Shown here piece by piece: positions 1-64,000 of a DNA stretch of 64,000 bases. This DNA is from Deltaproteobacteria bacterium. Its GTDB lineage: Bacteria > Myxococcota_A > UBA796 > GCA-2862545. The number at the start of each line of letters is the position of its first letter. Within the stretch, counting starts at the first letter, position 1. The position numbers and the translations under genes were made by a program. The notes beneath the pieces were generated by a model. That model was not told the origin of the DNA. It was given only the letters and a program-made list of their open reading frames with translations, and ran no database searches. The DNA lies in assembly GCA_007693595.1 (NCBI GenBank), contig REDI01000032.1, positions 1 to 64,000 on the forward strand, given 5' to 3'.

Positions 1-121
1 AGGGTAGCAGCCTTCAATGCGGTCCGGCCCATGGGGCCGGAGGGAGGGCCCTCGATGACCTCGATGACCCAGCCGACGCCAGCGCCTTCAATGCGGTCCG
101 GCCCATGGGGCCGGAGGGAGG
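1..121 (-). CRISPR. Leader-proximal end of a CRISPR array (cut by window edge)
   Basis: Two identical 37-bp repeats lie at 11-47 and 85-121. They are separated by a 37-bp spacer (48-84), and a 10-nt spacer fragment lies at 1-10. Read on the minus strand each repeat begins CCTCCCTCC, holds an 8-bp perfect stem with a CAT triloop (plus-strand 23-41), and ends GCATTGAAGG. That 3' end resembles the ATTGAAA/C handle of type I crRNAs, so the array is probably transcribed leftward. The leader would lie between 122 and cas2, and 85-121 would be the newest repeat. The spacer contains an internal CTCGATGAC duplication. The rest of the array is outside the window. Type I-G is favoured because of the neighbouring cas4-cas1 fusion. 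Confidence 0.9.
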
Positions 122-770
122 CCTGCCTCTGGTTTCCTCCGCTACTCCTTCCAAAAGAGGCATACTTGCGAGCGGTTGAAGAGAACAGGCCTAGGATAGC
201 AGGCATCATCGGAGCCTCCGGGGTAAACTTAGCTCGATAGCCACTGTGCGTCCACAACAACGAGCGGTGTCCGTGGAGACCTCTGGCACTGAACCGCTCG
301 CGTACAATGTCAAGGATCACCATCAAGGAGGGCCTAGCCAAGCTGTAGCATTTCTACGGAGTGATGTCTCGCTCACGCGAGAGGCGGGTCTCCACAACGA
401 CTCTCAGACGAGCGAGGCGAGGTTGATAGACCAACATGGAAGCCAGGCCCGCACAGCAGTCGTACCTACCTCCTCGTCGCGCCAGGATAGGTCTTCCGTT
501 GCCATCGTAGGAAGGGTGTTCTGGCGCATCGATGTTTTGGGCCTCCTCGTCGCGCCAGGATAGGCCTTCCGTTGCCACCACGTTGCTTGCGTCATCTGAC
601 ACCCTGATGACCCAGCATCCTTCATGAACGAGCCTGTTCCGCGGCAGCTTAAGGGTCATTGAGTCGTGCTCGATGCCAACGGCCGGCACTACCTGGCACG
701 TCCGCCGGTCACCAAAGCCCACTAGAGGACCCCTTCACAACATGGGTCAGGCTCCGGCCGAGCCTCGTCC
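122..770 (-). other. CRISPR leader region between array and cas2; no convincing gene
   Basis: These 649 bp separate the first repeat from the cas2 stop. Base composition is visibly lower in GC than the rest of the window (33 of 60 bases at 481-540, against about 75 percent at 5281-5340). Open frames on the minus strand (354-722, 404-625) have no ribosome binding site, and their sequence is explained by a 36-bp direct repeat read in two frames, so I do not call them genes. By position the segment is the array leader, which should hold the pre-crRNA promoter and the integration signals. I could not identify a convincing -35/-10 pair. Confidence 0.6.
469..577. repeat. 36-bp direct repeat pair with CRISPR-like spacing
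   Basis: Copies at 469-504 and 542-577 start CCTCCTCGTCGCGCC and end CTTCCGTTGCCA. They differ at one base (T versus C in the GGYCTTCC core) and are separated by 37 bp of unrelated sequence. The repeat is unlike the 37-bp array repeat at 11-121, but the 36+37 geometry nearly matches the 37+37 geometry of that array. No third copy is visible one period to either side. It may be a two-repeat relic array, a minimal array, or a duplicated leader element. Confidence 0.75.
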
Positions 771-1073
771 TCAGACGACGTGACACACCCGCTCGATGTG
801 GGTCAGGCTGACACCCAGGGCGAAGATTCCAGCATCACTCCCTTTGTTCGGGCTACCGAGCGGGACGAACATCACCTGGTCTTCGGTGGGATCGATGACC
901 TCGATCAGGTCGCCCTTGAGAGCCTGGAGCTGCCGGGGGGAGAGCACACAGCGAAACACGCTGAACTGCATGTGGTCGCCGTATCCCCGCATCGTGTTGA
1001 AGACTCGACGAAGCCGGGCCGGATCACAGATGTCGTAGCACACGATCCATGCTTTCTGTGTTCCAGCGCTCAT
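771..1073 (-). CDS. cas2: CRISPR-associated endoribonuclease/integrase subunit Cas2
   Basis: The 100-aa product has the length and ferredoxin-like pattern of Cas2: a first beta strand with the conserved Asp (WIVCYDICDP, Asp14), the R-R-V-F helix and the QFSVFRC strand. Cas2 forms the dimer that bridges two Cas1 dimers during spacer integration. The start codon overlaps the end of the upstream cas4-cas1 gene by 4 nt (ATGA), implying translational coupling. The gene lies next to the array leader. Family assignment is secure from motif and context; nuclease activity is not implied. Confidence 0.95.
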   Translation of the reverse strand: MSAGTQKAWIVCYDICDPARLRRVFNTMRGYGDHMQFSVFRCVLSPRQLQALKGDLIEVIDPTEDQVMFVPLGSPNKGSDAGIFALGVSLTHIERVCHVV

Positions 1074-2728
1074 CGCACCACGAACCCCGGGTAGCGTTCC
1101 AGCTCCCCCATGACGACCTTGCCTAGAAGCCTAGTTTGTACCTCTAAGGTTCTTCGGTAGGACCATCTGCTCCCCAGAGTTGGATGCGTGACGAGCTCAT
1201 CCAAGCGGCGCTCGAGGGTTTGAAGAAACCGCTTCCGAGCAGCCTGCTTGATGCTACAACCTACGGGGGTGACATCGAAATCTTCCAGCTTCAGGACTCC
1301 GTTGTTCAAAGCCGAGAGCACGGCCGAGTCCGCGATGATGGGTCTAAACTCCTCCATCAGATCGAGGGCGAGGGCAGGACGGCCGTGGCGGATCGTGTGC
1401 AAGAAGCCCACATGCGGATCGAACCCGATGCGGTGGCACACATGGGCGAACTCTCGCACCAGCACAGCGTAGGCGAACGACAGCAGGGCGTTCACGGGAT
1501 CGCGAGGGGGGCGTCGGTTCCGACCCTCCAGCTTGAAGGTCTCACGAAGGTCACTTCGGATCATCAGCGGGAAGCACTCGAAGTATCGCCGAGCCGCCAT
1601 GCCTTCGATCCCCCGAAGGGTATCGGGGTCCGTCGCGATCGAAGCTTGCTCGGAGGCGTCCTTGAGGTGCATCAACACATCCTTGACGCTCCCTTTGGCG
1701 TTTCGTCGCAACATGACACGTTGATTCTTGATCTTCGCGACGATGAAGTCCCTGGCGATTGGAAGCGCCAAGTCGAGCTGCGACGCGGTGAGATGCTGAC
1801 GATGACGAAGCACCACGTTCCGTCCGGTCGCAGGATGCATGGTTCCGCGATACCAACCCCCGAAAGAGTGCCATGCGATGGGAATGTCCAGCTCAGCACA
1901 CCTCCCGATCATCGGTGAAGTGACCGTCACGTTGCCGTGAATGACGACCTGAGAGGTGTGGTTGAGCCGGACCCTCGCGACCTGCTTGCCCTCTCGATCC
2001 TTCACCGCGATCTCTCCGCCAGTGATACCAGCCTTACCACCTTGAAGCTGCACATGAAGCGGTATCGCATCATCCCGTGCGGGCACGAGAGCTCGGGGCT
2101 CTCCCTTTTGGGTGCCGCTGAGTAGGTTGTGCTCGTCCGGTAGGCAGATCCTCACCAAACTACAGCCCGAACACTTCGGGCTATCGACGAGGGGAGGTGG
2201 AAGCTCCTGCGATGCCACAAGCGCTAGGGCCTGATCTCGGAGCACAAGCGTGCGGTCCACCAGCTCGTCATCGATGGGGACCTCGACGCGTCGTCGAGAC
2301 CCTGCGAAGTATAGGACGGCCTTGTCTACATGGTATCCGTGAGCACGCAGAAGGAGCGCTTGCCCGCAGACCTGCACGCGCTCGGGTTCCCAGGCACCCT
2401 CTGGGATCTTTGGGGCTTTGCCCTTTTTGTAGTCGATGGGAACGACGCGGTCTCCGTCAACCTCCACCAGATCAACGACGCCGACAAGCCTGAGTCCGGG
2501 ATCGGACAGGCGAACGCTGCGCACGACCTTGGGGCGATGTTCCGAATCATTGGCATCTTCATTGGGAGCTGGCAAAGATGCCCGCGTCGGTTTGTCTACG
2601 TTTCGATGGACAGTCCGCCCCGCGACCGTGTGTTCATTGTCCATGAAGTCGCCCATGACGTGCTCGATGGCAAAGAGCCTCGGGCAGTAAGCGATCTCGT
2701 TTAGCATCCGCAAGGGCACCAACTCCAC
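1070..2728 (-). CDS. cas4-cas1: Cas4-Cas1 fusion protein (spacer acquisition)
   Basis: From a GTG start at 2728 (GGAGG six bases upstream) the product is 552 aa. The N-terminal Cas4 half has the first cluster Cys in YCPRL (Cys15), nuclease residues Asp86, Asp99 and Lys101 (PIDYKKGK), and the three C-terminal iron-sulfur cysteines at 186, 189 and 195 (CSGCSLVRIC). The C-terminal Cas1 half has the metal triad Glu375 (EGMAARRYF), His444 and Asp456 (LALDLMEEF). Cas4 trims prespacers and selects the PAM; Cas1 integrates them. Fusions of this type are characteristic of type I-G and also occur in V-B; the palindromic repeat ending in ATTGAA favours I-G. No effector genes follow upstream. Confidence 0.95.
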   Translation of the reverse strand: MELVPLRMLNEIAYCPRLFAIEHVMGDFMDNEHTVAGRTVHRNVDKPTRASLPAPNEDANDSEHRPKVVRSVRLSDPGLRLVGVVDLVEVDGDRVVPIDYKKGKAPKIPEGAWEPERVQVCGQALLLRAHGYHVDKAVLYFAGSRRRVEVPIDDELVDRTLVLRDQALALVASQELPPPLVDSPKCSGCSLVRICLPDEHNLLSGTQKGEPRALVPARDDAIPLHVQLQGGKAGITGGEIAVKDREGKQVARVRLNHTSQVVIHGNVTVTSPMIGRCAELDIPIAWHSFGGWYRGTMHPATGRNVVLRHRQHLTASQLDLALPIARDFIVAKIKNQRVMLRRNAKGSVKDVLMHLKDASEQASIATDPDTLRGIEGMAARRYFECFPLMIRSDLRETFKLEGRNRRPPRDPVNALLSFAYAVLVREFAHVCHRIGFDPHVGFLHTIRHGRPALALDLMEEFRPIIADSAVLSALNNGVLKLEDFDVTPVGCSIKQAARKRFLQTLERRLDELVTHPTLGSRWSYRRTLEVQTRLLGKVVMGELERYPGFVVR

Positions 2729-2838
2729 ACCACACCTCCACGACCCACTCCGGGTCCGACCTCTACCATCTTGCCTCCCCACCCCCCTCACCGAGGCCCA
2801 AACCATCGAACCGAACCCCTATCGCCCTGGACCCCTGT

Positions 2839-3831
2839 TCAGGTGTTTCGCAACCAGTCGGTTACGATCGAGCGAAGCTCCGTCCTCAGCCCCTCGGGTT
2901 CCACGATCTGCACGTGGGGGAGCAGCCCCAGGATCCAGCTCTTGAACTCTGGGCAAACACAAAGGTGGAACGTCACTTCCTGCCAGCCATCGCGGTCCGG
3001 CCCGAGCTCCTGGCTGGCGTGGAGACGGAAGTGCTGAACGAGCACGGCGAAGCCATCACGGACGCGCAGTCGAACCTGCTCCGGCTGGGCCTGTTCGTCG
3101 ATCCAGATCCCCCACCGATGGGCCAGATCCCTTGCTACTGTCTCTGCGGGTGGACGAGAGAACCGCTCCTTCAGCGCTGTAACAGCCAGGACTCGGTCGA
3201 GCCGATAGCGTCGGATCGCCCGTTGCGCATCACGGGCGATCAAGAGCACATGATCGCCGCGCAACACGAGGCCCAGAGGGTCCAGAACCCGGATCGTGGC
3301 TTCGCCGTTGAGCTTTCGGTAGCGGACCCGTATCCTGCGACGCTCCTTCCAGGCGATGGAGATCGTGCGAACCAGGGGCTCGCGCGCCTCCACAGCACGC
3401 CCGCCTGGAATCACCCGAAACGTGGAACGCAACTCTTCAGCCACATGGCGAAGCTCCTGGATTTGAACCTGTCGAGCGTCGGCCATGCGCCGTAGGGCGT
3501 CATGCCAGGGGGTGCCCGCTAGAGGATGCAAGGCCTCCACCGCGAAGTGCAGCCCCACCGCGGTCGCTACAAGCTGTTGCTCGGACTGATCGATCTCCTG
3601 GACCACCGCCAGCTCACGGCCCACCTTGACCTCGACGCAACCCTGGACGTCGTTGAGCAGCCGCCTGCGCCACGCTCGCGCGGCCTTGGGACCCACATCG
3701 AGCCGCACCCCGATGAGGCTCGTCGTCAGGACCTCTCCAGACTCGAGGGCCTCGACCAGTCCTAGGATCTTCGTGCGGCTCGGCCGTCTCACGCCCAACT
3801 GCTCCCCCCGTCCCATCGCTCCCACCACCAT
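2839..3831 (-). CDS. WYL-domain transcriptional regulator next to cas genes
   Basis: The 330-aa protein has an N-terminal winged-helix segment (about residues 20-65, with a regulator-like T-S-L-I-G-V-R-L-D-V-G turn). A WYL-type beta-rich domain follows at about 165-225 (RRIRVRYRKLNGE, then a PLGLVLRGDHVLLIA strand and a YRLDRV end) and a C-terminal WCX-like extension. The usual W-Y-L triplet is replaced by D-H-V-L-L. WYL proteins bind ligands or single-stranded nucleic acid and often control defence loci. It is transcribed in the same direction as cas4-cas1 with a 110-bp gap, so it may regulate or be co-transcribed with the adaptation genes. ATG codons at 3831 and 3816 are both possible starts. 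Confidence 0.85.
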   Translation of the reverse strand: MVVGAMGRGEQLGVRRPSRTKILGLVEALESGEVLTTSLIGVRLDVGPKAARAWRRRLLNDVQGCVEVKVGRELAVVQEIDQSEQQLVATAVGLHFAVEALHPLAGTPWHDALRRMADARQVQIQELRHVAEELRSTFRVIPGGRAVEAREPLVRTISIAWKERRRIRVRYRKLNGEATIRVLDPLGLVLRGDHVLLIARDAQRAIRRYRLDRVLAVTALKERFSRPPAETVARDLAHRWGIWIDEQAQPEQVRLRVRDGFAVLVQHFRLHASQELGPDRDGWQEVTFHLCVCPEFKSWILGLLPHVQIVEPEGLRTELRSIVTDWLRNT

Positions 3832-4079
3832 CGCACAGATGAAGCCAACTCGGCAACGCGCCCGACCTGGTGCCTACCCCCTTCCCGCATCCCCAAGCCC
3901 CCCCCCGACATCGATCGACCCTCGACCGTAGGGGGGCTCCGCTCCATCGGTGCGGTCTACGCAGTACCGACTGCTTCACGGCCCGACCAAGCATCGCCGA
4001 CTCTCGCCCTCAGCGCCGCGGCGCGAGGCGAGCAAGGTCCGCCAGGAGCCTCAGGAGCTACCCGGCCCCCCACCCTCAC
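3832..4079. other. Intergenic region between WYL regulator and mevalonate operon
   Basis: This 248-bp gap lies upstream of the WYL gene and downstream of the last mevalonate gene. It contains GC-rich inverted sequence around 4010-4030 (CGCCGCGGCG core) that could form a hairpin after the isomerase gene. There is no T tract and I see no clear promoter boxes. Confidence 0.4.
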
Positions 4080-5150
4080 TCAGGCGTCGAGCAGGCGAGC
4101 GCGGATCGGCGAGACGCGCGGCAGCCAGCGCAGCAGCTCCGGCCCGAGCACTAGCGGGACCTGGCCGAGGGCGGCGGGGGTGCGCGAGCCGGTGAGCAGG
4201 CAGGCCAGGCGCAGTTCCTCGACGATCTGGTCTGCGGTCTGGAGCGCTCGGGTGCGACCTCCCTCGTTCCAGGCCATGAGGAAGGGGCGAGCCATGCCTG
4301 CGGCGCGGGCTCCCAGGGCGAGGGCCCGCGCGGCGTCGAGGCCGTGCTTTACGCCGCCGGTCGCGATCACATCGAGGCCGAGGCCCTCGAGCTGGGCGAC
4401 CGAGGCCGCGGTGGGGATCCCCCAGTCCCAAAAGAGCTCGCCGAGGGTGCGAGTACGGGCGCGGGCGCGGAGCGTCTCGACGCCGACCCAGGACGTCCCG
4501 CCTGCGCCCGAGACATCGACGGTGCCGATCCCGATCGCGGCGATCTGCTGCGCGGTGCGGCGCGAGAGCCCGCAGCCCGTCTCTTTGGCTACGATGGGTA
4601 CGGAGAGCTCCTCGTGCAGGCGGGCGAGGGTCTCGAGGCCTCCTCGGAAGTCCTGGTCGCCCTCGGGCTGGATGAGCTCCATGGCGGGGTTGAGGTGGAC
4701 GCAGAGGGCGTCACAGCCTGCGATCCCCACCATGTCCATGAGGGCCTGGGTGCTGGCCTCGCGGGCCTGGACGATGCCGATGTTGCCGAGGACGAGCGCG
4801 GTGGGGGCGACGTCGCGCACCTTGTACCCGAGCTGCACCCCCTCCTGGAGGAGAGGACGCATGGATCCGAAGCCGAACCCAAGGCCCCGCGCCTCGGCGA
4901 CCTCGGCCAGATCTCGGTTGACGCGCTCGGCGCGGCCCATGCCGCCGGTCATCGCGGCGATGACGAGGGGGGCGCGCAGGGGCTTGCCGAGCAGGGTGGT
5001 GCGGAGGTCGATGTCGCTCACCGCCAGCTCAGGCAGGGCTTCGTGGAGGAACTGGACCTGCTCGAACAAGGTGGACTTGCCCTGAAAGGCCACTTGGTCG
5101 GTGGCGCAGAGGTCGAGGTGGTCTTCTTTTCGGCTGGCGTGCTCGCTCAT
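4080..5150 (-). CDS. fni: Type 2 isopentenyl-diphosphate delta-isomerase (FMN-dependent)
   Basis: The 356-aa product matches Fni/IDI-2, which interconverts IPP and DMAPP using reduced FMN. Visible motifs are the N-terminal R-K-x-D-H-L segment, AAMTGGMGRAERVNRDLA, GFGFGSMRP, the substrate/metal segment HLNPAMELIQPEGDQDFRG, VDVSGAGGTSW and the phosphate-binding ATGGVKHGLD. The ATG start overlaps the stop of the phosphomevalonate kinase gene (ATGA). It is the last gene of the mevalonate operon, so the operon makes both isoprenoid building blocks. A larger open frame extends upstream but only reads through the neighbouring genes out of frame. Confidence 0.93.
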   Translation of the reverse strand: MSEHASRKEDHLDLCATDQVAFQGKSTLFEQVQFLHEALPELAVSDIDLRTTLLGKPLRAPLVIAAMTGGMGRAERVNRDLAEVAEARGLGFGFGSMRPLLQEGVQLGYKVRDVAPTALVLGNIGIVQAREASTQALMDMVGIAGCDALCVHLNPAMELIQPEGDQDFRGGLETLARLHEELSVPIVAKETGCGLSRRTAQQIAAIGIGTVDVSGAGGTSWVGVETLRARARTRTLGELFWDWGIPTAASVAQLEGLGLDVIATGGVKHGLDAARALALGARAAGMARPFLMAWNEGGRTRALQTADQIVEELRLACLLTGSRTPAALGQVPLVLGPELLRWLPRVSPIRARLLDA

Positions 5151-6025
5151 GGGGAGGACTCCGGGGGCAGGGGAGAGGCGCCTGGCGCGAGGCGCAGGTC
5201 GAGCGGGAGGAGCCCTTCTTGCTGGCAGCGGGCACGGAAGCGTGCGCGGGCCTCGGGGTCGGGCAGCATGGCGATGGCGATGTCGCCGCCGCCGGCACCC
5301 GAGGGTTTGGCGGCTCCGCCGAGGTCGTCGGCGATGGTGGCGATCCGACGAAGGGCAGGGGTGAGGTAGTCGATGCCGGCTTGGCGGGCCATGTCGCTGA
5401 GGAGGGCGCCGGCTTGGCGCAGGGCCTCGAGGGGGGTGCGGTGGGCCTGATCGAGGAGATGGGCGCTCTCGCGCACGAAGGCTTCGCGGTCGGGCCACGC
5501 GAGGTAGCGCTGCACCCTGGGCCCGGTGGAGGCGGGCTGGCCCGTCGCGACCACGTCGAAGGGGAGGGGGAGGGGGCGGGGCACCACCTGACCGTTTTGG
5601 ATGCGGAGCACGCCGCCGTAGGTGCTCGCGGCGACGTCGAGGCCTGAGCCCGAGCCTTGGACGGCGCGGTGGGTGGCGGCGGCGAGGGGATGGATCGATC
5701 GGGGATCGAGGTCCAGGCCTCGCTCGGCGCGGGCTGCGATCACCGCGACCACCGTGGCGGCTGCGCTGCTGCCGAGGCCGAGCTTGGCGCCGACCTGGGG
5801 CGGATGGCTCTCGAAGCGGTAGGTCCGTGGGGGCGCGTCCGATGCGGTCAGGGCCGGGCCCACGAAGCGCGCGTCGCTGTCGGGCGTCTGGACCTGTAGG
5901 GTCTGGGAGGGCCAGACGAGGCATCGCACCCCACGGTCGATCGCCGCCACCAGGGCCGGGGCCCCGTCGAGCACGGCGTACTCCCCCAGGATCACGACCT
6001 TTCCGGGTGCGAAGTAGGTGTTCAC
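5147..6025 (-). CDS. Phosphomevalonate kinase (GHMP family)
   Basis: The 292-aa GHMP kinase has motif 1 FAPGKVVILGEYAVLDG at the N terminus, the ATP loop LGLGSSAAATVVAV near residue 95, the SGSGLDVAAS segment and motif 3 KPSGAGGGDIAIA. The F-APGK and GEYAVLDGAPALV signature is typical of phosphomevalonate kinase rather than mevalonate kinase. It converts phosphomevalonate to diphosphomevalonate. The start is GTG at 6025, overlapping the upstream stop by 4 nt (GTGA) with GGAG five bases upstream. Substrate assignment rests on motif 1 and on the operon already containing the other two GHMP enzymes. Confidence 0.88.
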   Translation of the reverse strand: MNTYFAPGKVVILGEYAVLDGAPALVAAIDRGVRCLVWPSQTLQVQTPDSDARFVGPALTASDAPPRTYRFESHPPQVGAKLGLGSSAAATVVAVIAARAERGLDLDPRSIHPLAAATHRAVQGSGSGLDVAASTYGGVLRIQNGQVVPRPLPLPFDVVATGQPASTGPRVQRYLAWPDREAFVRESAHLLDQAHRTPLEALRQAGALLSDMARQAGIDYLTPALRRIATIADDLGGAAKPSGAGGGDIAIAMLPDPEARARFRARCQQEGLLPLDLRLAPGASPLPPESSP

Positions 6026-6984
6026 TCGATCTCCACGGTCGGGTCGCCGCCAGGGCCGAGGATCTCGACCTGCTGGACCTGCTCGCCGACCGCTCGGGCG
6101 ACGGCATGGGCATCGGCGGCCTCGCAGAGGATCTTGACGTTGGGGCCGGCGTCCATGGTGCACCAGGCGCCCACGCCGCGCTGGCGCAGCGCGGCGACGG
6201 TGTGAAGGACGGCGACGGTGGCCGGCTGCCAGTAGAGGATCGGGGGCTCGGCGGTGTGCATGGTGGCGTGCATCTTGTAGGTGCTCCGCTCCATCGCCGT
6301 CCCCAGGCGCTCGAGATCCCTCGCCTGGACCGCCGCGAGCCCCTCGCTCAGGTCGGCCTCGGAGGTCTCGACCCAGGTGGGGTAGTAGGGCGAGCTCCGC
6401 CGGGTTCGGATCATGCCTTCGGTGCTTCCGACCGCCTTCTGCGCGCTGGTGACGAGGGCGACGACCATGCGCACGTCCCAGTGGTCCGGCCCCGCGACAG
6501 GCTCACCATGGCTGTCCTGCCCATCGGCCCGCGTGCCGCGATGCCAACGAACGAAGCCCCCCCACAGGCTGCGGCACGCGCTCCCCGAGCCCTGCCGGGC
6601 CAGGATCGAGGCCCGGATCGGGTCGTAGAGGAGGCCCGCGGCGACGATCCCCGCGAGGGTGAGGGCGGCGAAGCCCGAGGCGCTCGACGCCAGCCCGGCG
6701 GCGGTGGGGAAGGAGTTGTGGGTGTCTACGGCACAGGGGGGGCGATGGGGATCGATCCGATCGAGGTGAGCCAAGACCTTGCGCGCGAAGGAAGAGGCAG
6801 CGGGGCTGCCGTTGAGGTGGACCTCGTCGCGCGGAGCACCCCAAGTGACCTGGGTGGTGGTGTGGAAGCGATCGAGGGTGAGCGAGAGGGATCCCACGGC
6901 GGGCAGGTTCAGGCCGAGATCCCGCTTTCCCCAATACTTGATGAGGGCGATGTTGGGGTGGGCGGTGGCGGTGGCGCGGCTCAT
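6022..6984 (-). CDS. mvaD: Diphosphomevalonate decarboxylase
   Basis: The 320-aa product begins with the decarboxylase hallmark AHPNIALIKYWGKRD (residues 8-22). It has the phosphate-binding PTAAGLASSASG loop (93-104) and the late M-D-A-G-P-N-V segment carrying the conserved catalytic Asp. It converts diphosphomevalonate to isopentenyl diphosphate, CO2 and phosphate using ATP. The start overlaps the mevalonate kinase stop (ATGA at 6981-6984). The lower pathway is otherwise complete in this operon, which supports the classical substrate over the archaeal-type phosphomevalonate. Confidence 0.93.
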   Translation of the reverse strand: MSRATATAHPNIALIKYWGKRDLGLNLPAVGSLSLTLDRFHTTTQVTWGAPRDEVHLNGSPAASSFARKVLAHLDRIDPHRPPCAVDTHNSFPTAAGLASSASGFAALTLAGIVAAGLLYDPIRASILARQGSGSACRSLWGGFVRWHRGTRADGQDSHGEPVAGPDHWDVRMVVALVTSAQKAVGSTEGMIRTRRSSPYYPTWVETSEADLSEGLAAVQARDLERLGTAMERSTYKMHATMHTAEPPILYWQPATVAVLHTVAALRQRGVGAWCTMDAGPNVKILCEAADAHAVARAVGEQVQQVEILGPGGDPTVEIE

Positions 6985-7832
6985 GGGACCTCGGCGTCGG
7001 GGGGCACAGGGCGGCATACAAAGGAGGCCACGCCGGCGCGCTCGGCGGCGCGCAGGACCGGGTCCGGCTCGTCGACGAGCGCCAGGACGACCCCACCGCC
7101 ACCGGCTCCCGAGAGCTTCGCGCCGTAGGCCCCGGCATCGAGCGCGAGCTGCACCAGCTCGTCGAGGGCAGGCGTCGAGACGCCCAAGCGGCGGAGCAGG
7201 TGATGGTTGTGGGTGAGGAGCGGCCCGAGCTTCGCGGGATCGGTCAGGGCCGCCTCGGCGCGCGGGACGAGCTCCCCGATCGCGCGGAGGGTGGGCTCGT
7301 TGGAGGGGTGCTGGGCTGCGACCGACCGGACCATGACGGAGGTCTCGCCCGAGGTGCCGGAGTCGAGCACCACGAAGCGGAGATCCGGGGAGGGCAGGGG
7401 GGTGATCTGGGGCGGGGGCCCCCGTCGGTAACGGATCAGGCCTCCTCGGGCGCTGACCGCCTGGTCGATGCCGGAGGGCGTGCCGTGAAAGTGTTCTTCG
7501 ATCGAAAAGACCCTCTGCCACTCTTCGTGGGGGCTCAGCGCCTCGAGCCGGGCGGCGGCGGCGGCTCGGACCAACGCGACCGCCAGCGCCGCGGAGCTCC
7601 CCAGGCCCCGACCGGCGGGCAGGGTGCTCGTGACGGAGACCGTGAAGCCGCCTTCGGGGAGCACAGAGGCGATCACCCGCTCGAGCGCGGGAGGGCAGGT
7701 GGTCGGTCCAGGGTCGAGCTGGACGCGCACCCCGCGGTCGATGGCGGTGGCCAGGGCGGGGTAGCCGTAGACCACCGCGTGCTCCCCCGCGAGGATCAGC
7801 TTGCCGTGGCCACGCCCGGTCGAGGCCCTCAT
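6981..7832 (-). CDS. mvk: Mevalonate kinase
   Basis: The 283-aa GHMP kinase carries GRGHGKLILAGEHAVVYGYP at the N terminus, the loop LPAGRGLGSSAALAVAL, E-E-H-F-H-G-T-P-S-G-I-D with the conserved catalytic Asp region, and the C-terminal KLSGAGGGGVVLAL. This combination is diagnostic of mevalonate kinase, which makes 5-phosphomevalonate. The ATG at 7832 overlaps the end of the HMG-CoA reductase gene by 4 nt, so it is translated directly after it. Confidence 0.93.
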   Translation of the reverse strand: MRASTGRGHGKLILAGEHAVVYGYPALATAIDRGVRVQLDPGPTTCPPALERVIASVLPEGGFTVSVTSTLPAGRGLGSSAALAVALVRAAAAARLEALSPHEEWQRVFSIEEHFHGTPSGIDQAVSARGGLIRYRRGPPPQITPLPSPDLRFVVLDSGTSGETSVMVRSVAAQHPSNEPTLRAIGELVPRAEAALTDPAKLGPLLTHNHHLLRRLGVSTPALDELVQLALDAGAYGAKLSGAGGGGVVLALVDEPDPVLRAAERAGVASFVCRPVPPDAEVP

Positions 7833-9115
7833 CGGCTGCGGAGCTCCGCGAGCAGCTCGCGGGCAAGACCGAGGCTGAAGTCGCCCTCTTCGACGAGGGA
7901 GGCCGTGATCTGCGCGACCTCGTCGCCCTGGGCGCCGGCGGTGGCGGCGACGGTCCGGGCGTGCATGCGCATGTGCCCCGCCTGGATCCCTTCGGTGGCG
8001 AGGGCCCGGAGCGCGCCCAGGTTCTGCGCGAGGCCCACCGCCGCCGAGACTTGAGCCAGATCGCGGGCCCCGGTGCACTTGAGAAGGCGCAGGTTGGCCT
8101 GGACGGTGGGGTGCACCCGGATCGGTCCCCCGATGGTGCCGAGCTGGAGGGGAAGCTCGAGGCGACCGTGGAGCGCCCCGTCGTGGGCCTCCCAGCGCGT
8201 GAGCGGCCGGTAGGCGCCATCGCGAGCGGCAAAGGCGTGGGCGCCGGCCTCGATGGCCCGCCAGTCGTTGCCCGTCGCGAGCGCCAGGGCGTCGATGCCG
8301 TTCATGACCCCTTTGTTGTGGGTGGCGGCGCGGTAGGGATCCGCCCAGGCGAAGCGCCAGGCCGAGGCGATCCCCCGTGCGATGTGCTCGCCGTCGATCC
8401 CGTCGGTGCTCAGGTCGCCGAAGGGGATGGCACAGCGCGCACGGGCGAGTCGGCGATCGGCGAGGTTCGAGAGGATGCGCAGGCCGACCGACACCCCGGT
8501 GATCGCCTCGATGCGGGGGGCGAGCCGCTCGCAGAGGGTGTTGACCATGTTCGCGCCCATGGCGTCGACACAGTCGAGCAAGACATGAACCACCACCATG
8601 GCCTCGCGGGGGTGGCCGGGCTCGTCGTAGGTGACCTGCCGTACCTGGATCTCGCGGATCCCCCCTCCGCGACGGACGAGGTTGGGATGGACTCGGGCCC
8701 CGATCTGCTCCAGCTCGGGGAGGGCGCGGCGGATGCGATCGGCGACGCCCTGAGGGTCGCGAAGGTCGGGGAGCTGGATCTGGCCGATCATCAAGCTCTC
8801 GTCCGCGCTGGCGACGAAGCCCCCCGAGGCCCGGACCAGCCGCGCCATGTTCGAGACCGCCGCCACGACGCTCGGCTCTTCGACCACCATCGGGACGAGC
8901 CGGTCCTCGCCGTTGATGACGAAGTTGCAGGCGACCGCGTTGGGGAGCCTGAGGGTCGAGATCACATTCTCGACCATCACGTCGGCGGCCTCGAGGGCGA
9001 GCCCTTCGGAGGTGTAGACTTGAAGGTCGGCGTCGGACACCGCCTGGTCCCGGTGCAGCGCGCGCAGGCGCTCTCGCGGTGGCAGTTGGTAGAATCCTGG
9101 GATGCGCGAGGTCAA
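7829..9115 (-). CDS. mvaA: Hydroxymethylglutaryl-CoA reductase, class II
   Basis: First gene of the operon. A TTG start at 9115, preceded by GGAG with a five-base gap, gives a 428-aa protein, the usual class II length; upstream in-frame ATG codons lack a binding site. Key regions are the ENVISTLRLPNA segment, catalytic Glu in VVEEPSVVAA (about residues 78-86), Lys in ATHNKGVMNGID, Asp in the same motif, LGTIGGPIRVHP, and the HMRMHAR catalytic His near the C terminus. Class II enzymes lack membrane domains. It reduces HMG-CoA to mevalonate. HMG-CoA synthase is not in the window. Confidence 0.93.
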   Translation of the reverse strand: MTSRIPGFYQLPPRERLRALHRDQAVSDADLQVYTSEGLALEAADVMVENVISTLRLPNAVACNFVINGEDRLVPMVVEEPSVVAAVSNMARLVRASGGFVASADESLMIGQIQLPDLRDPQGVADRIRRALPELEQIGARVHPNLVRRGGGIREIQVRQVTYDEPGHPREAMVVVHVLLDCVDAMGANMVNTLCERLAPRIEAITGVSVGLRILSNLADRRLARARCAIPFGDLSTDGIDGEHIARGIASAWRFAWADPYRAATHNKGVMNGIDALALATGNDWRAIEAGAHAFAARDGAYRPLTRWEAHDGALHGRLELPLQLGTIGGPIRVHPTVQANLRLLKCTGARDLAQVSAAVGLAQNLGALRALATEGIQAGHMRMHARTVAATAGAQGDEVAQITASLVEEGDFSLGLARELLAELRSR

Positions 9116-9252
9116 CGAGACTCCGTGAGTTCGCGGGGCAGCGCCGGCGGCCGACCCTTCGTGGCGATGTATACGCCTGGGAGGCAACGTCCATGCGTGC
9201 GGGCGCTGCAGTGTAGTGGAGTCCGCCTTCTTCCTCTGGCTGAGGCGTCAGA

Positions 9253-9270
9253 ACCTCGTGACGACGAGGT
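9253..9270. promoter_or_regulatory. Inverted repeat in the divergent promoter region of the mevalonate operon
   Basis: ACCTCGT-GACG-ACGAGGT forms a perfect 7-bp stem with a 4-base loop, about 140 bp upstream of the HMG-CoA reductase start and 100 bp upstream of the rightward gene at 9371. It could be an operator or a transcript hairpin. No promoter boxes could be fixed with confidence, so this is a positional suggestion. Confidence 0.3.
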
Positions 9271-9370
9271 GGGATCGCGGAGCGCTGCGCGGCTCGAGAG
9301 GGTGTCGGCCCTAGGGGTTGAACCCTCGCGGTGGCCTGCTTATCCCCAAGGTTCTTCGGTGAGGTGAGGC

Positions 9371-9784
9371 GTGTCTTCTGTGCTGTTCCTGGGAGTGCTC
9401 GCGGGAGCGATCGTCCTGCTGGTGGGCGGGCTCGTGGCCATGATCCTGGTCCCGGTCTTCCGAACGACCGCAGCGCTCGAGCGCAGGACCGCGGCCGTGA
9501 AGGCGCGTGGGATCGAGGTCCCGGCTCGGGTCCTCTCCGTCGAACGGGCCAGGGGGGTGGTGTATGCCTCTCAAGAAGGCGAGCCGTACTTCATCCACCT
9601 CGAGATCACCCTGCCCGAGGGTCGCAGGCATCAGGCGCGGGCCTACCTCGTCGGACACCCTCCGGCGATCGCACCGTACCAAGTCGGAGCAGGGGTGCGC
9701 GCCTGGGTCGATCCGGACGCGCCGGACCTCGTGGCGGTCGCAGGCGTCGCGCCGCCGAGCGCCGGGCGCGATCCCGAGCCCTGA
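9371..9784 (+). CDS. Small membrane-anchored protein of unknown function
   Basis: A 137-aa protein with one hydrophobic N-terminal helix (about residues 4-28, rich in L, V, G and A). A soluble domain follows with the strand pattern RVLSVERARGVVYAS, PYFIHLEITLPEG and VRAWVDPDAPDLVAV. The alternating strands and the W-V-D-P ending resemble DUF3592-type membrane proteins, but I cannot name the family with certainty. The GTG start has a strong GAGGTGAGG directly upstream. It is divergent from the mevalonate operon. Confidence 0.7.
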   Translation: MSSVLFLGVLAGAIVLLVGGLVAMILVPVFRTTAALERRTAAVKARGIEVPARVLSVERARGVVYASQEGEPYFIHLEITLPEGRRHQARAYLVGHPPAIAPYQVGAGVRAWVDPDAPDLVAVAGVAPPSAGRDPEP

Positions 9785-9986
9785 GGACCTCCGCCCGATC
9801 CTCCCCTGCGCAATCGTCTCCTCCCGGCCAGCGAGCCAGGCTTCGGGTTCCTGGGCGCCGAGCAGGAGCGGTGCCACAGGCAGCGCGTCCTCCACGAGCT
9901 TACGGAGCCTCCGCAAAGAAGTCTGCGGCCGATGGCACCGAACGAGGTTATCCCCCCGGCTCCCCGCCTCTCGCACGGAAGTCACC

Positions 9987-10325
9987 ATGGACGTACTCGA
10001 AGCTCCTCATGAGGTCTCCCAAGACCAAACCGCCCACCAGTTGGGCATTGCTTCCATCATTCTGGGGGTCGTTGGCTGGGTCGTGATGTGCGGCTGTGGC
10101 ATCTTGGGGCTCAGCCTCTTCGCCTACGGGTTCTGGATGCTCGGTCTGATCCTGAGTGTCGTGGGGCTCAGCGCCAGGCCCAGCGAAGACGCACGCCCCA
10201 TGTTGATCGCCGGGTCCGCCTTCAATATCCTCTCGATGGTGTTGCCCTGCCTCTTGGCCTTCATCGCCGTGGGGCTCTATATCTTGATGGTCTTCTTCCT
10301 CGTGGCCCTGGCGGCCATCGCTTAG
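9987..10325 (+). CDS. Small multi-spanning membrane protein
   Basis: The 112-aa product has a short polar N terminus (about 20 residues) and three to four hydrophobic segments (about 22-45, 48-63, 72-95 and 96-112). GCGILGLSLFAYGFWMLG is typical of small DUF4190-like membrane proteins. The start ATG has only a weak upstream GGAA. It converges on the CAP-domain lipoprotein gene, and the two stop codons overlap (10322-10325). Function unknown. Confidence 0.65.
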   Translation: MDVLEAPHEVSQDQTAHQLGIASIILGVVGWVVMCGCGILGLSLFAYGFWMLGLILSVVGLSARPSEDARPMLIAGSAFNILSMVLPCLLAFIAVGLYILMVFFLVALAAIA

Positions 10326-11209
10326 TCTGGTCGGGTCCGAAAGGTCGCGTCGATCTCGCGGTCTCCGGTGGACCAGCGGACGCGGGCCCGAAGGGTGTAG
10401 TCGGTGTCGGGCTCGAGCGGGGCCAGCGGCACGACAGCCGAGGTGAACATCAGCAGGACCTGGGTCGTGCGGGGCTCCACGACCACGATGTCGAGGGAAC
10501 CCTCAGGCCCCTCGAGCACCGCATCCTCGATCTCGACGCTCATCGGATCCTGTGTTCCGAAGGGCTGCGCCTCGTATCCTGACACGGTGATCGTGATCGG
10601 GAAGCCCACGTCGCCGCCAGGGATCCCATCGAGGCCGTCCATCGGAGAGGTCCAGGTCGTGGGGGCATCGAGCTGGCCATCGACCGGGTAGACGACGGGT
10701 CGCATCGCGCGCTGGGAGGGGGGATAGTCGAAGGCCTGCACCATCGAGAGCATGTCGGAGGACCACACGACGCCGACGTGCCGAACCGCGGTCTGCAGGA
10801 GGACCTGCCGAAAGTAGGGGTTGGCGAAGGTGTGGTCGATGCGGTCGGCGGGATCGTCGACGTCTTGGATGGGGGAGAGCAGGTTCCAGATCCCGAGTCG
10901 CGAGAGCTGGCCGATCGGATAGTTCTGTTCCTCGAGGCCGGCGAGGGTGGCGTTCAGGTCGAGGAGCTGCCCTCGGTTGGCTTGACGGCGAGCGAGCTCC
11001 TGAAGCTCGGGCGCAAGACGGATCCTGCCGATTCGAGCGACGCGCCGATGGCAGTTGACGCGGTGGATCAGCTCCTCGGCGTCGTGGGTGGCGTGCCGCC
11101 GGCCCTGGACCCGATCGTGGCAGGCCTCGTCGACGTTGTCGAAGGTCGGACGGCAGGCGGTCGAGAGGGTGAGCGCAAGGAGGGCAGAGAGAAGATGCCA
11201 GGCGCGCAT
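10322..11209 (-). CDS. CAP/SCP-domain lipoprotein
   Basis: From the ATG at 11209 (GGAG six bases upstream) the product is 295 aa. It has a signal sequence ending near LSTAC, an imperfect lipobox. Residues 55-165 carry a CAP-like pattern: H-R-V-N-C-H-R-R, a hydrophobic R-L-A-P-E-L-Q-E-L-A-R-R-Q-A segment and a late H-V-G-V-V-W-S strand. A C-terminal Ig-like region follows (EPDTDYTLRARV). CAP proteins are secreted and often bind lipids or cell-wall material. It is divergent from the serpin gene. The CAP call rests on motif spacing alone. Confidence 0.65.
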   Translation of the reverse strand: MRAWHLLSALLALTLSTACRPTFDNVDEACHDRVQGRRHATHDAEELIHRVNCHRRVARIGRIRLAPELQELARRQANRGQLLDLNATLAGLEEQNYPIGQLSRLGIWNLLSPIQDVDDPADRIDHTFANPYFRQVLLQTAVRHVGVVWSSDMLSMVQAFDYPPSQRAMRPVVYPVDGQLDAPTTWTSPMDGLDGIPGGDVGFPITITVSGYEAQPFGTQDPMSVEIEDAVLEGPEGSLDIVVVEPRTTQVLLMFTSAVVPLAPLEPDTDYTLRARVRWSTGDREIDATFRTRPD

Positions 11210-11304
11210 TCGTGCTCCAGGGCCAGCGGGGCACACGCAGCGCGGCGCCCGAGCGTATGCTAGCATAGGGATCGGTCGTGGAGGCAGGCTATCCGTCCAG
11301 CCAG

Positions 11305-11317
11305 GTCATGGCATGAC
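11305..11317. promoter_or_regulatory. Odd palindrome upstream of the serpin gene
   Basis: GTCATG-G-CATGAC is a perfect 6-bp inverted repeat around one base. It is centred about 50 bp upstream of the serpin ATG and 100 bp from the divergent CAP-lipoprotein start. Its size and place fit a dimeric repressor or activator site, but no bound factor can be named. Confidence 0.35.
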
Positions 11318-11360
11318 TCTTGCAGATTCTATGGCAGAACCCCTGTCCTTGGAGTGACCC

Positions 11361-12626
11361 ATGACCCGCCTCTTCGCCCTGACGAGTCTCGCCTTTCTCG
11401 TCGCTTGTCCGAGCTCTGACGCCGAGCCTCATCAACCCCACCCCGATCGCGTCGCGCGCACGGTCGCCTCGGCCGAGGGCGACATCGGTGTCATGGTGGC
11501 AGGCCACAACGCCTTCACCTGGGACCTCTACGCGGAGCTCGTCGAAGATGAGCCCGAAAAGAACGCTTTTTTCTCGCCCTTCAGCATCACTTCGGCCCTA
11601 GGTATGACCCGCGCGGGGGCGCGCGGCCAGACGGCGGAGCAGTTCCGCGAGGTCCTCCGGGTCGATGGCGAGGATCAGGCCTGGCACGGAGCGCTCGGCG
11701 CGCTGACCCGCGATCTCAATGGCCCCTTGGACCGTGGCTACACGCTGCGGGTCGCCAATCGGCTCTTCGGTCAAGACAGCTTCCCCTTCGAAGAAGACTT
11801 CCTCGCGATCTGCGACGAGGACTACGGCGCCCCCCTGGAGCCCTGGGACTTCATCTCGGACCCCGATGGCGGGCGCGATCACATCAACGCCTGGGTCGAG
11901 GAGCAAACCGAGGGTCGCATCGCCGATCTTCTCCCCGAAGACTTCGTCACCAGCGACACGCGGCTGGTCCTGGCCAACGCCATCTACTTCTACGCCGACT
12001 GGGCCAACGCCTTCGAGCGGAGCGAGACGCGGGATCTGCCCTTCACCCGCCTCGACGGGAGCACTGTCACGGCGCCGATCATGACCATGGATCTCGGCGC
12101 GGTGCGCGACCACGGGATCGAAGCGGGTTGGCACGAGGGGATCTCGACGCTGCGGCTCCCCTACCAAGACGACGAGCTCTCCATGGTGCTGCTCATCCCG
12201 AACGACGCCTCGAGTCTGCCCTCCCTCGAGGCCGAGCTCGACGACGCCCGGTTCGAAGCCCACTTGGCGAGCCTGATGCCCGCCGAGGGAGTGGTCGGGC
12301 TGCCGCGGCTCCACATCGAAGACAAGCGCGACCTCGTCCCGCTGCTCCAAGATCTCGGACTCGTCGACGCCTTCGACGGGGGGACCGCCGATCTCACGGG
12401 CATCGCGCCCCCGGTCGACGGCAACCTCTTCTTGACCGGCGTCGTGCACCAGGCCTTCGTCATGGTCGACGAGGAGGGGACCGAGGCGGCGGCCGCCACG
12501 GGGGTTGGGGTCGGGGTCGAGTCCCTGCCCGCCGAGGTCATCGCCGACAAGCCCTTCCTCTTCGTCATTCGCGACGATCTCACCGGGGCGATCCTCTTCG
12601 TCGGTCGGGTCCTCGACCCGAGCTGA
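11361..12626 (+). CDS. Lipoprotein serpin (serine protease inhibitor)
   Basis: The 421-aa product has a lipoprotein signal (FLVAC at residues 12-16) and a full serpin fold: NAFFSPFSITSALGM, N-A-I-Y-F, the breach and shutter segments, and the C-terminal DKPFLFVIRD. The reactive loop hinge is EEGTEAAAATG, the small-residue pattern of inhibitory serpins. Aligning it with alpha-1-antitrypsin without gaps places P1-P1' at Glu387-Ser388. An inhibitory serpin on the cell surface could protect against proteases released during predation or competition. GGAG lies six bases before the ATG. Target protease is unknown. Confidence 0.92.
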   Translation: MTRLFALTSLAFLVACPSSDAEPHQPHPDRVARTVASAEGDIGVMVAGHNAFTWDLYAELVEDEPEKNAFFSPFSITSALGMTRAGARGQTAEQFREVLRVDGEDQAWHGALGALTRDLNGPLDRGYTLRVANRLFGQDSFPFEEDFLAICDEDYGAPLEPWDFISDPDGGRDHINAWVEEQTEGRIADLLPEDFVTSDTRLVLANAIYFYADWANAFERSETRDLPFTRLDGSTVTAPIMTMDLGAVRDHGIEAGWHEGISTLRLPYQDDELSMVLLIPNDASSLPSLEAELDDARFEAHLASLMPAEGVVGLPRLHIEDKRDLVPLLQDLGLVDAFDGGTADLTGIAPPVDGNLFLTGVVHQAFVMVDEEGTEAAAATGVGVGVESLPAEVIADKPFLFVIRDDLTGAILFVGRVLDPS

Positions 12627-12738
12627 GCCGGTTTCGTAGTCCGTTCGTATCGTTGGGCGCACGGAGCCGACGACGGGCGTGTACCCGGATAGAGCGCGAC
12701 GCGCCCTGGGGTCCTCTCGGGGCGCGTCGGAGCGATGC

Positions 12739-13815
12739 GTGGCGGATCGAACGACAGCGCGAAGGCTAGGAGTCGCCGTAGGGGGCCTGCTCTCCCTGGC
12801 GATGGGCGCGAGCGCCTGCCAAGAGCCCTTCGGGGCCACCCGGCGAGACCTGCTCGGCTTTCGGGTGGCCGCCATCACCGCGAGCTCCGAGGGGGAGGGG
12901 GTTCGGCTGGGCGTGGCGACGGTGGTCGAGGGGCGGCCGTGGTCGCACGACCCCGTGAGCTTTCGTTGGTTTGCGCTGGACAACGCGACGGCTGAGTCGA
13001 TCGCGGAGCTCGACGCGGACGGGCCCGCGCTCGCAGAGGGGCCGGCACCTCTGATCCCTACAGGGGCGCGGTCTCTCGCGTTGGTCGCCCGGATCGACGA
13101 TCACGAAGTCCGGGCCGTGCTTCACCTCGCCCAGGACCCCGCGACGCCCCGAGCGCTCGGGGGGATCCAGGTCTTCGGGCTACCCCTGGACCTCGAGGCG
13201 GTCGAGCCCGGAGCGCTCTCGCTCGCCTCGCGCCGGGCGCTCCAGAGCACCTCCGCGGTCGATCATGTGGCACCTGGCGGTTTTCTTCGGCTTCAGGCGG
13301 TGATCGACGAAGAGGACACGCTGGTGCGCTGGATGCACACCGCGCCCGGCGGGACGTATCTTGAGCTCGACGCGCGGACCGCGGACTGGGTCGCGGGCAC
13401 GCTGCGCCATTCCGAGGATGCCATCGAAGTGGCGGAGCCTGGGCCTCGGGGGCCTCGTACCCTGCTCGCGCTCGCCCTCCCGGAGGCGCGCGACACGGCC
13501 AACGCCTGGGCGGCCCGTGAGATCTGGGTCGGCGAGCCTCCCCGCGGGGTCTGGACCGCCTCGGGGCGCTTCCTTCCCACCGATGCGCAGGTAGACAGCC
13601 CTTATGTTCGCGGAACGCTGATCGCGGACGACGACGCGCCCACGGGCCTCGCGCTCCAGGATGTCGAGCCGACCTTCACCCCCGAAGATCCCGGCACCGA
13701 AGCGCTGCCCTGCGCCGTCCCGGTCGAGGGACCCTTCGATCCAGACTGGATGCTGGCGCAGCGCTGTGCACGCCACGACGTGCTGGGAGCCAGGGTCGTG
13801 GTGGTGTTGCGATGA
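12739..13815 (+). CDS. Hypothetical lipoprotein upstream of a TonB-dependent receptor
   Basis: A GTG start at 12739 with GGAG seven bases upstream gives 358 aa: an R-R N-region, a hydrophobic stretch (GVAVGGLLSLAMG) and a Cys after ASA. The mature part is rich in beta-strand-like segments and D/E/P, with no motif I recognise. The last codons overlap the receptor gene start by 4 nt (ATGA), so the two are translationally coupled. This suggests the lipoprotein is a surface partner of the receptor. A longer reading from 12679 is possible but lacks a binding site. Confidence 0.7.
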   Translation: MADRTTARRLGVAVGGLLSLAMGASACQEPFGATRRDLLGFRVAAITASSEGEGVRLGVATVVEGRPWSHDPVSFRWFALDNATAESIAELDADGPALAEGPAPLIPTGARSLALVARIDDHEVRAVLHLAQDPATPRALGGIQVFGLPLDLEAVEPGALSLASRRALQSTSAVDHVAPGGFLRLQAVIDEEDTLVRWMHTAPGGTYLELDARTADWVAGTLRHSEDAIEVAEPGPRGPRTLLALALPEARDTANAWAAREIWVGEPPRGVWTASGRFLPTDAQVDSPYVRGTLIADDDAPTGLALQDVEPTFTPEDPGTEALPCAVPVEGPFDPDWMLAQRCARHDVLGARVVVVLR

Positions 13816-15977
13816 TCTTCTGGTGGATCGGGATCGCCCTCGCCGCGCCCGTTCAGGGTCGGGTGATCGAGCGCGGCAGCTCCACGCCGGTGGCGGAGGT
13901 GGTCGTGCGCGGTGCGGGCGGCGTCGAGGTCACGACCGGCCCCGACGGGCGCTTTACGCTCGACCTGAACCTCGACGACGACGGGCTCGGGGTGCTGCGG
14001 ATCGATGATCCGGACTACCTCCCCGTCACCTTCGAGCTTCGTCCCCCCGTGGACCGGCTGCGGATCTTCGTCGAGCCGGTCCCCCTCGACAGGCAGGTCG
14101 TGGTCGAGGGGCTGCGGCCCTCCGCTCACCCCACCGTGCACCGGCTCGACGCGGAGCAGGCCTACAAGACCCCTGGAACCCAAGACGACGCCGTGCGCCT
14201 CATTCAGTCGCTCCCCGGCGTGACCACCCAGCGCGAGTTCTCGCCGACCTCCGGGGATCTGTCGATCCGTGGCTCCGCCCCGGCGGACAACCGGGTCTTC
14301 TTGGATGGCGTCGAGATCCCCTACCTCTACCACTTCAACCAGTATGCCAGTGTCTTTCCGACCTCTTGGCTTCGAGGGCTCGAGCTCTACCCAAGCACCT
14401 TCGGGGCGCGGTACGGCGACGCGGTGGGCGGAGTGATCGAGGCCGAGAGCCGGTTCGAGCCCCCGGCTCATGTCCAGGGCCAGATCAGCGTCAACACCAT
14501 CATCGCGGGGGCGGAGCTCCGGGCACCGCTCGGCAAGGGCTGGTGGATGGCGGTGGCGGGCCGTCGCTCCTACCAGGACCTCTACAGCCGTGGCTCCGAT
14601 CAGTACACGGTCTGGCCTATCTTTCACGATCTGGCCGTGCGGCTGGAGAGGGGGGACGCGGAGCGGGGCACCGGGATCTTTTTCGTGCGGGCGGGGGACC
14701 GTTGGGATCGGGCGATCGCGAACCTCGATCTCCTCGATCCGGTCGAAGCGGAGCGCACACCGCAGCTTCGCTATCGGCGCCGCTTCGACGTCTTGGGCCT
14801 GCGTCATCGGTGGCGGGGGGAGCGTTCGAGGGGTCGCTTGGTGGTGGCGGCGGTGCACGACGATCTCTCCGGTCGGATCACGTCAGGGGGCTCCCAGCGC
14901 GAGCGCTCGATCACCCTCTCTTCACGTCTCGACGTCGAGGGGGGGATCGCCCAGAGCCCCCACCAGTGGGGCGCGGGCTGGGAGGTTCGTGGAGGCCTCA
15001 CGGGGCTGAACGTGACGCCCGAACCCGACGCGGGCCTGCTGGTGCTGGCCGAGGCGCCCGCCATCGCCCGTGGCGCCGCCGTTCAGACCACCGTGCCCCG
15101 CCTACAGGTCGGCGCGTATGGCGAGACCCAGCTCGTCCTAGGCTCCCTGCGCCTCATCCCTGGGATCCGACTCGGGGCGGACTCGCTCACCCGGAGCGCT
15201 CTCCCCGAGCCCCGCGCCGCCCTTCGGCTTCGCCCGACGGACAGCACGGCGCTCAAGCTGGCGCTGGGACGCTACCTTCAGACAGGGCCTATCCTAAATC
15301 GGGTCGAGGGCACAGGTCGACCGGAGGCCCCCGTGACCAAGGCCTGGCAGGTGGCGGCCGGGGTAGAGCAGGTGGTGGCCGAGCGGCTCGAGATCAACCT
15401 CGACGCCTACGCCAAGGATCTGCGTGACGTGCTCGTCCTCCGACCCGATGGGCCCCCCGATCTCATGGACCAGGGGCGCGCCCTCGGGGCCGAGCTGGTG
15501 CTCCGGTATCGGCTTCGAGAGCGCTTCTTCGTGTGGGGGTGGGCCGGCGTGGGGCGCGCCCAGGTGCGTCGGGGACCGCGCTGGGCCTCCGATGCCTTCG
15601 ATCAGCCGATCAACCTCGGGATCGTGGCCTCCTGGGATCCGCACCCCCGCTGGAACGTCGCCGTCCGGTGGCGGTGGGGGAGCGGCCTGCCGTGGACCCC
15701 GGTTCAAGGGAACGTCTACGACGCCTCCAACGACACCTTCCGCCCTGTGCTCGCCGAGGCCTTCAGCGCCCGCATGCCCGCCTATACCAAGCTCGATCTC
15801 GCCGCTTCGCGCTCCTTCGTCTTCGACCGATGGACCCTGGACCTTCGCGCCGAGGTCTGGTACGTTCCCCCCGCGGCCAACGTGCTCTACCCGACTTGGA
15901 GCGACGACTGGTCCGAGCAGGGCTGGGTCCGAGGGATCCCCCTGCTCCCCCTGCTGGGCGGTCGCGCCACCTTCTGA
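13812..15977 (+). CDS. TonB-dependent outer-membrane receptor with carboxypeptidase-like N domain
   Basis: The 721-aa product has a short signal sequence, then a carboxypeptidase-regulatory-like domain (about 15-90: GRVIERGSSTPVAEVVVRG, TTGPDGRFTLDLN). A plug follows at about 110-215 (DAVRLIQSLPGV, SIRGSAPADNRVFLDGVEIP, LELYPSTFGARYGDAVGGVIE), then a beta barrel of alternating strands ending in aromatic F. It should import a ligand or act in surface sensing through TonB. The substrate cannot be read from sequence. The upstream lipoprotein gene overlaps it, as in other receptor/lipoprotein uptake pairs. Confidence 0.88.
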   Translation: MIFWWIGIALAAPVQGRVIERGSSTPVAEVVVRGAGGVEVTTGPDGRFTLDLNLDDDGLGVLRIDDPDYLPVTFELRPPVDRLRIFVEPVPLDRQVVVEGLRPSAHPTVHRLDAEQAYKTPGTQDDAVRLIQSLPGVTTQREFSPTSGDLSIRGSAPADNRVFLDGVEIPYLYHFNQYASVFPTSWLRGLELYPSTFGARYGDAVGGVIEAESRFEPPAHVQGQISVNTIIAGAELRAPLGKGWWMAVAGRRSYQDLYSRGSDQYTVWPIFHDLAVRLERGDAERGTGIFFVRAGDRWDRAIANLDLLDPVEAERTPQLRYRRRFDVLGLRHRWRGERSRGRLVVAAVHDDLSGRITSGGSQRERSITLSSRLDVEGGIAQSPHQWGAGWEVRGGLTGLNVTPEPDAGLLVLAEAPAIARGAAVQTTVPRLQVGAYGETQLVLGSLRLIPGIRLGADSLTRSALPEPRAALRLRPTDSTALKLALGRYLQTGPILNRVEGTGRPEAPVTKAWQVAAGVEQVVAERLEINLDAYAKDLRDVLVLRPDGPPDLMDQGRALGAELVLRYRLRERFFVWGWAGVGRAQVRRGPRWASDAFDQPINLGIVASWDPHPRWNVAVRWRWGSGLPWTPVQGNVYDASNDTFRPVLAEAFSARMPAYTKLDLAASRSFVFDRWTLDLRAEVWYVPPAANVLYPTWSDDWSEQGWVRGIPLLPLLGGRATF

Positions 15978-15985
15978 AGCGACGC

Positions 15986-16630
15986 CTACGAAGCAGGCGC
16001 GGAGCCGCCTGAAGGCGGGCTGTCGGGCCTGAGGAGGAGCCAGATCGGCGGCCCGATGACCGGGACCGCGGCGACGAGAGCCGCCCAGCGAGGGCCCTCG
16101 TGCCGCCGCACATCGTCGAGGATCACCGCCCAGGAGGCGAGGATAAGCGCGATGAAGTCGGCGGACATGGCCGAGACGAGCTGGCTGCGGCGCGCCTCCT
16201 GCAAGAAGACCGGCCACGAGCCGTACAGGGCTCCCCAGAGGAGCAAGCCGGATCCGAAGAGGAGGATGAAGACGGCGAAGGGGCGGCCGGTGAGCAGTCG
16301 TCGCGCCAGGCCGGGGCTCGGATGGGGCGGGGCGCCCCAGCGGCGGAGCACCAGGTAGGGGAGCAGCACGAAGCCGCCCAGCGCGAAGGAGAGCGCGACG
16401 AAGGGCCAGGCAGGCACCGGCTGGGGGGGATCGCGGAGCAGGCAGGCGGCGAAGATCATGGGCCAGACGCCGAGCAGGTTGAAGACCGCGACGAGCGAGG
16501 GATCCCCCTGAAAGGCGAGCCACTGGATCGCTCGCGCTCCGTCCAGGCCATCGGAGGGGGGGGCGACGAAGAAGGCCCATCCGAGCAGGGCGAGCCAGAG
16601 GGCCAGCAGTGTGGCGCGCAGGAGAGGCAC
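15986..16630 (-). CDS. Integral membrane protein of unknown function
   Basis: The 214-aa product has about six hydrophobic helices (near 4-24, 45-65, 75-95, 115-137, 150-170 and 180-198). Small polar loops lie between them, including DDVRRHEGPRW before the final helix. The GTG start at 16630 shares one base with the stop of the upstream lipoprotein gene (TAGTG), so the two form an operon. I do not recognise the family. Confidence 0.7.
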   Translation of the reverse strand: MPLLRATLLALWLALLGWAFFVAPPSDGLDGARAIQWLAFQGDPSLVAVFNLLGVWPMIFAACLLRDPPQPVPAWPFVALSFALGGFVLLPYLVLRRWGAPPHPSPGLARRLLTGRPFAVFILLFGSGLLLWGALYGSWPVFLQEARRSQLVSAMSADFIALILASWAVILDDVRRHEGPRWAALVAAVPVIGPPIWLLLRPDSPPSGGSAPAS

Positions 16631-17625
16631 TACCGCTTGATCTCGATCGGGGTGTAGCTGTCGTCCTCCCCGTCACCCTGGCTCACGGGCAGAAGGACGA
16701 CCTGGGCGGGAGCGGCCGCGAAGCCCGGCAGACGCGCGGACAAGGCTCCTACGACCTGCTGCGCTTCATCAGCGAGCTCCTCCGTCTGCTCGGGTCGGAG
16801 GACGGTTTGGTAGCTGAGGTGGGTCTCGCAGTGGTCTGCCCCAGGTTCGACCGCGACCCGGATCGGGACCGGCTTGGTCGGGATCTCGTCGAGCGAAAAG
16901 ATGGTCTGCTTGGTCAGGTGGTCTTTGGCTACCTCTTGGAGGTGGTAGCTGTCGAAGGTGTTGACGTAGCTGAAGAAGGTGGTGCGTTCGATACAGCGTC
17001 CGGTCAGGGTGTGAAAGAAGGCATCGAGCCACCGCTCCTCGTCGAGGGCCTTCTTGGCCTGCTCATAGTGGTCAGGAGGCTCGAGGCCGCCGTAGGAGCT
17101 CGGCCCGAACCTGACGCTCTTGACCCGCCACTCCCCGTCGTCCATCCGAACCACCTGCGTTCGCGCCAGCCGCTCTCCGGTGCGGTAGGTGAACGGCTTG
17201 AGCGCGATGTAGACCTCTCGACTCTGGACCTCGTTTTCGTGCACGATCTGATGGGAGCGGGTTCTCCCGGTGACGAGCAGCGGCTCGCCGTCGGGCTCTC
17301 GGACGAGGTAGGTCTCGCTGAGGTAGTCTCCGGTATGCTGCGCATCCCCGACGTATTCATGAAAGAACTCCATCTGCTTGATCTCTACGTTTTCGGGCCA
17401 AGCGAAGGTCTGCCTTGCGGCCTCGAGGTCCCCCTCGGCCAAGTGCCTCCAGAAGGTCTGGACGACCTCTTGGGCCTCGGCACGGACGACGGGATCGATC
17501 TGGTCGTCTACCCAGGTCCCTTCGGCGGGCGGACCGAAGCTCGGGAGCCCACAAGCGAGCATCGGCGGGATCGCGAAGGTCGCGACCAGGAGAGCGGGGA
17601 TCGTGGAAGGTTGAAGCTTGGACAC
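16630..17625 (-). CDS. Hypothetical lipoprotein with NTF2-like region
   Basis: A GTG start at 17625 with GAGG five bases upstream gives 331 aa with a lipoprotein signal ending at PPMLAC. The mature protein is alpha/beta in pattern. The A-E-A-Q-E-V-V-Q-T-F-W-R-H-L-A-E-G-D-L segment followed by mixed strands and DGEWRVKSVRFG resembles SnoaL/NTF2-like lipoproteins, which is only a fold guess. It is followed immediately by the membrane protein gene and is divergent from the OPT transporter. Confidence 0.65.
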   Translation of the reverse strand: MSKLQPSTIPALLVATFAIPPMLACGLPSFGPPAEGTWVDDQIDPVVRAEAQEVVQTFWRHLAEGDLEAARQTFAWPENVEIKQMEFFHEYVGDAQHTGDYLSETYLVREPDGEPLLVTGRTRSHQIVHENEVQSREVYIALKPFTYRTGERLARTQVVRMDDGEWRVKSVRFGPSSYGGLEPPDHYEQAKKALDEERWLDAFFHTLTGRCIERTTFFSYVNTFDSYHLQEVAKDHLTKQTIFSLDEIPTKPVPIRVAVEPGADHCETHLSYQTVLRPEQTEELADEAQQVVGALSARLPGFAAAPAQVVLLPVSQGDGEDDSYTPIEIKR

Positions 17626-17786
17626 TCGGACCTCTCTCTTGTAGGGTCGAGACGCTACCACAGCGCGGCTCCGCATCGTAGGCCGTGCCCGAGGGCTCGC
17701 GTCGACCTCTCGGCGCTCCCTCGCAGAAAGGGGGGCGACCCCATCCCACAGGCGCGTTAACGGCGGGCCTCGCGATGGGAGCAGGC

Positions 17787-19586
17787 ATGAGTGAAGCAGC
17801 GGTCGATCACGAGCCCGTCGATCTGGTGGCGGGTGAGTACAAGCGCGGGTTTACCCTGCGCGCCATGCTGACAGGCGCCATCCTGGGGGGCTTGCTCTCG
17901 GTCTGCAACGTCTACCTCGGCCTGAAGATCGGCTGGGGCATGAACATGTCGATCACCGCCGCCTTGCTGGCGTATGGCCTGTGGAATGGGGTCAGCGCGC
18001 TGCGCAGCGGCAAGGGGGCCATGGGCATCGGCGAGAACACCATCAGCCAGACGGGGGCGTCGGCCGCGGCCTCGATCAGCTCCGCGGGCTTGGTGGCGCC
18101 GATCCCGGCCTGGACCATGATCACCGGCGAAGAGCTGCCCTATATGGCCTTGGTGGTGTGGGTCCTCGCGGTCAGCCTCATCGGCGTGCTCGTCGGCATC
18201 GCGGTGCGGCGCCAGCTCATCGAGGTCGACAAGCTGCCCTTCCCTGGGGGGCTGGCGACCGGACAGACCCTCAAAGAGATGTACGCCTCAGGAGCCGAAG
18301 CCGCCGTGCGGGTGCGGCTCCTCTTGGCGGGCATGGGCGCCGGGGCGATCTCCAAGATCGTGGCCTCGGTGTTCAAGCTCAAGCCGATCGGCTTCCCCTT
18401 CGCCCTGCCCGGCAAGTCGGCGGCGGTGAGCAGCTACTCTGGCCTCAACCTGACCTTCGCCTTCGATCCCGGCCTGCTCATGATCGCCATCGGGGCGATC
18501 ATCGGGCCGCGTGCCGCGCTGTCGATGCTCTTTGGGGGAGCGATCGCCTGGGGCTTGCTCCTGCCCTACGCCCTCGACATGGGGTGGGCCGAGCCGGGCG
18601 ACCCCAGCAAGCCCTGGTTCTCCGAAGGCGTGCGTTGGCTGCTCTGGCCCGGCGTCTCCATGATGGTCGCGGCGAGCCTGACCTCCTTCGCCTTCTCGTG
18701 GAAGAGCGTCGCGGCCTCCTTTCGAAGGAAAAAAGCGGGCTCGTCCAACGCTCCCGACGAGCGCGACGTCCCGCGCAAGGCCTATATGGTGGCGCTGGGC
18801 TTCGCGGCGGTCCTCGCGATCGTGGTCCAGTGGTACCTCTTCGACATTCAGGTCTGGCTGGCCACGGTCGCCGTTGCGCTCTCCTTCGTCATGGCCATCG
18901 TCGCGGGCCGGGTCTCTGGCGAGACGGGGGTCACCCCGGTGGGGGCCATGGGCAAGGTCACGCAGCTCACCTTCGGGGTGCTCGACCCCTCCAACGTCAG
19001 CTCGAACCTCATGGCCGCCAACGTCACCGGCGGCTCGGCCAGCCAGTGCGGCGACCTCCTGCACGACATGAAGACCGGCGCCATGGTCGGAGCCTGGCCC
19101 AAGCACCAAGCGGTCAGCCAGGCCGTCGGCGTGGTCGCGGGCTCCCTCATCGGCAGCGCCTGCTACCTGATCCTCATCCCCGATCCGGCCAATATGCTCA
19201 TGACCGAAGAGTGGGCTGCCCCGGCCGTCGCCGTCTGGAAGTCGGTGGCCGAGCTCTTCGCGATGGGCCTCGACGCCATGCCCCCCGGAACCATGCCTGC
19301 CATGATCATCGCTGGCGTGCTCGGTGTCTTGGGGGCCATCGCGGAGCGCCTGCTGCCGAAGCACATCGTCAAGTGGACCCCGAGCATGGTCTCGGTGGGT
19401 CTGGCCTTCACCATCCAGCTGTGGGTGGGGGTGGCCTTCGCCATCGGCGCCATCGCGGCTCTCGTCCTCGAGCGGATCGTGCCCAACTGGACGGCCCGCT
19501 TCCTCATCGTCGTCGCCGCAGGGATCATCGCCGGCGAGACCCTGGCGGGCGTCGGCGATGCCCTGTGGATGATGTTCACCAAGTAG
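17787..19586 (+). CDS. OPT-family oligopeptide/metal-chelate transporter
   Basis: The 599-aa protein has about 14 or more membrane helices and the OPT signatures RAMLTGAILGGLLSVCNVY, GENTISQTGASAAASISSAG, KLPFPGGLATGQTLKEM and GETGVTPVGAMGKVTQLTFG. OPT proteins use the proton gradient to import peptides or metal chelates. ATG 17787 is preferred because GGAG sits about six bases upstream; an in-frame ATG at 17685 would add an unconserved tail. It is a single gene with a 161-bp divergent promoter region. The substrate cannot be told from sequence. Confidence 0.9.
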   Translation: MSEAAVDHEPVDLVAGEYKRGFTLRAMLTGAILGGLLSVCNVYLGLKIGWGMNMSITAALLAYGLWNGVSALRSGKGAMGIGENTISQTGASAAASISSAGLVAPIPAWTMITGEELPYMALVVWVLAVSLIGVLVGIAVRRQLIEVDKLPFPGGLATGQTLKEMYASGAEAAVRVRLLLAGMGAGAISKIVASVFKLKPIGFPFALPGKSAAVSSYSGLNLTFAFDPGLLMIAIGAIIGPRAALSMLFGGAIAWGLLLPYALDMGWAEPGDPSKPWFSEGVRWLLWPGVSMMVAASLTSFAFSWKSVAASFRRKKAGSSNAPDERDVPRKAYMVALGFAAVLAIVVQWYLFDIQVWLATVAVALSFVMAIVAGRVSGETGVTPVGAMGKVTQLTFGVLDPSNVSSNLMAANVTGGSASQCGDLLHDMKTGAMVGAWPKHQAVSQAVGVVAGSLIGSACYLILIPDPANMLMTEEWAAPAVAVWKSVAELFAMGLDAMPPGTMPAMIIAGVLGVLGAIAERLLPKHIVKWTPSMVSVGLAFTIQLWVGVAFAIGAIAALVLERIVPNWTARFLIVVAAGIIAGETLAGVGDALWMMFTK

Positions 19587-19626
19587 GAGCCCCCCTTGGC
19601 CTAGGACCGGCGCCTGCGCGGGGAGC

Positions 19627-20133
19627 TCAGCCCTTGCGGCGGAAGGACCAGGTGAAGGTGAAGCGCGCCACCACGTCGCCCGCCTCGTCGACCCCGACGC
19701 TGCGGGTCGTGGCCGTCACGCCTTCGCCGGTACGCAGGGCCTCTTTGACCGCGTCTTGGAGCACGCGACCGTCGGTGCAGGTGAAGGTGGTGAGGCCGGC
19801 CGCCTTCTTGACGAACTCGGCCTCCATTCCGACCACCAAGATGCTCACGGGCACGGGGGCCGCCTGGACCAGGGAGAGACCCAGGGCGCCGGTGGACATC
19901 TCGGCCGCCATCGCGAGCACCGCGAAGTAGGTGCTCTTGAAGGGGTTGGTGTTGATCCAGCGATAGCGGACCGTGGTGGTGCAGGTCTCGGCGTCGAGGC
20001 TGCGCACGCGGATGCCCGCGATGAGCGCCATGGGGAGCTTGGCCGCCATGAAGGCCGCCAGCTTGAGCGGGGAGGTCACCTGATCCCGCATGCGACGGGC
20101 GCGGGGACCGTTCGGGTCGAAGGATGCGTTCAT
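19627..20133 (-). CDS. DUF4442-type hotdog-fold protein
   Basis: The 168-aa product shows the hotdog pattern: a long helix flanked by strands with N-T-N-P-F-K-S-T-Y-F-A-V-L-A-M-A-A-E-M-S-T-G, typical of DUF4442 acyl-CoA thioesterase-like proteins. A clear thioesterase catalytic Asp/Glu cannot be assigned. It lies 55 bp downstream of thrS on the same strand and converges on the OPT gene. The start is ATG 20133 with GAGG upstream. Confidence 0.8.
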   Translation of the reverse strand: MNASFDPNGPRARRMRDQVTSPLKLAAFMAAKLPMALIAGIRVRSLDAETCTTTVRYRWINTNPFKSTYFAVLAMAAEMSTGALGLSLVQAAPVPVSILVVGMEAEFVKKAAGLTTFTCTDGRVLQDAVKEALRTGEGVTATTRSVGVDEAGDVVARFTFTWSFRRKG

Positions 20134-20188
20134 GGGGTCGCCTCGTGGTGCGCGGGGAGATCGAGGCCCGATCGGGCTGCGTGAGATC

Positions 20189-22039
20189 TTAAAAGGGCGG
20201 AAGGGACTCTGCGACGACACGGGTGAGGAAGTCTTCGACGGGCATGGCCCCGAGATCTCCGTCATCGCGGGAGCGCACCGAGACGGTCCCCTCGTCGCGC
20301 TCTCGCTCGCCGATGATGAGCATGTAGGGTACCTTCTGGTTGTGGCACTCGCGGATCTTGTAGCCGATCTTGGCGTCTGAGAGGTCCGCCGTAGCCTTGA
20401 TGCCCGCGCTCTTGAGCGCCCGAAGCACCCCTTCGCCGTGGGCTTCGCTTCGCTCACTCACGGTCATCACCCGGACCTGCTCCGGCGCGAGCCACACGGG
20501 GAACGCACCGGCGTAGTGCTCGATCAAGATCCCAATGAAGCGCTCGAAGCTCCCGAAGACGGCACGGTGGATGACGACAGGGACGTGGGGCTGGTTGTCG
20601 GCGCCGACGTAGGAGAGGTCGAAGCGACGCGGAAGCTGGAAGTCGAGCTGGACCGTCGCGCACTGGTGCGTGCGCTCGAGGGCGTCGTAGACGTCGAAGT
20701 CGATCTTGGGCCCGTAAAAGGCGCCATCCCCCTCTTTGATCTCGTAGGGGCGCCCGGTGGCGTCGAGGGCTTGGCGCAGGGCGTCTTCGGCGGCGTCCCA
20801 GAGCTCGTCGCTCCCGAGCTTCTCGGCGGGGCGGGTCGAGAGCTTGAGGGCCACGGGCATGTCGAAGGCCCGGTAGACCTTGTCGATGAGGTGGAGCAGG
20901 GCCTCGACCTCGGCGGCGATCTGCTCTTGGGTGCAGAAGATGTGCGCGTCGTCTTGGCTGAACTGCCGCACGCGGGTGAGCCCCGACAGGGTGCCCGAGA
21001 GCTCGTTGCGGTGGAGTACGCCCTGGTCGTGGATCCGTAGGGGTAAGTCGCGGTAAGAGCGCTTCTTGTGCTTGAAGATCAGCATGTGACACGGGCAGTT
21101 CATGGGCTTGAGCCCGAGCTGACGCCCGCCCTGATCGTTGTCGCCGTGGGCCTGGGCTTGGGTATGGGCCGCCTCGCCGTGGCCGTGGGCGGCGTGGCGC
21201 TCATCGAAGTGGTACATGTTCTCGCGGTAGTGCTCCCAGTGACCGCTGGTCTCGAAGAGCGCGCTGTCGAAGACCAGGGGGGTGCGCACCGGCTGATACC
21301 CGCCTTGTACAAGAAGATCCCTCATGCGGCGGGCGAGGGTGTGGTACAGGTCTTCGCCCTTGGGCAGCCAGAAGGGAGCCCCTGGCGCCCAGTCATGGAA
21401 CATGAAGAGGTCCAAGTCGCGGCCGAGCTTGCGGTGGTCCCGCTTTTTGGCCTCTTCGAGGCGGTGTAGGTACGTGTCGAGCTGCTCGCGGGTCTTCCAG
21501 GCGGTGCCGTAGACTCGCTGGAGCATGGGCTGGTCGGACTGGCCCCTCCAGTAGGCCCCCGAGACGCGCAACAGCTTGAAGTGCTTGCACTGGCCCGTGC
21601 GGGGCACGTGCGGACCGCGACACATGTCGAACCAGACGTCGTCGGAGCCCTTCTGAGGGTTCTGGCAGATCCCGACCTCGGGGTCGGGGATGATGCGCTC
21701 CAGGAGATCGAGCTTGTAGACCTGATCGGTGCGCTGGTAGTGCGCGATGATCTTCTCGCGGGGCCAGGTCGTCATCTCGAAGGGTTGGTTCTCTTTGACG
21801 ATGCGCTTCATCGTCTTCTCGAGCTGGGCGAAGTCTTCTTCGGAGAGGGTGTGGTCGTCGATCTCGATGTCGTAGTAGAACCCGTCCTTGACGGGGGGGC
21901 CGCCCGCCAGACGCGCGTGGGGCCAGAGGCGCTGGACCGCCTGAGCCAGCACGTGGGCCGTGGAGTGACGAATGCGGTAGAGCTTGGACTCTTCGTCGTC
22001 GGAGGGGGCTTCGGGGAGGTCGTAGGCGTCGTCTTGCAT
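20189..22039 (-). CDS. thrS: Threonyl-tRNA synthetase lacking the TGS domain, with a His-rich insertion
   Basis: The 616-aa enzyme charges tRNA-Thr. The editing domain is intact (HSTAHVLAQAV near residues 25-35 and DMCRGPHVP with the Cys/His pair). The catalytic core has zinc ligand Cys in PMNCPCH, R-N-E-L-S-G, DDAHIFC and the class II motif 3 region, and the anticodon domain ends the protein. The N-terminal TGS domain of the E. coli enzyme is missing. A His-rich insert of about 25 residues (ERHAAHGHGEAAHTQAQAHG) precedes PMNCP, where E. coli has PMNCPGH. The start is ATG 22039; upstream sequence is the divergent hydrolase gene. Confidence 0.95.
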   Translation of the reverse strand: MQDDAYDLPEAPSDDEESKLYRIRHSTAHVLAQAVQRLWPHARLAGGPPVKDGFYYDIEIDDHTLSEEDFAQLEKTMKRIVKENQPFEMTTWPREKIIAHYQRTDQVYKLDLLERIIPDPEVGICQNPQKGSDDVWFDMCRGPHVPRTGQCKHFKLLRVSGAYWRGQSDQPMLQRVYGTAWKTREQLDTYLHRLEEAKKRDHRKLGRDLDLFMFHDWAPGAPFWLPKGEDLYHTLARRMRDLLVQGGYQPVRTPLVFDSALFETSGHWEHYRENMYHFDERHAAHGHGEAAHTQAQAHGDNDQGGRQLGLKPMNCPCHMLIFKHKKRSYRDLPLRIHDQGVLHRNELSGTLSGLTRVRQFSQDDAHIFCTQEQIAAEVEALLHLIDKVYRAFDMPVALKLSTRPAEKLGSDELWDAAEDALRQALDATGRPYEIKEGDGAFYGPKIDFDVYDALERTHQCATVQLDFQLPRRFDLSYVGADNQPHVPVVIHRAVFGSFERFIGILIEHYAGAFPVWLAPEQVRVMTVSERSEAHGEGVLRALKSAGIKATADLSDAKIGYKIRECHNQKVPYMLIIGERERDEGTVSVRSRDDGDLGAMPVEDFLTRVVAESLPPF

Positions 22040-22081
22040 GGCTGCTCCGTGGTCGGTCGTCCGCCGGACGAGGGCGGGCCG

Positions 22082-22101
22082 GGGTCGCTTCGTTGCGACC
22101 C
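22082..22101 (-). promoter_or_regulatory. Hairpin in the thrS 5' region
   Basis: GGGTCGC and GCGACCC (22082-22088 and 22095-22101) form a perfect 7-bp stem with a 6-base loop, 42 to 62 bases upstream of the thrS ATG. It would be in the leader transcript if the promoter is further upstream. Leader hairpins control thrS in other bacteria, but no T-box or anticodon-like element is visible here. Confidence 0.35.
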
Positions 22102-22193
22102 TCCCGAGGTACGACACAAGCGGGCTGTGCGCAAGACGAGTTCGCGCCCTTCGGGGGATGACGCGCGGGGTCGGTGCCGATAGGCTGCGCCTG

Positions 22194-23195
22194 ATGTTCG
22201 AGATCCTCAGCGAGCGCCTCGTCGACGAGATCGTGCACGGCGAGCGGTCATGCACCCTTCGCCGGGCCTCGCTGCGCTTGCCAGCAGACGGAGGGTCGCC
22301 ACCGCTCGCGGCGCAGCGAACCACGCTCCCGGCGGGCCCGACGCGCGCTCCGGTGATCCTGGTCCACGGCTTCGCGCAGAACCGCTTCACCTGGCGCCTC
22401 TCCCGCCGATCATTCAGCGGCTACCTCGCGGAGCAAGGCTTCGACGTCTACAACCTCGAGCTGCGGGGGCACGGCCGGAGTCGAAAGTACGGCGCCACCA
22501 ACCCTTCTGCCTTCTCCGAGTATGTCGATGACCTCTGCCGCGCGATCGACGCGGCGCCTGATCTCCCCTTCGTCATCGGGCACTCCTTGGGGGCGGGGGT
22601 CGGGATCGGCGCCAGCACTCAGCGAGACCTGCGCGGCTTGGTCCACCTGGCCGGCGTGTTTTCCTTTGCGCAGCACAACCGAGCCCTGCGCGCCATCGCT
22701 CGCCTGAGCCGTCGGATGGAGCCGCTGATGAAGGCGGCTCCGGCGCGGGTGCGCACCCGGTGGGCTGGCGCGGTGATCGGGCGGCTCTTCCACCTCTCCG
22801 ATGCCGCGGGCTACGCCATGCCGATCTCGGGCTGGGCGCCCGGATCGATGGAGCGGGACCTCTTGCAGGAGCGGCTCGTCAAGGGCTTCGACTGGACGAG
22901 CGTGGCGGTGTGGGCGCAGATGGCGCGCTGGGCTCAGGGGGAGGCCTTCTCGTACGATGCGGGGTGGCGCCAGGTCGAGCTGCCGGTGCTCGTGATCGCG
23001 GGCGACCAGGACCCGCTCGTCCGCCCGGCCGACGCGCGCGCGTGCTTCGAAGCCTGCGGTAGCCCAGACAAGGAGATCACCATCTTCGAGCCCTTCGAGC
23101 ATCAGGTGCACTGGGGGCACCTCGATCTGATCCTCGGCGCCAAGGCTCCCTCCGAGGTCTGGCCGAGGATCTCGGGGTGGATGGTCGCGCGATGA
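22194..23195 (+). CDS. Alpha/beta hydrolase (lipase/esterase-like)
   Basis: From ATG 22194 the product is 333 aa. The fold is clear: V-I-L-V-H-G-F-A-Q-N oxyanion strand, NLELRGHGRSR, nucleophile elbow GHSLGAG, Asp in IAGDQDPLV and His in HQVHWGHLDLI. Catalytic triad: Ser, Asp, His. A phospholipase or carboxylesterase role is likely, but the substrate is unknown. An in-frame ATG at 22158 and a longer frame back to 22038 exist without better binding sites. The stop overlaps the exchanger gene by 4 nt (ATGA), suggesting an operon. Confidence 0.85.
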   Translation: MFEILSERLVDEIVHGERSCTLRRASLRLPADGGSPPLAAQRTTLPAGPTRAPVILVHGFAQNRFTWRLSRRSFSGYLAEQGFDVYNLELRGHGRSRKYGATNPSAFSEYVDDLCRAIDAAPDLPFVIGHSLGAGVGIGASTQRDLRGLVHLAGVFSFAQHNRALRAIARLSRRMEPLMKAAPARVRTRWAGAVIGRLFHLSDAAGYAMPISGWAPGSMERDLLQERLVKGFDWTSVAVWAQMARWAQGEAFSYDAGWRQVELPVLVIAGDQDPLVRPADARACFEACGSPDKEITIFEPFEHQVHWGHLDLILGAKAPSEVWPRISGWMVAR

Positions 23196-24415
23196 CCCGC
23201 GTCATCCTGCCTCTCATGGCGTTCTGCGCAGCCTTCGCCGTGATCCTGCCCTGGCCGTTCATGCTCTACCTGAGCACCACCCAGTCCCACCTGTGGACCG
23301 CCCTGTTCACGGGGCTGTCGATCCTGGGGGCGGCCTTTCTGCTGAGCTGGGCGGTCGAGGCCATCGAGGGCGACGTACCTCCGGTCGCGGCCCTGTCGGT
23401 GCTCGCCCTCATCGGGCTGCTCCCCGAGTACGCCGTCGATGCGACCTTCGCGTGGGACGCGGCGACCCGCCCAGAGGAAGGGGAGTACGTCTTGGCGAAC
23501 ATGACGGGCGGGAACCGCATTATGATCGGCTTCGGCTGGCCGATGGTGGTGCTCTTGGCGGCGGCTCGGTTCCGCCGCGCTCAGGTAGAGCTGCCCCGGA
23601 GCGCCTCGATCCCCTTCGTCGCCCTGCTCGCGGCGAGCCTCTACGGGGTCGTGCCGTGGGCGCTCGGCAGGCTCTCCCTCTTGGACGTCGCGGTGATGCT
23701 CCTGCTCTACACCGCGACCATCGTCCTGCTCGTTCGTGCGCCGCTCGAAGCGGCGCACGAGGCTCCCGCGGTCGGTCCGGCGGCGCTCTTGGAGCGCTTA
23801 CCGAGCTACCTGCGATGGGGAATGGTCACGGGGTTGCTCGGAATCGCCGCAGGGAGCATCTTTGTCGCGGCCGATGCCTTCGCCGACTCCCTGGTCTTGA
23901 TCGGCTTGGAGTCTGGGGTCGATGAGTACCTGCTCGTGCAGTGGATCGCGCCTATCGCGAGCGAAGCCCCCGAGCTGCTCATCGCCGCGCTGCTCGTGTT
24001 CTCGGGCCACGCGGCCAAGGGTTTGGTCCTGCTGGTCTCGGCCAAGGTGAACCAGTGGATGCTTCTCGCGGGCACCATGCCCCTCTTGACGAGTCTCGCC
24101 GCGGGGGAGCCGCGCAGCCTTCCCTTCAGCGAGCGGCAGGCGACCGAGCTGCTCCTCACCCTCAGCTTCAGCCTGTTCGGCCTCGTCCTCCTCGCGGAGC
24201 GTCGCCTAGCCGTAGGTTCCGCCCTCCTCTTGCTCGTCGCCTACCTGAGTCAGCTCATCATGACCGGAGTCGGCGCGCGCTGGGCTTTCGCGATCACCTT
24301 CATGGGGTTGGCGATCGGGATCTTCACCCTTCGCGCCGCGACACGGCGCGCGCTCTGGCTTCGATGTGCCGAAGCCTTCGGGGTACGGACGGGAACCCGC
24401 GGGAGCAGCGCGTAG
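23192..24415 (+). CDS. CaCA-family sodium/calcium exchanger-like protein
   Basis: The 407-aa protein has about ten or more helices with two inverted alpha-repeat-like regions: L-L-P-E-Y-A-V-D...ANMTGGNRIMIGFGW (about 80-115) and APIASEAPELLIAALLVFSG...SAKVNQWMLLAGTMP (about 255-300). In the family these repeats hold ion-binding acidic residues, here Glu84-type and Glu in EAPEL. It should exchange cations across the inner membrane. The start ATG overlaps the hydrolase stop. Ion specificity is not readable. Confidence 0.8.
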   Translation: MTRVILPLMAFCAAFAVILPWPFMLYLSTTQSHLWTALFTGLSILGAAFLLSWAVEAIEGDVPPVAALSVLALIGLLPEYAVDATFAWDAATRPEEGEYVLANMTGGNRIMIGFGWPMVVLLAAARFRRAQVELPRSASIPFVALLAASLYGVVPWALGRLSLLDVAVMLLLYTATIVLLVRAPLEAAHEAPAVGPAALLERLPSYLRWGMVTGLLGIAAGSIFVAADAFADSLVLIGLESGVDEYLLVQWIAPIASEAPELLIAALLVFSGHAAKGLVLLVSAKVNQWMLLAGTMPLLTSLAAGEPRSLPFSERQATELLLTLSFSLFGLVLLAERRLAVGSALLLLVAYLSQLIMTGVGARWAFAITFMGLAIGIFTLRAATRRALWLRCAEAFGVRTGTRGSSA

Positions 24416-24430
24416 GTCGATTCTGCGGCT

Positions 24431-25048
24431 CTAGGGACTCACCGGCTCGAGGATGTTGCGCACCGTGGACCAGTCCGAGATGGGCTCCCCCTCGCAGGCG
24501 ACGGAGCTTACGACGTCGTCCCCTTGCAGGATCCGCAGCCCCATGAAGTTGTTCTCGGCCGCGTCCGGGCCCCCACCGCCTCCGGCCATCTCGGCGATCT
24601 CGTAGGTCTTGCCGTCGTGGTCAAAACGAAGGACATCGCCTTGAGAGCGAACGTAGCTCCGCTGCTCCACCGTAAACTTGTTGAGCGAGCCCTCGGGATC
24701 TTCGGGAAAGAGCAGGTCGGGCTCAACCGGGGTCCCGAAGCGGTAGCGCATCCATGGGGTGTCGTCGTCGAGGGAGCCGCACACCGCGATCTCTTTGCCG
24801 CCTGGGACCCCGCAGGTGAAGACGGTGGGGCTGTCGCTGCCGCAGGTCTCGGTCCAGCCGCTCGCCTGGGGCTTGGGATCAGACGGCTCCTGAGCCTGAT
24901 CGAGCAGATCGGTCGCTCCGGCACCTGGGCCCTCGTCGAGCTCCGAGACCTCGACGTTGCCACAGGCCAGCAAGGGGGCGAGAGCGAGGGCGAAGCCAAA
25001 GGCGGCGCCCCCCAGGGTGAGGTGACGGATCGTGGACGAGCTGTGCAT
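24431..25048 (-). CDS. Hypothetical lipoprotein
   Basis: The 205-aa product has a signal sequence ending APLLAC. An acidic linker and a compact domain with Cys residues at ETCGS, VFTCGVPGG and AVCGS follow, then D-G-K-T-Y-E-I-A-E-M-A-G-G-G-G-G-P. GGAGG lies five bases before ATG 25048. It is convergent with the exchanger gene (15-bp gap). No family recognised. Confidence 0.65.
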   Translation of the reverse strand: MHSSSTIRHLTLGGAAFGFALALAPLLACGNVEVSELDEGPGAGATDLLDQAQEPSDPKPQASGWTETCGSDSPTVFTCGVPGGKEIAVCGSLDDDTPWMRYRFGTPVEPDLLFPEDPEGSLNKFTVEQRSYVRSQGDVLRFDHDGKTYEIAEMAGGGGGPDAAENNFMGLRILQGDDVVSSVACEGEPISDWSTVRNILEPVSP

Positions 25049-25168
25049 CGGGCCTCCGAGATCGGGCGTTTGGGACCTCGTAGCGCGTCCATGGAAGCCC
25101 TGCGAGGCGCGTAGGAGGTCGGTGAGGCGTCAGCGGTGCTCCCCGATGGGGACACGCTCGGAAGGATC

Positions 25169-25197
25169 ATGACACTTCGTCAGGAACACGCTATGCA
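25169..25197 (+). promoter_or_regulatory. Candidate promoter of the acyl-CoA synthetase gene
   Basis: ATGACA (25169-25174, five of six bases of TTGACA) and TATGCA (25192-25197) are separated by 17 bp, 27 bp before the start codon. The -10 match is weak, so this is only a candidate. Confidence 0.3.
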
Positions 25198-25224
25198 TCG
25201 ACCCTGCTTTGCTGAGGAGTAAAC

Positions 25225-27039
<1,815 letters not shown>

Positions 27040-27082
27040 CCGCTGCCGCGAAGGCAGTCGTCGGGGCCCACCCGCGCGGTGT

Positions 27083-27115
27083 GCCTCGTCGGCTCTTCGG
27101 TCTCTGTGACGAGGC
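27083..27115. terminator. Inverted repeat between convergent genes
   Basis: GCCTCGTC (27083-27090) and GACGAGGC (27108-27115) are perfect 8-bp inverted arms with a 17-base loop. The position between the acyl-CoA synthetase stop and the convergent lipoprotein stop fits a bidirectional terminator, but there is no T tract. Confidence 0.35.
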
Positions 27116-27619
27116 TCAGGGGGCCTTGGGCTCCTGCTTGTCGGAGGGAGGGTCCTGGGGGGGAGCGGAGGCGTCTTCGACCTCAGGGGGGAGCAGCACC
27201 ATGCCGACGGGGATCTCGGAAGCCCCCAGCGAGCGCATCATGACCTTGTCGTCTTCGGTCTCGTGGGTGAGCAAGGCGGCGAGCGCGATGGGGTGTGGCC
27301 ATTCCGGCTCTTCGGCAGGGATGTCGATCAGCACGAAGTCCACCGCGTTCCCGCTCCCGGACCGGCAGGCCAGGGCCGCGAAAGTACGTTGGCCGTTGAC
27401 TTCTTTGAAGGGGAGGTCAGGGCGGGGGGTACAGGTCGCGTCGATGGTGCCGAAGGAGATCTGTTCGTTGCCCGCGAGCAGGGCGACCTCGGTGTGCCCG
27501 TCTTCCGCGGGGGTCAGCGACCACGAGGTCTGGACCTCGTCGAAGCTGATCCTTACCTGTGGAGCAGGCTCGGAGCCCAGGGTGCAGGCAGAGAGCAGGA
27601 GCGTAAACATGAGTCGCAA
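27116..27619 (-). CDS. Hypothetical lipoprotein
   Basis: A TTG start at 27619, preceded by GGAGG at a four-base gap, gives 167 aa beginning with R-L-M-F-T-L-L-L-S-A-C, an ideal short lipobox. The ATG at 27610 lacks a nearby binding site. The mature part is beta-rich with two Cys (ATCTPRP, ALACRSG) and ends in a P/D/E-rich tail. It lies 100 bp downstream of the caspase-like gene on the same strand. Function unknown. Confidence 0.6.
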   Translation of the reverse strand: MRLMFTLLLSACTLGSEPAPQVRISFDEVQTSWSLTPAEDGHTEVALLAGNEQISFGTIDATCTPRPDLPFKEVNGQRTFAALACRSGSGNAVDFVLIDIPAEEPEWPHPIALAALLTHETEDDKVMMRSLGASEIPVGMVLLPPEVEDASAPPQDPPSDKQEPKAP

Positions 27620-27719
27620 GGGGCCTCCAGCGCTGCCGCGTAACCGACCATGAGGCTCGGTCCAGGGGAGCGAGGTCGAAGCCGCGCAGACGCGAGCCCC
27701 TGTCGGTCGGAGGGCTGCC

Positions 27720-29030
27720 CTACTGGAGCTGTTCGTTGACGATCCGGGCTGCCTTGCGGCGCTGGCCTCGCTGGTGGAGCAGGCCGCTGATCGAGATCCC
27801 ACCCCCCGTGGCGACGATGCCCGTACCGACCAGGATGGCCGTCGGCTTGGGCTTGTCGGGGCCAAAGTCAGGACGATCGGCCCAGAAGTTGTAGCTGCTC
27901 AGGTTGATCCCGTAGACCGCCGCTGCGATCAGGGTCACCATGCCGCCGACCGCGCTGGTGACGAGCCCCGTATATTGGATGTGCTTGGCCGTGGAGAGGT
28001 TGGACTCGACCCTCTTCATGGCTGCGAGCTTGCCGTAGTGCTGCTGGAGTCGGCGGAACTCGATCGCTCGGCCTTGCCCGTCGGAGTAGACGAGGCCGCC
28101 GTTGTGAGTGATCGGGGGCACGAAGGGCCCGGCGGGTCTAGGGGGTGTTGCCGGTGGGGGCTCGGCGGGCGGAGGACTCGAGCCGGGCAGGGCGGGGAGG
28201 CTCTCGCTGCGGGGCGCGCGCTCCAGGCCGCGGGCCCTGAGGATCTCGAAGGTCGAAGGGCCCTCGAAGGTGGGGGTCTGGGTGTGGGCCTGCACCAGGG
28301 GGAAGACCCGGCGCAGGTAGGCCTGGAGCTCGGCGGTGGTGATCGTGTTGTCGCGGCGGCCGTCGAGCTCGCCGTCGGCCCACCCTCGGATGCCCCCGAC
28401 CCAGAAGTAGGTGAAGAGGCCTTGCTGTGCGGGCTCGTAGGGGCCGCTCGTCTGGTCGACCGAGGCCCCCGTCCAGACGTGCACGTCGTCTTGCGCTCGA
28501 AGCGCCCAGACCGGCACGGTGAAGCGGCTCCCGGGGACCAGATCCTCGCCATCGCGGCTCTGGCCGGTCCAGCACGCGTCGAGCACCACCGTCGAGGGCA
28601 CGCTCAGGCTGCGGGTGAGCTCGGTGATCGGGACCGAGCGCGACAGGAAGACCTCGATGTCCTGCCGAGCATCGTCGGCGACGAGGAGCGGCTCCCCCTG
28701 AGGCGTCGCGGCGCCGTGTCCGGCGAAGTAGACCCACAGCCGGCCCCCGTCTTGGACCCCCTGCGCTCCGCGCTGGATCGCGCGCTGGATCTGCTCCCGG
28801 TTTCCGCCCTTGAGGACGGTCACGCGCTCGGCAGGGATGCCCATGGTGTGGACGAAGAGGTTGTTCACCGCGTCCGCGTCGCGGAAGGCGTAGCTCACGT
28901 CGGGCAAGAAGGGGTAGCGCTCGATCCCGACGACCACGGCGGCGTCTGCGGGGCGCTCCGCGTTGGTGCGCAGAGGCTCCTGGATCGAAGGCGGGGTGGC
29001 GAGGGCGGTGCTGAGCAGCATCAGGAGCAT
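27720..29030 (-). CDS. Exported caspase-like (C14) peptidase with C-terminal membrane region
   Basis: The 436-aa product has a short signal-like N terminus (MLLMLLSTALA), then a caspase p20-like domain: V-V-V-G-I-E-R-Y start, catalytic His105 in VYFAGHGA and Cys153 in VVLDACWTG. A p10-like region with FTYFWVGGI follows. A Pro-rich linker (about 290-325) leads to two C-terminal hydrophobic segments (about 365-385 and 395-415). This is the orthocaspase/metacaspase-like layout of bacterial C14 proteins. Export is unusual to note, since most are cytoplasmic or fused to sensors. GAGG is six bases before the ATG. Confidence 0.85.
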   Translation of the reverse strand: MLLMLLSTALATPPSIQEPLRTNAERPADAAVVVGIERYPFLPDVSYAFRDADAVNNLFVHTMGIPAERVTVLKGGNREQIQRAIQRGAQGVQDGGRLWVYFAGHGAATPQGEPLLVADDARQDIEVFLSRSVPITELTRSLSVPSTVVLDACWTGQSRDGEDLVPGSRFTVPVWALRAQDDVHVWTGASVDQTSGPYEPAQQGLFTYFWVGGIRGWADGELDGRRDNTITTAELQAYLRRVFPLVQAHTQTPTFEGPSTFEILRARGLERAPRSESLPALPGSSPPPAEPPPATPPRPAGPFVPPITHNGGLVYSDGQGRAIEFRRLQQHYGKLAAMKRVESNLSTAKHIQYTGLVTSAVGGMVTLIAAAVYGINLSSYNFWADRPDFGPDKPKPTAILVGTGIVATGGGISISGLLHQRGQRRKAARIVNEQLQ

Positions 29031-29142
29031 CGAAGACCTCGGGGCGCCGGGACAGTGGATTCTAACCTAGTTCTCTCGCGGAACCAGCCCGTCGCGACCC
29101 TCACCGCCCCCCAGAACCGTGGGAACGAAGGAAGGCGAAGAA

Positions 29143-30240
29143 CTATGCTCTGGTGGCAGCCTCGGCTTCGTCGAGGGCCTGGAGGGCGCCGAAGAGTCGA
29201 AGGAGCAGCCCGACCCTCATCCACATGCCGTTGCGCTCCTGCCTCCAGTAAGCGACGCGATCATCGTCGACGTAGTCGAGCGCTGGATCGAGCTCGTCGC
29301 GCTTGGGCAGGGGGTGCAGGAGCGGCGCATGCGGCCGGAGGAGATCGAGGTGCTCCTTGCGGAACACGAAGCGATGGTCGGCGCGGACAAAGCCCTTTCG
29401 GTCGAGCTTGTCCCACTCGTCTTGGATGCGGGTCATATAGACGGCGTCGGCCAGGGGCAGCCCGTCGACGAGGTTGTCGAGGGGCCGCCAGGAGACGCCT
29501 GCCCGATCCAGGGCGTCGGTGATGTCGGGGAGCATCTGGTACCTTTCGGGGGCTGCGAAGAGCAGGCTCACCCCGGGGTACTGGGTCATCAACATGCTCA
29601 GGCTTCGGACCGTGCGCCCCCGCTTCAGATCGCCAGCGAGGAGGAGGGTCTTGCCGTCGAGCCCCCCAACACGGCGCAGACTCCGCTGGAGCGTGTAGAC
29701 GTCGAGCAAGGCCTGGGTGGGGTGCTGGCGGGTGCCCGAGCCTGCGTTGATGATCGGCACCGGGACGACCCGACCATCGGGGAGGGTAATCCTCCGGTGG
29801 GCCTTGGTGGCGGTCCAGAAGGCGGCGGGCGCGGCCAGCTCATCGCTGTGGCGCATGACCACGAGATCGACGTAGCTAATGAAGGTTCGGACACTGTCGA
29901 CCAGGGACTCGCCCTTGGACATGCTGCTGATGGCGAGGTCGCGCACGCTCATCCGGTTGAGCCCCAGGCAGGCCTGCGCGGTGTTGAAGCTCATGAAGGT
30001 GCGGGAGGAGGGCTGTACGAAGAAGTTGAGCGCCATGCGGTAGCGCAGGATCTCGGCCATGCGCGCGGCCCCCCCAGGGGACTTGGCCAAGGCTCGACAA
30101 CGGTCGGCGACCGCGCAGAGCTCGTCGAGGGCCGGTCGGTCGAACTGCTGGGCGTAGAGCACCGCGCGGTCCCCGATGTAAGGGAGTTGCTCCTCTTCGG
30201 AGAGCTCCAGGAAGTCTTCGAGGCTGAGGTCCATCTCCAT
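29143..30240 (-). CDS. pyrB: Aspartate carbamoyltransferase catalytic subunit-like
   Basis: The 365-aa enzyme should transfer the carbamoyl group from carbamoyl phosphate to aspartate in pyrimidine synthesis. Carbamoyl-phosphate motif PSSRTFMSF (about residues 77-85), S-K-G-E-S-L, the HPTQALLD motif, TRIQDEW and HPLPKRDELDPALDY match ATCase. The protein is about 50 residues longer than the E. coli subunit because of an acidic N-terminal extension and a C-terminal tail. GGAGG lies six bases before ATG 30240. No other pyr gene is nearby. Confidence 0.85.
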   Translation of the reverse strand: MEMDLSLEDFLELSEEEQLPYIGDRAVLYAQQFDRPALDELCAVADRCRALAKSPGGAARMAEILRYRMALNFFVQPSSRTFMSFNTAQACLGLNRMSVRDLAISSMSKGESLVDSVRTFISYVDLVVMRHSDELAAPAAFWTATKAHRRITLPDGRVVPVPIINAGSGTRQHPTQALLDVYTLQRSLRRVGGLDGKTLLLAGDLKRGRTVRSLSMLMTQYPGVSLLFAAPERYQMLPDITDALDRAGVSWRPLDNLVDGLPLADAVYMTRIQDEWDKLDRKGFVRADHRFVFRKEHLDLLRPHAPLLHPLPKRDELDPALDYVDDDRVAYWRQERNGMWMRVGLLLRLFGALQALDEAEAATRA

Positions 30241-30351
30241 GGCACCCTCCGGGTAGGTGGGGCGCTCCCTAACCCACCACTCGGTCTCGCCATGCGCGGC
30301 GAGAGCTCATCCATTAGGGGAGCAGGTCTGTACAGCCTCGCAGGAGAACGG

Positions 30352-31185
30352 GTGAGCTCACGCTTCAAGATCGCGCTGGTCGTCCTCGCACTGGGGGCTG
30401 GCTGCAACCCCAAGAAAAAACCCGTCGCCGAGATCACCCAGCCCGCGATCACGATCCTCGAGCGGGTGCAGGCCCGACCGAGCCCGAGCCCCCTCCAGGC
30501 GCGCTTTCAGATCAAGGTTCGCTCCAAGCCCTTGGGCCTCGGAGGCACGACCGGAGGTGGGATCCAGGTGGTGCGACCCGGTCGCGCCCGCCTCGAGGTC
30601 TTCGGACCCTTCGGGGGCTCCCTCGCGAGCCTCACCGCCGATGGCGAGCGGTTCGCCGCCTATATGAGCCGCGAGCAGCGCCACCTCCTCGCCCCCGACG
30701 CCGAGGCCCTCATCCGCGAGGCCACCCGCGGCGCCATCGGCCTCGACGGCGCCATCGGACTCCTGGTCGGCGATGTGCCCTTCGAGGCAGGAGAACTTCA
30801 AGAGACCGCCGTCCTCCAAGACGAGGGGCGGGTGCGCGCGAGCTACCTCGGCCCCGATCAGGTCCGGGTCGATCTCGCTCTCGATCCCGAGCAGCTCACA
30901 CCCGTAGGGTTCGAGGCCCGCGATCGAGATGGCGAGCCGCTTATCCTGGTCACCTACGAAGGCTGGCACGCCTTCGGCGAGACCCTGCTCCCCCAGCGGG
31001 TCGAGGTCACGGTCCCGGCCGTCTCGCTCTTCGTGAGTCTGCGCTATCATACTTGGCAGCAGCCCGATCAGCTCATGACCTACGACACGCGCGCGCCTGC
31101 GGGGCTTCAGTCCGAGCCGTTGGTCGAGATCCTTCGGCTGTCTCTCGCCGCCCTCCGCGCCGAAGAAGACGAGGCCGCCCCTTGA
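30352..31185 (+). CDS. LolB/DUF4292-like outer-membrane lipoprotein
   Basis: From GTG 30352 (GGAG five bases upstream) the product is 277 aa: signal ending LALGAGC, then a half-barrel strand pattern with RFQIKVRSK, V-R-P-G-R-A-R-L-E-V-F-G-P-F-G and the late W-H-A-F-G-E-T-L-L-P-Q-R-V-E-V. This is the order seen in LolB and DUF4292 proteins, which accept lipoproteins at the outer membrane. A longer open frame upstream runs antisense through pyrB and is not used. Fold call is tentative. Confidence 0.7.
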   Translation: MSSRFKIALVVLALGAGCNPKKKPVAEITQPAITILERVQARPSPSPLQARFQIKVRSKPLGLGGTTGGGIQVVRPGRARLEVFGPFGGSLASLTADGERFAAYMSREQRHLLAPDAEALIREATRGAIGLDGAIGLLVGDVPFEAGELQETAVLQDEGRVRASYLGPDQVRVDLALDPEQLTPVGFEARDRDGEPLILVTYEGWHAFGETLLPQRVEVTVPAVSLFVSLRYHTWQQPDQLMTYDTRAPAGLQSEPLVEILRLSLAALRAEEDEAAP

Positions 31186-31225
31186 CCGCCTGTCCCCACC
31201 GGGTACAATCCATCGCGGAGGATCC

Positions 31226-31483
31226 ATGAGCGCAGCGCCGGAGCCCAACACCGAACCTGGGACCGATGACCCGAGCACGGGCCGAGCGCGTGGCCGTTCC
31301 GCGGCCGACGTCGAGGTCGAGCGCGAGCACACCAAGCGCGCCCTCATCGAAGCCATCACCCGGCTGGTCGTGGTGGTGCTCTACATGATGTTCACCTTGG
31401 TCCGCGAGCGAGACGCGGGCGTGGTGGCCCTCGAGCCCGACGGCGCCGATCTCGGCCCCGAAGACGACTGGGCCGAGGCCTGA
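31226..31483 (+). CDS. Small single-pass membrane protein
   Basis: An 85-aa product with GGAGG five bases before the ATG. The layout is a polar N terminus, one hydrophobic helix (about residues 46-58, RLVVVVLYMMFTLV) and an acidic tail. DUF4389-like small membrane proteins look similar, but the match is weak. It lies 40 bp after the LolB-like gene on the same strand, likely co-transcribed. Function unknown. Confidence 0.7.
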   Translation: MSAAPEPNTEPGTDDPSTGRARGRSAADVEVEREHTKRALIEAITRLVVVVLYMMFTLVRERDAGVVALEPDGADLGPEDDWAEA

Positions 31484-31560
31484 GCCCGACCGGCTTTTCG
31501 GTTCTGGTCGTCTCGGGAGCGGTCGACGCGGCGCAGCGTGGTGTTTGCCGCCCACGGTGC

Positions 31561-32253
31561 TCAGTCCTCGATCGGATCGCCGTACTCGGGGTAGCAGGTG
31601 CGTAGGCCGTCGCGCACCCACCGCAGCCGGAAGCCACTTCGGGAGCCGAGGCGCTGGGCATAGCGGACCTCGAGGCGGTAGACGCCGGTCTCGAAGTGGA
31701 CCGACAAGGACTCCGGCTCGAAGGCCTCACGGTCGGTGAGCTCGGCGATGACGCGGTCGTTGACCATCACCCAGGCGTCCGAGGCTGCCCCCAGCACGAA
31801 CTCGTGCTGACCTCGTCGGGTGATGCGGAGCCAGCCGATCCAGCGTACGCCGTAGTACAGAGGGTCGTCTTCGAAGCCCTCGTCGACCGGCCACCAGCCC
31901 GGCCCGAAGTCCGTGGAGGCATCGTAGCGCTCGAAGGCCAGGGGAGGGTCCCACCAGTCGAGATCGAAGGGCAGCTCCAGCTCGGGGGGCTCGACGTCGC
32001 TGTCATCGGTGGGCTGCGAGGGCTCGGGGGGACGCTCGGCCAGCGGGCGCTCCACGTCGGGGTGATCGAGGTGGAGGTTGGTGTAGAGCCCGCGGAACCC
32101 AGGGAAGCAGTTGTTCCAGTCTGACGGGGGCGTACCCCAGAGGTCCAGGGCGCGCTCAGGCGGATCGGCCACAGGGGGCAAGGGTTGGCGGCGGATCCCG
32201 GTCTCGCCACAGGCCCACAGAAACCACACCGAGAGCAACAGCGTCGACCTCAT
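31561..32253 (-). CDS. PA14-like lipoprotein, last gene of six-gene exported operon
   Basis: The 230-aa product has a lipoprotein signal (WFLWAC) and a D/E/P-rich linker. The domain that follows has RWIGWLRITRRGQHEFVLGAASDAWVMVNDR, L-S-V-H-F-E-T-G-V-Y-R-L-E-V-R-Y and F-R-L-R-W. This strand pattern is that of PA14/fibronectin-like carbohydrate-binding domains. It ends with a C-Y-P-E-Y segment. The ATG overlaps the stop of the cytochrome lipoprotein gene by 4 nt. A cell-surface binding role is inferred. Confidence 0.75.
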   Translation of the reverse strand: MRSTLLLSVWFLWACGETGIRRQPLPPVADPPERALDLWGTPPSDWNNCFPGFRGLYTNLHLDHPDVERPLAERPPEPSQPTDDSDVEPPELELPFDLDWWDPPLAFERYDASTDFGPGWWPVDEGFEDDPLYYGVRWIGWLRITRRGQHEFVLGAASDAWVMVNDRVIAELTDREAFEPESLSVHFETGVYRLEVRYAQRLGSRSGFRLRWVRDGLRTCYPEYGDPIED

Positions 32254-32657
32254 CGGCCCTCCACCACGGCTTTGTCGGGGTAGACCGTGCAGTGCAGCCA
32301 CTCCTCGAGCATGTCGAGCTCCTCTTCGGTCGGCCCTCCGCCCGGCGGCATGAGCTCGGCGCTGTCGATCCCCTGGCGGGCCCCGGTCAGGGTGCGCTCC
32401 TCGATGCGCTCCGCCCACAACAGCACGCCCCGATAGGTGTCGAAGTCGATGCCGACCGGCGCGTCGCGCCGCTGGGCGGGAGGGATGATCGAGCTGTGGC
32501 ACCCCACACAGTGCGTGTCGACGAAGCCTTTGCCCCAGTTGTCCCAGGTCAAGGGCTCGCTCGGGTTGCACCGGGCGTCCACCTCAACCTCGTCGGGCTC
32601 ACAGGCGGCGAGCAGGATCAAGGCGCACAGGGCGGCCAGAGAGGAGCGCATGATCAC
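32250..32657 (-). CDS. c-type cytochrome-like lipoprotein (one CXXCH)
   Basis: The 135-aa product has a strong lipobox (LILLAAC) and one heme-binding motif C-V-G-C-H (about residue 50) followed by S-S-I-I-P-P. A Met in ELMPPGGGPTEEELDML is a plausible second heme ligand. This is the single-heme module often found beside DUF1501/DUF1549 genes. The GTG start at 32657 overlaps the DUF1501 stop (GTGA). An ATG at 32651 is the alternative. Confidence 0.8.
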   Translation of the reverse strand: MIMRSSLAALCALILLAACEPDEVEVDARCNPSEPLTWDNWGKGFVDTHCVGCHSSIIPPAQRRDAPVGIDFDTYRGVLLWAERIEERTLTGARQGIDSAELMPPGGGPTEEELDMLEEWLHCTVYPDKAVVEGR

Positions 32658-33952
32658 TCGCGGAGCAGGGCCGGGACGGTCGGGACACCCGGCAGCCAGC
32701 GGTCGCCGTTGATGCCTGCCAGCCGAAGCAGCGTGACGCCGACGTTCTCGACCCCCATGATGTCGCCGGCATCGTTGGGTTGCCCGGACGAAAAATCGGT
32801 GGGGAGGCTGATGAAGCGGTCGTTGGTCGCTCCGATCACCCGATCGCCCGCGATGCCAGAGCCGGCGACGAGCATCGAGGTGTAGGGCCAGTGATCGCGC
32901 CCGCGCGAGCCGTTGAAGCGGGGGGTGCGACCCAGCTCGCTGGTGGCGACGACGGTGACCTCTTGGGAGAGGCGCGTGGCCGAGGATCCGGGGGTGCGAT
33001 CCATGCGCTCGAAGAGGCTGTCGAGGGCGCCGAAGAAGGCATCCATCTGGACGCCGACGTTCTGGTTGCCTCCGTGGGTATCCCAGCCGCCTGGGATGCG
33101 AATCATGGCGGTGCGGGTCAGGCCCAGGCGCATGAGCTCGAGCGACATCTGCGCCTGGGCGAGCAGGCCCCGGGCCTGTTGGCTGAGCCCAGCCTCAAAG
33201 CGCCGGCCCTCGAGCTCCATCGAGCGCTCCAAGTTGCCCAGGAGGTCTTCCATGCGATCGCGCCCCTGGCCATCGAGGCGAGCTGAGAGCCGGCCGGCCC
33301 GGCGGAAGAGGGCGGCATCCATCATGCTGTCGGCGGGCTGCGAGAGGTTGGGCGAAGGCCGATCGACGCGGGTGTTGTAGCTTCCGTCGATCAACTGCAA
33401 GAGCGAGCCGCCGCCGCCGCGAACCACCGCCGCCCCGAGCGGGCCTGGATAAGCGGGCCCGCTAAAGACCAGGTGAGGCATGGGGTAGTCGACGGTGCCG
33501 TTCGCCGCGATGATGGTCGGCCAGTCGGGCCGCTCGGAGGCGGTCGTGCCGGTCATCATCCACTGGGTGCCCGACTCGTGGCCCGCCGTGTGCACGTTCA
33601 CTCCGCGAAGGATGGCGCACCGTCGCCCCCAGCGCCCGAAGAAAACGTCCATGTTCCGCCGGTCGGGTCCGGTCGACCAGCTCAGGTTTCCAGCGCTCGC
33701 GAGGCTGGTCTCGGGATCCATGTCCGTGCCGTCGACCGGGCTGAACCCGTCGACGTCGAACTTGGGATCGAGGGGGGTGGCATCCCAGCCCCCGCTCGCG
33801 AAGAAGAAGAGGAACTTTCGGTCTCCGCGGGCCGAGGCCCTCGCTTGCTGAGCGAGGAGGGCGTCCATGGAGCCGAGCATGCCGATCCCAGCGCAGGCCG
33901 CTGCGGCCTGGATGAGTCGACGTCGGGTCAGCGTCAGATCAAGGCGCGACAT
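32654..33952 (-). CDS. Tat-exported DUF1501-family protein
   Basis: The 432-aa product begins with a twin-arginine signal (LTRRRLIQ, then AAAACAGIGMLGS). The mature part has the DUF1501 core: FLFFFASGGWD, H-E-S-G-T-Q-W-M, PGGWDTHGGN and SELGRTPRFNGSRGRDHW with G-S-G-I-A-G-D-R-V-I-G. The family is related to alkaline-phosphatase/sulfatase folds, and in Planctomycetes and myxobacteria is co-encoded with cytochrome-containing DUF1549 proteins. Enzymatic activity is not established. GGAGG lies five bases before the ATG, in the gap after the DUF1549-like gene. Confidence 0.88.
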   Translation of the reverse strand: MSRLDLTLTRRRLIQAAAACAGIGMLGSMDALLAQQARASARGDRKFLFFFASGGWDATPLDPKFDVDGFSPVDGTDMDPETSLASAGNLSWSTGPDRRNMDVFFGRWGRRCAILRGVNVHTAGHESGTQWMMTGTTASERPDWPTIIAANGTVDYPMPHLVFSGPAYPGPLGAAVVRGGGGSLLQLIDGSYNTRVDRPSPNLSQPADSMMDAALFRRAGRLSARLDGQGRDRMEDLLGNLERSMELEGRRFEAGLSQQARGLLAQAQMSLELMRLGLTRTAMIRIPGGWDTHGGNQNVGVQMDAFFGALDSLFERMDRTPGSSATRLSQEVTVVATSELGRTPRFNGSRGRDHWPYTSMLVAGSGIAGDRVIGATNDRFISLPTDFSSGQPNDAGDIMGVENVGVTLLRLAGINGDRWLPGVPTVPALLRE

Positions 33953-33965
33953 GGGGGCCTCCTGC

Positions 33966-35654
33966 TCAGTAGAAGATCAACATAGGGTCACGAAGGACGA
34001 CGCTCACCACCCCGGCCCAGGCGGACTCGGGGCGGGCGTCGAGACTGTAGAGCTGCTTCCACATGGCGATGAGCTCCTCGACTTCGGGGGCCTCGATCGG
34101 CTCCCCGTCGTCGTCGAGAGGCGCGTCGAGGGGGACGCCCAGCACCTCGAAGTAAAGCTGCTCGATCTGGGCCTTGAACGCGTCGCGATGAGTCTCGGGG
34201 CGATCGTCGCGGCTGACGTAGCGCAGCAAGATGGGATCCTCGGCGCGGTCTCGGGCGAGATCGTGGCTCGCGACGTGCCAGCCGGCTGCCTGCGCCAGTC
34301 GTTCCTGGACGAGCGCCAGTCCGACCGAGGGGTCGTAGTTTGGCGCGGTCACGTAGTCGCCATCGGTCCCGCCAGCCAAGACGCCGACCCCACCGATGTT
34401 CCGCGCGAGCACGGGTCGCCCGCGGATGGTCCAGCGGTAGCCGGTCTTGGCGGCGATGATGCCCTCGAGCTGGGCCGGAGTGACCGTCTTGAGCACGGGG
34501 AGGTGCTGGAGCTCCGGGGCGTCTGCGCGCTCGGCGCGGTAGGGGCGCGAGGTGACGATCGAGCGCACCATCTCGCGCACGATGAGGCCGCTGTCTTCGA
34601 AGGCGCGCCGGTGGGCGAAGCGCTCGTCGCGGTCGATGTCGCTCAGGTTTCGCTGAGAGAGGCCCGCGAAGAGGGTGTCGGTGGCGCACTGGACGAAGCG
34701 GGGGTCTTGGGCGAGCTGGTGCGCCATCTCGCGGAGGTCACTGGTGGGTACGCCGAAGTAGGCTGGCGAGACGTGCGTGCCCATCTGGTAGCGCCACAGG
34801 GGCTCGTCTTCGGGGCGGTAGGTGGTCTGCTCGAAGAGGCCCCCCTCGACCTCCCACCAGAAGCCGAAGAAGTGGCTCGAGAAGGAGTCGAGGGTGGAGT
34901 GGCAGGACTGGCAGGCCTGCGTGGTCTGGATCACGTCCTCGGGGTCGCCCGAGGTGAGCGTGTCGATCTGGGTTCGGCTGAAGCTCACGGGTCGCGAGAG
35001 CTGGTCATCGCAGAGGAAGACTCGGCTGACGGTGTTGGCGCGGTGCCGGTTGCTGTTCACGCCGGCGGAGGGGTAGCGCTGCCAGAGCGTCGTGCTCGAG
35101 AGCACGCCCGCGAGGGGCCGGCCGTCGTCGTAGGCCGTGACCTGCCAGCCGCTCTCGCCCTCGGGGTAGGGCAACCCCCACATGCGCGCCACGATGGGAT
35201 CGGCCATGGAGTAGTCGGCGGTCAGCACCTCGGAGAAGGGGAGGTCGTTCTCGATGACGTGACTGATGAGCTTGAGGGGTTCATCCCCGATGCTGTCGGC
35301 GATCCGATCCCGATCCATGCCGCGCATCCCGGCCTCGGCCGGGTTGAAGTAGGTCGAGCCGTTTCGGGTACGGATGGAGTAGTTCCAGATCTCTTCCATG
35401 CGATCGACGAAGCGAGGATCGTAGAGGTAGCGGTCGACGAAGCTCTCGTAGGCTTCGGGGTGCTCCTCGATGAAGTCGAGCGAGCTGGCGCTGGGGTGCA
35501 CGCCTCGGAGGTCCACGCTCAGGCGGATGAGCTGCCGACGCGGCGAGAGCAGGGTCAGCCCGTCCTCTGGCTCCTCGGCCGAGGGCGAAGCGCCGGGCTC
35601 TCCGCAGGACGCGGTGAGGCCGAGGGCCAGGGCAGCAGCGAGGGCGAGTCTCAT
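33966..35654 (-). CDS. Large lipoprotein with CxxCH site, DUF1549/DUF1585-like
   Basis: From ATG 35654 the product is 562 aa with a lipoprotein-type signal (LGLTASC). N-terminal L-L-S-P-R-R-Q-L-I-R-L-S-V-D-L-R-G-V-H-P and F-V-D-R-Y-L-Y-D-P-R-F-V-D-R match DUF1549-like modules that recur in PSCyt proteins. Residues near 285 hold C-Q-S-C-H-S-T-L-D, a heme-type site that in this family joins a DUF1588/1585 C-terminal half (F-E-D-S-G-L-I-V-R-E-M). It likely pairs with the DUF1501 protein downstream. The start overlaps the upstream gene by 4 nt. Confidence 0.8.
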   Translation of the reverse strand: MRLALAAALALGLTASCGEPGASPSAEEPEDGLTLLSPRRQLIRLSVDLRGVHPSASSLDFIEEHPEAYESFVDRYLYDPRFVDRMEEIWNYSIRTRNGSTYFNPAEAGMRGMDRDRIADSIGDEPLKLISHVIENDLPFSEVLTADYSMADPIVARMWGLPYPEGESGWQVTAYDDGRPLAGVLSSTTLWQRYPSAGVNSNRHRANTVSRVFLCDDQLSRPVSFSRTQIDTLTSGDPEDVIQTTQACQSCHSTLDSFSSHFFGFWWEVEGGLFEQTTYRPEDEPLWRYQMGTHVSPAYFGVPTSDLREMAHQLAQDPRFVQCATDTLFAGLSQRNLSDIDRDERFAHRRAFEDSGLIVREMVRSIVTSRPYRAERADAPELQHLPVLKTVTPAQLEGIIAAKTGYRWTIRGRPVLARNIGGVGVLAGGTDGDYVTAPNYDPSVGLALVQERLAQAAGWHVASHDLARDRAEDPILLRYVSRDDRPETHRDAFKAQIEQLYFEVLGVPLDAPLDDDGEPIEAPEVEELIAMWKQLYSLDARPESAWAGVVSVVLRDPMLIFY

Positions 35655-36691
35655 GGGGCCTCCCCGAGGTTTCTTAGGGTGAACGCGTAGTCTTGGATGC
35701 GTGGGTGGTCGAGCAGGCCATCCCAGAGGAAGTCGAAGTCCATGCAGACCTCGAGGGTGGGCTGCTCGAGACCTCGGAGGTAGAGCGTGCCGCAACCATC
35801 ACAGCCCGTGTAGGGCTCGTTGTCGTACTCGGGATCCTGGGGATCTCCGCCGCGCCGAGGCTCGAAGACCAGGTCGTACCAAAAGGCGTCTTCGTCGCGC
35901 AGCCCGATCCACCCGGTGGGCTCGAGGGTGCAGTCGTCGGGACCTGCCCCCAAGGGGCCCGAGAACTCGAGGTCTACGGCGAAGCTGTCGAAACGATCGG
36001 CGATCCGGTGCTCGAAGAGGTAGAGATTGCCGCGGGTTTCGAGGGTGTCGGCGTCTCCGCCGGTGCTGCGGCGGTACAGGCCGACCCTGAACCCGCCGGG
36101 TGTGGGGGAATCGTCGAAGATGAACTGGCCCGTCGCCACGCCCGCGATCCGGCTGGTGTAGGTCCAGGTCTCGGACTCGCTGGTCGTGGTGAGGCTCAGG
36201 CTGTCTTCGGCTTCTCCCACGAACTCGTAGAGCATCTCATCGTCGCGCGAGACGGCGCCATCGCCCAGGAGCAGCCGGGTCGCGTCGGCGGTCCGCCCCA
36301 AGGTCGTGTTGGGATCGCCCATGGCGGTGAGGCTGTTCTCCCAGTAGGAATAGCCGCTGTAGATGGTGCCATCGCTCTGCTGGCAATAGTCCGCCCAGGA
36401 GCGCCCCTTGGCGCGGGTGCGGATGTCGATGGAGTCCACGTCGGGGTTCCCGAGGTACAAGTCGGGGCATCCTGGTTCGGCATGGTCTAGGGCGTCGAGG
36501 TGCCCGGCCCAGACGGGTCGCGTGTCGACGCCCGCGATGAGCCGGAAGGCATCGGCGAAGGCCTGGGGCAGGTCCACCCCCTCGAGATCGGGGGGAACCA
36601 GCTCGACCGGATCCGAGAGCACGGGGGCCTCGCGCTCCTCTTCGGGGGCGGGGCAGCCCAGCAGCAGCGCCAAGGTCAGGACCCGCCTCAT
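35651..36691 (-). CDS. Hypothetical lipoprotein with CDGC motif
   Basis: The 346-aa product has lipobox LALLLGC and a long, beta-rich mature domain: repeated aromatic/Gly-containing strands and a late C-D-G-C-G-T-L-Y-L-R-G. The upstream gene carries a similar C-D-G-C-D-L-T-Y, so the two share a Cys-pair element. No family is recognised. The 4-nt overlaps with both neighbours (ATGA) make it part of the six-gene operon. Confidence 0.7.
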   Translation of the reverse strand: MRRVLTLALLLGCPAPEEEREAPVLSDPVELVPPDLEGVDLPQAFADAFRLIAGVDTRPVWAGHLDALDHAEPGCPDLYLGNPDVDSIDIRTRAKGRSWADYCQQSDGTIYSGYSYWENSLTAMGDPNTTLGRTADATRLLLGDGAVSRDDEMLYEFVGEAEDSLSLTTTSESETWTYTSRIAGVATGQFIFDDSPTPGGFRVGLYRRSTGGDADTLETRGNLYLFEHRIADRFDSFAVDLEFSGPLGAGPDDCTLEPTGWIGLRDEDAFWYDLVFEPRRGGDPQDPEYDNEPYTGCDGCGTLYLRGLEQPTLEVCMDFDFLWDGLLDHPRIQDYAFTLRNLGEAP

Positions 36692-37506
36692 GTGTCCTCC
36701 TCGGGCTCAAGGGAGACTCCGATCACGTCGGTCCAGGTCAAGAGGTACTCCGGGGGGCCAGGGGGCTCTGTGGGCACTCCGCTGTCGCTGTCGCCTTCGA
36801 GCGCTTCGACCTCGCGCTCGGCGATCCAGAACCACGGGGTCCACACGCCGACGTTCGCGTAGTCGTAGTAGGCGATGCCTTCACTCCAGCTCCAGCCGAT
36901 CCGCAGCACCGCGCCGTCCGCGGGGAGGTCGGGGTCGAAGCAAGGGCCGGGATCCCCTTCGGTCACGGTGAAGGTGATCTCGTAGGTGAGGTCGCAGCCG
37001 TCGCAGGGGTGCTCCGACGGCTCGCCCGCCATGGTGTAAACGACCTCACAGTGCAGGGGGTCGTCTTCGAGGAGCTCCCAGGGGCGGAGCTCGTCTTCGG
37101 AGTCGACGGGGTCGGAGTCGACGGGGTCAGAGTCGACGGGGTCGGAGTCGGAGTCCACGGGATCGGAGTCGGTGTCTTCGTCTTCGTCGTCTTCGGGGGA
37201 CGGGAGGGCGTAGTCGACGAACTCGTAGACCACGAGCTCCCCGAGGAGCGAGGGCGGCTCGCCGGCTTCACCATCGGGGAGCTGGAAGCTCCCGAGTTGG
37301 TAGATGTAGAGCCAGTGATCGGGCTCGCGTCCATCGGGCGCGACGCCGGTGTCGGTGGGAAACTCGACGTCGGAGTCGAACCCGCCGCTCGGCCAGGAGT
37401 CGGACTCGTCGGGGAGGTCGGGGAGCTCGGTCTGGGAGGCCGGGTCTTCGCAGGCGAGGGCGAGCGCCGCGAGGAGGATCGGAAGAGGGGCCAGGGTTCG
37501 AAGCAA
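36688..37506 (-). CDS. Hypothetical lipoprotein, first gene of the exported operon
   Basis: A TTG start at 37506 with GGGAG six bases upstream gives 272 aa beginning L-R-T-L-A-P-L-P and a lipobox LALAC. An acidic Asp/Pro/Ser linker follows (DSDPVDS repeats, coded by 37099-37170). The C-terminal domain has C-D-G-C-D-L-T-Y and an aromatic-rich Y-D-Y-A-N-V-G-V-W-T-P-W-F-W-I. The ATG at 37518 is out of frame. Function unknown; it probably anchors a domain at the outer membrane. Confidence 0.65.
   Translation of the reverse strand: MLRTLAPLPILLAALALACEDPASQTELPDLPDESDSWPSGGFDSDVEFPTDTGVAPDGREPDHWLYIYQLGSFQLPDGEAGEPPSLLGELVVYEFVDYALPSPEDDEDEDTDSDPVDSDSDPVDSDPVDSDPVDSEDELRPWELLEDDPLHCEVVYTMAGEPSEHPCDGCDLTYEITFTVTEGDPGPCFDPDLPADGAVLRIGWSWSEGIAYYDYANVGVWTPWFWIAEREVEALEGDSDSGVPTEPPGPPEYLLTWTDVIGVSLEPEEDT
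37099..37170. repeat. 15-bp tandem repeat in the lipoprotein linker
   Basis: Three near-identical 15-bp units (GGAGTCGACGGGGTC) run from 37099 to 37143 and decay into related units to about 37170. They code for the D-P-V-D-S linker of the 36688-37506 lipoprotein. Slippage at such a repeat could vary linker length in frame. Confidence 0.8.
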
Positions 37507-37870
37507 GCGTAGCTCCCATGGGGACTGGAGAAGGGCACAACTCCACCGCCTCACTCTACCATGGCCCGTGACCCTTCGTGACCGATGGCGGCGAGGGACA
37601 GGGCTTCGAGCTCTGTCATCGTTGTGGATAAAGCTGAAATGAAGAGAGGTCTGTGGAGATACTCTCACGGTGGGTGAAAAACTTTCGGCGGGCTGTCTGT
37701 CAGCCAGCTCACACCTGGGGCTGGAGTCGGGGAATCTCTTCGGAGTGAGAGGGATCGCGCGCGGCTGCACGGGACCTCGGAGGACGGGGTCCAGGGACCT
37801 TGCTCTTCGAAGCGCTAGGCTGAAGCGCTCCGCCTCAGCTATGATGCGGCCAGCCATGAGAGGAGTCCGC
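37507..37870. promoter_or_regulatory. Divergent intergenic region with a DnaA-box match and direct repeats
   Basis: These 364 bp contain no gene. The sequence TGTGGATAA (37623-37631) is a perfect DnaA box, in a locally AT-richer stretch from about 37615 to 37680. Nearer the rightward gene, GAAGCGCT is repeated at 37809-37816 and 37822-37829, followed by TATGAT (37840-37845), a five-of-six -10 match 26 bp before the start codon. No good -35 is visible. The leftward operon presumably starts from the other end. Confidence 0.4.
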
Positions 37871-39313
37871 ATGCGCACCCTGACGATGATGGCCGCCTTG
37901 GCGTTTCCGGCGGTAGCCGGAGCGGTCGAAGTCGAGCTTACTCCTAATGCAGACGTCCGATCCCTCACCCAGAGCCTGAGCCCTGGGGCCATCTACACCT
38001 TCAACGATGGGGTCTACGAGCTCCCTGATGAGTGGTCGATCTCGGGCGAGGGCTCCTCTTCAGACCCCATCATCTTCCGCGCGGCGCGCGGGGCGCGGCC
38101 GGTCATCCGACTCACGACCTCCGGCAGCCGAGCGCTGCGGATCCACAGCAGCGCCCACCTCGTGATCCAGGGGCTCATCTTCGAGCACGATGACGAGCGC
38201 TACGCCGAGACTAACGGCAACGGCATCCGGGTCGAGAACTCCGAGCACATCCGCATCGACGACTGCGAGATCCGTCATACGGGCGGCACAGGTATCAGCC
38301 TTGGAAGCGACAACTCCGCCGTACAGGTGACCCAGACCGAGATCCACAACACCCGCGACGGCCATGGGATCTACGCAGGGTGCGGCAACGCGTCTTGTTG
38401 GGTTCAGGACAGCCTCTTCGCCAATAACCTCATCTACGACATCAAGGGGCGCGACGAAGAGATCCGGGTCGACGGCATCCACATCGCCCCAGGCGGCCAA
38501 GGCAACCAGATCGTCGACAACATCCTCGTCGAGGTCAACCGGCACGGCATCGTGGCGCACTCGACCGAGTTCGGGTCCCAGAACCTCATCGAGGGCAACG
38601 CGATCTGGGACACCGGCCAGGATGGACTGTGGGTCAGCGGCGCGGCGCGCGTTCGGAACAACCTCGTGGCCTTTACCGGCCGTCACGGCCTCTACAGCGA
38701 GAACAACCGCGAGTCGCTCGAGCAGCTCGTCGTCTCGCACAACAGCTTCGTCGCGACGGGCAGCGCGGCGGTGCGCCTGCGGCAGTGGCAAGGCCTCAGC
38801 GGGATGGTCTTCGCGAACAACGCGCTGGTTAACCCCGTCGGTGATGCCTTTCAGGTCGATAATGAGAGCCTCGATGAAGGCATCGTCTTCTCCGGCAACG
38901 TCATCACCGGCAGCGTGAGCGGGGTCACCCTCGAGTCGGGCGGATTCGTTCCAGGTGGCGGCTATACCGACTTCGTCGACATCGACGCCCTCGACTTCTA
39001 CCCGCGAGCGAGCTCCGCGCTCCGCGACGCCGCCGATCCCTCTGGGGCGGCCTTCGTCCCCTCCATCGACTTCAACGGCTTCGATCGAAACGGGGACCGC
39101 CCTACGGTCGGCGCCTTGGAGTACGTCTTCCAGACCAACCCGGGCTGGCCCCTCTCCCGCGACTTCAAGGCCTTTGAGGATCGCCGGATCGACGATGACA
39201 GCTCCGGCGGCTGCTGTGGCGACAACGGCTCGGCCGACAGCGCCATCATGGTCCCGCTGCTCTTGCTCGGGGGGCTGATCAGGCGTCGGCGCCGCTCTGG
39301 CGCACATCGGTGA
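37871..39313 (+). CDS. Surface right-handed beta-helix protein with MYXO-CTERM-like tail
   Basis: ATG 37871 has AGGAG six bases upstream; the product is 480 aa with a signal peptide ending near VAGAV. The body is a parallel beta-helix: repeating N-G-I-R-V-E-N, G-T-G-I-S-L-G and N-L-I-Y-D-I turns, as in pectate-lyase-like/NosD folds. The C terminus has G-G-C-C-G-D, a short hydrophobic helix and an Arg cluster (IRRRRR), the MYXO-CTERM layout for surface anchoring. The last 35 bases overlap the recJ 3' end on the other strand. Polysaccharide binding or lyase activity is possible but no catalytic residues can be fixed. Confidence 0.83.
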   Translation: MRTLTMMAALAFPAVAGAVEVELTPNADVRSLTQSLSPGAIYTFNDGVYELPDEWSISGEGSSSDPIIFRAARGARPVIRLTTSGSRALRIHSSAHLVIQGLIFEHDDERYAETNGNGIRVENSEHIRIDDCEIRHTGGTGISLGSDNSAVQVTQTEIHNTRDGHGIYAGCGNASCWVQDSLFANNLIYDIKGRDEEIRVDGIHIAPGGQGNQIVDNILVEVNRHGIVAHSTEFGSQNLIEGNAIWDTGQDGLWVSGAARVRNNLVAFTGRHGLYSENNRESLEQLVVSHNSFVATGSAAVRLRQWQGLSGMVFANNALVNPVGDAFQVDNESLDEGIVFSGNVITGSVSGVTLESGGFVPGGGYTDFVDIDALDFYPRASSALRDAADPSGAAFVPSIDFNGFDRNGDRPTVGALEYVFQTNPGWPLSRDFKAFEDRRIDDDSSGGCCGDNGSADSAIMVPLLLLGGLIRRRRRSGAHR

Positions 39314-41006
39314 GCTTGATCTGGAGCGAGCGCCGGCCGTTGTATTCGTTGGCTTCGAGCGTGCCTAGGAGGTCGACCGGACCCGCGAAGGCCGCAGCGC
39401 GCTCCCCTTGACCCCACCAGATCGCCTCGACGGAGCGGCCTTGGGGTGCGGGGAGCTTGAGGTGGAGCAGGCGTCCCGAGGCACGCACGCTGATCCGCTC
39501 CGGCTCGACGTCGCGCACGAGCAGCGAGGGCTCGGGGTTGCCCATGCCGAAGGGGCCTAGACGACCTAGCTCTTCGAGGAGATCATCCGAGAGCTCCGAG
39601 AGGGGGACGGAAGCGTCGACGGGGTACTCAGGGACGAAGGTGTCGGCGCTGGCGGCTCGTTCAACGTAAGCGCTCAGGCGTGCTGCGAGCGCGTCGAGCT
39701 TCGGGGTTGGGACTGTAAAGCCAGCCGCAGCGGGGTGTCCGCCGTACTTGACGAGGAGATCGGAGGCTGCGTCGAGCGCTCGTACCGCGTGGATCGAGGG
39801 AGGGCAGCGCACGCTCGCGACGGCGTGGTCCCCTTGGATCGCGACGATCGCGGTGGGACGGTGCAGATCATCTTTGAGGCGGCTGGCGACGATGCCCGCG
39901 ACGCCTCGGTGCCAGGCCTCGCCCTCGGGGTGCGCGACGAGCACGAAGGGGGGAAGGGGGGAGGGCACCGAAGCTTTGGCGAGCTCGACCATGCGGAGCT
40001 GGATCTGCTTTCGGTGGTTGTTCAGCTCGTTGAGCTGCCGCGCGAGGGCCCGCGCCTCGACCGGATCCCGGCTGGTGAGGAGCTTGATCACCAGTCGGGC
40101 GCTCGCGACCCTGCCCGCGGCGTTGATCCGAGGGCCGATCCGAAAACCGAGGTCGCGCGTGAGGATCTTACCGGGGGTTAGGCCGGAGACCTGGAGGAGG
40201 GCGGTGAGGCCCGGCGCATGGGGGCCGAGGTTGAGCTCGCGGAGCCCCAACGCGACGATCGCTCGGTTTTCGAGAGAGGTGAGCGGCACCATGTCGGCGA
40301 CGGTGCCGATGGCTGCGAGCTTGAGCAGGCTGCGGAGGATCGCGCGCTTCTTGGGGTGGTCGATCAGGAGGGCCTGGGCGAGCTTGAGCGAGACCCCGCA
40401 GGCAGCCAGGTGGGGGTTGGGGTACTCGCAGTCCGCCTGGGGCGGGCACAGCACCAGGGCCTCGGGCGGTACACTCGCTCCAGCAGGCAGGTGGTGGTCG
40501 CAGATGAGGACGTCGAGGCCTCGCTCGACCGCGACCGTGACGGCCTGGTGGTCTCGGACCCCGATGTCGGCGGTAACGATGAGCTCGACGCCGTCTTCGG
40601 CCGCCCGCTCGGCCGCGCGCGGTGAGAAGCCATAGCCTTCGTCGAAGCGGTCAGGGATGTGGTAGTCGACCTGCCGAAGCCCGAGGAGCTGAAGGCAGGC
40701 CTGAAGGATCAGGGAGGAGGTCGTGCCGTCGACGTCGTAGTCGGTGATGATGCGCACCCGCTGCTGCTTGTCGATCGCGCGTCGAAGGCGGAGGACGGCG
40801 GACTCCATGTGGAGCATCTCGAAGGGATCGATGAGGTGGTCCAGGCTCGGTTCGAGCCATGGCTGAGGGTCCTCGGGAGCCTCGCGGGTGGCGAGGCACT
40901 GGGCGGCCACAGCCGAGAGCCCGACGCGCTGCAGCCGCTCGAGGCGATCAGGATCGGTAGGTCGTGCGACCCAGCGGGCGCCCGACCAGGACAAGCGTTC
41001 GCGCAT
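39279..41006 (-). CDS. recJ: Single-stranded-DNA exonuclease RecJ
   Basis: The 575-aa protein has the DHH phosphoesterase motifs: ITDYDVDGTTSS (motif I), VTADIGVRDH, ICDHHLPAG (DHH), N-P-H-L-A-A-C-G and the DHHA1 region (GVAGIVASRLK, KYGGHPAAAGFT). RecJ degrades single strands 5' to 3' in recombination and mismatch repair. The length matches the family and the catalytic Asp and His residues look intact. Convergent overlap with the beta-helix gene by 35 nt. Confidence 0.95.
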   Translation of the reverse strand: MRERLSWSGARWVARPTDPDRLERLQRVGLSAVAAQCLATREAPEDPQPWLEPSLDHLIDPFEMLHMESAVLRLRRAIDKQQRVRIITDYDVDGTTSSLILQACLQLLGLRQVDYHIPDRFDEGYGFSPRAAERAAEDGVELIVTADIGVRDHQAVTVAVERGLDVLICDHHLPAGASVPPEALVLCPPQADCEYPNPHLAACGVSLKLAQALLIDHPKKRAILRSLLKLAAIGTVADMVPLTSLENRAIVALGLRELNLGPHAPGLTALLQVSGLTPGKILTRDLGFRIGPRINAAGRVASARLVIKLLTSRDPVEARALARQLNELNNHRKQIQLRMVELAKASVPSPLPPFVLVAHPEGEAWHRGVAGIVASRLKDDLHRPTAIVAIQGDHAVASVRCPPSIHAVRALDAASDLLVKYGGHPAAAGFTVPTPKLDALAARLSAYVERAASADTFVPEYPVDASVPLSELSDDLLEELGRLGPFGMGNPEPSLLVRDVEPERISVRASGRLLHLKLPAPQGRSVEAIWWGQGERAAAFAGPVDLLGTLEANEYNGRRSLQIKLTDVRQSGADA

Positions 41007-41037
41007 GGCTAGCTCGTAGCAGGGGGTTGTTCTGGGC

Positions 41038-42159
41038 TCAGGCCCAGATCAGAAAGCCGGTCAACAAGCCGACGATGATGCCTGAGATCGTTCCGATCAC
41101 GGCATAGCTCGCCAGTCGCCAGGTGTCTTCGATCGGCATCGGAAGCGTGGCGCTGTCGGTGGGCATCGGATCGGTCTCGAGGGTGGGGAGCGGGGCCCGC
41201 GCGGCGCTCGAGGGGGTCGGGGAGTCGCCCTCGGGCACCAGGTGCACATGAAGGCGCGTCGGGTTGTTGCCCTCGGGATCGGCCATGATCAGGTCGACGA
41301 CGACCGTCAGCTCGTGCACCCGCGCGCCGAGGACCTGCAGGGGGCTCATGCCTGCGAGCGAGGGAGGGTGGTAGTTGAGGCTGACGGTGTGCTCCAAGGG
41401 CAGCACATCGTAACCGGAGCGCGACCAGGGGGCGGCTCTGGGGGCGGGCGCAGGGGTGGCCTGGGCTTCAGCCAGTCGGACCGCCCGCTGGTGGGCCTCG
41501 ACCACTTGCTCGATCGAGGCGGACTCGCGCCGATGGATGGCGTGCACTTGCAGGCAGGTCGGCTTGCCTTCGAGGTTATCGGCGAGCAAAGCTGCGATCC
41601 TCTTCACGACCGCGTCGCGGACCGCGGCGAGGCCCTCGCCGCTCACCGGCGATCCCAAGATGACGGGGTGACGGTAAGGGTTCAGATCGAAGGCCACATC
41701 GTCGAGGGAGAGAGCATCGGCGGCGTCGGTGTGGTTGATCTGAAAGACCACAGGAAGGTTCGCCAGGTCTTGCCCGGCCTTCTTGAGGTGGCGGTCGAGG
41801 TTGAGCAGGGCGTCGAGGTTGGGCTCGGCCTCGTTGGGGCGAGCGTTCGCCACGAAGACGATCCCATCGACGTCGCGCAGAACCTCGGCGCGATGACCCG
41901 CATGAATCAGCGCCCCCGGCAAGGAATAAAGGCGCACTTTGAAGCGAAATCCAGGGATCTCGATGTCGGCGGGATGGTACTCGAAGACCTGGGAGTGTTC
42001 GCTCGCCCCCCGTGGGGCGAAAGGGAGCATGCCCCCGGACGGATCGGGGGTGTGGTCGACATAGAGCTTTCGGACGCTGGCGGTGGTGCCGGCCCCGCGG
42101 GCGCCGCAGTAGACGACGCGCGCGATGATCTCACGTCGCGCGAAGTTGATGATGGCCAT
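41038..42159 (-). CDS. MglA-like small GTPase homologue with altered P-loop and C-terminal membrane helix
   Basis: The 373-aa protein has an MglA-like N domain (residues 1-190): the switch region L-Y-S-L-P-G and D-G-I-V-F-V-A-N-A match MglA. The P-loop reads GARGAGTT (19-26), so Thr25 replaces the lysine, and the G4 motif is NHTD (142-145) rather than NKxD. A Pro-rich linker leads to a middle domain and a terminal helix (YAVIGTISGIIVGLLTGFLIW). Normal nucleotide binding is doubtful. It may be a membrane-tethered pseudo-GTPase of the MglA/MglB polarity group. Confidence 0.82.
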   Translation of the reverse strand: MAIINFARREIIARVVYCGARGAGTTASVRKLYVDHTPDPSGGMLPFAPRGASEHSQVFEYHPADIEIPGFRFKVRLYSLPGALIHAGHRAEVLRDVDGIVFVANARPNEAEPNLDALLNLDRHLKKAGQDLANLPVVFQINHTDAADALSLDDVAFDLNPYRHPVILGSPVSGEGLAAVRDAVVKRIAALLADNLEGKPTCLQVHAIHRRESASIEQVVEAHQRAVRLAEAQATPAPAPRAAPWSRSGYDVLPLEHTVSLNYHPPSLAGMSPLQVLGARVHELTVVVDLIMADPEGNNPTRLHVHLVPEGDSPTPSSAARAPLPTLETDPMPTDSATLPMPIEDTWRLASYAVIGTISGIIVGLLTGFLIWA

Positions 42160-42268
42160 CGCTTCTCCGAGAGGTACGCGAGTATAGTGCAGGCGGAGCC
42201 ACAGGGGGGTGGTGGCCTTCGGCTCACGGTCGGGCTACCCACGGGGCGCCGCTTTTCGGAGGCTGCTC

Positions 42269-43459
42269 TTGACGCCCGTCATGCCCTATTTTGAACGCGT
42301 CATCTTCCACATTCCTCTGCCTTCAGGGCTCCCCTTGGATCACCTCGAGATCCATGGGTTCGGCATCTTGGTGGCGCTGGGCTTCCTGCTTGGAGGCTGG
42401 CTCGCGATGTGGCGTGCCAAGCGACAAGGCGACGATCCCGAAGCGATCAACCGCCTGATCGGCTGGCTGGTCGTAGGGACCTTCGTCGGCGGGCACGTCG
42501 GCTATGGGCTGATGTATAAGCCCGCGGAGTACCTCGCGGAGCCGATCCGCTTTCTCTACGTCTGGGAAGGTCTCTCTTCGATGGGTGGCTTTCTGGTCTG
42601 CGTCCCGCTGACGGTCTACTTCTTCAAGCGATACGGCCTTCGGCTGTGGGCCAACCTGGACCACATGGCGTTCGGTTTCGCGCTCGGCTGGTTCTTCGGG
42701 CGACTAGGGTGTACCGTGGCCCACGATCATCCAGGCGTAGGGATCCGGGGCGACAACCTCTCGGGCCCGGTGAACCTGCTCGCCAAGTATTGTCGCCCCG
42801 TCGAAGGATGGACGGCGAACCTCCCGGCCTGGGCGGTCGAAGGGGCGAACGATCTGCGCTGGGGCCCCTGCCAGGACTCGGGTCCCCTCGACGCGGTCAG
42901 CCACATCTCCCAGCAGGTTCCGCTGGACCACCCGGGCATCATCGCCGCTCACGACATGGGCTTCTACGAGGCCCTCCTCTCGCTGGCGATCCTCATCCTC
43001 TTTCTGATCCTTGATCGCTTCCCCCAGGTGCCGGGGCTCTACCCGCTGCTGCTCGGCGTGATCTACGGTCCGTCGCGCCTGGCCATGGACATGCTCCGCC
43101 CCGAAGAGACCGACGGGCGATGGTTCTCTGGAGTCCTCGATGGCTTCTCGGGCTTTACCGCGGGGCAGGCCGGAGCCTTCTTGATCTTCGCGGTCTCCGC
43201 CGTGTTCTTGGTCCAGCGCCTGCGTGCTGGCGCCAAGCCGTACTGGCTCGCCCAGGCCCCTCCCCCCGACGAGGCCGACGAGGCCGACGAGGCCGACGAG
43301 GCCGACGAGGCCGACGAGGCCGAAGAAGCGACGGAGCCCGAGAGCGCCACCGCCCAGCCCGTCTCCGACACCACGTCCCCCGATCCTGAGCCCTCCTCCA
43401 ACGCCGGCTCGAGCGAGGACGACCCACCGGCTGAACCCGAGGATCGCTCCAAGACCTGA
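42269..43459 (+). CDS. lgt: Prolipoprotein diacylglyceryl transferase-like protein with acidic tail
   Basis: A TTG start at 42269 with GGAGG six bases upstream gives 396 aa; ATG 42281 is the alternative. Seven hydrophobic helices, GLSSMGGFLV, Arg in GRLG and YPLLLGVIYGPSRLAMD mark Lgt, which adds diacylglycerol to the lipobox Cys of prolipoproteins. The usual GNFxNGE after GR is replaced by C-T-V-A-H-D-H-P-G. The last 85 residues are an acidic tail with (DEA)6 from a 9-bp repeat, beyond the normal Lgt length. Its substrates are abundant in this window. Confidence 0.85.
   Translation: MTPVMPYFERVIFHIPLPSGLPLDHLEIHGFGILVALGFLLGGWLAMWRAKRQGDDPEAINRLIGWLVVGTFVGGHVGYGLMYKPAEYLAEPIRFLYVWEGLSSMGGFLVCVPLTVYFFKRYGLRLWANLDHMAFGFALGWFFGRLGCTVAHDHPGVGIRGDNLSGPVNLLAKYCRPVEGWTANLPAWAVEGANDLRWGPCQDSGPLDAVSHISQQVPLDHPGIIAAHDMGFYEALLSLAILILFLILDRFPQVPGLYPLLLGVIYGPSRLAMDMLRPEETDGRWFSGVLDGFSGFTAGQAGAFLIFAVSAVFLVQRLRAGAKPYWLAQAPPPDEADEADEADEADEADEAEEATEPESATAQPVSDTTSPDPEPSSNAGSSEDDPPAEPEDRSKT
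43268..43321. repeat. 9-bp tandem repeat in the lgt tail
   Basis: Six consecutive GACGAGGCC units encode D-E-A repeats. In-frame gain or loss of units would change tail length without disrupting the gene. Confidence 0.9.
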
Positions 43460-43590
43460 GCTCGACGGTCCGTCCTCCGCAATCTTCAGGGAGTCTGCAC
43501 TCCCGATGACCTGCTCGCTCGCGGGCGGTCCCACGCTTCGCACGTTATTCCCCCTCAGGCCCTTCATCCGGGCAATCCCCAGGAGGTTCG

Positions 43591-44157
43591 ATGTCCAAGG
43601 AGTCTCTCGACGAGCGCGGCCGGGCGCTAGAAGGCAAGTTCTTCAAAGAAAAGGAGCAAGAACAACTTCAGAAGTTTCGTGCTCAGAGCCAGCGCAAGGC
43701 GGCGGTCAGCGAGCTCGCTGACATCACGGGATTCACCGATCACTCGATCCTTGAGAAGGTCGTCGATCTCGGCGTCACCCCTATGACCCTCGCCGCCTTC
43801 TCGATCGTGCCCATGCTGCATGTGGCCTGGGCGGATCGGGTCCTCGACGAGGCGGAGCGTAAGGCCATCCTCCTCGAAGCGACCGCGATGGGTCTAAAGA
43901 GCACCTCCCCCGCCTACGCCCTGCTCGAAGGCTGGCTCACGGAGCGCCCTAACCCCGAACTCTTCGACGCCTGGAAGGCGTACCATCAAGAGCTCGTGGG
44001 GCACCTCTCGGCCGAAGAGCGCGAGCGCCTCACCACCCAGACCCTCGAGCGAGCCGACAAGGTCGCGCGGGCCTCGGGGGGCTTCATGGGCCTGGCGGCC
44101 GTCTCCTCCGAGGAGCGCACCGCCATCCACGAGCTCAAGCAGGTGCTCGACAGCTGA
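43591..44157 (+). CDS. TerB-like helical protein
   Basis: The 188-aa protein has a charged N-terminal helix (E-R-G-R-A-L-E-G-K-F-F-K-E-K-E) and an all-helical core. W-A-D-R-V-L-D-E-A-E-R-K-A-I-L-L-E-A resembles the TerB tellurite-resistance fold. No metal residues can be assigned. GGAGG is five to six bases before the ATG. It is a lone gene between lgt and the convergent envelope operon. Confidence 0.65.
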   Translation: MSKESLDERGRALEGKFFKEKEQEQLQKFRAQSQRKAAVSELADITGFTDHSILEKVVDLGVTPMTLAAFSIVPMLHVAWADRVLDEAERKAILLEATAMGLKSTSPAYALLEGWLTERPNPELFDAWKAYHQELVGHLSAEERERLTTQTLERADKVARASGGFMGLAAVSSEERTAIHELKQVLDS

Positions 44158-44175
44158 GCCGGCCCCAAGCCCCCC

Positions 44176-45039
44176 TCAGAAGCGCACACCGCCGAGGGCG
44201 CGGACCATGGGACTGCTGTAGCTCATGCGTCCGACCGCCACGCGATCGCCGTCGCGGTCGAGCAGGTGGTGCTGGTGAGGGACGAGGCCGGTGTAGCCCA
44301 CCTCGAAGGCGATCACGGGCTCGACTTGGCTGTCGAGAACCACGCGGAGCTCGACTCCGACGACGGCTCGTAGGCCGAGGCTCAGGGCCGTACTTCGGAT
44401 CTCTCGATCGCTCCGCACTCGGTTCACGTCATCGTCGAGGTGGAGGTGCCCGAGCGATCCTACGACGGTGGCCTGGGCGTAGGGCTGGCCGAGCTCGCCG
44501 TAGTCGGGGTGGACGCGCAGGCCCACCCCAGCTTGGTGGTTGTAGAAGCTGCTCTGATAGGCGTTCCACGCATCGCTCGTAGTTATCTTTCGACCTCTAA
44601 AGTGGCTGGTCTCGGTCGTCAGGGTGAACCAACGGCTCAGGCCGATGCCGCCAATCACCCCATAGTCCAGGATCGGAGGGCTCGAGCTCGCAAGTTGCCA
44701 GACCTGGCTCTCGGAGACGAAGCCTCCACCGTGGAGTGCGACGAAGGTGCGACCGACCTCGGGAGGGCCCTTGGCTGCGCTCGGGGGAGGGCTTCGCGGG
44801 ATCTCCCGCGCGCTAGGCGCGGGGCTCATGGACGAATCAGGAGGCGTCGAGCGGGGGACCGACACTGGCGGGGCGGGCTGCATCGCGGGCTCGAGATCCT
44901 CGGAGGCGGAATCCTCGCGCTCCTCCTCGGAGGGGGCGTCGTCGTCGGTAGGGAGGGGGGGGAGCTCCGGGGCAGGACTCGAGGGGTCCTGGGCATAGGC
45001 CAGCGGGGCGAGAAGGAAGATCCAAAAGGCGCGGTTCAT
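44176..45039 (-). CDS. Outer-membrane beta-barrel protein
   Basis: The 287-aa product has a signal peptide (FLLAPLAYAQD) and a Pro/Asp/Ser linker of about 70 residues. The C-terminal barrel of alternating strands includes RTFVALHGGGF, IGGIGLSRWF, AGVGLRV and VEPVIAFEVGYTG, and ends V-R-F, the BamA-type terminal Phe. It shares a 4-nt overlap with the downstream end of the beta-propeller lipoprotein gene. A role as an anchor or porin-like partner of the propeller proteins is inferred from the operon. Confidence 0.75.
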   Translation of the reverse strand: MNRAFWIFLLAPLAYAQDPSSPAPELPPLPTDDDAPSEEEREDSASEDLEPAMQPAPPVSVPRSTPPDSSMSPAPSAREIPRSPPPSAAKGPPEVGRTFVALHGGGFVSESQVWQLASSSPPILDYGVIGGIGLSRWFTLTTETSHFRGRKITTSDAWNAYQSSFYNHQAGVGLRVHPDYGELGQPYAQATVVGSLGHLHLDDDVNRVRSDREIRSTALSLGLRAVVGVELRVVLDSQVEPVIAFEVGYTGLVPHQHHLLDRDGDRVAVGRMSYSSPMVRALGGVRF

Positions 45040-46637
45040 CGGTCCTCCTCGGGCTGCTCCAGCAGCACGTCATCGTGTAGTGCGAGGGCGGCGAAGCCGG
45101 ACACCTCGGTGATTTCGCCGCTTCCGGGCTCATAGAAGCTGATCAACCCGAAGGCCGCAGCGTGCGAGATCCAAAAGCCCCAAGAACCCCCGGTGCGCGA
45201 GGGCATGTTGCCGATGGCCAACGGGGTCTCCGAGAGGCGAAGCTCCTGTTGGCGAAGGCTGAGCAGGTCGAGCTGAAGGAGGTAGGGTGTGTTTCGCTGC
45301 AAGACCAGGGCATCGAGGCGCTCGTCACCTTCGCTGAACGCGAGGCCGACCGCGAGGTCTTCGAGAAGGAAGGGGGTGGTACGACCTCGATCGTCGCGCA
45401 GGTCGAGCACCTCGAGGCCCGGGTTGTTCGCATAGATGTCTCCGACGCCCTCGCCGCCTCCCCCGCCGCTGGCTCGGGTCCGCGCGACGGCGAACTGGGC
45501 ATCGGGCGAGAGATGGACGGCAAGAGGGGGGTTCTGAAGTCGGAACCGCGTGGTGCGCAATCGGTCGACGTCGAGCCCGAAGACGTCTCGGCTGCCGTCG
45601 TCGTTCCACAAGACCGCCTGACGCTCCAAGGCCTCGATCCGATTGGCGGGGCTCTGAAGATCGAGAGTGTCGACCACGAAGCTGTCGTGATCCACCAGCT
45701 CGACCGCAGCGCGGGATCGATAGGTGAGGATGGTGCGATCGTCGCGGGCCAGAGGATCGGTGAGGCGATCCCCGTCCGGGTGGGTCGGCGGTAGGATGTG
45801 CATCGCAGCGGGCGCAGCGCTCAGGTTCACCAGGTTGATCGAGGGAGGCTGAAGGCGGAGCGCATAGAGATCGTCGCGCCCACGCGCCGCGATTAAGGCA
45901 TGGGTCCCGTCAGGGGTGAGCCCCAGGCCGACGGGGTCGAAGCGCTGGCCCGCCTCGAGGGTGAGAGGAAAGACCGTGCCGCGGCGAGGCGAGTCGTCGT
46001 CGAGCTCGACGAGGGCTACGCTGTCGCGCGAGAGGACCACCGCCCGCGCCGCGTCTTCCGAGAAGAGGATGCTACTGGCCGCGAAGCCCACGCTGATCGG
46101 GGTCGTCGATCCTGCTTGAAGGTCGAGCACCTGCACGCTCGTCAGGTCCACCACGCCCGCACCCTCCAGGGCGACCGGCTGGCTCACATCGAGCCACGCG
46201 ATGGCCCAGCGCGCGTCGGAGGAGAAGGTGACGGCGTTGAAGTGGGTGCCGATCGGGTTTGCGGCTTCGATCTCACCTCCCCGGAGGGTCAGCAGCTCGG
46301 TCCGGTAGCGCCGCTCGCTGGGATCGCAGTCCGACACATAGGTCGCGCGGCGCGTCTGCCGGGGATCGTCGGACTCGCAGCGGGTTCGCTTGACGAAAGC
46401 CACGGCGGTGAGGCCATCGGGGGCGAGGGCGACACGCTCGACGGCACCGGGGCCGACGTCGACCAGGACGGCTCCCTCCGGGGTGATGTGCGCCAGGCCG
46501 CCGCTCTTGAGGAGGCGGACGTAGAGCCCATCGGAGGCCGCGGTCACGTCCTGGGCATCCCAGTACCCGTCGTCCAGCCGCCCGTCGTCGGGGTCGCAGC
46601 TCGCGAGGAGAATCAACAAGGGGGTGAGCAAGCGCAT
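45036..46637 (-). CDS. Beta-propeller lipoprotein
   Basis: The 533-aa protein has lipobox LLILLASC and a blade-rich domain: repeats of V-A-L-A-P-D-G, A-V-T-F-S-S-D-A-R-W-A and L-A-V-H-L-S-P-D-A-Q-F-A. Each matches a four-stranded blade, as in YVTN-type propellers. Its end (GLISFYEPGSGEITEVSGF) resembles the end of the neighbour at 46640 (RISFFHPDSRRVETITGF), so the two are tandem paralogues. It overlaps the beta-barrel gene by 4 nt. Confidence 0.8.
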   Translation of the reverse strand: MRLLTPLLILLASCDPDDGRLDDGYWDAQDVTAASDGLYVRLLKSGGLAHITPEGAVLVDVGPGAVERVALAPDGLTAVAFVKRTRCESDDPRQTRRATYVSDCDPSERRYRTELLTLRGGEIEAANPIGTHFNAVTFSSDARWAIAWLDVSQPVALEGAGVVDLTSVQVLDLQAGSTTPISVGFAASSILFSEDAARAVVLSRDSVALVELDDDSPRRGTVFPLTLEAGQRFDPVGLGLTPDGTHALIAARGRDDLYALRLQPPSINLVNLSAAPAAMHILPPTHPDGDRLTDPLARDDRTILTYRSRAAVELVDHDSFVVDTLDLQSPANRIEALERQAVLWNDDGSRDVFGLDVDRLRTTRFRLQNPPLAVHLSPDAQFAVARTRASGGGGGEGVGDIYANNPGLEVLDLRDDRGRTTPFLLEDLAVGLAFSEGDERLDALVLQRNTPYLLQLDLLSLRQQELRLSETPLAIGNMPSRTGGSWGFWISHAAAFGLISFYEPGSGEITEVSGFAALALHDDVLLEQPEEDR

Positions 46638-46639
46638 CT

Positions 46640-48229
46640 CTATTCCTCGATCTGGTTGTTGAGCTCGAAGCCCGTGATGGTCTCGACCCGGCGAGAGTCC
46701 GGGTGGAAGAAGGAGATCCGACCCAGATCGTGCTCCTGGCTCGCCCAGGCGGGCGGGCGCGCGGTCTGGGTCTCGAGCGGGGGAAGGACCCCTACGAAGA
46801 CGGGGTGACTGCGCAGCGCGATGGCGTCGTAGAGGAGGGTGTCGTAGTCCACCTGGATCAACGAAGGCTCGTTGTGCATGATGAAATATCCGTTTCGCCC
46901 GTCGTAGGCGTTGGCGAAGTCCATGGGCTCCGCGGGCAGCTTGATCGCGTTCTGCAGGAGGGCCCGATCGTCTACCTGAAGCAGCGAGACGGCCCAGTGG
47001 TTGTAGAAGTCGCTTCCTGGGAGCTGATCAGGGCTGTTCTCGCGCGTGTGCATCACAAGCAGGCTGTCGCCCGTGGGGGTATACGCCATGCCGCGAACCG
47101 GCTTGACCAGGCTCTCGAGCCGCACCTCGTCGGTCTGGGTGTTCCAGATCGCGAAGGTCCGGCTGAGGGCGGCCGTGGTGTAGAGGATCGCCCGATCCCC
47201 GTCCGGGTTGAAGCGGATGCTGCCTGCGACCAGGGGCTCGGGCAGGTCGAGCACCTCGGGAGGGAGCTCCGGGGCTTCGGCGTCGAAGATCCAGATCTGG
47301 TTGTCGGCTCGCGAGACGACCACGGCCATGGCCCCGTCGGGCGAGAGGTCGAGATCCGTGGGGTTGGCACCCACGGGGAGGCTCAGGGTGGAGCGGGCGT
47401 CGAGGTCGACGGAGACGATCGCGTCTGCGCCGCGCTGGCGCACGAAGGCGTAGCGGCCGGAGCCCGAGAGCACGACCTCTTCGGCCGCTGGGGGCTCGAG
47501 CACGTCGCTGATGGGAATGAGGACGGGTCGCAGGCTCTCGGCTCTCAGGTCCACCAAGGCCAAGTGCTGATCGGCCACGACCACCGCGGTCGCGCCATCC
47601 TGACTGAACTTGATGTCGCGGGGGTTGTAGCCGACGACGACGCCGTGGTGTTCGCCGTCGGGCACCGAGACGAAGCTGACCTCGTTGAAGCTCTGAATGC
47701 CGTCGGGGGTGGGATCGTCGGGACGAACGGCGTCGCGATCGTGAAAGAGCGCGACCCAGTCGCCTTCGGCCGACATGCGCATCTGGTTGAAGTTGCGCCG
47801 AACGCCGACCGTCTGGCCTTGGAGGGTCTCGGTGTCGAGAATCGACACGGTGTTGTCGCCTTGGTTGAAGACGACCGCCCAGGCATAGTTGTCGGTGACC
47901 CGGACTACCCTTGGGTTGGAGCCCACGGGGGCGGTGCGCACCTCTAAAGAGAAGACGTCGATGCGCGAGACGGTGTCTCGGCTAGGGTTGGCGACGAAGA
48001 CGTAGACGTCGGACTGGGAAGGCGGCATCGAGAGAAAGTCGTCGTCCAGCTCCGGGTCGTCCAGATCCTCGCCCGCCCCACCGTTGCCGTCGCCGTCTCC
48101 ATCGTCGCCATACTCCTCGGGGGCGTCGGCTCGACCTTCGCCCATCGTGAAGTCGGCTCCAGCGCAGCCTGGGAGGCTGAGGGCGAGCAGGGTTGCGAGG
48201 GGTAGGGCATGACGCCATCGGACCGACAT
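46640..48229 (-). CDS. Beta-propeller lipoprotein, YVTN-like
   Basis: The 529-aa protein has lipobox LSLPGC and an Asp/Gly-rich low-complexity linker (DDGDGDGNGG). The seven or so blades have YVTN-like turns: DVYVFVANPSRDTVSRIDV, NQGDNTVSILD, G-A-N-P-T-D-L-D-L-S-P-D-G-A-M-A-V. Such propellers bind surfaces or partners. The gene starts the operon 46640-44176 with a 2-nt gap to the next gene. No heme or metal sites visible. Confidence 0.82.
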   Translation of the reverse strand: MSVRWRHALPLATLLALSLPGCAGADFTMGEGRADAPEEYGDDGDGDGNGGAGEDLDDPELDDDFLSMPPSQSDVYVFVANPSRDTVSRIDVFSLEVRTAPVGSNPRVVRVTDNYAWAVVFNQGDNTVSILDTETLQGQTVGVRRNFNQMRMSAEGDWVALFHDRDAVRPDDPTPDGIQSFNEVSFVSVPDGEHHGVVVGYNPRDIKFSQDGATAVVVADQHLALVDLRAESLRPVLIPISDVLEPPAAEEVVLSGSGRYAFVRQRGADAIVSVDLDARSTLSLPVGANPTDLDLSPDGAMAVVVSRADNQIWIFDAEAPELPPEVLDLPEPLVAGSIRFNPDGDRAILYTTAALSRTFAIWNTQTDEVRLESLVKPVRGMAYTPTGDSLLVMHTRENSPDQLPGSDFYNHWAVSLLQVDDRALLQNAIKLPAEPMDFANAYDGRNGYFIMHNEPSLIQVDYDTLLYDAIALRSHPVFVGVLPPLETQTARPPAWASQEHDLGRISFFHPDSRRVETITGFELNNQIEE

Positions 48230-48294
48230 GGGGGCTCCAAGGTTCGGGGGATGTCAAGGAATATGCAGGATGTGTGCCAGCGCCAGCTATGCGT

Positions 48295-48318
48295 AAAAAT
48301 AGAGGGGAAACCTATTTT
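48295..48318. other. AT-rich inverted repeat between mscS and the propeller gene
   Basis: AAAATAG (48296-48302) and CTATTTT (48312-48318) form a perfect 7-bp AT-rich stem with a 9-base loop, in an otherwise GC-rich gap. It lies 58 bp downstream of mscS and 66 bp upstream of the propeller start. It could be a weak terminator with T tracts on both strands, or part of a promoter. Confidence 0.4.
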
Positions 48319-48375
48319 CCAGCCTGCGCTCCGGCATGGGCTCTGCCGCCCACGAGACAGATCGCGACACGTAGA

Positions 48376-49566
48376 TCAGCCCCCGGCCGTCGGGGGGAGC
48401 TGCGCGAGCTGCGGCCTGGGCAGGGTGACGACCTCTTCGTCGAAGTGCACGTCCACCTGCGGGAAGGGGATGGTGATGTTGGACGCCTTGAAGGCGCGCC
48501 AGATCTCGAGCCGGAGCTGCGAGCGCGCCATGGGCGAGGCCCACGGATCCTCGATCCACAGCATCGTCTCGAAGGCGATCCCTGAGTTTTCGAAGGCCTT
48601 GAGCAAGACGATAGGCTCCAGCTCGGGGATCCGAAGCGTCACGCCGCGAGCCGCCCGCTCCAGGACCCGGATGACCTCGTCGAGGTCGCTGCCGTATGCC
48701 ACCGAGACCGTGGCGCGAACGCGCAGGGTGGTGTCCATCATCGTGAGGTTCTTGACGAGCCCTTGAGCCAGGGTGCTGTTGGGGAGGATCAGGTCCTCGT
48801 CGTCGATGGTGCGCACGACGGTAGAGCGGATCCCCATGCGGATGACTCGCACCACCCTGTTCTCAACCTCGAGCACATCTCCTGGTTGGATGGCGCCCTC
48901 AATCAGCAGGATGATGCCACTCACGAAGTTCTGGGCGATGTTCTGCAGCGCGAAGCCGATCGTCACGGCGAAGACGGCGCCGACGGTAAAGAGGGCGGTC
49001 AGGTTGATGCCGGCCGTCGTGAGCGCGACCGCGATGCCGATCAACAGCACGACGTAGCGGCCGAGGTTGAGCAGGACGCCTACGGTGCCCGAGGTCTGTA
49101 CCCCGCGAGTCTTGAGCTCTCGGGTGACGAGGTTGTGGAGGACCGTGGTGCCCCAGAACGTGGCGACGACGACCGCGATGAGCACCACGATCCCGCTCAC
49201 CGTGACCGAGGTCCCCCCGATCTCGAAGACCTGGGTGTTCAGGAGGCTCAAGATGCCCTTGATGAGGGTGGGTCCCTTCACGATCATGGCGAGATCCAGC
49301 GCGAGGATCAGGCAGAGGGTGCTCGCGAGGAGTCGGAGCCCCAAGACCGTCAGCCGTAGGAGGATGGGCTCCCCGTCCGCGTCGGCGGTGCGCGTGGTGC
49401 GTCGGACCCACCACCACGAGACGAAGATCATGACGAACCAAAACCCCGCGCCCGCGAGCCCGAGTGGCGAGGCCGTTCCTTCCCCGAGGAGCGGGGAGAT
49501 CAGCCAGGCGATCAGGGGATCTATAGGCTCCAGGGCACGGGCAAGGGCCTCGGGGAGTCCATCCAT
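48376..49566 (-). CDS. Mechanosensitive channel of the MscS family
   Basis: From ATG 49566 (AGGAG seven bases upstream; a TTG at 49572 is possible) the product is 396 aa with about five membrane helices. The pore helix T-V-G-A-V-F-A-V-T-I-G-F-A-L-Q-N-I-A-Q-N-F-V-S-G and the beta domain E-G-A-I-Q-P-G-D-V-L-E-V with L-I-L-P-N-S are the MscS signature. It opens under membrane tension to release solutes. The gene lies just upstream of a tRNA terminator, on the same strand. Confidence 0.93.
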   Translation of the reverse strand: MDGLPEALARALEPIDPLIAWLISPLLGEGTASPLGLAGAGFWFVMIFVSWWWVRRTTRTADADGEPILLRLTVLGLRLLASTLCLILALDLAMIVKGPTLIKGILSLLNTQVFEIGGTSVTVSGIVVLIAVVVATFWGTTVLHNLVTRELKTRGVQTSGTVGVLLNLGRYVVLLIGIAVALTTAGINLTALFTVGAVFAVTIGFALQNIAQNFVSGIILLIEGAIQPGDVLEVENRVVRVIRMGIRSTVVRTIDDEDLILPNSTLAQGLVKNLTMMDTTLRVRATVSVAYGSDLDEVIRVLERAARGVTLRIPELEPIVLLKAFENSGIAFETMLWIEDPWASPMARSQLRLEIWRAFKASNITIPFPQVDVHFDEEVVTLPRPQLAQLPPTAGG

Positions 49567-49625
49567 CGCCAAGCTCCTCGGGGCGCGGGTTCGCCGTCGT
49601 CCCTAACCTGTGAGGGTCGATCACG

Positions 49626-49657
49626 AAAAAGCGCCGACCCGTGGACCAGGTCGGCGC
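49626..49657 (-). terminator. Rho-independent terminator of tRNA-Leu
   Basis: On the minus strand GCGCCGACC and GGTCGGCGC form a perfect 9-bp stem (arms 49631-49639 and 49649-49657, 9-base loop). TTTTT follows (49626-49630). It lies five bases after the tRNA 3' end. Confidence 0.9.
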
Positions 49658-49662
49658 TCGAT

Positions 49663-49745
<83 letters not shown>

Positions 49746-49917
49746 GGACAGCGCCGGGTTCCTAATGCGTCCCCTCGCAGAGCGCCAGCTTGGGGCGCGC
49801 ACCGCGGAGCATTTACTCTGAGGGTAGAGCTTGGCCGTAGAAGATCGGAGTCAGTCACGAGCGCACCCTTGCCGCCCGCGGCCTCGGTCCTACATGAGCG
49901 GCCCTGGAGGCCCTTCG

Positions 49918-50637
49918 ATGGGAATGTTCGACTTCTTTATGAGCCCCGAAAAGCGCATGGCGCGCCACGTTCGCCGCCTGACCAACCGCGACGCTCAGCC
50001 CGAGGATCGTCAGGCGTCGGCGGAGTGGCTCGCGAGCGAAGGCTCGCCCCGCGCGATCCTCGGTCTACTCTCTCGCTTCGACATGAAGCTCGACCACGAC
50101 ATCAAGAACTCGACCGAGATCGAGGCGATGATCGCGCTCGTGCTCAGCCTCCGCAAAGATGCGGTGGAGCCGCTCAAGGTGTGGCTCCGTCAGTGCAAGG
50201 CCGTCACGCAGCCCCTTGAGATCCTGGTTCAGCTCGAAGGGGAGGGGGTCGCCATCGCGTCCTGCTACGAGATCCTCGAGCGGGAGCGCGCCTCGGGGAA
50301 CGACTTCAAGCCCGCCAAGAAGCGCGCGGTCCTCTTGTGGCTCGCCGAGCGCCGAGCCGATGACATCGTCGAGCACGCCGCGCCCTTCCTCGAAGACTTC
50401 GACGAGGGGGTACGCTACGCAGCGGCCGAGGCGATCGCGGCCACCGGCGATGACGCAGGCCGGCTGCCCTTGCTCCAGGCCCTCGCCAACCCCGACGAGG
50501 AGTCCAACCGATTTCGGGCTCGCATCTGCGATGTCTTCATACAGCGAGGCTGGGGCGTGTCGGAGCGCGTCGATGACCTCCCCGAGATCCTACCCACAGG
50601 CTACCAGATCCGCGGCGATCGCCTCGCGCGTGCCTAA
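49918..50637 (+). CDS. HEAT-repeat protein
   Basis: ATG 49918 has GGAGG seven bases upstream; the product is 239 aa. An amphipathic start (MGMFDFFMSPEKRMARHV) precedes paired helices. The block V-R-Y-A-A-A-E-A-I-A-A-T-G-D-D-A-G-R-L-P-L-L-Q-A-L is a clear HEAT repeat, and two more are suggested upstream. HEAT proteins bind other proteins. Divergent from the tRNA; no operon partners. Confidence 0.75.
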   Translation: MGMFDFFMSPEKRMARHVRRLTNRDAQPEDRQASAEWLASEGSPRAILGLLSRFDMKLDHDIKNSTEIEAMIALVLSLRKDAVEPLKVWLRQCKAVTQPLEILVQLEGEGVAIASCYEILERERASGNDFKPAKKRAVLLWLAERRADDIVEHAAPFLEDFDEGVRYAAAEAIAATGDDAGRLPLLQALANPDEESNRFRARICDVFIQRGWGVSERVDDLPEILPTGYQIRGDRLARA

Positions 50638-50672
50638 GTCTTCACTCTTTGCGCCACGCTGACCGACCGCCG

Positions 50673-50702
50673 TTGACGCACGGGTGGCCAAGGCGCTACC
50701 TT
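50673..50702 (+). promoter_or_regulatory. Candidate promoter of the Cys-rich lipoprotein pair
   Basis: TTGACG (50673-50678) and TACCTT (50697-50702) lie 18 bp apart, 25 bp before the start at 50728. The -35 is good (five of six bases) and the -10 is weak. Confidence 0.3.
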
Positions 50703-50727
50703 GCGTCGCCCCGATGGTGAGGTCTTC

Positions 50728-51087
50728 ATGCGATCCCTACTCTTGGCTGCCCTGCTGCCCGCGCCCTTCTTCTGGAGTGGCTGTGGGGACTCGGTGAGCT
50801 GCCAGTCCGCCTGCCAGCGCGCCTTTCGGTCCAACGAGTGCAACATCAGGGTGCCCGGGCAGACCCAGGATCGCCTGGTCCGTGACTGCATCCGGGAGTG
50901 CGAAGGTGCGCTTCGGCAAACGGGCGACATCGGCAACTACGACCCGAACGATCGAAACTCCATCGATCGCTCCGAGCCGTTCAGCCTGCAGAACGAGAAG
51001 CAGGCTGCGCTCTGGATCGACTGTGTGCTCGAGTCCTCCTGCCCTCGCTTGAACGATGGCTTCTGTCCTGGTGGCGGTATCAACTAG
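50728..51087 (+). CDS. Small Cys-rich lipoprotein
   Basis: ATG 50728 with GAGG five bases upstream gives 119 aa: a lipoprotein-type signal (FFWSGC) and eight Cys in the mature part with spacing C-x3-C at S-C-Q-S-A-C, C-I-R-E-C and S-S-C-P-R. The next gene has the same plan, so they are tandem paralogues. Disulfide-rich surface proteins of this kind are common in myxobacteria, function unknown. The stop shares a base with the next start. Confidence 0.75.
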   Translation: MRSLLLAALLPAPFFWSGCGDSVSCQSACQRAFRSNECNIRVPGQTQDRLVRDCIRECEGALRQTGDIGNYDPNDRNSIDRSEPFSLQNEKQAALWIDCVLESSCPRLNDGFCPGGGIN

Positions 51088-51386
51088 TGAGCGGGCGTCG
51101 CGCCATCCTCGGGTCGATGCTCGCCCTCGCGATCTTCTTTGTCGGCGCATGTGAGCCCACCTGCAAGCAGGTCTGCCGCAGGGTCCTCTCGTGCGATCTC
51201 CAGGTCAGCCGTACCGAGCTCGATGAGTGCGAGGCGTCCTGCGTCTTTCAGGAGCGCATGTACGATCAGGCCGACGACGGGGACCGCCGCTCCCGCCTCG
51301 CGGACCACAAGCGGTGTCTGCGCCGGTCAAGCTGCTCCGAGATCCGCGAAGGCGAGTGCTACGACGAAGAGCTCTTCGTGTTCTGA
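51087..51386 (+). CDS. Small Cys-rich lipoprotein, paralogue of upstream gene
   Basis: GTG 51087 overlaps the previous stop (TAGTG). The 99-aa product has a signal ending FFVGAC and Cys in P-T-C-K-Q-V-C, S-C-D-L, C-E-A-S-C, K-R-C-L-R-R-S-S-C and G-E-C, matching the upstream pattern. Its 3' end overlaps the convergent thiolase gene by 28 nt. Confidence 0.72.
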   Translation: MSGRRAILGSMLALAIFFVGACEPTCKQVCRRVLSCDLQVSRTELDECEASCVFQERMYDQADDGDRRSRLADHKRCLRRSSCSEIREGECYDEELFVF

Positions 51387-52582
51387 TCCAGCCGCTCGAT
51401 CACCGTGGCCACCCCTTGGCCGACGCCGACGCAGAGCGTGGCGACGCCGAAGCGACCCTCGATCCGGTCGAGCACGCTGAGGAGGGTGGTGAGGATCCGC
51501 GCGCCCGAGCAACCCAGAGGGTGCCCCAGGGCGATCGCGCCGCCGTGCTGGTTGACCTTGCTCGCGTCCAGGCCGAGCTCGCGGAGCACGGCGAGGGACT
51601 GAGCCGCGAAGGCCTCGTTGAGCTCCCACGCGTCGATGTCGCCCACCGAGAGCCCTGCGAGATCCAGAGCTTTTCGGGTGGCTGGGACGGGCCCGATCCC
51701 CATGATCCGAGGGTCGACGCCCGCCGATGCGACGGCTCGTACCAGGGCACGTGGCGTGCGGCCGATCGCGCGCGCCGCCTTGGCCGAGGTAAGCACCAGG
51801 GCTGCCGCGCCATCGTTGAGGGGTGAGCTATTGCCAGCGGTCACGCTACCCCCGCTGCGAAAGACGGCAGGCAGGCGCGCGAGCCGCTCCAAGGAGGTGT
51901 CGGGGCGAGGGCTCTCGTCGCGATCGACGAGGGTAGAGCCCTTGCGGGAGCGGACCTCGTAAGGGGCGATCTCAGCGTGGAACCACCCTTGATCGGCGGC
52001 GTGGAGGGCCTTTCGATGACTGTCGAAGGCGAAGCGGTCCTGTTCGATGCGGGTGAGCTGATACTGCTCGGCGAGGTTCTCGGCGGTCTCGCCCATGGAC
52101 TCGAGCGGAAAGCGCTCGGCGAGGCGCGGGTTGGGGTAACGCCAGCCCAGCGAGGTGTCCCAGGCCGTGAGGTTGCCTGCCTTGGGATGGGTCGGGCCGC
52201 GAGGCACGGAGAGGGGGGCGCGACTCATGGACTCGACGCCGCCCGCCAGACAGATCTGACCATCGCCACAGCGAATCATCCGAACCGCCTGATTGACGGC
52301 TTCGAGGCCGGAGGCGCAGAGTCGGTTGACGGTGACCCCGGGCACATGATCAGGCAAGCCAGCCAGGAGCCCCGCCATGCGTGCGACGTTTCGGTTGTCT
52401 TCGCCCGCCTGGTTCGCGCAGCCCAGGAAGACCTCATCGATCGAGGACGGGTCGAGATCGACCCGCTCGACGGCGGTCCGAAGGACGTGGGACGCGAGGT
52501 CGTCTGGCCGCACGCCAGAGAGCGCTCCCTGAAAGCGCCCGACCGGAGTGCGGACGGCGTCGAGGATCACAGCATCGAACAT
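51359..52582 (-). CDS. Acetyl-CoA C-acyltransferase (thiolase)
   Basis: The 407-aa product starts at ATG 52582 (GGAG five bases upstream). Catalytic Cys89 is in [11 protein letters not shown], the C-terminal His in [12 protein letters not shown] and second Cys in P-L-G-C-S-G-A-R, and N-E-A-F-A is intact. Thiolases cleave or form acyl-CoA carbon bonds. The length and the adjacent 3-hydroxyacyl-CoA dehydrogenase favour fatty-acid or PHB-type degradation or a general acetoacetyl-CoA role. Confidence 0.93.
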
Positions 52583-52592
52583 GAAGGCTCCG

Positions 52593-53441
52593 TTACTGCC
52601 AAGTGTAAAAGCCACGACCGACCTTCTTGCCCAGCTCCCCGCGCGCGACCTTCGTGCGGAGGAGTTCGGGAGGCTCGAAGGCGGGGTTCTCGAGCTCGCG
52701 CGCCAGGTACTCCCCAATGTGCATACGCACGTCGAGCCCGACGAGATCGGTGAGCCGCAGAGGGCCGATGGGGTGCCGGTAGCCGAGCACCATGGCCTTG
52801 TCGATGTCTTCGGCGGAGGCGACGCCCTGCTCCACCATTCGGATCGCCTCCATGCCCAGGGCGACGCCGAGGCGACTGGTGGCGAAGCCAGGCACATCGC
52901 GGACCACGATCACTTCCTTGCCGATACGCTGGCCGAAGGCGCGGGCGGTTTGCAGGGTGGTGTTCGACGTGAGCTCGGCCACCACCAGCTCGAGGAGCGC
53001 CATGATGTGGACCGGGTTGAAGAAGTGGGTCCCGATGACGCGACCAGGGTCGTCGGCAGCGCTCGCGATGGCCCCGATGGACAGGCTGCTGGTGTTCGTC
53101 CCGATGATCGCATGAGCGGGGGCTACCTCGCAGATCTCGCGCACGATCCGTTGTTTGAGCGGTAGCTTTTCGGGTACGGCCTCGATGATGAAGTCGGCGC
53201 CTTCGCAGGCCTCGCCGAGCGACCCGGCAGCGTGGAGGTTGTGCTGGGTGAGGTCCCGGATCTCGGACGAGACCTTGCCCCGCTCGACGCCCTTGTCCAG
53301 GTTCAGGCGGATCGTGCTTAGCGCACGATCAAGGGCTTGCTGGCTGGGGTCACTGAGTCGGACCTGGTCACCGGCCATCGCGCAGACCTGCGCGATGCCA
53401 TGACCCATGGTCCCAGCGCCAAGGACGGCGATGTGGGGCAT
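52593..53441 (-). CDS. 3-hydroxybutyryl-CoA / 3-hydroxyacyl-CoA dehydrogenase
   Basis: The 282-aa enzyme has the NAD motif GAGTMGHGIA (8-17), N-T-S-S-L-S-I, the catalytic His in GTHFFNPVHIMALLELV and the dimer region PGFATSRLG. It oxidises a 3-hydroxyacyl-CoA to a 3-ketoacyl-CoA, the substrate of the thiolase encoded 10 bp downstream. The monofunctional length matches the butyryl type. Confidence 0.95.
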   Translation of the reverse strand: MPHIAVLGAGTMGHGIAQVCAMAGDQVRLSDPSQQALDRALSTIRLNLDKGVERGKVSSEIRDLTQHNLHAAGSLGEACEGADFIIEAVPEKLPLKQRIVREICEVAPAHAIIGTNTSSLSIGAIASAADDPGRVIGTHFFNPVHIMALLELVVAELTSNTTLQTARAFGQRIGKEVIVVRDVPGFATSRLGVALGMEAIRMVEQGVASAEDIDKAMVLGYRHPIGPLRLTDLVGLDVRMHIGEYLARELENPAFEPPELLRTKVARGELGKKVGRGFYTWQ

Positions 53442-53472
53442 GGAGGCTCCTAGAGGTGCGTAGAAGAGAGGC

Positions 53473-55752
53473 TCACTCCACCCCGCCCCAGGGAGAATCG
53501 GGTTCTTCGTTGGCAGGAGGGGGGGGATCGTCGGCGGGGGGCGCAGGAGGTTCCTGCGAAGGTTCCCCCTCCTCGTCGGGGGGAGGGGAGTCGTCGTCGG
53601 GTCGACGCCTGGGCTCGTCGGGAGCGAGCGGTGGAGGGGATCCGGGCGCGGTCTGTGGATCCATGCGCTTATCGGGGGCGGTCTTGGCCGGACCGGGCTC
53701 CCGGCGCTCGACGCCCTCGGGCCGAGGGAGGGCTTCGCGCCCCCCCTTGGGGAAGGCCAAGGGGCTGCCATCGGGTACGGGACCTGCGGGGGGCAGGTAT
53801 TCGGGTCGGGCGATCTCGGACTCAGGCACCCGCACGATCGCGGTCTCGCCGGCCTTGACCTCGATGGAGACGGTGTAGTCGAGCCCGCGGAGCTCATCGA
53901 AGATCCGCACCTCGCGCGCGCCGGGCTCGACGATCTTCCCTCGGAAGGGGGCTCTGGGCGAGGCGAGCTCACCGTCGATCTCGACCTTGGTGAAGGGGCG
54001 ATCGGTCGGCAGGAGGACCGAGAGGGCGGCGATGTCGGCGCCCAGGCTCAGGTCGACCTCTTCGGTGACCGGATCCTGCTGGAGGATGCGGAACTCGACG
54101 CGCCGGTTGCGCTCGCGCCCCCGCTCGGTGAGGTTCGTGTCGATGGGCTGATCCATTCCGTAGCCTTCGGAGCTCAGCCGATCGCGGTCGATGCCGCGGT
54201 CGAGCAGGTAGCGCTTGACGGCCGCGGCCCGCTGGTTCGAGAGGTTTCGGTTGAAGGAAGGGTTGCCGACGTTGTCGGTGTGCCCCGCGATCTCGACCTG
54301 GCGGATCTGGGGGTATCGCTGCAGCGCGGCGACCACGTCGTCGAGGAGGGGGAAGGAGGACCGATCGACGGTGGCCCGACCTGTCTGGAACATGACCTTC
54401 TCGGTGATCTTGATTTGATCACCCTGCACGAAGGCGCGCGTGGGACAGCCGCTGGAGGTCTCGACGGGGTCGCCCTCGGAGCGCGGCTCGTCGGGGCAGG
54501 CGTCCCGCCAGTCGGGCACGCCGTCGCCGTCGCGATCGGGGCAGCCCTGGGTCTCGGGGGGACCGGGGTCGAGCGGGCACTGGTCGAGGGCGTCGGTCAG
54601 GCCATCGCCATCGGCGTCGGGGCAGCCCATCTGCTCGTCGACTCCGGGGGTGTCGGGGCAGGCGTCGTAGATGTCCAGGATGCCGTCTTGGTCGTTGTCG
54701 GGATCGGGGCAGCCGTCGGTGTCTTCGAAGCCGTCGAAGTCCTCCGGGTCGTTCGGGCAGAGATCGTCGACGTCGAGGAAGGTGTCGCCGTCGTTGTCGA
54801 GCTCGGGGCAGCCATCATAGTCTTGGAAGCCGTCGAAGTCTTCGGGATCGTGGGGGCAGAGGTCGTGCTTGTCGGGGATGCCGTCGCCGTCGCTGTCTTT
54901 GACGCGGGGTGCGTAGGTCAGACCCGCCTGGACCCGCCACTGAGGCGACCCGACCCCCTGGAACGTGCCGCGACCTGCGGAGACCGACAGCCCGAGCCCG
55001 TCGTCGCGGACGACCTGCGCGAAGGCGCTCCCCCAGCCGATGGTGTTTCGCCGCCCCGGGGCGTTCGAGATCCCGAACCGATGCTCGATGTCGGCGCCGA
55101 TCCGAAGGTTCGGATCGAGATGGACCCATGCGCCCAGCGCTCCATCGAGGCTACTGCCCAGGGCGACGTTCTCGTAGACGTCGCCTCGGCTCAGGGTGAA
55201 ACCCAGGTTGGCTGCGTAGCCGAAGCGCTCCGCGAGCTCGCCGCCCACCGCGCCCCGCAGGCGGCCGTGCCCCCCGCGGCCCAGGTAAGCGGAGCGTGGC
55301 CCGGTCGGAAGCCCCAAGGTGGGCACGACGCTGACCCCGAAGCTGCCTTGGTCGTTCTCGAAGAGGCGCACGTTGGCCTGGACCAGGGTGTCGCCTAAGG
55401 CGGGCCCCTGGAAGGCCTCGGAGGTCGTGCCGGTGCGGGCGAAAAAGTAGATGGGCGCGATCAGCTCGACCCGGAGGCGGTCTTCGAAGGTCCAGCCGCC
55501 GTAAAAGGCCGTGTTGAAGGCCTCGGGCGCCAGGGAGCGGGTGCGCCCGTCGGCGAAACGGTAGGTCGCCATGTTCCGGGCGATGGTGGCGGTCGCCCCC
55601 AGGGACAGCCCTTCGTTGGTCAGGGCGGGGGACTCGGTCGAGGGGGTGCCCGCCTTGTGGGGCATAGAACCGCTAGGAGAGAAGGGATCGATGTCGACCG
55701 CCACCGCGGTCGTGGCCCAGCCGATGATGCCCAAGAGGTAGAGGCGACGCAT
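53473..55752 (-). CDS. OmpA-family outer-membrane protein with thrombospondin type 3 repeats
   Basis: The 759-aa product has a signal (IIGWATTAVAV) and an N-terminal beta-barrel-like region (about 45-285). Five or so calcium-type TSP3 repeats follow at about 285-430 (D-x-D-x-D-G pattern: DSDGDGIPD, DNDGDTFLD, DRDGDGVPD), then the OmpA peptidoglycan-binding core (TEKVMFQTGRATV, V-E-I-A-G-H-T-D-N-V-G, N-L-S-N-Q-R-A) and a long Pro-rich tail. It should span the outer membrane, bind calcium and hold peptidoglycan. GGAG precedes the ATG. Confidence 0.93.
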   Translation of the reverse strand: MRRLYLLGIIGWATTAVAVDIDPFSPSGSMPHKAGTPSTESPALTNEGLSLGATATIARNMATYRFADGRTRSLAPEAFNTAFYGGWTFEDRLRVELIAPIYFFARTGTTSEAFQGPALGDTLVQANVRLFENDQGSFGVSVVPTLGLPTGPRSAYLGRGGHGRLRGAVGGELAERFGYAANLGFTLSRGDVYENVALGSSLDGALGAWVHLDPNLRIGADIEHRFGISNAPGRRNTIGWGSAFAQVVRDDGLGLSVSAGRGTFQGVGSPQWRVQAGLTYAPRVKDSDGDGIPDKHDLCPHDPEDFDGFQDYDGCPELDNDGDTFLDVDDLCPNDPEDFDGFEDTDGCPDPDNDQDGILDIYDACPDTPGVDEQMGCPDADGDGLTDALDQCPLDPGPPETQGCPDRDGDGVPDWRDACPDEPRSEGDPVETSSGCPTRAFVQGDQIKITEKVMFQTGRATVDRSSFPLLDDVVAALQRYPQIRQVEIAGHTDNVGNPSFNRNLSNQRAAAVKRYLLDRGIDRDRLSSEGYGMDQPIDTNLTERGRERNRRVEFRILQQDPVTEEVDLSLGADIAALSVLLPTDRPFTKVEIDGELASPRAPFRGKIVEPGAREVRIFDELRGLDYTVSIEVKAGETAIVRVPESEIARPEYLPPAGPVPDGSPLAFPKGGREALPRPEGVERREPGPAKTAPDKRMDPQTAPGSPPPLAPDEPRRRPDDDSPPPDEEGEPSQEPPAPPADDPPPPANEEPDSPWGGVE

Positions 55753-55878
55753 GAACAGTCTCCCAGCGGCGCTGCGCCCAGCGGCGCGAGCGGAGGAAGT
55801 GTAGCCAGCCCAGGCCCATAATGCACCGCGAGTTGAGACAGGAGGCGAAAATCCCGGAGATCGCGGAGCCGGGGCCCT

Positions 55879-55898
55879 GGCGTCGAGGAGTCGACGCC
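55879..55898. terminator. Strong hairpin downstream of the response-regulator gene
   Basis: GGCGTCGA-GGAG-TCGACGCC is a perfect 8-bp stem with a tetraloop, 16 bases after the regulator stop on the minus strand. No T tract follows, so it may protect the mRNA end or act with Rho. Confidence 0.5.
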
Positions 55899-55913
55899 TA
55901 TCTAGAAAGCCGG

Positions 55914-56465
55914 TTATCGCCGGGGTGGGTACTTGCGGAGCTTGCGCTGGAGCGACTGACGGTGCAGGCCGAGTCGACGAGCGGCCTCGGAGATGTTGCC
56001 TCCGCTGGCGGCGAGCACGTACTCGATGTACTCGCGCTCGTGCTTCGCGAGCGAGGGGATCTGATCGGGCACGGAGATGGTGGGATCGCCTTCGGACTTC
56101 TTGAACGCCTCTTCGAGCTCATCGATGTCGCACGGCTTGGTCAGGTAGTGGCGCGCGCCGAGCTTGATCGCCTCGATGGCGGTGGCGATGCTGCCGTAGC
56201 CTGTGAGTACGACCGCGCGAATGTTCGGCAGGCGCTCGACGAGGTCCTTGAGGACCTCGAGGCCACGCTCGCCAGCCAGCTTGAGATCGATGACAGCGAG
56301 CTGAGGCTGGTGGACGGCGGCCAGCCCGAGCGCGGTGCGGTGGTCGGGCGCGGGGATCACGTGGTATCCGCGATCGGTGAACTCGAGCTCCATCGCCTCG
56401 CGGAAGGCCTCGTCGTCATCGACGACCAACATCTTCAGGCGTGTCTTGGGATTGGGCGGGGTCAT
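55914..56465 (-). CDS. regA: RegA/PrrA-type response regulator
   Basis: The 183-aa protein has a receiver domain (LVVDDDEAFREAM, phospho-Asp in VIDLKL, T-G-Y-G-S, LTKPCD). The C-terminal FIS-type helix-turn-helix GGNISEAARRLGLHRQSLQRKLRK nearly matches the RegA/ActR consensus. These regulators switch redox-related genes such as respiration and photosynthesis. GGAGGAG lies before the ATG, inside the 3' end of the kinase gene (50-nt overlap). Confidence 0.93.
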   Translation of the reverse strand: MTPPNPKTRLKMLVVDDDEAFREAMELEFTDRGYHVIPAPDHRTALGLAAVHQPQLAVIDLKLAGERGLEVLKDLVERLPNIRAVVLTGYGSIATAIEAIKLGARHYLTKPCDIDELEEAFKKSEGDPTISVPDQIPSLAKHEREYIEYVLAASGGNISEAARRLGLHRQSLQRKLRKYPPRR

Positions 56466-57768
56466 GATCTCCTCCGGTGGGCCGGGGCTCCTGATACAAA
56501 GGGAACCACCAGACGGCCTCGGTCCAGGCTCCTGTCTCCGATCTGTAACGCAATCCGCCGCCCGCGCCGTCTGCCACCGCTCGGGCCACGTAGACGCCCA
56601 AGCCGGTGCCCGTCGTCTTCGTCGTGAAGAAGGGGTCCCCGACGCGATCACGCTGCTCTGGTAGCCCGATGCCGTGGTCTCGGACCCGGACGACCCCGAA
56701 GCCCTCGTCCTGCTCGACCGTGATCTGGATCGGGGTATCCCGTCCGGCCTCCGCTTGGGCCTCGCGGGCGTTCTCGAGCAGGTTGGTCAGCGCTTGCCGA
56801 AAGGCGATGGCGGGCAACTCGACCATAGCCCCTCCGCTCCGATCCAAGACCTCCACCCCGAGCGGCGCCCCTTTGGCCCACAGGTCCGAGGCCTGCTCCA
56901 CCAGATCGCTGAGCCTCCGTCGCTCCAGCCCTCCTGCGGAGGGATCCCCCGCCCCGACCAGGAGCTGCTCGACGATCTCTTTGCATCGTTCGAGCTGCCT
57001 CTTGATGACCTGCGCATCCTTCGTGGTGTCGGTCTCCTCGGCGTGACGGCGCTGGATCCGTCGGAGGCGCAGATCCATGGTGAAGAGCGGCGTATTCAAC
57101 TCGTGGGCCGCCCCTGCGGCGAGCGTCCCGACCGTACGAAGCCGGTCGACTCGGGCTGTACGATCCCGAGCTTGGAGCAAGGCGACCTTGTGGCCCCGCA
57201 GGGTCCTCGACACCCCGATGGTGAACCCTGCAGCGGAGATCGCGGTCACGATGAAGGCGATCACGGTGCCGATGCTCAGCAGGTGTTCGGACGGCACGCT
57301 GTGATGCTCGAAGCGCAGCGGAAGATGGAGCGGGTAGAGCGTGGCGTAGCACCCAAGGACCAGGCTTGTGAGGAGGCCGGCCTTGCCCCAGGTGAGCATG
57401 ACCGCGCCCATGCAGACGTGGACGAGGTAGAGGATGAAGAAAGGGTTGTTCGGGCCACCTGCCGACATCAGGAAGATCGTGAGCGCCAGGACCTCGGTCG
57501 CGAGATGGATGAAGAGCCGAGACTGGGTGATCTCGGCCTCACGACGCAGAGCGGCGACCGCCTCGAGGTTGCCGACCCCAAGCAAGGTCATGACCCCGAC
57601 GAGGGGCATGAGCACCCAAGGCCCTTGAAGAACGCTGAAGGTGAAGGAGAGCGTGAGGATCTGCGCGAGGAGCGCGACCCATCGAAGCCGGACCAGCCAG
57701 CTCAGCCAGAGCGCTCCTTCGTCGCGATCTGGATCGGCGAGAGATGCGAACGGCTTCGATTCAGACAT
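56416..57768 (-). CDS. regB: RegB/PrrB-type redox sensor histidine kinase
   Basis: The 450-aa kinase starts at ATG 57768 (GGAG six bases upstream). It has about six N-terminal helices with the quinone-sensing heptad GGPNNPF (104-110), the H-box G-A-A-H-E-L-N-T-P-L with His222, the redox Cys262 in Q-L-E-R-C-K-E-I-V-E and an ATPase domain (N-L-L-E-N-A, DHGIGLP, TGTGLGVYVA). Both redox elements known from alphaproteobacterial RegB are conserved. It overlaps the regulator gene by 50 nt. Confidence 0.93.
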   Translation of the reverse strand: MSESKPFASLADPDRDEGALWLSWLVRLRWVALLAQILTLSFTFSVLQGPWVLMPLVGVMTLLGVGNLEAVAALRREAEITQSRLFIHLATEVLALTIFLMSAGGPNNPFFILYLVHVCMGAVMLTWGKAGLLTSLVLGCYATLYPLHLPLRFEHHSVPSEHLLSIGTVIAFIVTAISAAGFTIGVSRTLRGHKVALLQARDRTARVDRLRTVGTLAAGAAHELNTPLFTMDLRLRRIQRRHAEETDTTKDAQVIKRQLERCKEIVEQLLVGAGDPSAGGLERRRLSDLVEQASDLWAKGAPLGVEVLDRSGGAMVELPAIAFRQALTNLLENAREAQAEAGRDTPIQITVEQDEGFGVVRVRDHGIGLPEQRDRVGDPFFTTKTTGTGLGVYVARAVADGAGGGLRYRSETGAWTEAVWWFPLYQEPRPTGGDHDPAQSQDTPEDVGRR

Positions 57769-57784
57769 CGCGGCTCCACGCGGC

Positions 57785-58630
57785 TCATGGGAGCCGCTGG
57801 ATTTGGAGGTGAAGCAACCCAGGGCCTTCTCCACCGAGTCCAGCGAGGGAGACCGTTAGGTTACGGCGGATCAGACGTCCGAGCAAAGGGTCCCAAGTAG
57901 ACCTGCCTTCGATGCGGATCGAGGGCCCCGCCGCTGTACGGATCTTGCCTCGGTTCGAGAGCAGGACGAGGGGCAGCCCCGCGTCGTCGTGGTCGATCTC
58001 GACCATGCGTGCCGTAGCGCTGATCTGTTGCCCAGACGTGGGCGGAAGGAGGGCCTCGAAGGGGGCGGTGAGCTCGGGGTCGGGCCAGGGCTCGTGGAGC
58101 TCGACGCGCCGCCTGGGGAGCGAACCGGCGAGCAGGTGATGCACGAGCTGGTCTTCGAAGCAGGCGGCGCGGACGCTGCCGACGCTCTCGCAGCGGGCGT
58201 CGGTAGAGGGAAGCAAGCGGCCATCGACGCGCAGGCTCAAGGAGACGGCGCGTCCTTGGCGCGCGGCCTCCAAGGCCGGGTCTAGGGAGGGGGGAGGGGA
58301 GGGGGTGAGCCGATCTTGGATGTGCCCGCCCGCGCCGATGAGTCGACCCTCGAGGAAGGCGTGGCCCAGGGGATCGACGTCTCGGATCAGGTAGGACCAC
58401 CGCTGGGCGAGTCGCTCCTCGCGCCCGCCGTGCTCTCGCTGTACGATGACGAGGTATCGAAGGTCCATCCCGGCCAGAAACCTCCACGCCAGCCGGATCG
58501 GTGGTACGAGGGCGATCGGAGCCGCAGGCGGGCGCCTGACGCACCCCACCGCAGCGAAGGCTGAGGCACTCGCCAGGAATGCGCGGCGAGTGAGAGGAGC
58601 TGGGCCGGGGTCTGGGGCGTGAGCAGACAT
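57785..58630 (-). CDS. Tat-exported lipoprotein upstream of regB
   Basis: The 281-aa product has a twin-arginine signal (P-L-T-R-R-A-F-L) ending in a lipobox (FAAVGC). The mature domain is beta-rich (L-R-Y-L-V-I-V-Q-R-E-H-G, P-L-G-H-A-F-L-E-G-R-L-I) and unrecognised. It lies 16 bp upstream of regB on the same strand, so it may be an accessory or target of the redox system. Divergent from the helicase gene. Confidence 0.7.
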   Translation of the reverse strand: MSAHAPDPGPAPLTRRAFLASASAFAAVGCVRRPPAAPIALVPPIRLAWRFLAGMDLRYLVIVQREHGGREERLAQRWSYLIRDVDPLGHAFLEGRLIGAGGHIQDRLTPSPPPSLDPALEAARQGRAVSLSLRVDGRLLPSTDARCESVGSVRAACFEDQLVHHLLAGSLPRRRVELHEPWPDPELTAPFEALLPPTSGQQISATARMVEIDHDDAGLPLVLLSNRGKIRTAAGPSIRIEGRSTWDPLLGRLIRRNLTVSLAGLGGEGPGLLHLQIQRLP

Positions 58631-58692
58631 GGGTCGAGGCTAGCGCATCGCAGGCCGCGAGGCAGGCGCGGCGGTGCGCGATAGCGGCTCCC

Positions 58693-61107
58693 ATGGCCAT
58701 CCGCTTTGATGATCAGGCTCGAACCATCGGCTGCGGGGTGCGCGATCTCGTCGAACACGGGCTCGCTTCACCTCACTTGGGCGTTCGACTCGCCCGCTCG
58801 AGCGCGGCGCGAGCCGCCGAAGGCCAGGGGCTCCACCAGCGCTGGCAAGAGGAGCGCCTCGGCGACGATCCGTATTTTCGGGCCGAGCAAGCTCTGAGGC
58901 TCGATCTCATGATCGGTGGTTGGCTCGTTCAGATCCATGGACGGGTCGACGGTCTGTCCTCCGAGGGAGGCCGTCCGGTGATCGAGGAGCTTAAGTCCGC
59001 CGCCCTCGACAGGACGGGACTGTGGCGCACCCGCCTCGAAGACTGGCCAGAGTTCGCCGCTCAGCTCCGAGTCTATCTCTGGATGCTCTCCCGCCGGGGG
59101 CAGCCCGAGGCGGTCGGCCGACTCGTGCTCCTCTCCGTGCTCGACGGGAGTCGGCACGTGTTGGGGGTGGCGCCAGCGATCGAGGCGACCGAGGAGCGGG
59201 TTCACCGCACCCTGGAGCGCTGGGTCGCGGAGCGAGAAGACCGGATCGCTTGGATGCAAGAACGTCAGCGGTGGTCGATCCCCTGGCCGTACCCTCAGCA
59301 ACGCCCAGGACAAGGCTCGATCTGTGCGCAGGTGAGCCTGAGCCTGGGCGCGGGCCGGCCCCTGTTCGTCCAAGCGCCAACGGGCCTCGGCAAGACGGCC
59401 CCGGTCCTGATCGCCACGCTCCGCCATGCCCTCGCGACGGGGCGCCAGGTGCTCTGGCTCACGGCTCGCACCACCCACCAGGAGGTGGCGCTTCAGACAG
59501 CCCGCGATCTCCTGAGCGTCGGAGCCCCCCTGCGGGTGGTCGTGATCACCGCCCGCGAGAAGGCGTGCCTGATGGAGACCGTGGACTGTCGGGCCGAGGT
59601 CTGTCCTTTTGCGGAGCGGTACCACGACAAGCTCGCTGCGGAGGAGCCGCAGCGGACGGTCCTCGATCCGGGCCCGGCCGATCCGATGCGGATCCGCGAG
59701 ATCTCAGAGCAGATCCAGGTCTGCCCTTACCAGCTCGCCGTCGACGCAGCCCGCCGGGCCGATCTGGTCATCGCCGACTACAACTATGTCTTTGACCCCG
59801 ACGTCGCGGGCTCGACCCTCTTTGGCGAGGAGCCCTCGGGTTGGACGGTCATCGTCGACGAGGCCCACCAGCTCATAGAGCGGGGGCGAGGCTATGGCTC
59901 TCCGAGTCTCTGCCGTCGGACCTGCGCGCGGTCGCGGGACGCGCTGGCGCGAGCCGGCGAAGCCCTGGCGGGCGTGGCGCGGCTCGCCGAGGACATCGAG
60001 GAACAGATCGCCCTCGAGATCCGGTCTTCTCTCCACGCCGATCAGACCGAGGCCCTGTGCACCCCCGATCGAGGGGCCTGGGCGGCGCTCGCCCGACGGA
60101 TCGACACCCTCGCCTCGGACTACGCGCTGCTCCGGCTCCAGCACCCTGAGCTGCTCGGGGACGAGGATCCTTGGACCGACCTCGCCCGCGCGGTGCTGCG
60201 TTTCTCCGCTGTGCTGGAGCGAGCAGGCCCTGAAACGGTCGGGATCTCTGAACCGGACGCCGTGCGGCTCCTTTGCCTCGATCCGTCCGGCCTGCTGGGG
60301 GCTCGTCTCGCCTCGCTCGGGGGCTTCGTGGGCTGCTCCGCCACCCTCACCCCGGTGTCCTTCTACCGCGACCTGATGGGGATCCCCCCCGAGACCCTCG
60401 ACGTCCTGGATGTGCCGAGCCCGTTCCCTGCCGCGCTGCGTAAGGTCTTGGTCGCACCTCGAGTCTCGACACGCTTCGCCGACCGCGAGGCGCACCGTGA
60501 ACGGATCGCGCGCCTCGTCGTCGATCTCTTGGTCGAGATCCCAGGGAACGTCGCCGTGTTCACCTCGAGCTTCGCCGTCCTCCACGAGCTCTTCGAGCGC
60601 GTGATCGGGGTCGTGGAGGATCGGGAGTGTCTGCTCCAGCAACCTGGCATGGCGGAGGACGCGAGGCGTCGGTTCGTCGCGCGCCTCCGTTCGGGCGGGC
60701 GGCCGGTGGTCCTCGGGGCGGTCTTAGGTGGGATCTTCGCGGAGGGCATCGACCTGCCCGGCGACGCCCTCCTCGCGGTGATCGTGATCGGGCCAGGCCT
60801 CCCTCCTGTAGGGCTGGAGCGCGACCTGCTTCGGCATCGATACCAGTCCACCTACGGCCAGGGCTTCGCCTATGCCTCGTTGATTCCAGGGATGACCAAG
60901 GTGATCCAAGCCTCGGGCCGGGTGGTGCGGGGCCCGACCGATCGAGGGTGTGTCGTGCTCGTGGGCCAGCGCTTCCGGTGGCGGGACTTCGCGGGGATGC
61001 TCCCGCAGACCTGGGAGGTCGAGATCCCTGACGACCCTGTCAGAACACTCCGTGCGTTCTTTGCCTCCCTCCCCGACTCCGACGCGGTAGAGGGGGGAGA
61101 GGAGTAG
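58693..61107 (+). CDS. XPD/DinG-like iron-sulfur helicase with N-terminal PD-(D/E)XK nuclease domain
   Basis: The 804-aa protein combines two activities. Residues 60-135 look like a RecB/Cas4 nuclease (G-R-V-D-G with Asp86, E-E-L-K at 98-101, Q-L-R-V-Y). Residues 215-800 are a superfamily 2 helicase: QAPTGLGKT (227-235), four cluster Cys (292, 299, 304, 344), D-E-A-H (389-392), and the C-terminal E-G-I-D-L-P-G-D and Q-A-S-G-R-V-V-R. A DNA-repair or processing exonuclease is likely. It has no partner genes here. No good ribosome binding site; the start is the first ATG. Confidence 0.88.
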   Translation: MAIRFDDQARTIGCGVRDLVEHGLASPHLGVRLARSSAARAAEGQGLHQRWQEERLGDDPYFRAEQALRLDLMIGGWLVQIHGRVDGLSSEGGRPVIEELKSAALDRTGLWRTRLEDWPEFAAQLRVYLWMLSRRGQPEAVGRLVLLSVLDGSRHVLGVAPAIEATEERVHRTLERWVAEREDRIAWMQERQRWSIPWPYPQQRPGQGSICAQVSLSLGAGRPLFVQAPTGLGKTAPVLIATLRHALATGRQVLWLTARTTHQEVALQTARDLLSVGAPLRVVVITAREKACLMETVDCRAEVCPFAERYHDKLAAEEPQRTVLDPGPADPMRIREISEQIQVCPYQLAVDAARRADLVIADYNYVFDPDVAGSTLFGEEPSGWTVIVDEAHQLIERGRGYGSPSLCRRTCARSRDALARAGEALAGVARLAEDIEEQIALEIRSSLHADQTEALCTPDRGAWAALARRIDTLASDYALLRLQHPELLGDEDPWTDLARAVLRFSAVLERAGPETVGISEPDAVRLLCLDPSGLLGARLASLGGFVGCSATLTPVSFYRDLMGIPPETLDVLDVPSPFPAALRKVLVAPRVSTRFADREAHRERIARLVVDLLVEIPGNVAVFTSSFAVLHELFERVIGVVEDRECLLQQPGMAEDARRRFVARLRSGGRPVVLGAVLGGIFAEGIDLPGDALLAVIVIGPGLPPVGLERDLLRHRYQSTYGQGFAYASLIPGMTKVIQASGRVVRGPTDRGCVVLVGQRFRWRDFAGMLPQTWEVEIPDDPVRTLRAFFASLPDSDAVEGGEE

Positions 61108-61115
61108 CGCTTGGC

Positions 61116-62534
61116 GTGATCGACATCGCTGCCATCCGGCGCCTGAAGGAGCGCCGTAGACCTTGGGATCGGCTCGAGCGCAAGGTTGTCAAGATGCACC
61201 TTCGTCACGCCGACTCGGTGCCTGACACCTTGCTCGACACGGTGCGCTATGTGATTTCGTTCGCGCGACTGACGGTGGTGCGCAACCGCGACGGCGAAGA
61301 CATCGATGTCAGCGGCCCCTTGGCGCTCCACGCCCAGCAGGTGCGCGAGGTGCTCGAGCCTTCGGTCGAGCTCGCCTCCGACCTCTGGGAGGTGGTGCGC
61401 GTGCTCCCGGAGCTCTCCCAGAAGACGCGGGTGGCCCGCGCGTCCCTACTCGAACACCTGCCGATCGACCGCGAGAGCCTGGAGCGCGAGGTCACCCAGC
61501 GCAACCTGGTCGTTGTCTCGGGGGGCGGCGGTGGGGCGGGCTACGTCTACCTCGGCGCCTATCAACTCCTCGCCCGGCACGATCACGTGCCCGACTTGCT
61601 GGTCGGGACCTCCATCGGTGCGCTCACCTCGCTCTTTCGCGCCCGTCGGCGCCCCTTCGAGCTCGCGCCCATCGTCGAAGCCTCCAAGCACCTGGCCTGG
61701 GGCAATGTGTTGCGGGTGCTCGAGAGCGAGTCCCGCTATGGTTTGCCTGCGACCCTCAGGATCTACCTGCGCGAGGCGCTCAGCGAGCTCTTCCTCCGTG
61801 ACGACGGCGAGCCCCTCCGGCTCTCGGACCTCCCGATCAAGACCTACGTCATGGCCACCGGGATCACCGTCGATGCCCTCAAGCACGACCTCGACTACTA
61901 TGAGCACCTCATCGAGGGTGACGTCGGTCGTTCGACGCGCGACCGGGTGCGGGGGGTCACCCGAGCGATCAGCGTCCTGCGCGAGTTTATCGCGCGTCGC
62001 GACGCCTTGGTCGAGCTCGCCTTGGGGTGGTCTCCAGGCACCGAGGAGTTCGACGCCCTCGACGCCGCCGGCTTCTCGGCCTCCGTCCCAGGGGTCTTGC
62101 ATTACGACGTCCTCCGCGACGACGAGCGGATGCGCCGCTTACTCGACGATCTCTACGCTGCTTACGGGATCACCCGCTTGGGCGAGGGGGGCATGGTCGC
62201 CAACGTCGCCGCGAGGGTCGGGTGGGCTTCGAGCGTCGGGGGTGACCTCGGCGTACGCCAGCCCTTCGTGCTCGCTCTGGACTGCTTCGCTCCCAACCCC
62301 CGGCGGATCGCCTGGCTGCCCATCCAGCAGCTCGTGCGCGCCGCCAACGTCGATCGCGATCGAAAGTACGCCGATCTCTACCTGCCCATGCCCCGCACCC
62401 TCTCGCCCATGAACGTGGTGCCGCCTATCCGTGATGCCCTGCTCGCCACGCGGTGGGGTCGCGACGCCCTTCAGCCTCATATGCCCTACATCAACCTGAT
62501 GATGCGGCCTATTCAGGTGCTCGACGGACCCTGA
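61116..62534 (+). CDS. Patatin-like phospholipase homologue
   Basis: The 472-aa product has an N-terminal helical region (1-125), then VSGGGGGAGYVYLGAY (oxyanion loop), GTSIGALTS with Ser166 and S-A-S-V-P-G-V. The family Asp of the D-G-G/A motif is Glu357 here (GEGGMVANV). That may weaken the Ser/Asp dyad. The GTG start follows the helicase stop by 8 bp, so both are in one operon; GGAG lies about 12 bases upstream. Substrate unknown. Confidence 0.8.
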   Translation: MIDIAAIRRLKERRRPWDRLERKVVKMHLRHADSVPDTLLDTVRYVISFARLTVVRNRDGEDIDVSGPLALHAQQVREVLEPSVELASDLWEVVRVLPELSQKTRVARASLLEHLPIDRESLEREVTQRNLVVVSGGGGGAGYVYLGAYQLLARHDHVPDLLVGTSIGALTSLFRARRRPFELAPIVEASKHLAWGNVLRVLESESRYGLPATLRIYLREALSELFLRDDGEPLRLSDLPIKTYVMATGITVDALKHDLDYYEHLIEGDVGRSTRDRVRGVTRAISVLREFIARRDALVELALGWSPGTEEFDALDAAGFSASVPGVLHYDVLRDDERMRRLLDDLYAAYGITRLGEGGMVANVAARVGWASSVGGDLGVRQPFVLALDCFAPNPRRIAWLPIQQLVRAANVDRDRKYADLYLPMPRTLSPMNVVPPIRDALLATRWGRDALQPHMPYINLMMRPIQVLDGP

Positions 62535-62538
62535 TCCC

Positions 62539-63321
62539 TCAGCCGCCCCTCCGCGCCAGGGCGAGCAGCTCGTCGTGCAGGAGCCCGTTGCTCACCACCA
62601 CCCCGTTCACCAGTGGCTTGGGCTGGTTGAAGCGGTAGGGTTGCCCCGAGGTCCCCGTGACCCTGCCGCCGGCTGCCAGCACGATCGCCGTCGCCCCCGC
62701 CACGTCCCACTCGCTCCGTGGGCGAGGGGTAAAGGTCGCGTCTGCCTGGCCGATCCCGACGAGACCCATCTTGTAGGCGACCGAGCCGACCGGCTCGAGG
62801 TGAGCGAGCCCCTGCCATGCATCGAACATGCCCTTCCGAAGCTCGCTCCGGCTCACCACGATCCGTCCCCCTTCGAGCGAGGAGCGATCGGTGGTCCGAA
62901 CGGGGGCGCCGTCGAGCCAGGCCCCTTCGCCCACGATCCCGACGATGACCTGCCCGCGCACCGGATGCACCAGGACCCCGAGGACCGGGCGTCCCTCGAC
63001 CACGAGCCCGACACTGACGACGAACTCGGGCACCCGATCGACAAACTCGCGGGTTCCGTCGAGAGGATCGAGGATCCAGACCCGGCGCTTGCCCAGGCGA
63101 TCGGGCGCGTCCACCGACTCCTCAGAGAGGATCCCGTCGTCGGGAAAGGCCGTGCGCAGGTGATCTTGCAGGATCGCATCCGCGGCGAGGTCCGCCTCGG
63201 TTAGGGGGCCCTTGCCTTGGTCCTTATCGGTGACCCAGGCGTCGTCACGCCGCCAGATCTCGTGGATGGCTGCGGACGCTGCGGTGGCAGCGCGCACGGC
63301 GACGTCGCGTTCCTTGTGCAT
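62539..63321 (-). CDS. cysQ: Inositol monophosphatase-family phosphatase (CysQ-like)
   Basis: The 260-aa enzyme has the metal motifs L-T-E-A-D-L-A-A, LSEES, WILDPLDGTREFV (two Asp) and S-E-W-D-V-A-G-A-T-A. It is a Mg-dependent, Li-sensitive phosphatase family. The L-D-P-L-D-G-T-R-E-F form is typical of CysQ, a 3'(2'),5'-bisphosphate nucleotidase clearing PAP from sulfate assimilation. It converges on the patatin gene with a 4-bp gap. Confidence 0.88.
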   Translation of the reverse strand: MHKERDVAVRAATAASAAIHEIWRRDDAWVTDKDQGKGPLTEADLAADAILQDHLRTAFPDDGILSEESVDAPDRLGKRRVWILDPLDGTREFVDRVPEFVVSVGLVVEGRPVLGVLVHPVRGQVIVGIVGEGAWLDGAPVRTTDRSSLEGGRIVVSRSELRKGMFDAWQGLAHLEPVGSVAYKMGLVGIGQADATFTPRPRSEWDVAGATAIVLAAGGRVTGTSGQPYRFNQPKPLVNGVVVSNGLLHDELLALARRGG

Positions 63322-63342
63322 GGAGGGCTCCGGGGTCAGGGG

Positions 63343-64000
63343 TCACTCGAGCGGCGGTGAGTGCGCCGGGTCGGGGGCAGGTTCTTGAACCGTGAGGGTA
63401 AAGCCACCCCGGCATGGCGCCTGACCATAATCCAGCTCGATCTGGCGGGTGGTCTGCTCGGTGCCGAAGTCGGGCCACCAGGGCGCCACGCGCACGCGCA
63501 ACGTCGCTGTGGTTCGCAAGGTGATCCGGTGGGTGTCGAGGATCAGGGTCGCGCCGGTCGGCGTGGGATGCACGACGACGTCGGGGTGAAGGAGCAGACG
63601 GGCGACGGCCTGCTGACCTCGTCCGCCGTCGACGTGGTCTTCGACGAAGAGGCGCAGCCCACGAAGATCGAAGCGACGTCGATGGCGGGGGCTCCCCTCG
63701 AGGTGGGCGAAGCCATCGTGCTGGCCGGCGAGGACGAAGCCGTCGCCGCGCGGCGCCCAGGTGGTGCGGCGCACCTGGGGGCGACGACCGATCCGAAAGG
63801 CGTCGAACATCTCGGCCTGATCGTGGTCGTCGAGGGTCAGGGTGTTGTGCGCCACGGTGCCACGGGCGTAGGCTCGGATAGGGCCCTTTTGGTAGGCGTA
63901 GACGCCGGTGTCGATGATCACGCGCCGGCCGCCCACCGACCACTCGAAGCTGAACACGTCGGCGTGGCCGTGCGCGGGCAGATCGTCGGGGGCGACGGGC
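63343..64000 (-). CDS. Heparinase II/III-like protein (C-terminal part, cut by window edge)
   Basis: The frame is open to the right edge; the N terminus is outside the window. Visible are H-G-H-A-D-V-F-S-F-E-W (63940-63980), the heparinase II/III family core with its His/Asp pair. Then come D-T-G-V-Y-A-Y-Q-K-G, A-R-G-T-V-A-H-N-T-L-T-L-D-D-H-D-Q-A-E, and a beta-sandwich tail (R-R-F-D-L-R-G-L-R-L-F-V-E-D-H). It likely cleaves acidic polysaccharides. Gap to the downstream phosphatase gene is 21 bp on the same strand. Confidence 0.8.
   Translation of the reverse strand, partial: PVAPDDLPAHGHADVFSFEWSVGGRRVIIDTGVYAYQKGPIRAYARGTVAHNTLTLDDHDQAEMFDAFRIGRRPQVRRTTWAPRGDGFVLAGQHDGFAHLEGSPRHRRRFDLRGLRLFVEDHVDGGRGQQAVARLLLHPDVVVHPTPTGATLILDTHRITLRTTATLRVRVAPWWPDFGTEQTTRQIELDYGQAPCRGGFTLTVQEPAPDPAHSPPLE

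What the first reader, a model, noticed from the sequence alone, without database searches (positions are those of the whole stretch)
31561..37506. Six-gene operon of exclusively exported proteins around DUF1501/DUF1549 and heme-type sites
Five lipoproteins and one Tat substrate, with ATGA/GTGA overlaps at four of five junctions. Heme-type motifs occur in two genes, a PA14-like domain in one and paired CDGC motifs in two more. The parts suggest an outer-surface redox or substrate-degrading complex. The core is known from Planctomycetes and myxobacteria, but the combination with CDGC lipoproteins is not one I recognise.
Basis: partly seen in the sequence, partly recalled or inferred. Interest (0 to 1): 0.75.

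Follow-up and report, generated by a model that had tools for sequence, protein, structure and literature searches.

The report
Seven-gene myxobacterial surface heme module
Six neighbouring genes for exported proteins, two of them heme proteins, plus an adjacent gene for a probable cell-surface protein, travel together through a whole order of uncultured Myxococcota, which marks them as one envelope system of still unproven function that includes two protein families no database names.

Summary
Six minus-strand genes (37506-31561) encode five lipoproteins and one Tat substrate, with start/stop overlaps as described. The set is conserved: 12 other genomes keep all six genes in the same order on one contig, and their DUF1501 proteins form one clade in the tree (100/100). 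It is single copy and present in all 19 genomes (of 38 searched) that carry the strict DUF1501 orthologue, and in one other. Gene 4 (DUF1501) has the alkaline-phosphatase fold (Z 18.8). Genes 3 and 5 are c-type heme proteins by motif and family. Gene 6 is a PA14 protein. Genes 1 and 2 match no Pfam or NCBIfam family. The gene-2 family sits next to DUF1501 in 43 of 50 cases, so the core is widespread in the order. Best reading: an outer-membrane, surface-linked complex that binds a polymer (probably glycan) and couples metalloenzyme chemistry to heme electron transfer; the substrate is unproven. The CDGC motifs are not shown to be redox centres. New variant of the known DUF1501/planctomycete-type cytochrome module.

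The parts
36688..37506 (-). g1: lipoprotein; conserved C154, C169xxC172 (CDGC, nt 37005-36994) and C190; no Pfam or NCBIfam family
   Evidence: homologues next to g2 in the relatives' loci
35651..36691 (-). g2: CDGC lipoprotein (motif nt 35803-35792), six conserved Cys in the mature part, all-beta model; a family without a name
33966..35654 (-). g3: lipoprotein with DUF1549/PSCyt2, DUF1592/PSD4, DUF1588/PSCyt3 and DUF1585/PSD2 regions; c-heme motif CQSCH at nt 34913-34899
32654..33952 (-). g4: Tat-exported DUF1501 protein with alkaline-phosphatase-superfamily fold
32250..32657 (-). g5: lipoprotein class I cytochrome c; CVGCH at nt 32510-32496 and invariant MPP (Met103)
31561..32253 (-). g6: lipoprotein with PA14 domain
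37507..37855 (.). 349-base intergenic region between g1 and g7, divergent; probable shared regulatory region (inferred)

Best explanation
The seven genes make one outer-membrane complex that faces, at least in part, the cell surface. g7 (beta-helix, MYXO-CTERM-like anchor) and g6 (PA14) bind a polymer, most likely a glycan. g4, a Tat-exported metalloprotein of the alkaline-phosphatase superfamily (DUF1501), acts on it, for example on a phosphate or sulfate ester. g3 carries a c-heme with no conserved Met or His partner ligand and could be a redox-catalytic subunit that passes electrons to the ordinary class I cytochrome c of g5. g1 and g2 are Cys-rich scaffold lipoproteins; g2 is part of the core. 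Shown: export signals, heme motifs, predicted fold of g4, cytochrome and PA14 families, co-conservation and single-copy linkage of g7. Inferred: physical complex, glycan substrate, hydrolase chemistry, electron flow.
For: Six-gene synteny in 12 other genomes and partial sets at contig ends. Strict g4 orthologues form one clade across five families of the order and one further family of the class (100/100). g7 is single copy and co-occurs with strict g4 in 19/19 genomes against 1/19 without it, and lies within about 6 kb in 15 of 20. g2-family genes lie next to DUF1501 in 43 of 50 cases outside the first set. g4 fold: VIA Z 18.8, rmsd 3.2 over 240 residues to an NPP phosphodiesterase, Foldseek prob 1.00 to LTA synthase; D57, D291, H293, E339, D353 and H354 are kept in at least 97%. 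g5: Met103 in 53/53, CxxCH in 54/54; cytochrome c551 E 3e-5. g3 CxxCH 61/61. g6: nearest solved relatives are the PA14 domains of RsgI3, E 4e-10. Cytochrome c maturation and TatC genes are present in the genome. The window's lipobox +2/+7 residues fit outer-membrane sorting in M. xanthus (PMC3222651). MYXO-CTERM proteins reach the surface through myxosortase and T2SS (PMC11980579). Planctomycete-type cytochromes were linked to sugar-binding domains and sulfatases in Verrucomicrobia (PMC5615132).
Against: No catalytic activity or substrate is known for any DUF1501 protein in the papers held. The canonical 'DH' metal pair of the superfamily reads E-L/M/F in g4, so hydrolysis is uncertain. The glycan link rests on PA14 and beta-helix domains, which also occur in non-sugar settings; in the window's g6 the first Asp of the usual DD pair is Ser. 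No glycoside hydrolase or TonB receptor showed up among the conserved neighbours. The g7 tail was recognised by eye; the NCBIfam scan did not report the MYXO-CTERM model.
Confidence: 0.42

Rival explanations
1. The set builds or modifies the cell's own surface polymer (capsule or matrix glycan) rather than degrading a foreign one; g4 acts like an LTA-synthase or phosphotransferase-type member of its superfamily.
For: Foldseek's best match of g4 is an LTA synthase. DUF1501-DUF1800 pairs travel with chitin synthase in proteobacteria (PMC5122149), and DUF1800 lies next to DUF1501 in 8 of 8 loci of this same order. Single-copy, apparently vertically kept genes fit a housekeeping surface role better than a nutritional one.
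Against: No glycosyltransferase or polymer exporter showed up among the conserved neighbours. Two hemes are hard to place in polymer synthesis.
Confidence: 0.25
2. Surface electron-transfer module: the two hemes pass electrons to or from an external acceptor and the other proteins are scaffold.
For: Conserved heme motifs in g3 and g5 and surface linkage through g7.
Against: Only two single hemes, no porin and no multiheme protein, unlike the porin-cytochrome conduits described in PMC5615132. It leaves g4 and the PA14 protein without a role.
Confidence: 0.13
3. The CDGC lipoproteins g1 and g2 are thiol-redox or metal-relay proteins that form the working core of the system.
For: CxxC plus two further conserved Cys in both families.
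Against: Even numbers of conserved Cys in exported proteins (4 in g1, 6 in g2) fit plain disulfides. g2 members match no thiol-redox family, and g1 and g2 show only a weak match around the motif (p 0.012). The stretch just before the CDGC motif of g2 is low-confidence in the model.
Confidence: 0.1
4. Chance or purely positional clustering of unrelated exported proteins.
For: None beyond the varied domain content.
Against: Conserved order and overlaps across families, single-copy co-occurrence of g7, 43 of 50 g2 linkages.
Confidence: 0.02

Closest known systems
Planctomycete/Verrucomicrobia PSCyt2-PSD1 (DUF1549/DUF1553) + DUF1501 gene pairs
   Same: A c-heme PSCyt protein encoded next to a family of unknown function; many copies in some genomes; function unknown (PMC5615132, PMC2754498; that the partner is DUF1501 is from own knowledge)
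   Different: g3 has a DUF1549 N-terminus on a DUF1592/DUF1588/DUF1585 body; a separate cytochrome c lipoprotein, CDGC lipoproteins, a PA14 lipoprotein and a surface beta-helix protein are added
Myxobacterial DUF1592/DUF1588/DUF1585 + DUF1552 pairs (from own knowledge)
   Same: Same PSD4/PSCyt3/PSD2 body in g3
   Different: The partner is DUF1501, not DUF1552
DUF1800-DUF1501 operons of Proteobacteria (PMC5122149)
   Same: DUF1501 Tat protein with a partner; the DUF1800 profile aligns with the C-terminal half of g3 (p 0.007)
   Different: No heme partner and no lipoprotein partners are described
Alkaline phosphatase superfamily (NPP, sulfatases, LTA synthase)
   Same: Fold of g4 (Z 18.8) and order of the D/H motifs
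   Different: SDHG is SE(L/M/F)G; the nucleophile is not established

Membership tests
DUF1501 (PF07394) | Match over the curated cut-off | tested here: met
   67.3 bits vs 27
Alkaline phosphatase superfamily | Fold | tested here: met
   Z 18.8, rmsd 3.2 over 240 residues to 7mw8_C; Foldseek E 1.9e-4, prob 1.00 to 2w8d; predicted model, pLDDT 78
Alkaline phosphatase superfamily | Canonical two-metal ligands and nucleophile | tested here: inconclusive
   D57, D291, H293, E339, D353, H354 conserved; Ser/Thr122 in 57 of 60; but E-L/M/F replaces DH
Planctomycete-type cytochrome (PSCyt2/PSCyt3 with PSD domains) | Pfam domains and CxxCH | tested here: met
   PSCyt2 in 16, PSCyt3 in 15, PSD2 in 14 and PSD4 in 12 of 17 members; PSCyt3 below cut-off in the window protein; CxxCH 61/61
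Planctomycete-type cytochrome (PSCyt2/PSCyt3 with PSD domains) | Bound heme | not testable with these tools
   needs spectroscopy
Class I cytochrome c (g5) | CxxCH and distal Met | tested here: met
   54/54 and 53/53; 24 of 25 match Cytochrome_CBB3 at E up to 0.1
PA14 domain (g6) | Pfam match over cut-off | tested here: met
   26.8 bits vs 24; RsgI3 PA14 E 4e-10
PA14 lectin (Ca-dependent sugar binding) | Asp-Asp sugar/calcium site | tested here: inconclusive
   DD in the family consensus, Ser-Asp in the window protein
MYXO-CTERM surface proteins (g7) | Cys motif, hydrophobic helix, Arg-rich end | tested here: met
   GCC followed by a hydrophobic stretch and an Arg-rich end in all 12 full-length rows; tripartite motif as described in PMC11980579
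MYXO-CTERM surface proteins (g7) | Match to the curated TIGR model | tested here: inconclusive
   not reported at E up to 0.1, but the model is very short
Porin-cytochrome electron conduit | Outer-membrane porin plus multiheme cytochrome | tested here: not met
   neither is among the seven products or the conserved neighbours; each heme protein has one motif

The most novel reading that the evidence does not exclude
A phylum-specific cell-surface machine in which a DUF1501 metalloenzyme and a planctomycete-type heme protein act together on a polymer, a coupled hydrolytic/oxidative chemistry not yet described, with two new lipoprotein families as structural parts.
Probability: 0.3. Interest if true: 0.78.

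Novelty: new variant of a known kind. Interest (0 to 1): 0.55.

Why it matters
DUF1501 and the planctomycete-type cytochromes occur in many copies per genome in several phyla, and none has a known function. Here is a form that is single copy, has a fixed set of seven parts, is anchored at the envelope and is traceable through an order. That makes a long-open question directly testable: one deletion set and one pull-down in a cultured Myxococcota relative could assign a function to the whole class. It also defines the g2 family as a lipoprotein partner that regularly accompanies the trio, so far unnamed.

Tried and rejected
DUF1501 in the PDB by sequence: no match. g2 by fold: no Foldseek match with E at or below 0.001; VIA gave only generic beta-sheet proteins (apolipoprotein B Z 9.7, rmsd 5.6 over 183 residues; OspA about 6.5), which I do not treat as kinship. 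g1 versus g2 homology: untrimmed, only the lipobox aligns; after trimming, a weak match around CDGC (p 0.012). A second g1-like hit in the genome (E 0.15) was judged chance. TonB/Sus-type uptake loci and the chromosomal neighbours recJ and pyrB: not seen among the conserved neighbours. hhalign with NPP relatives gave no useful alignment; with the sulfatase-like set it aligned the D/H and SDHG motifs (E 4.4e-4). The paper on DUF1501 modules in PVC bacteria (Kamneva 2012) is not held.

Full report
Setting. The window lies on contig C82 of a 4.9-Mb draft genome. Its relatives in the named collection are metagenome-assembled genomes, mostly labelled Myxococcota, Deltaproteobacteria or (uncultured) proteobacterium.

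Observation. g1, g2, g3, g5 and g6 carry lipoboxes whose Cys is conserved in relatives, and g4 carries twin arginines kept in 60 of 60 relatives. None of the window's five lipoproteins has Lys at +2 (inner membrane in M. xanthus) or Ala at +7 (extracellular matrix), the rule of PMC3222651, so outer-membrane placement is the expectation. A few relatives of g1 do carry +2 Lys, so this is not a uniform rule.

Families. g3 matches PSCyt2 (DUF1549), PSD4 (DUF1592) and PSD2 (DUF1585) over their cut-offs and PSCyt3 (DUF1588) below it. g4 is DUF1501. g5 is a weak single-sequence cytochrome match. g6 is PA14. g1 and g2 match nothing. As families, 24 of 25 g5 relatives match the cytochrome CBB3 model, and the g5 profile finds cytochrome c551 at E 3e-5. 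The g5 heme motif and Met103 are invariant in about 54 sequences. The g3 CxxCH is invariant in 61 sequences, with no equally conserved Met or His as second ligand. This allows, but does not show, an open heme.

Co-conservation. I fetched 20 loci around the best g4 relatives. In 12 all six genes are present, adjacent and in the same order; most of the others are cut by contig ends. In genus g10 the g1-g2 pair appears to have moved elsewhere (L058 against L104 in G019). On a maximum-likelihood tree of 58 DUF1501 proteins the window's type and its strict relatives form one side of a fully supported branch (100/100). They come from families f1, f2, f4, f5, f6 of the order and from the class relative f7.

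The core is wider than the six. A g2 profile hits 48 of 63 genomes of the order, but only 42 of 284 sampled across the phylum, of which five lie outside the order. In 40 further loci, 43 of 50 g2-type ORFs have a DUF1501 gene on the same strand within 4 kb, nearly always with g3 and usually with g5; several of the others are cut by contig ends. So g2-g3-g4-g5 is a recurring module with paralogues, while g1 and g6 mark the strict clade. The window's own genome has a single DUF1501 gene, against up to 14 in relatives.

A seventh partner. Clustering all flanking ORFs showed one strong conserved neighbour, the divergent gene at 37856-39313. It encodes a right-handed beta-helix protein (Pfam Beta_helix, E 2.8e-18) with a C-terminal Cys-Cys motif, hydrophobic segment and Arg-rich end, present in all 12 full-length rows of the alignment. 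TraA of M. xanthus carries the same adjacent Cys pair in its MYXO-CTERM, which sends it to the cell surface (PMC11980579). This family is single copy. Among 38 genomes it is present in all 19 that have the strict g4 and in one of the 19 that lack it (G007, an 83% complete draft); Fisher p 1.1e-9. Genomes are related, so this p-value overstates independence. In 15 of the 20 it lies within about 6 kb of the set, sometimes divergent from g1 and sometimes beyond g6, which argues for function rather than inherited order alone.

Structure. The AlphaFold2 model of g4 (pLDDT 78) has the alkaline-phosphatase-superfamily fold: VIA Z 18.8, rmsd 3.2 over 240 residues to an NPP enzyme, and Foldseek probability near 1 to LTA synthases and sulfatases. 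A profile alignment to sulfatase-like proteins of the same genomes independently aligns the D-x-H and S-(D/E) motifs (E 4.4e-4). Asp57, Asp291, His293, Glu339, Asp353 and His354 are kept in at least 97% of 60 sequences, and Ser or Thr at 122 in 57 of 60. The usual DH pair is Glu-Leu/Met/Phe, so I mark metal binding as likely and canonical two-metal hydrolysis as open. The g2 model (pLDDT 82) is a long antiparallel beta structure without a convincing solved relative.

How it probably works. The parts are two binding modules (PA14, beta-helix), a metalloenzyme fold, a catalytic-looking heme protein, an electron carrier, and Cys-rich scaffolds, all expected at the outer envelope. The simplest joint reading is surface processing of a polymer with electrons drawn off through g5. 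The substrate is inferred from domains and from the sulfatase and sugar-binding context reported for such cytochromes in Verrucomicrobia (PMC5615132). Synthesis or modification of the cell's own surface polymer is the strongest rival, because DUF1501 also pairs with DUF1800 next to chitin synthases (PMC5122149), and in this order DUF1800 genes sit beside DUF1501 in 8 of 8 loci. DUF1800 itself resembles the C-terminal half of g3 (p 0.007; the five other families gave 0.4-0.9). That hints that DUF1501 may work with one broad family of partners.

CDGC. Four (g1) and six (g2) conserved Cys outside the lipobox fit disulfides or a structural metal site. No thiol-redox family matches g2 members. I do not support the redox reading of these motifs.

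Novelty. The DUF1501-plus-PSCyt idea is known and unexplained. The seven-part single-copy form, the g2 family as regular core partner and the surface beta-helix partner are new as far as the libraries and papers held here show. I call it a new variant of a known kind.

Noticed in passing
L028 and L030 (records CAMCWU010000099.1, CAMAXZ010000021.1): Contigs titled Klebsiella pneumoniae carry loci that group with uncultured Myxococcota on the DUF1501 tree; the record titles look wrong.
   Followed up: no
L105-L112: DUF1800 genes lie next to a distinct DUF1501 gene in 8 of 8 loci of the order, and DUF1800 aligns weakly with the C-terminal half of g3.
   Followed up: partly
L045, L048, L049, L057, L062 (for example L048:2087-4240 -): A lipoprotein-like protein of about 700 aa lies beside g7; the L048 one has ASH-type, beta-helix and MopE copper-binding-motif regions. 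It is a possible eighth, less constant partner.
   Followed up: partly
L058 and L104 (genome G019), L060 and L103 (G010): In this genus the g1-g2 pair appears to have moved away from g3-g6 and sits with an extra g2 copy on another contig.
   Followed up: no
window 30358-31185 +: Downstream neighbour on the opposite strand: a probable lipoprotein with a CNPKKK start, not classified.
   Followed up: no
genomes G000-G037: Relatives carry 6 to 46 matches to the Phosphodiest family of the alkaline-phosphatase superfamily, the window's genome only 4, just as it has only one DUF1501.
   Followed up: no
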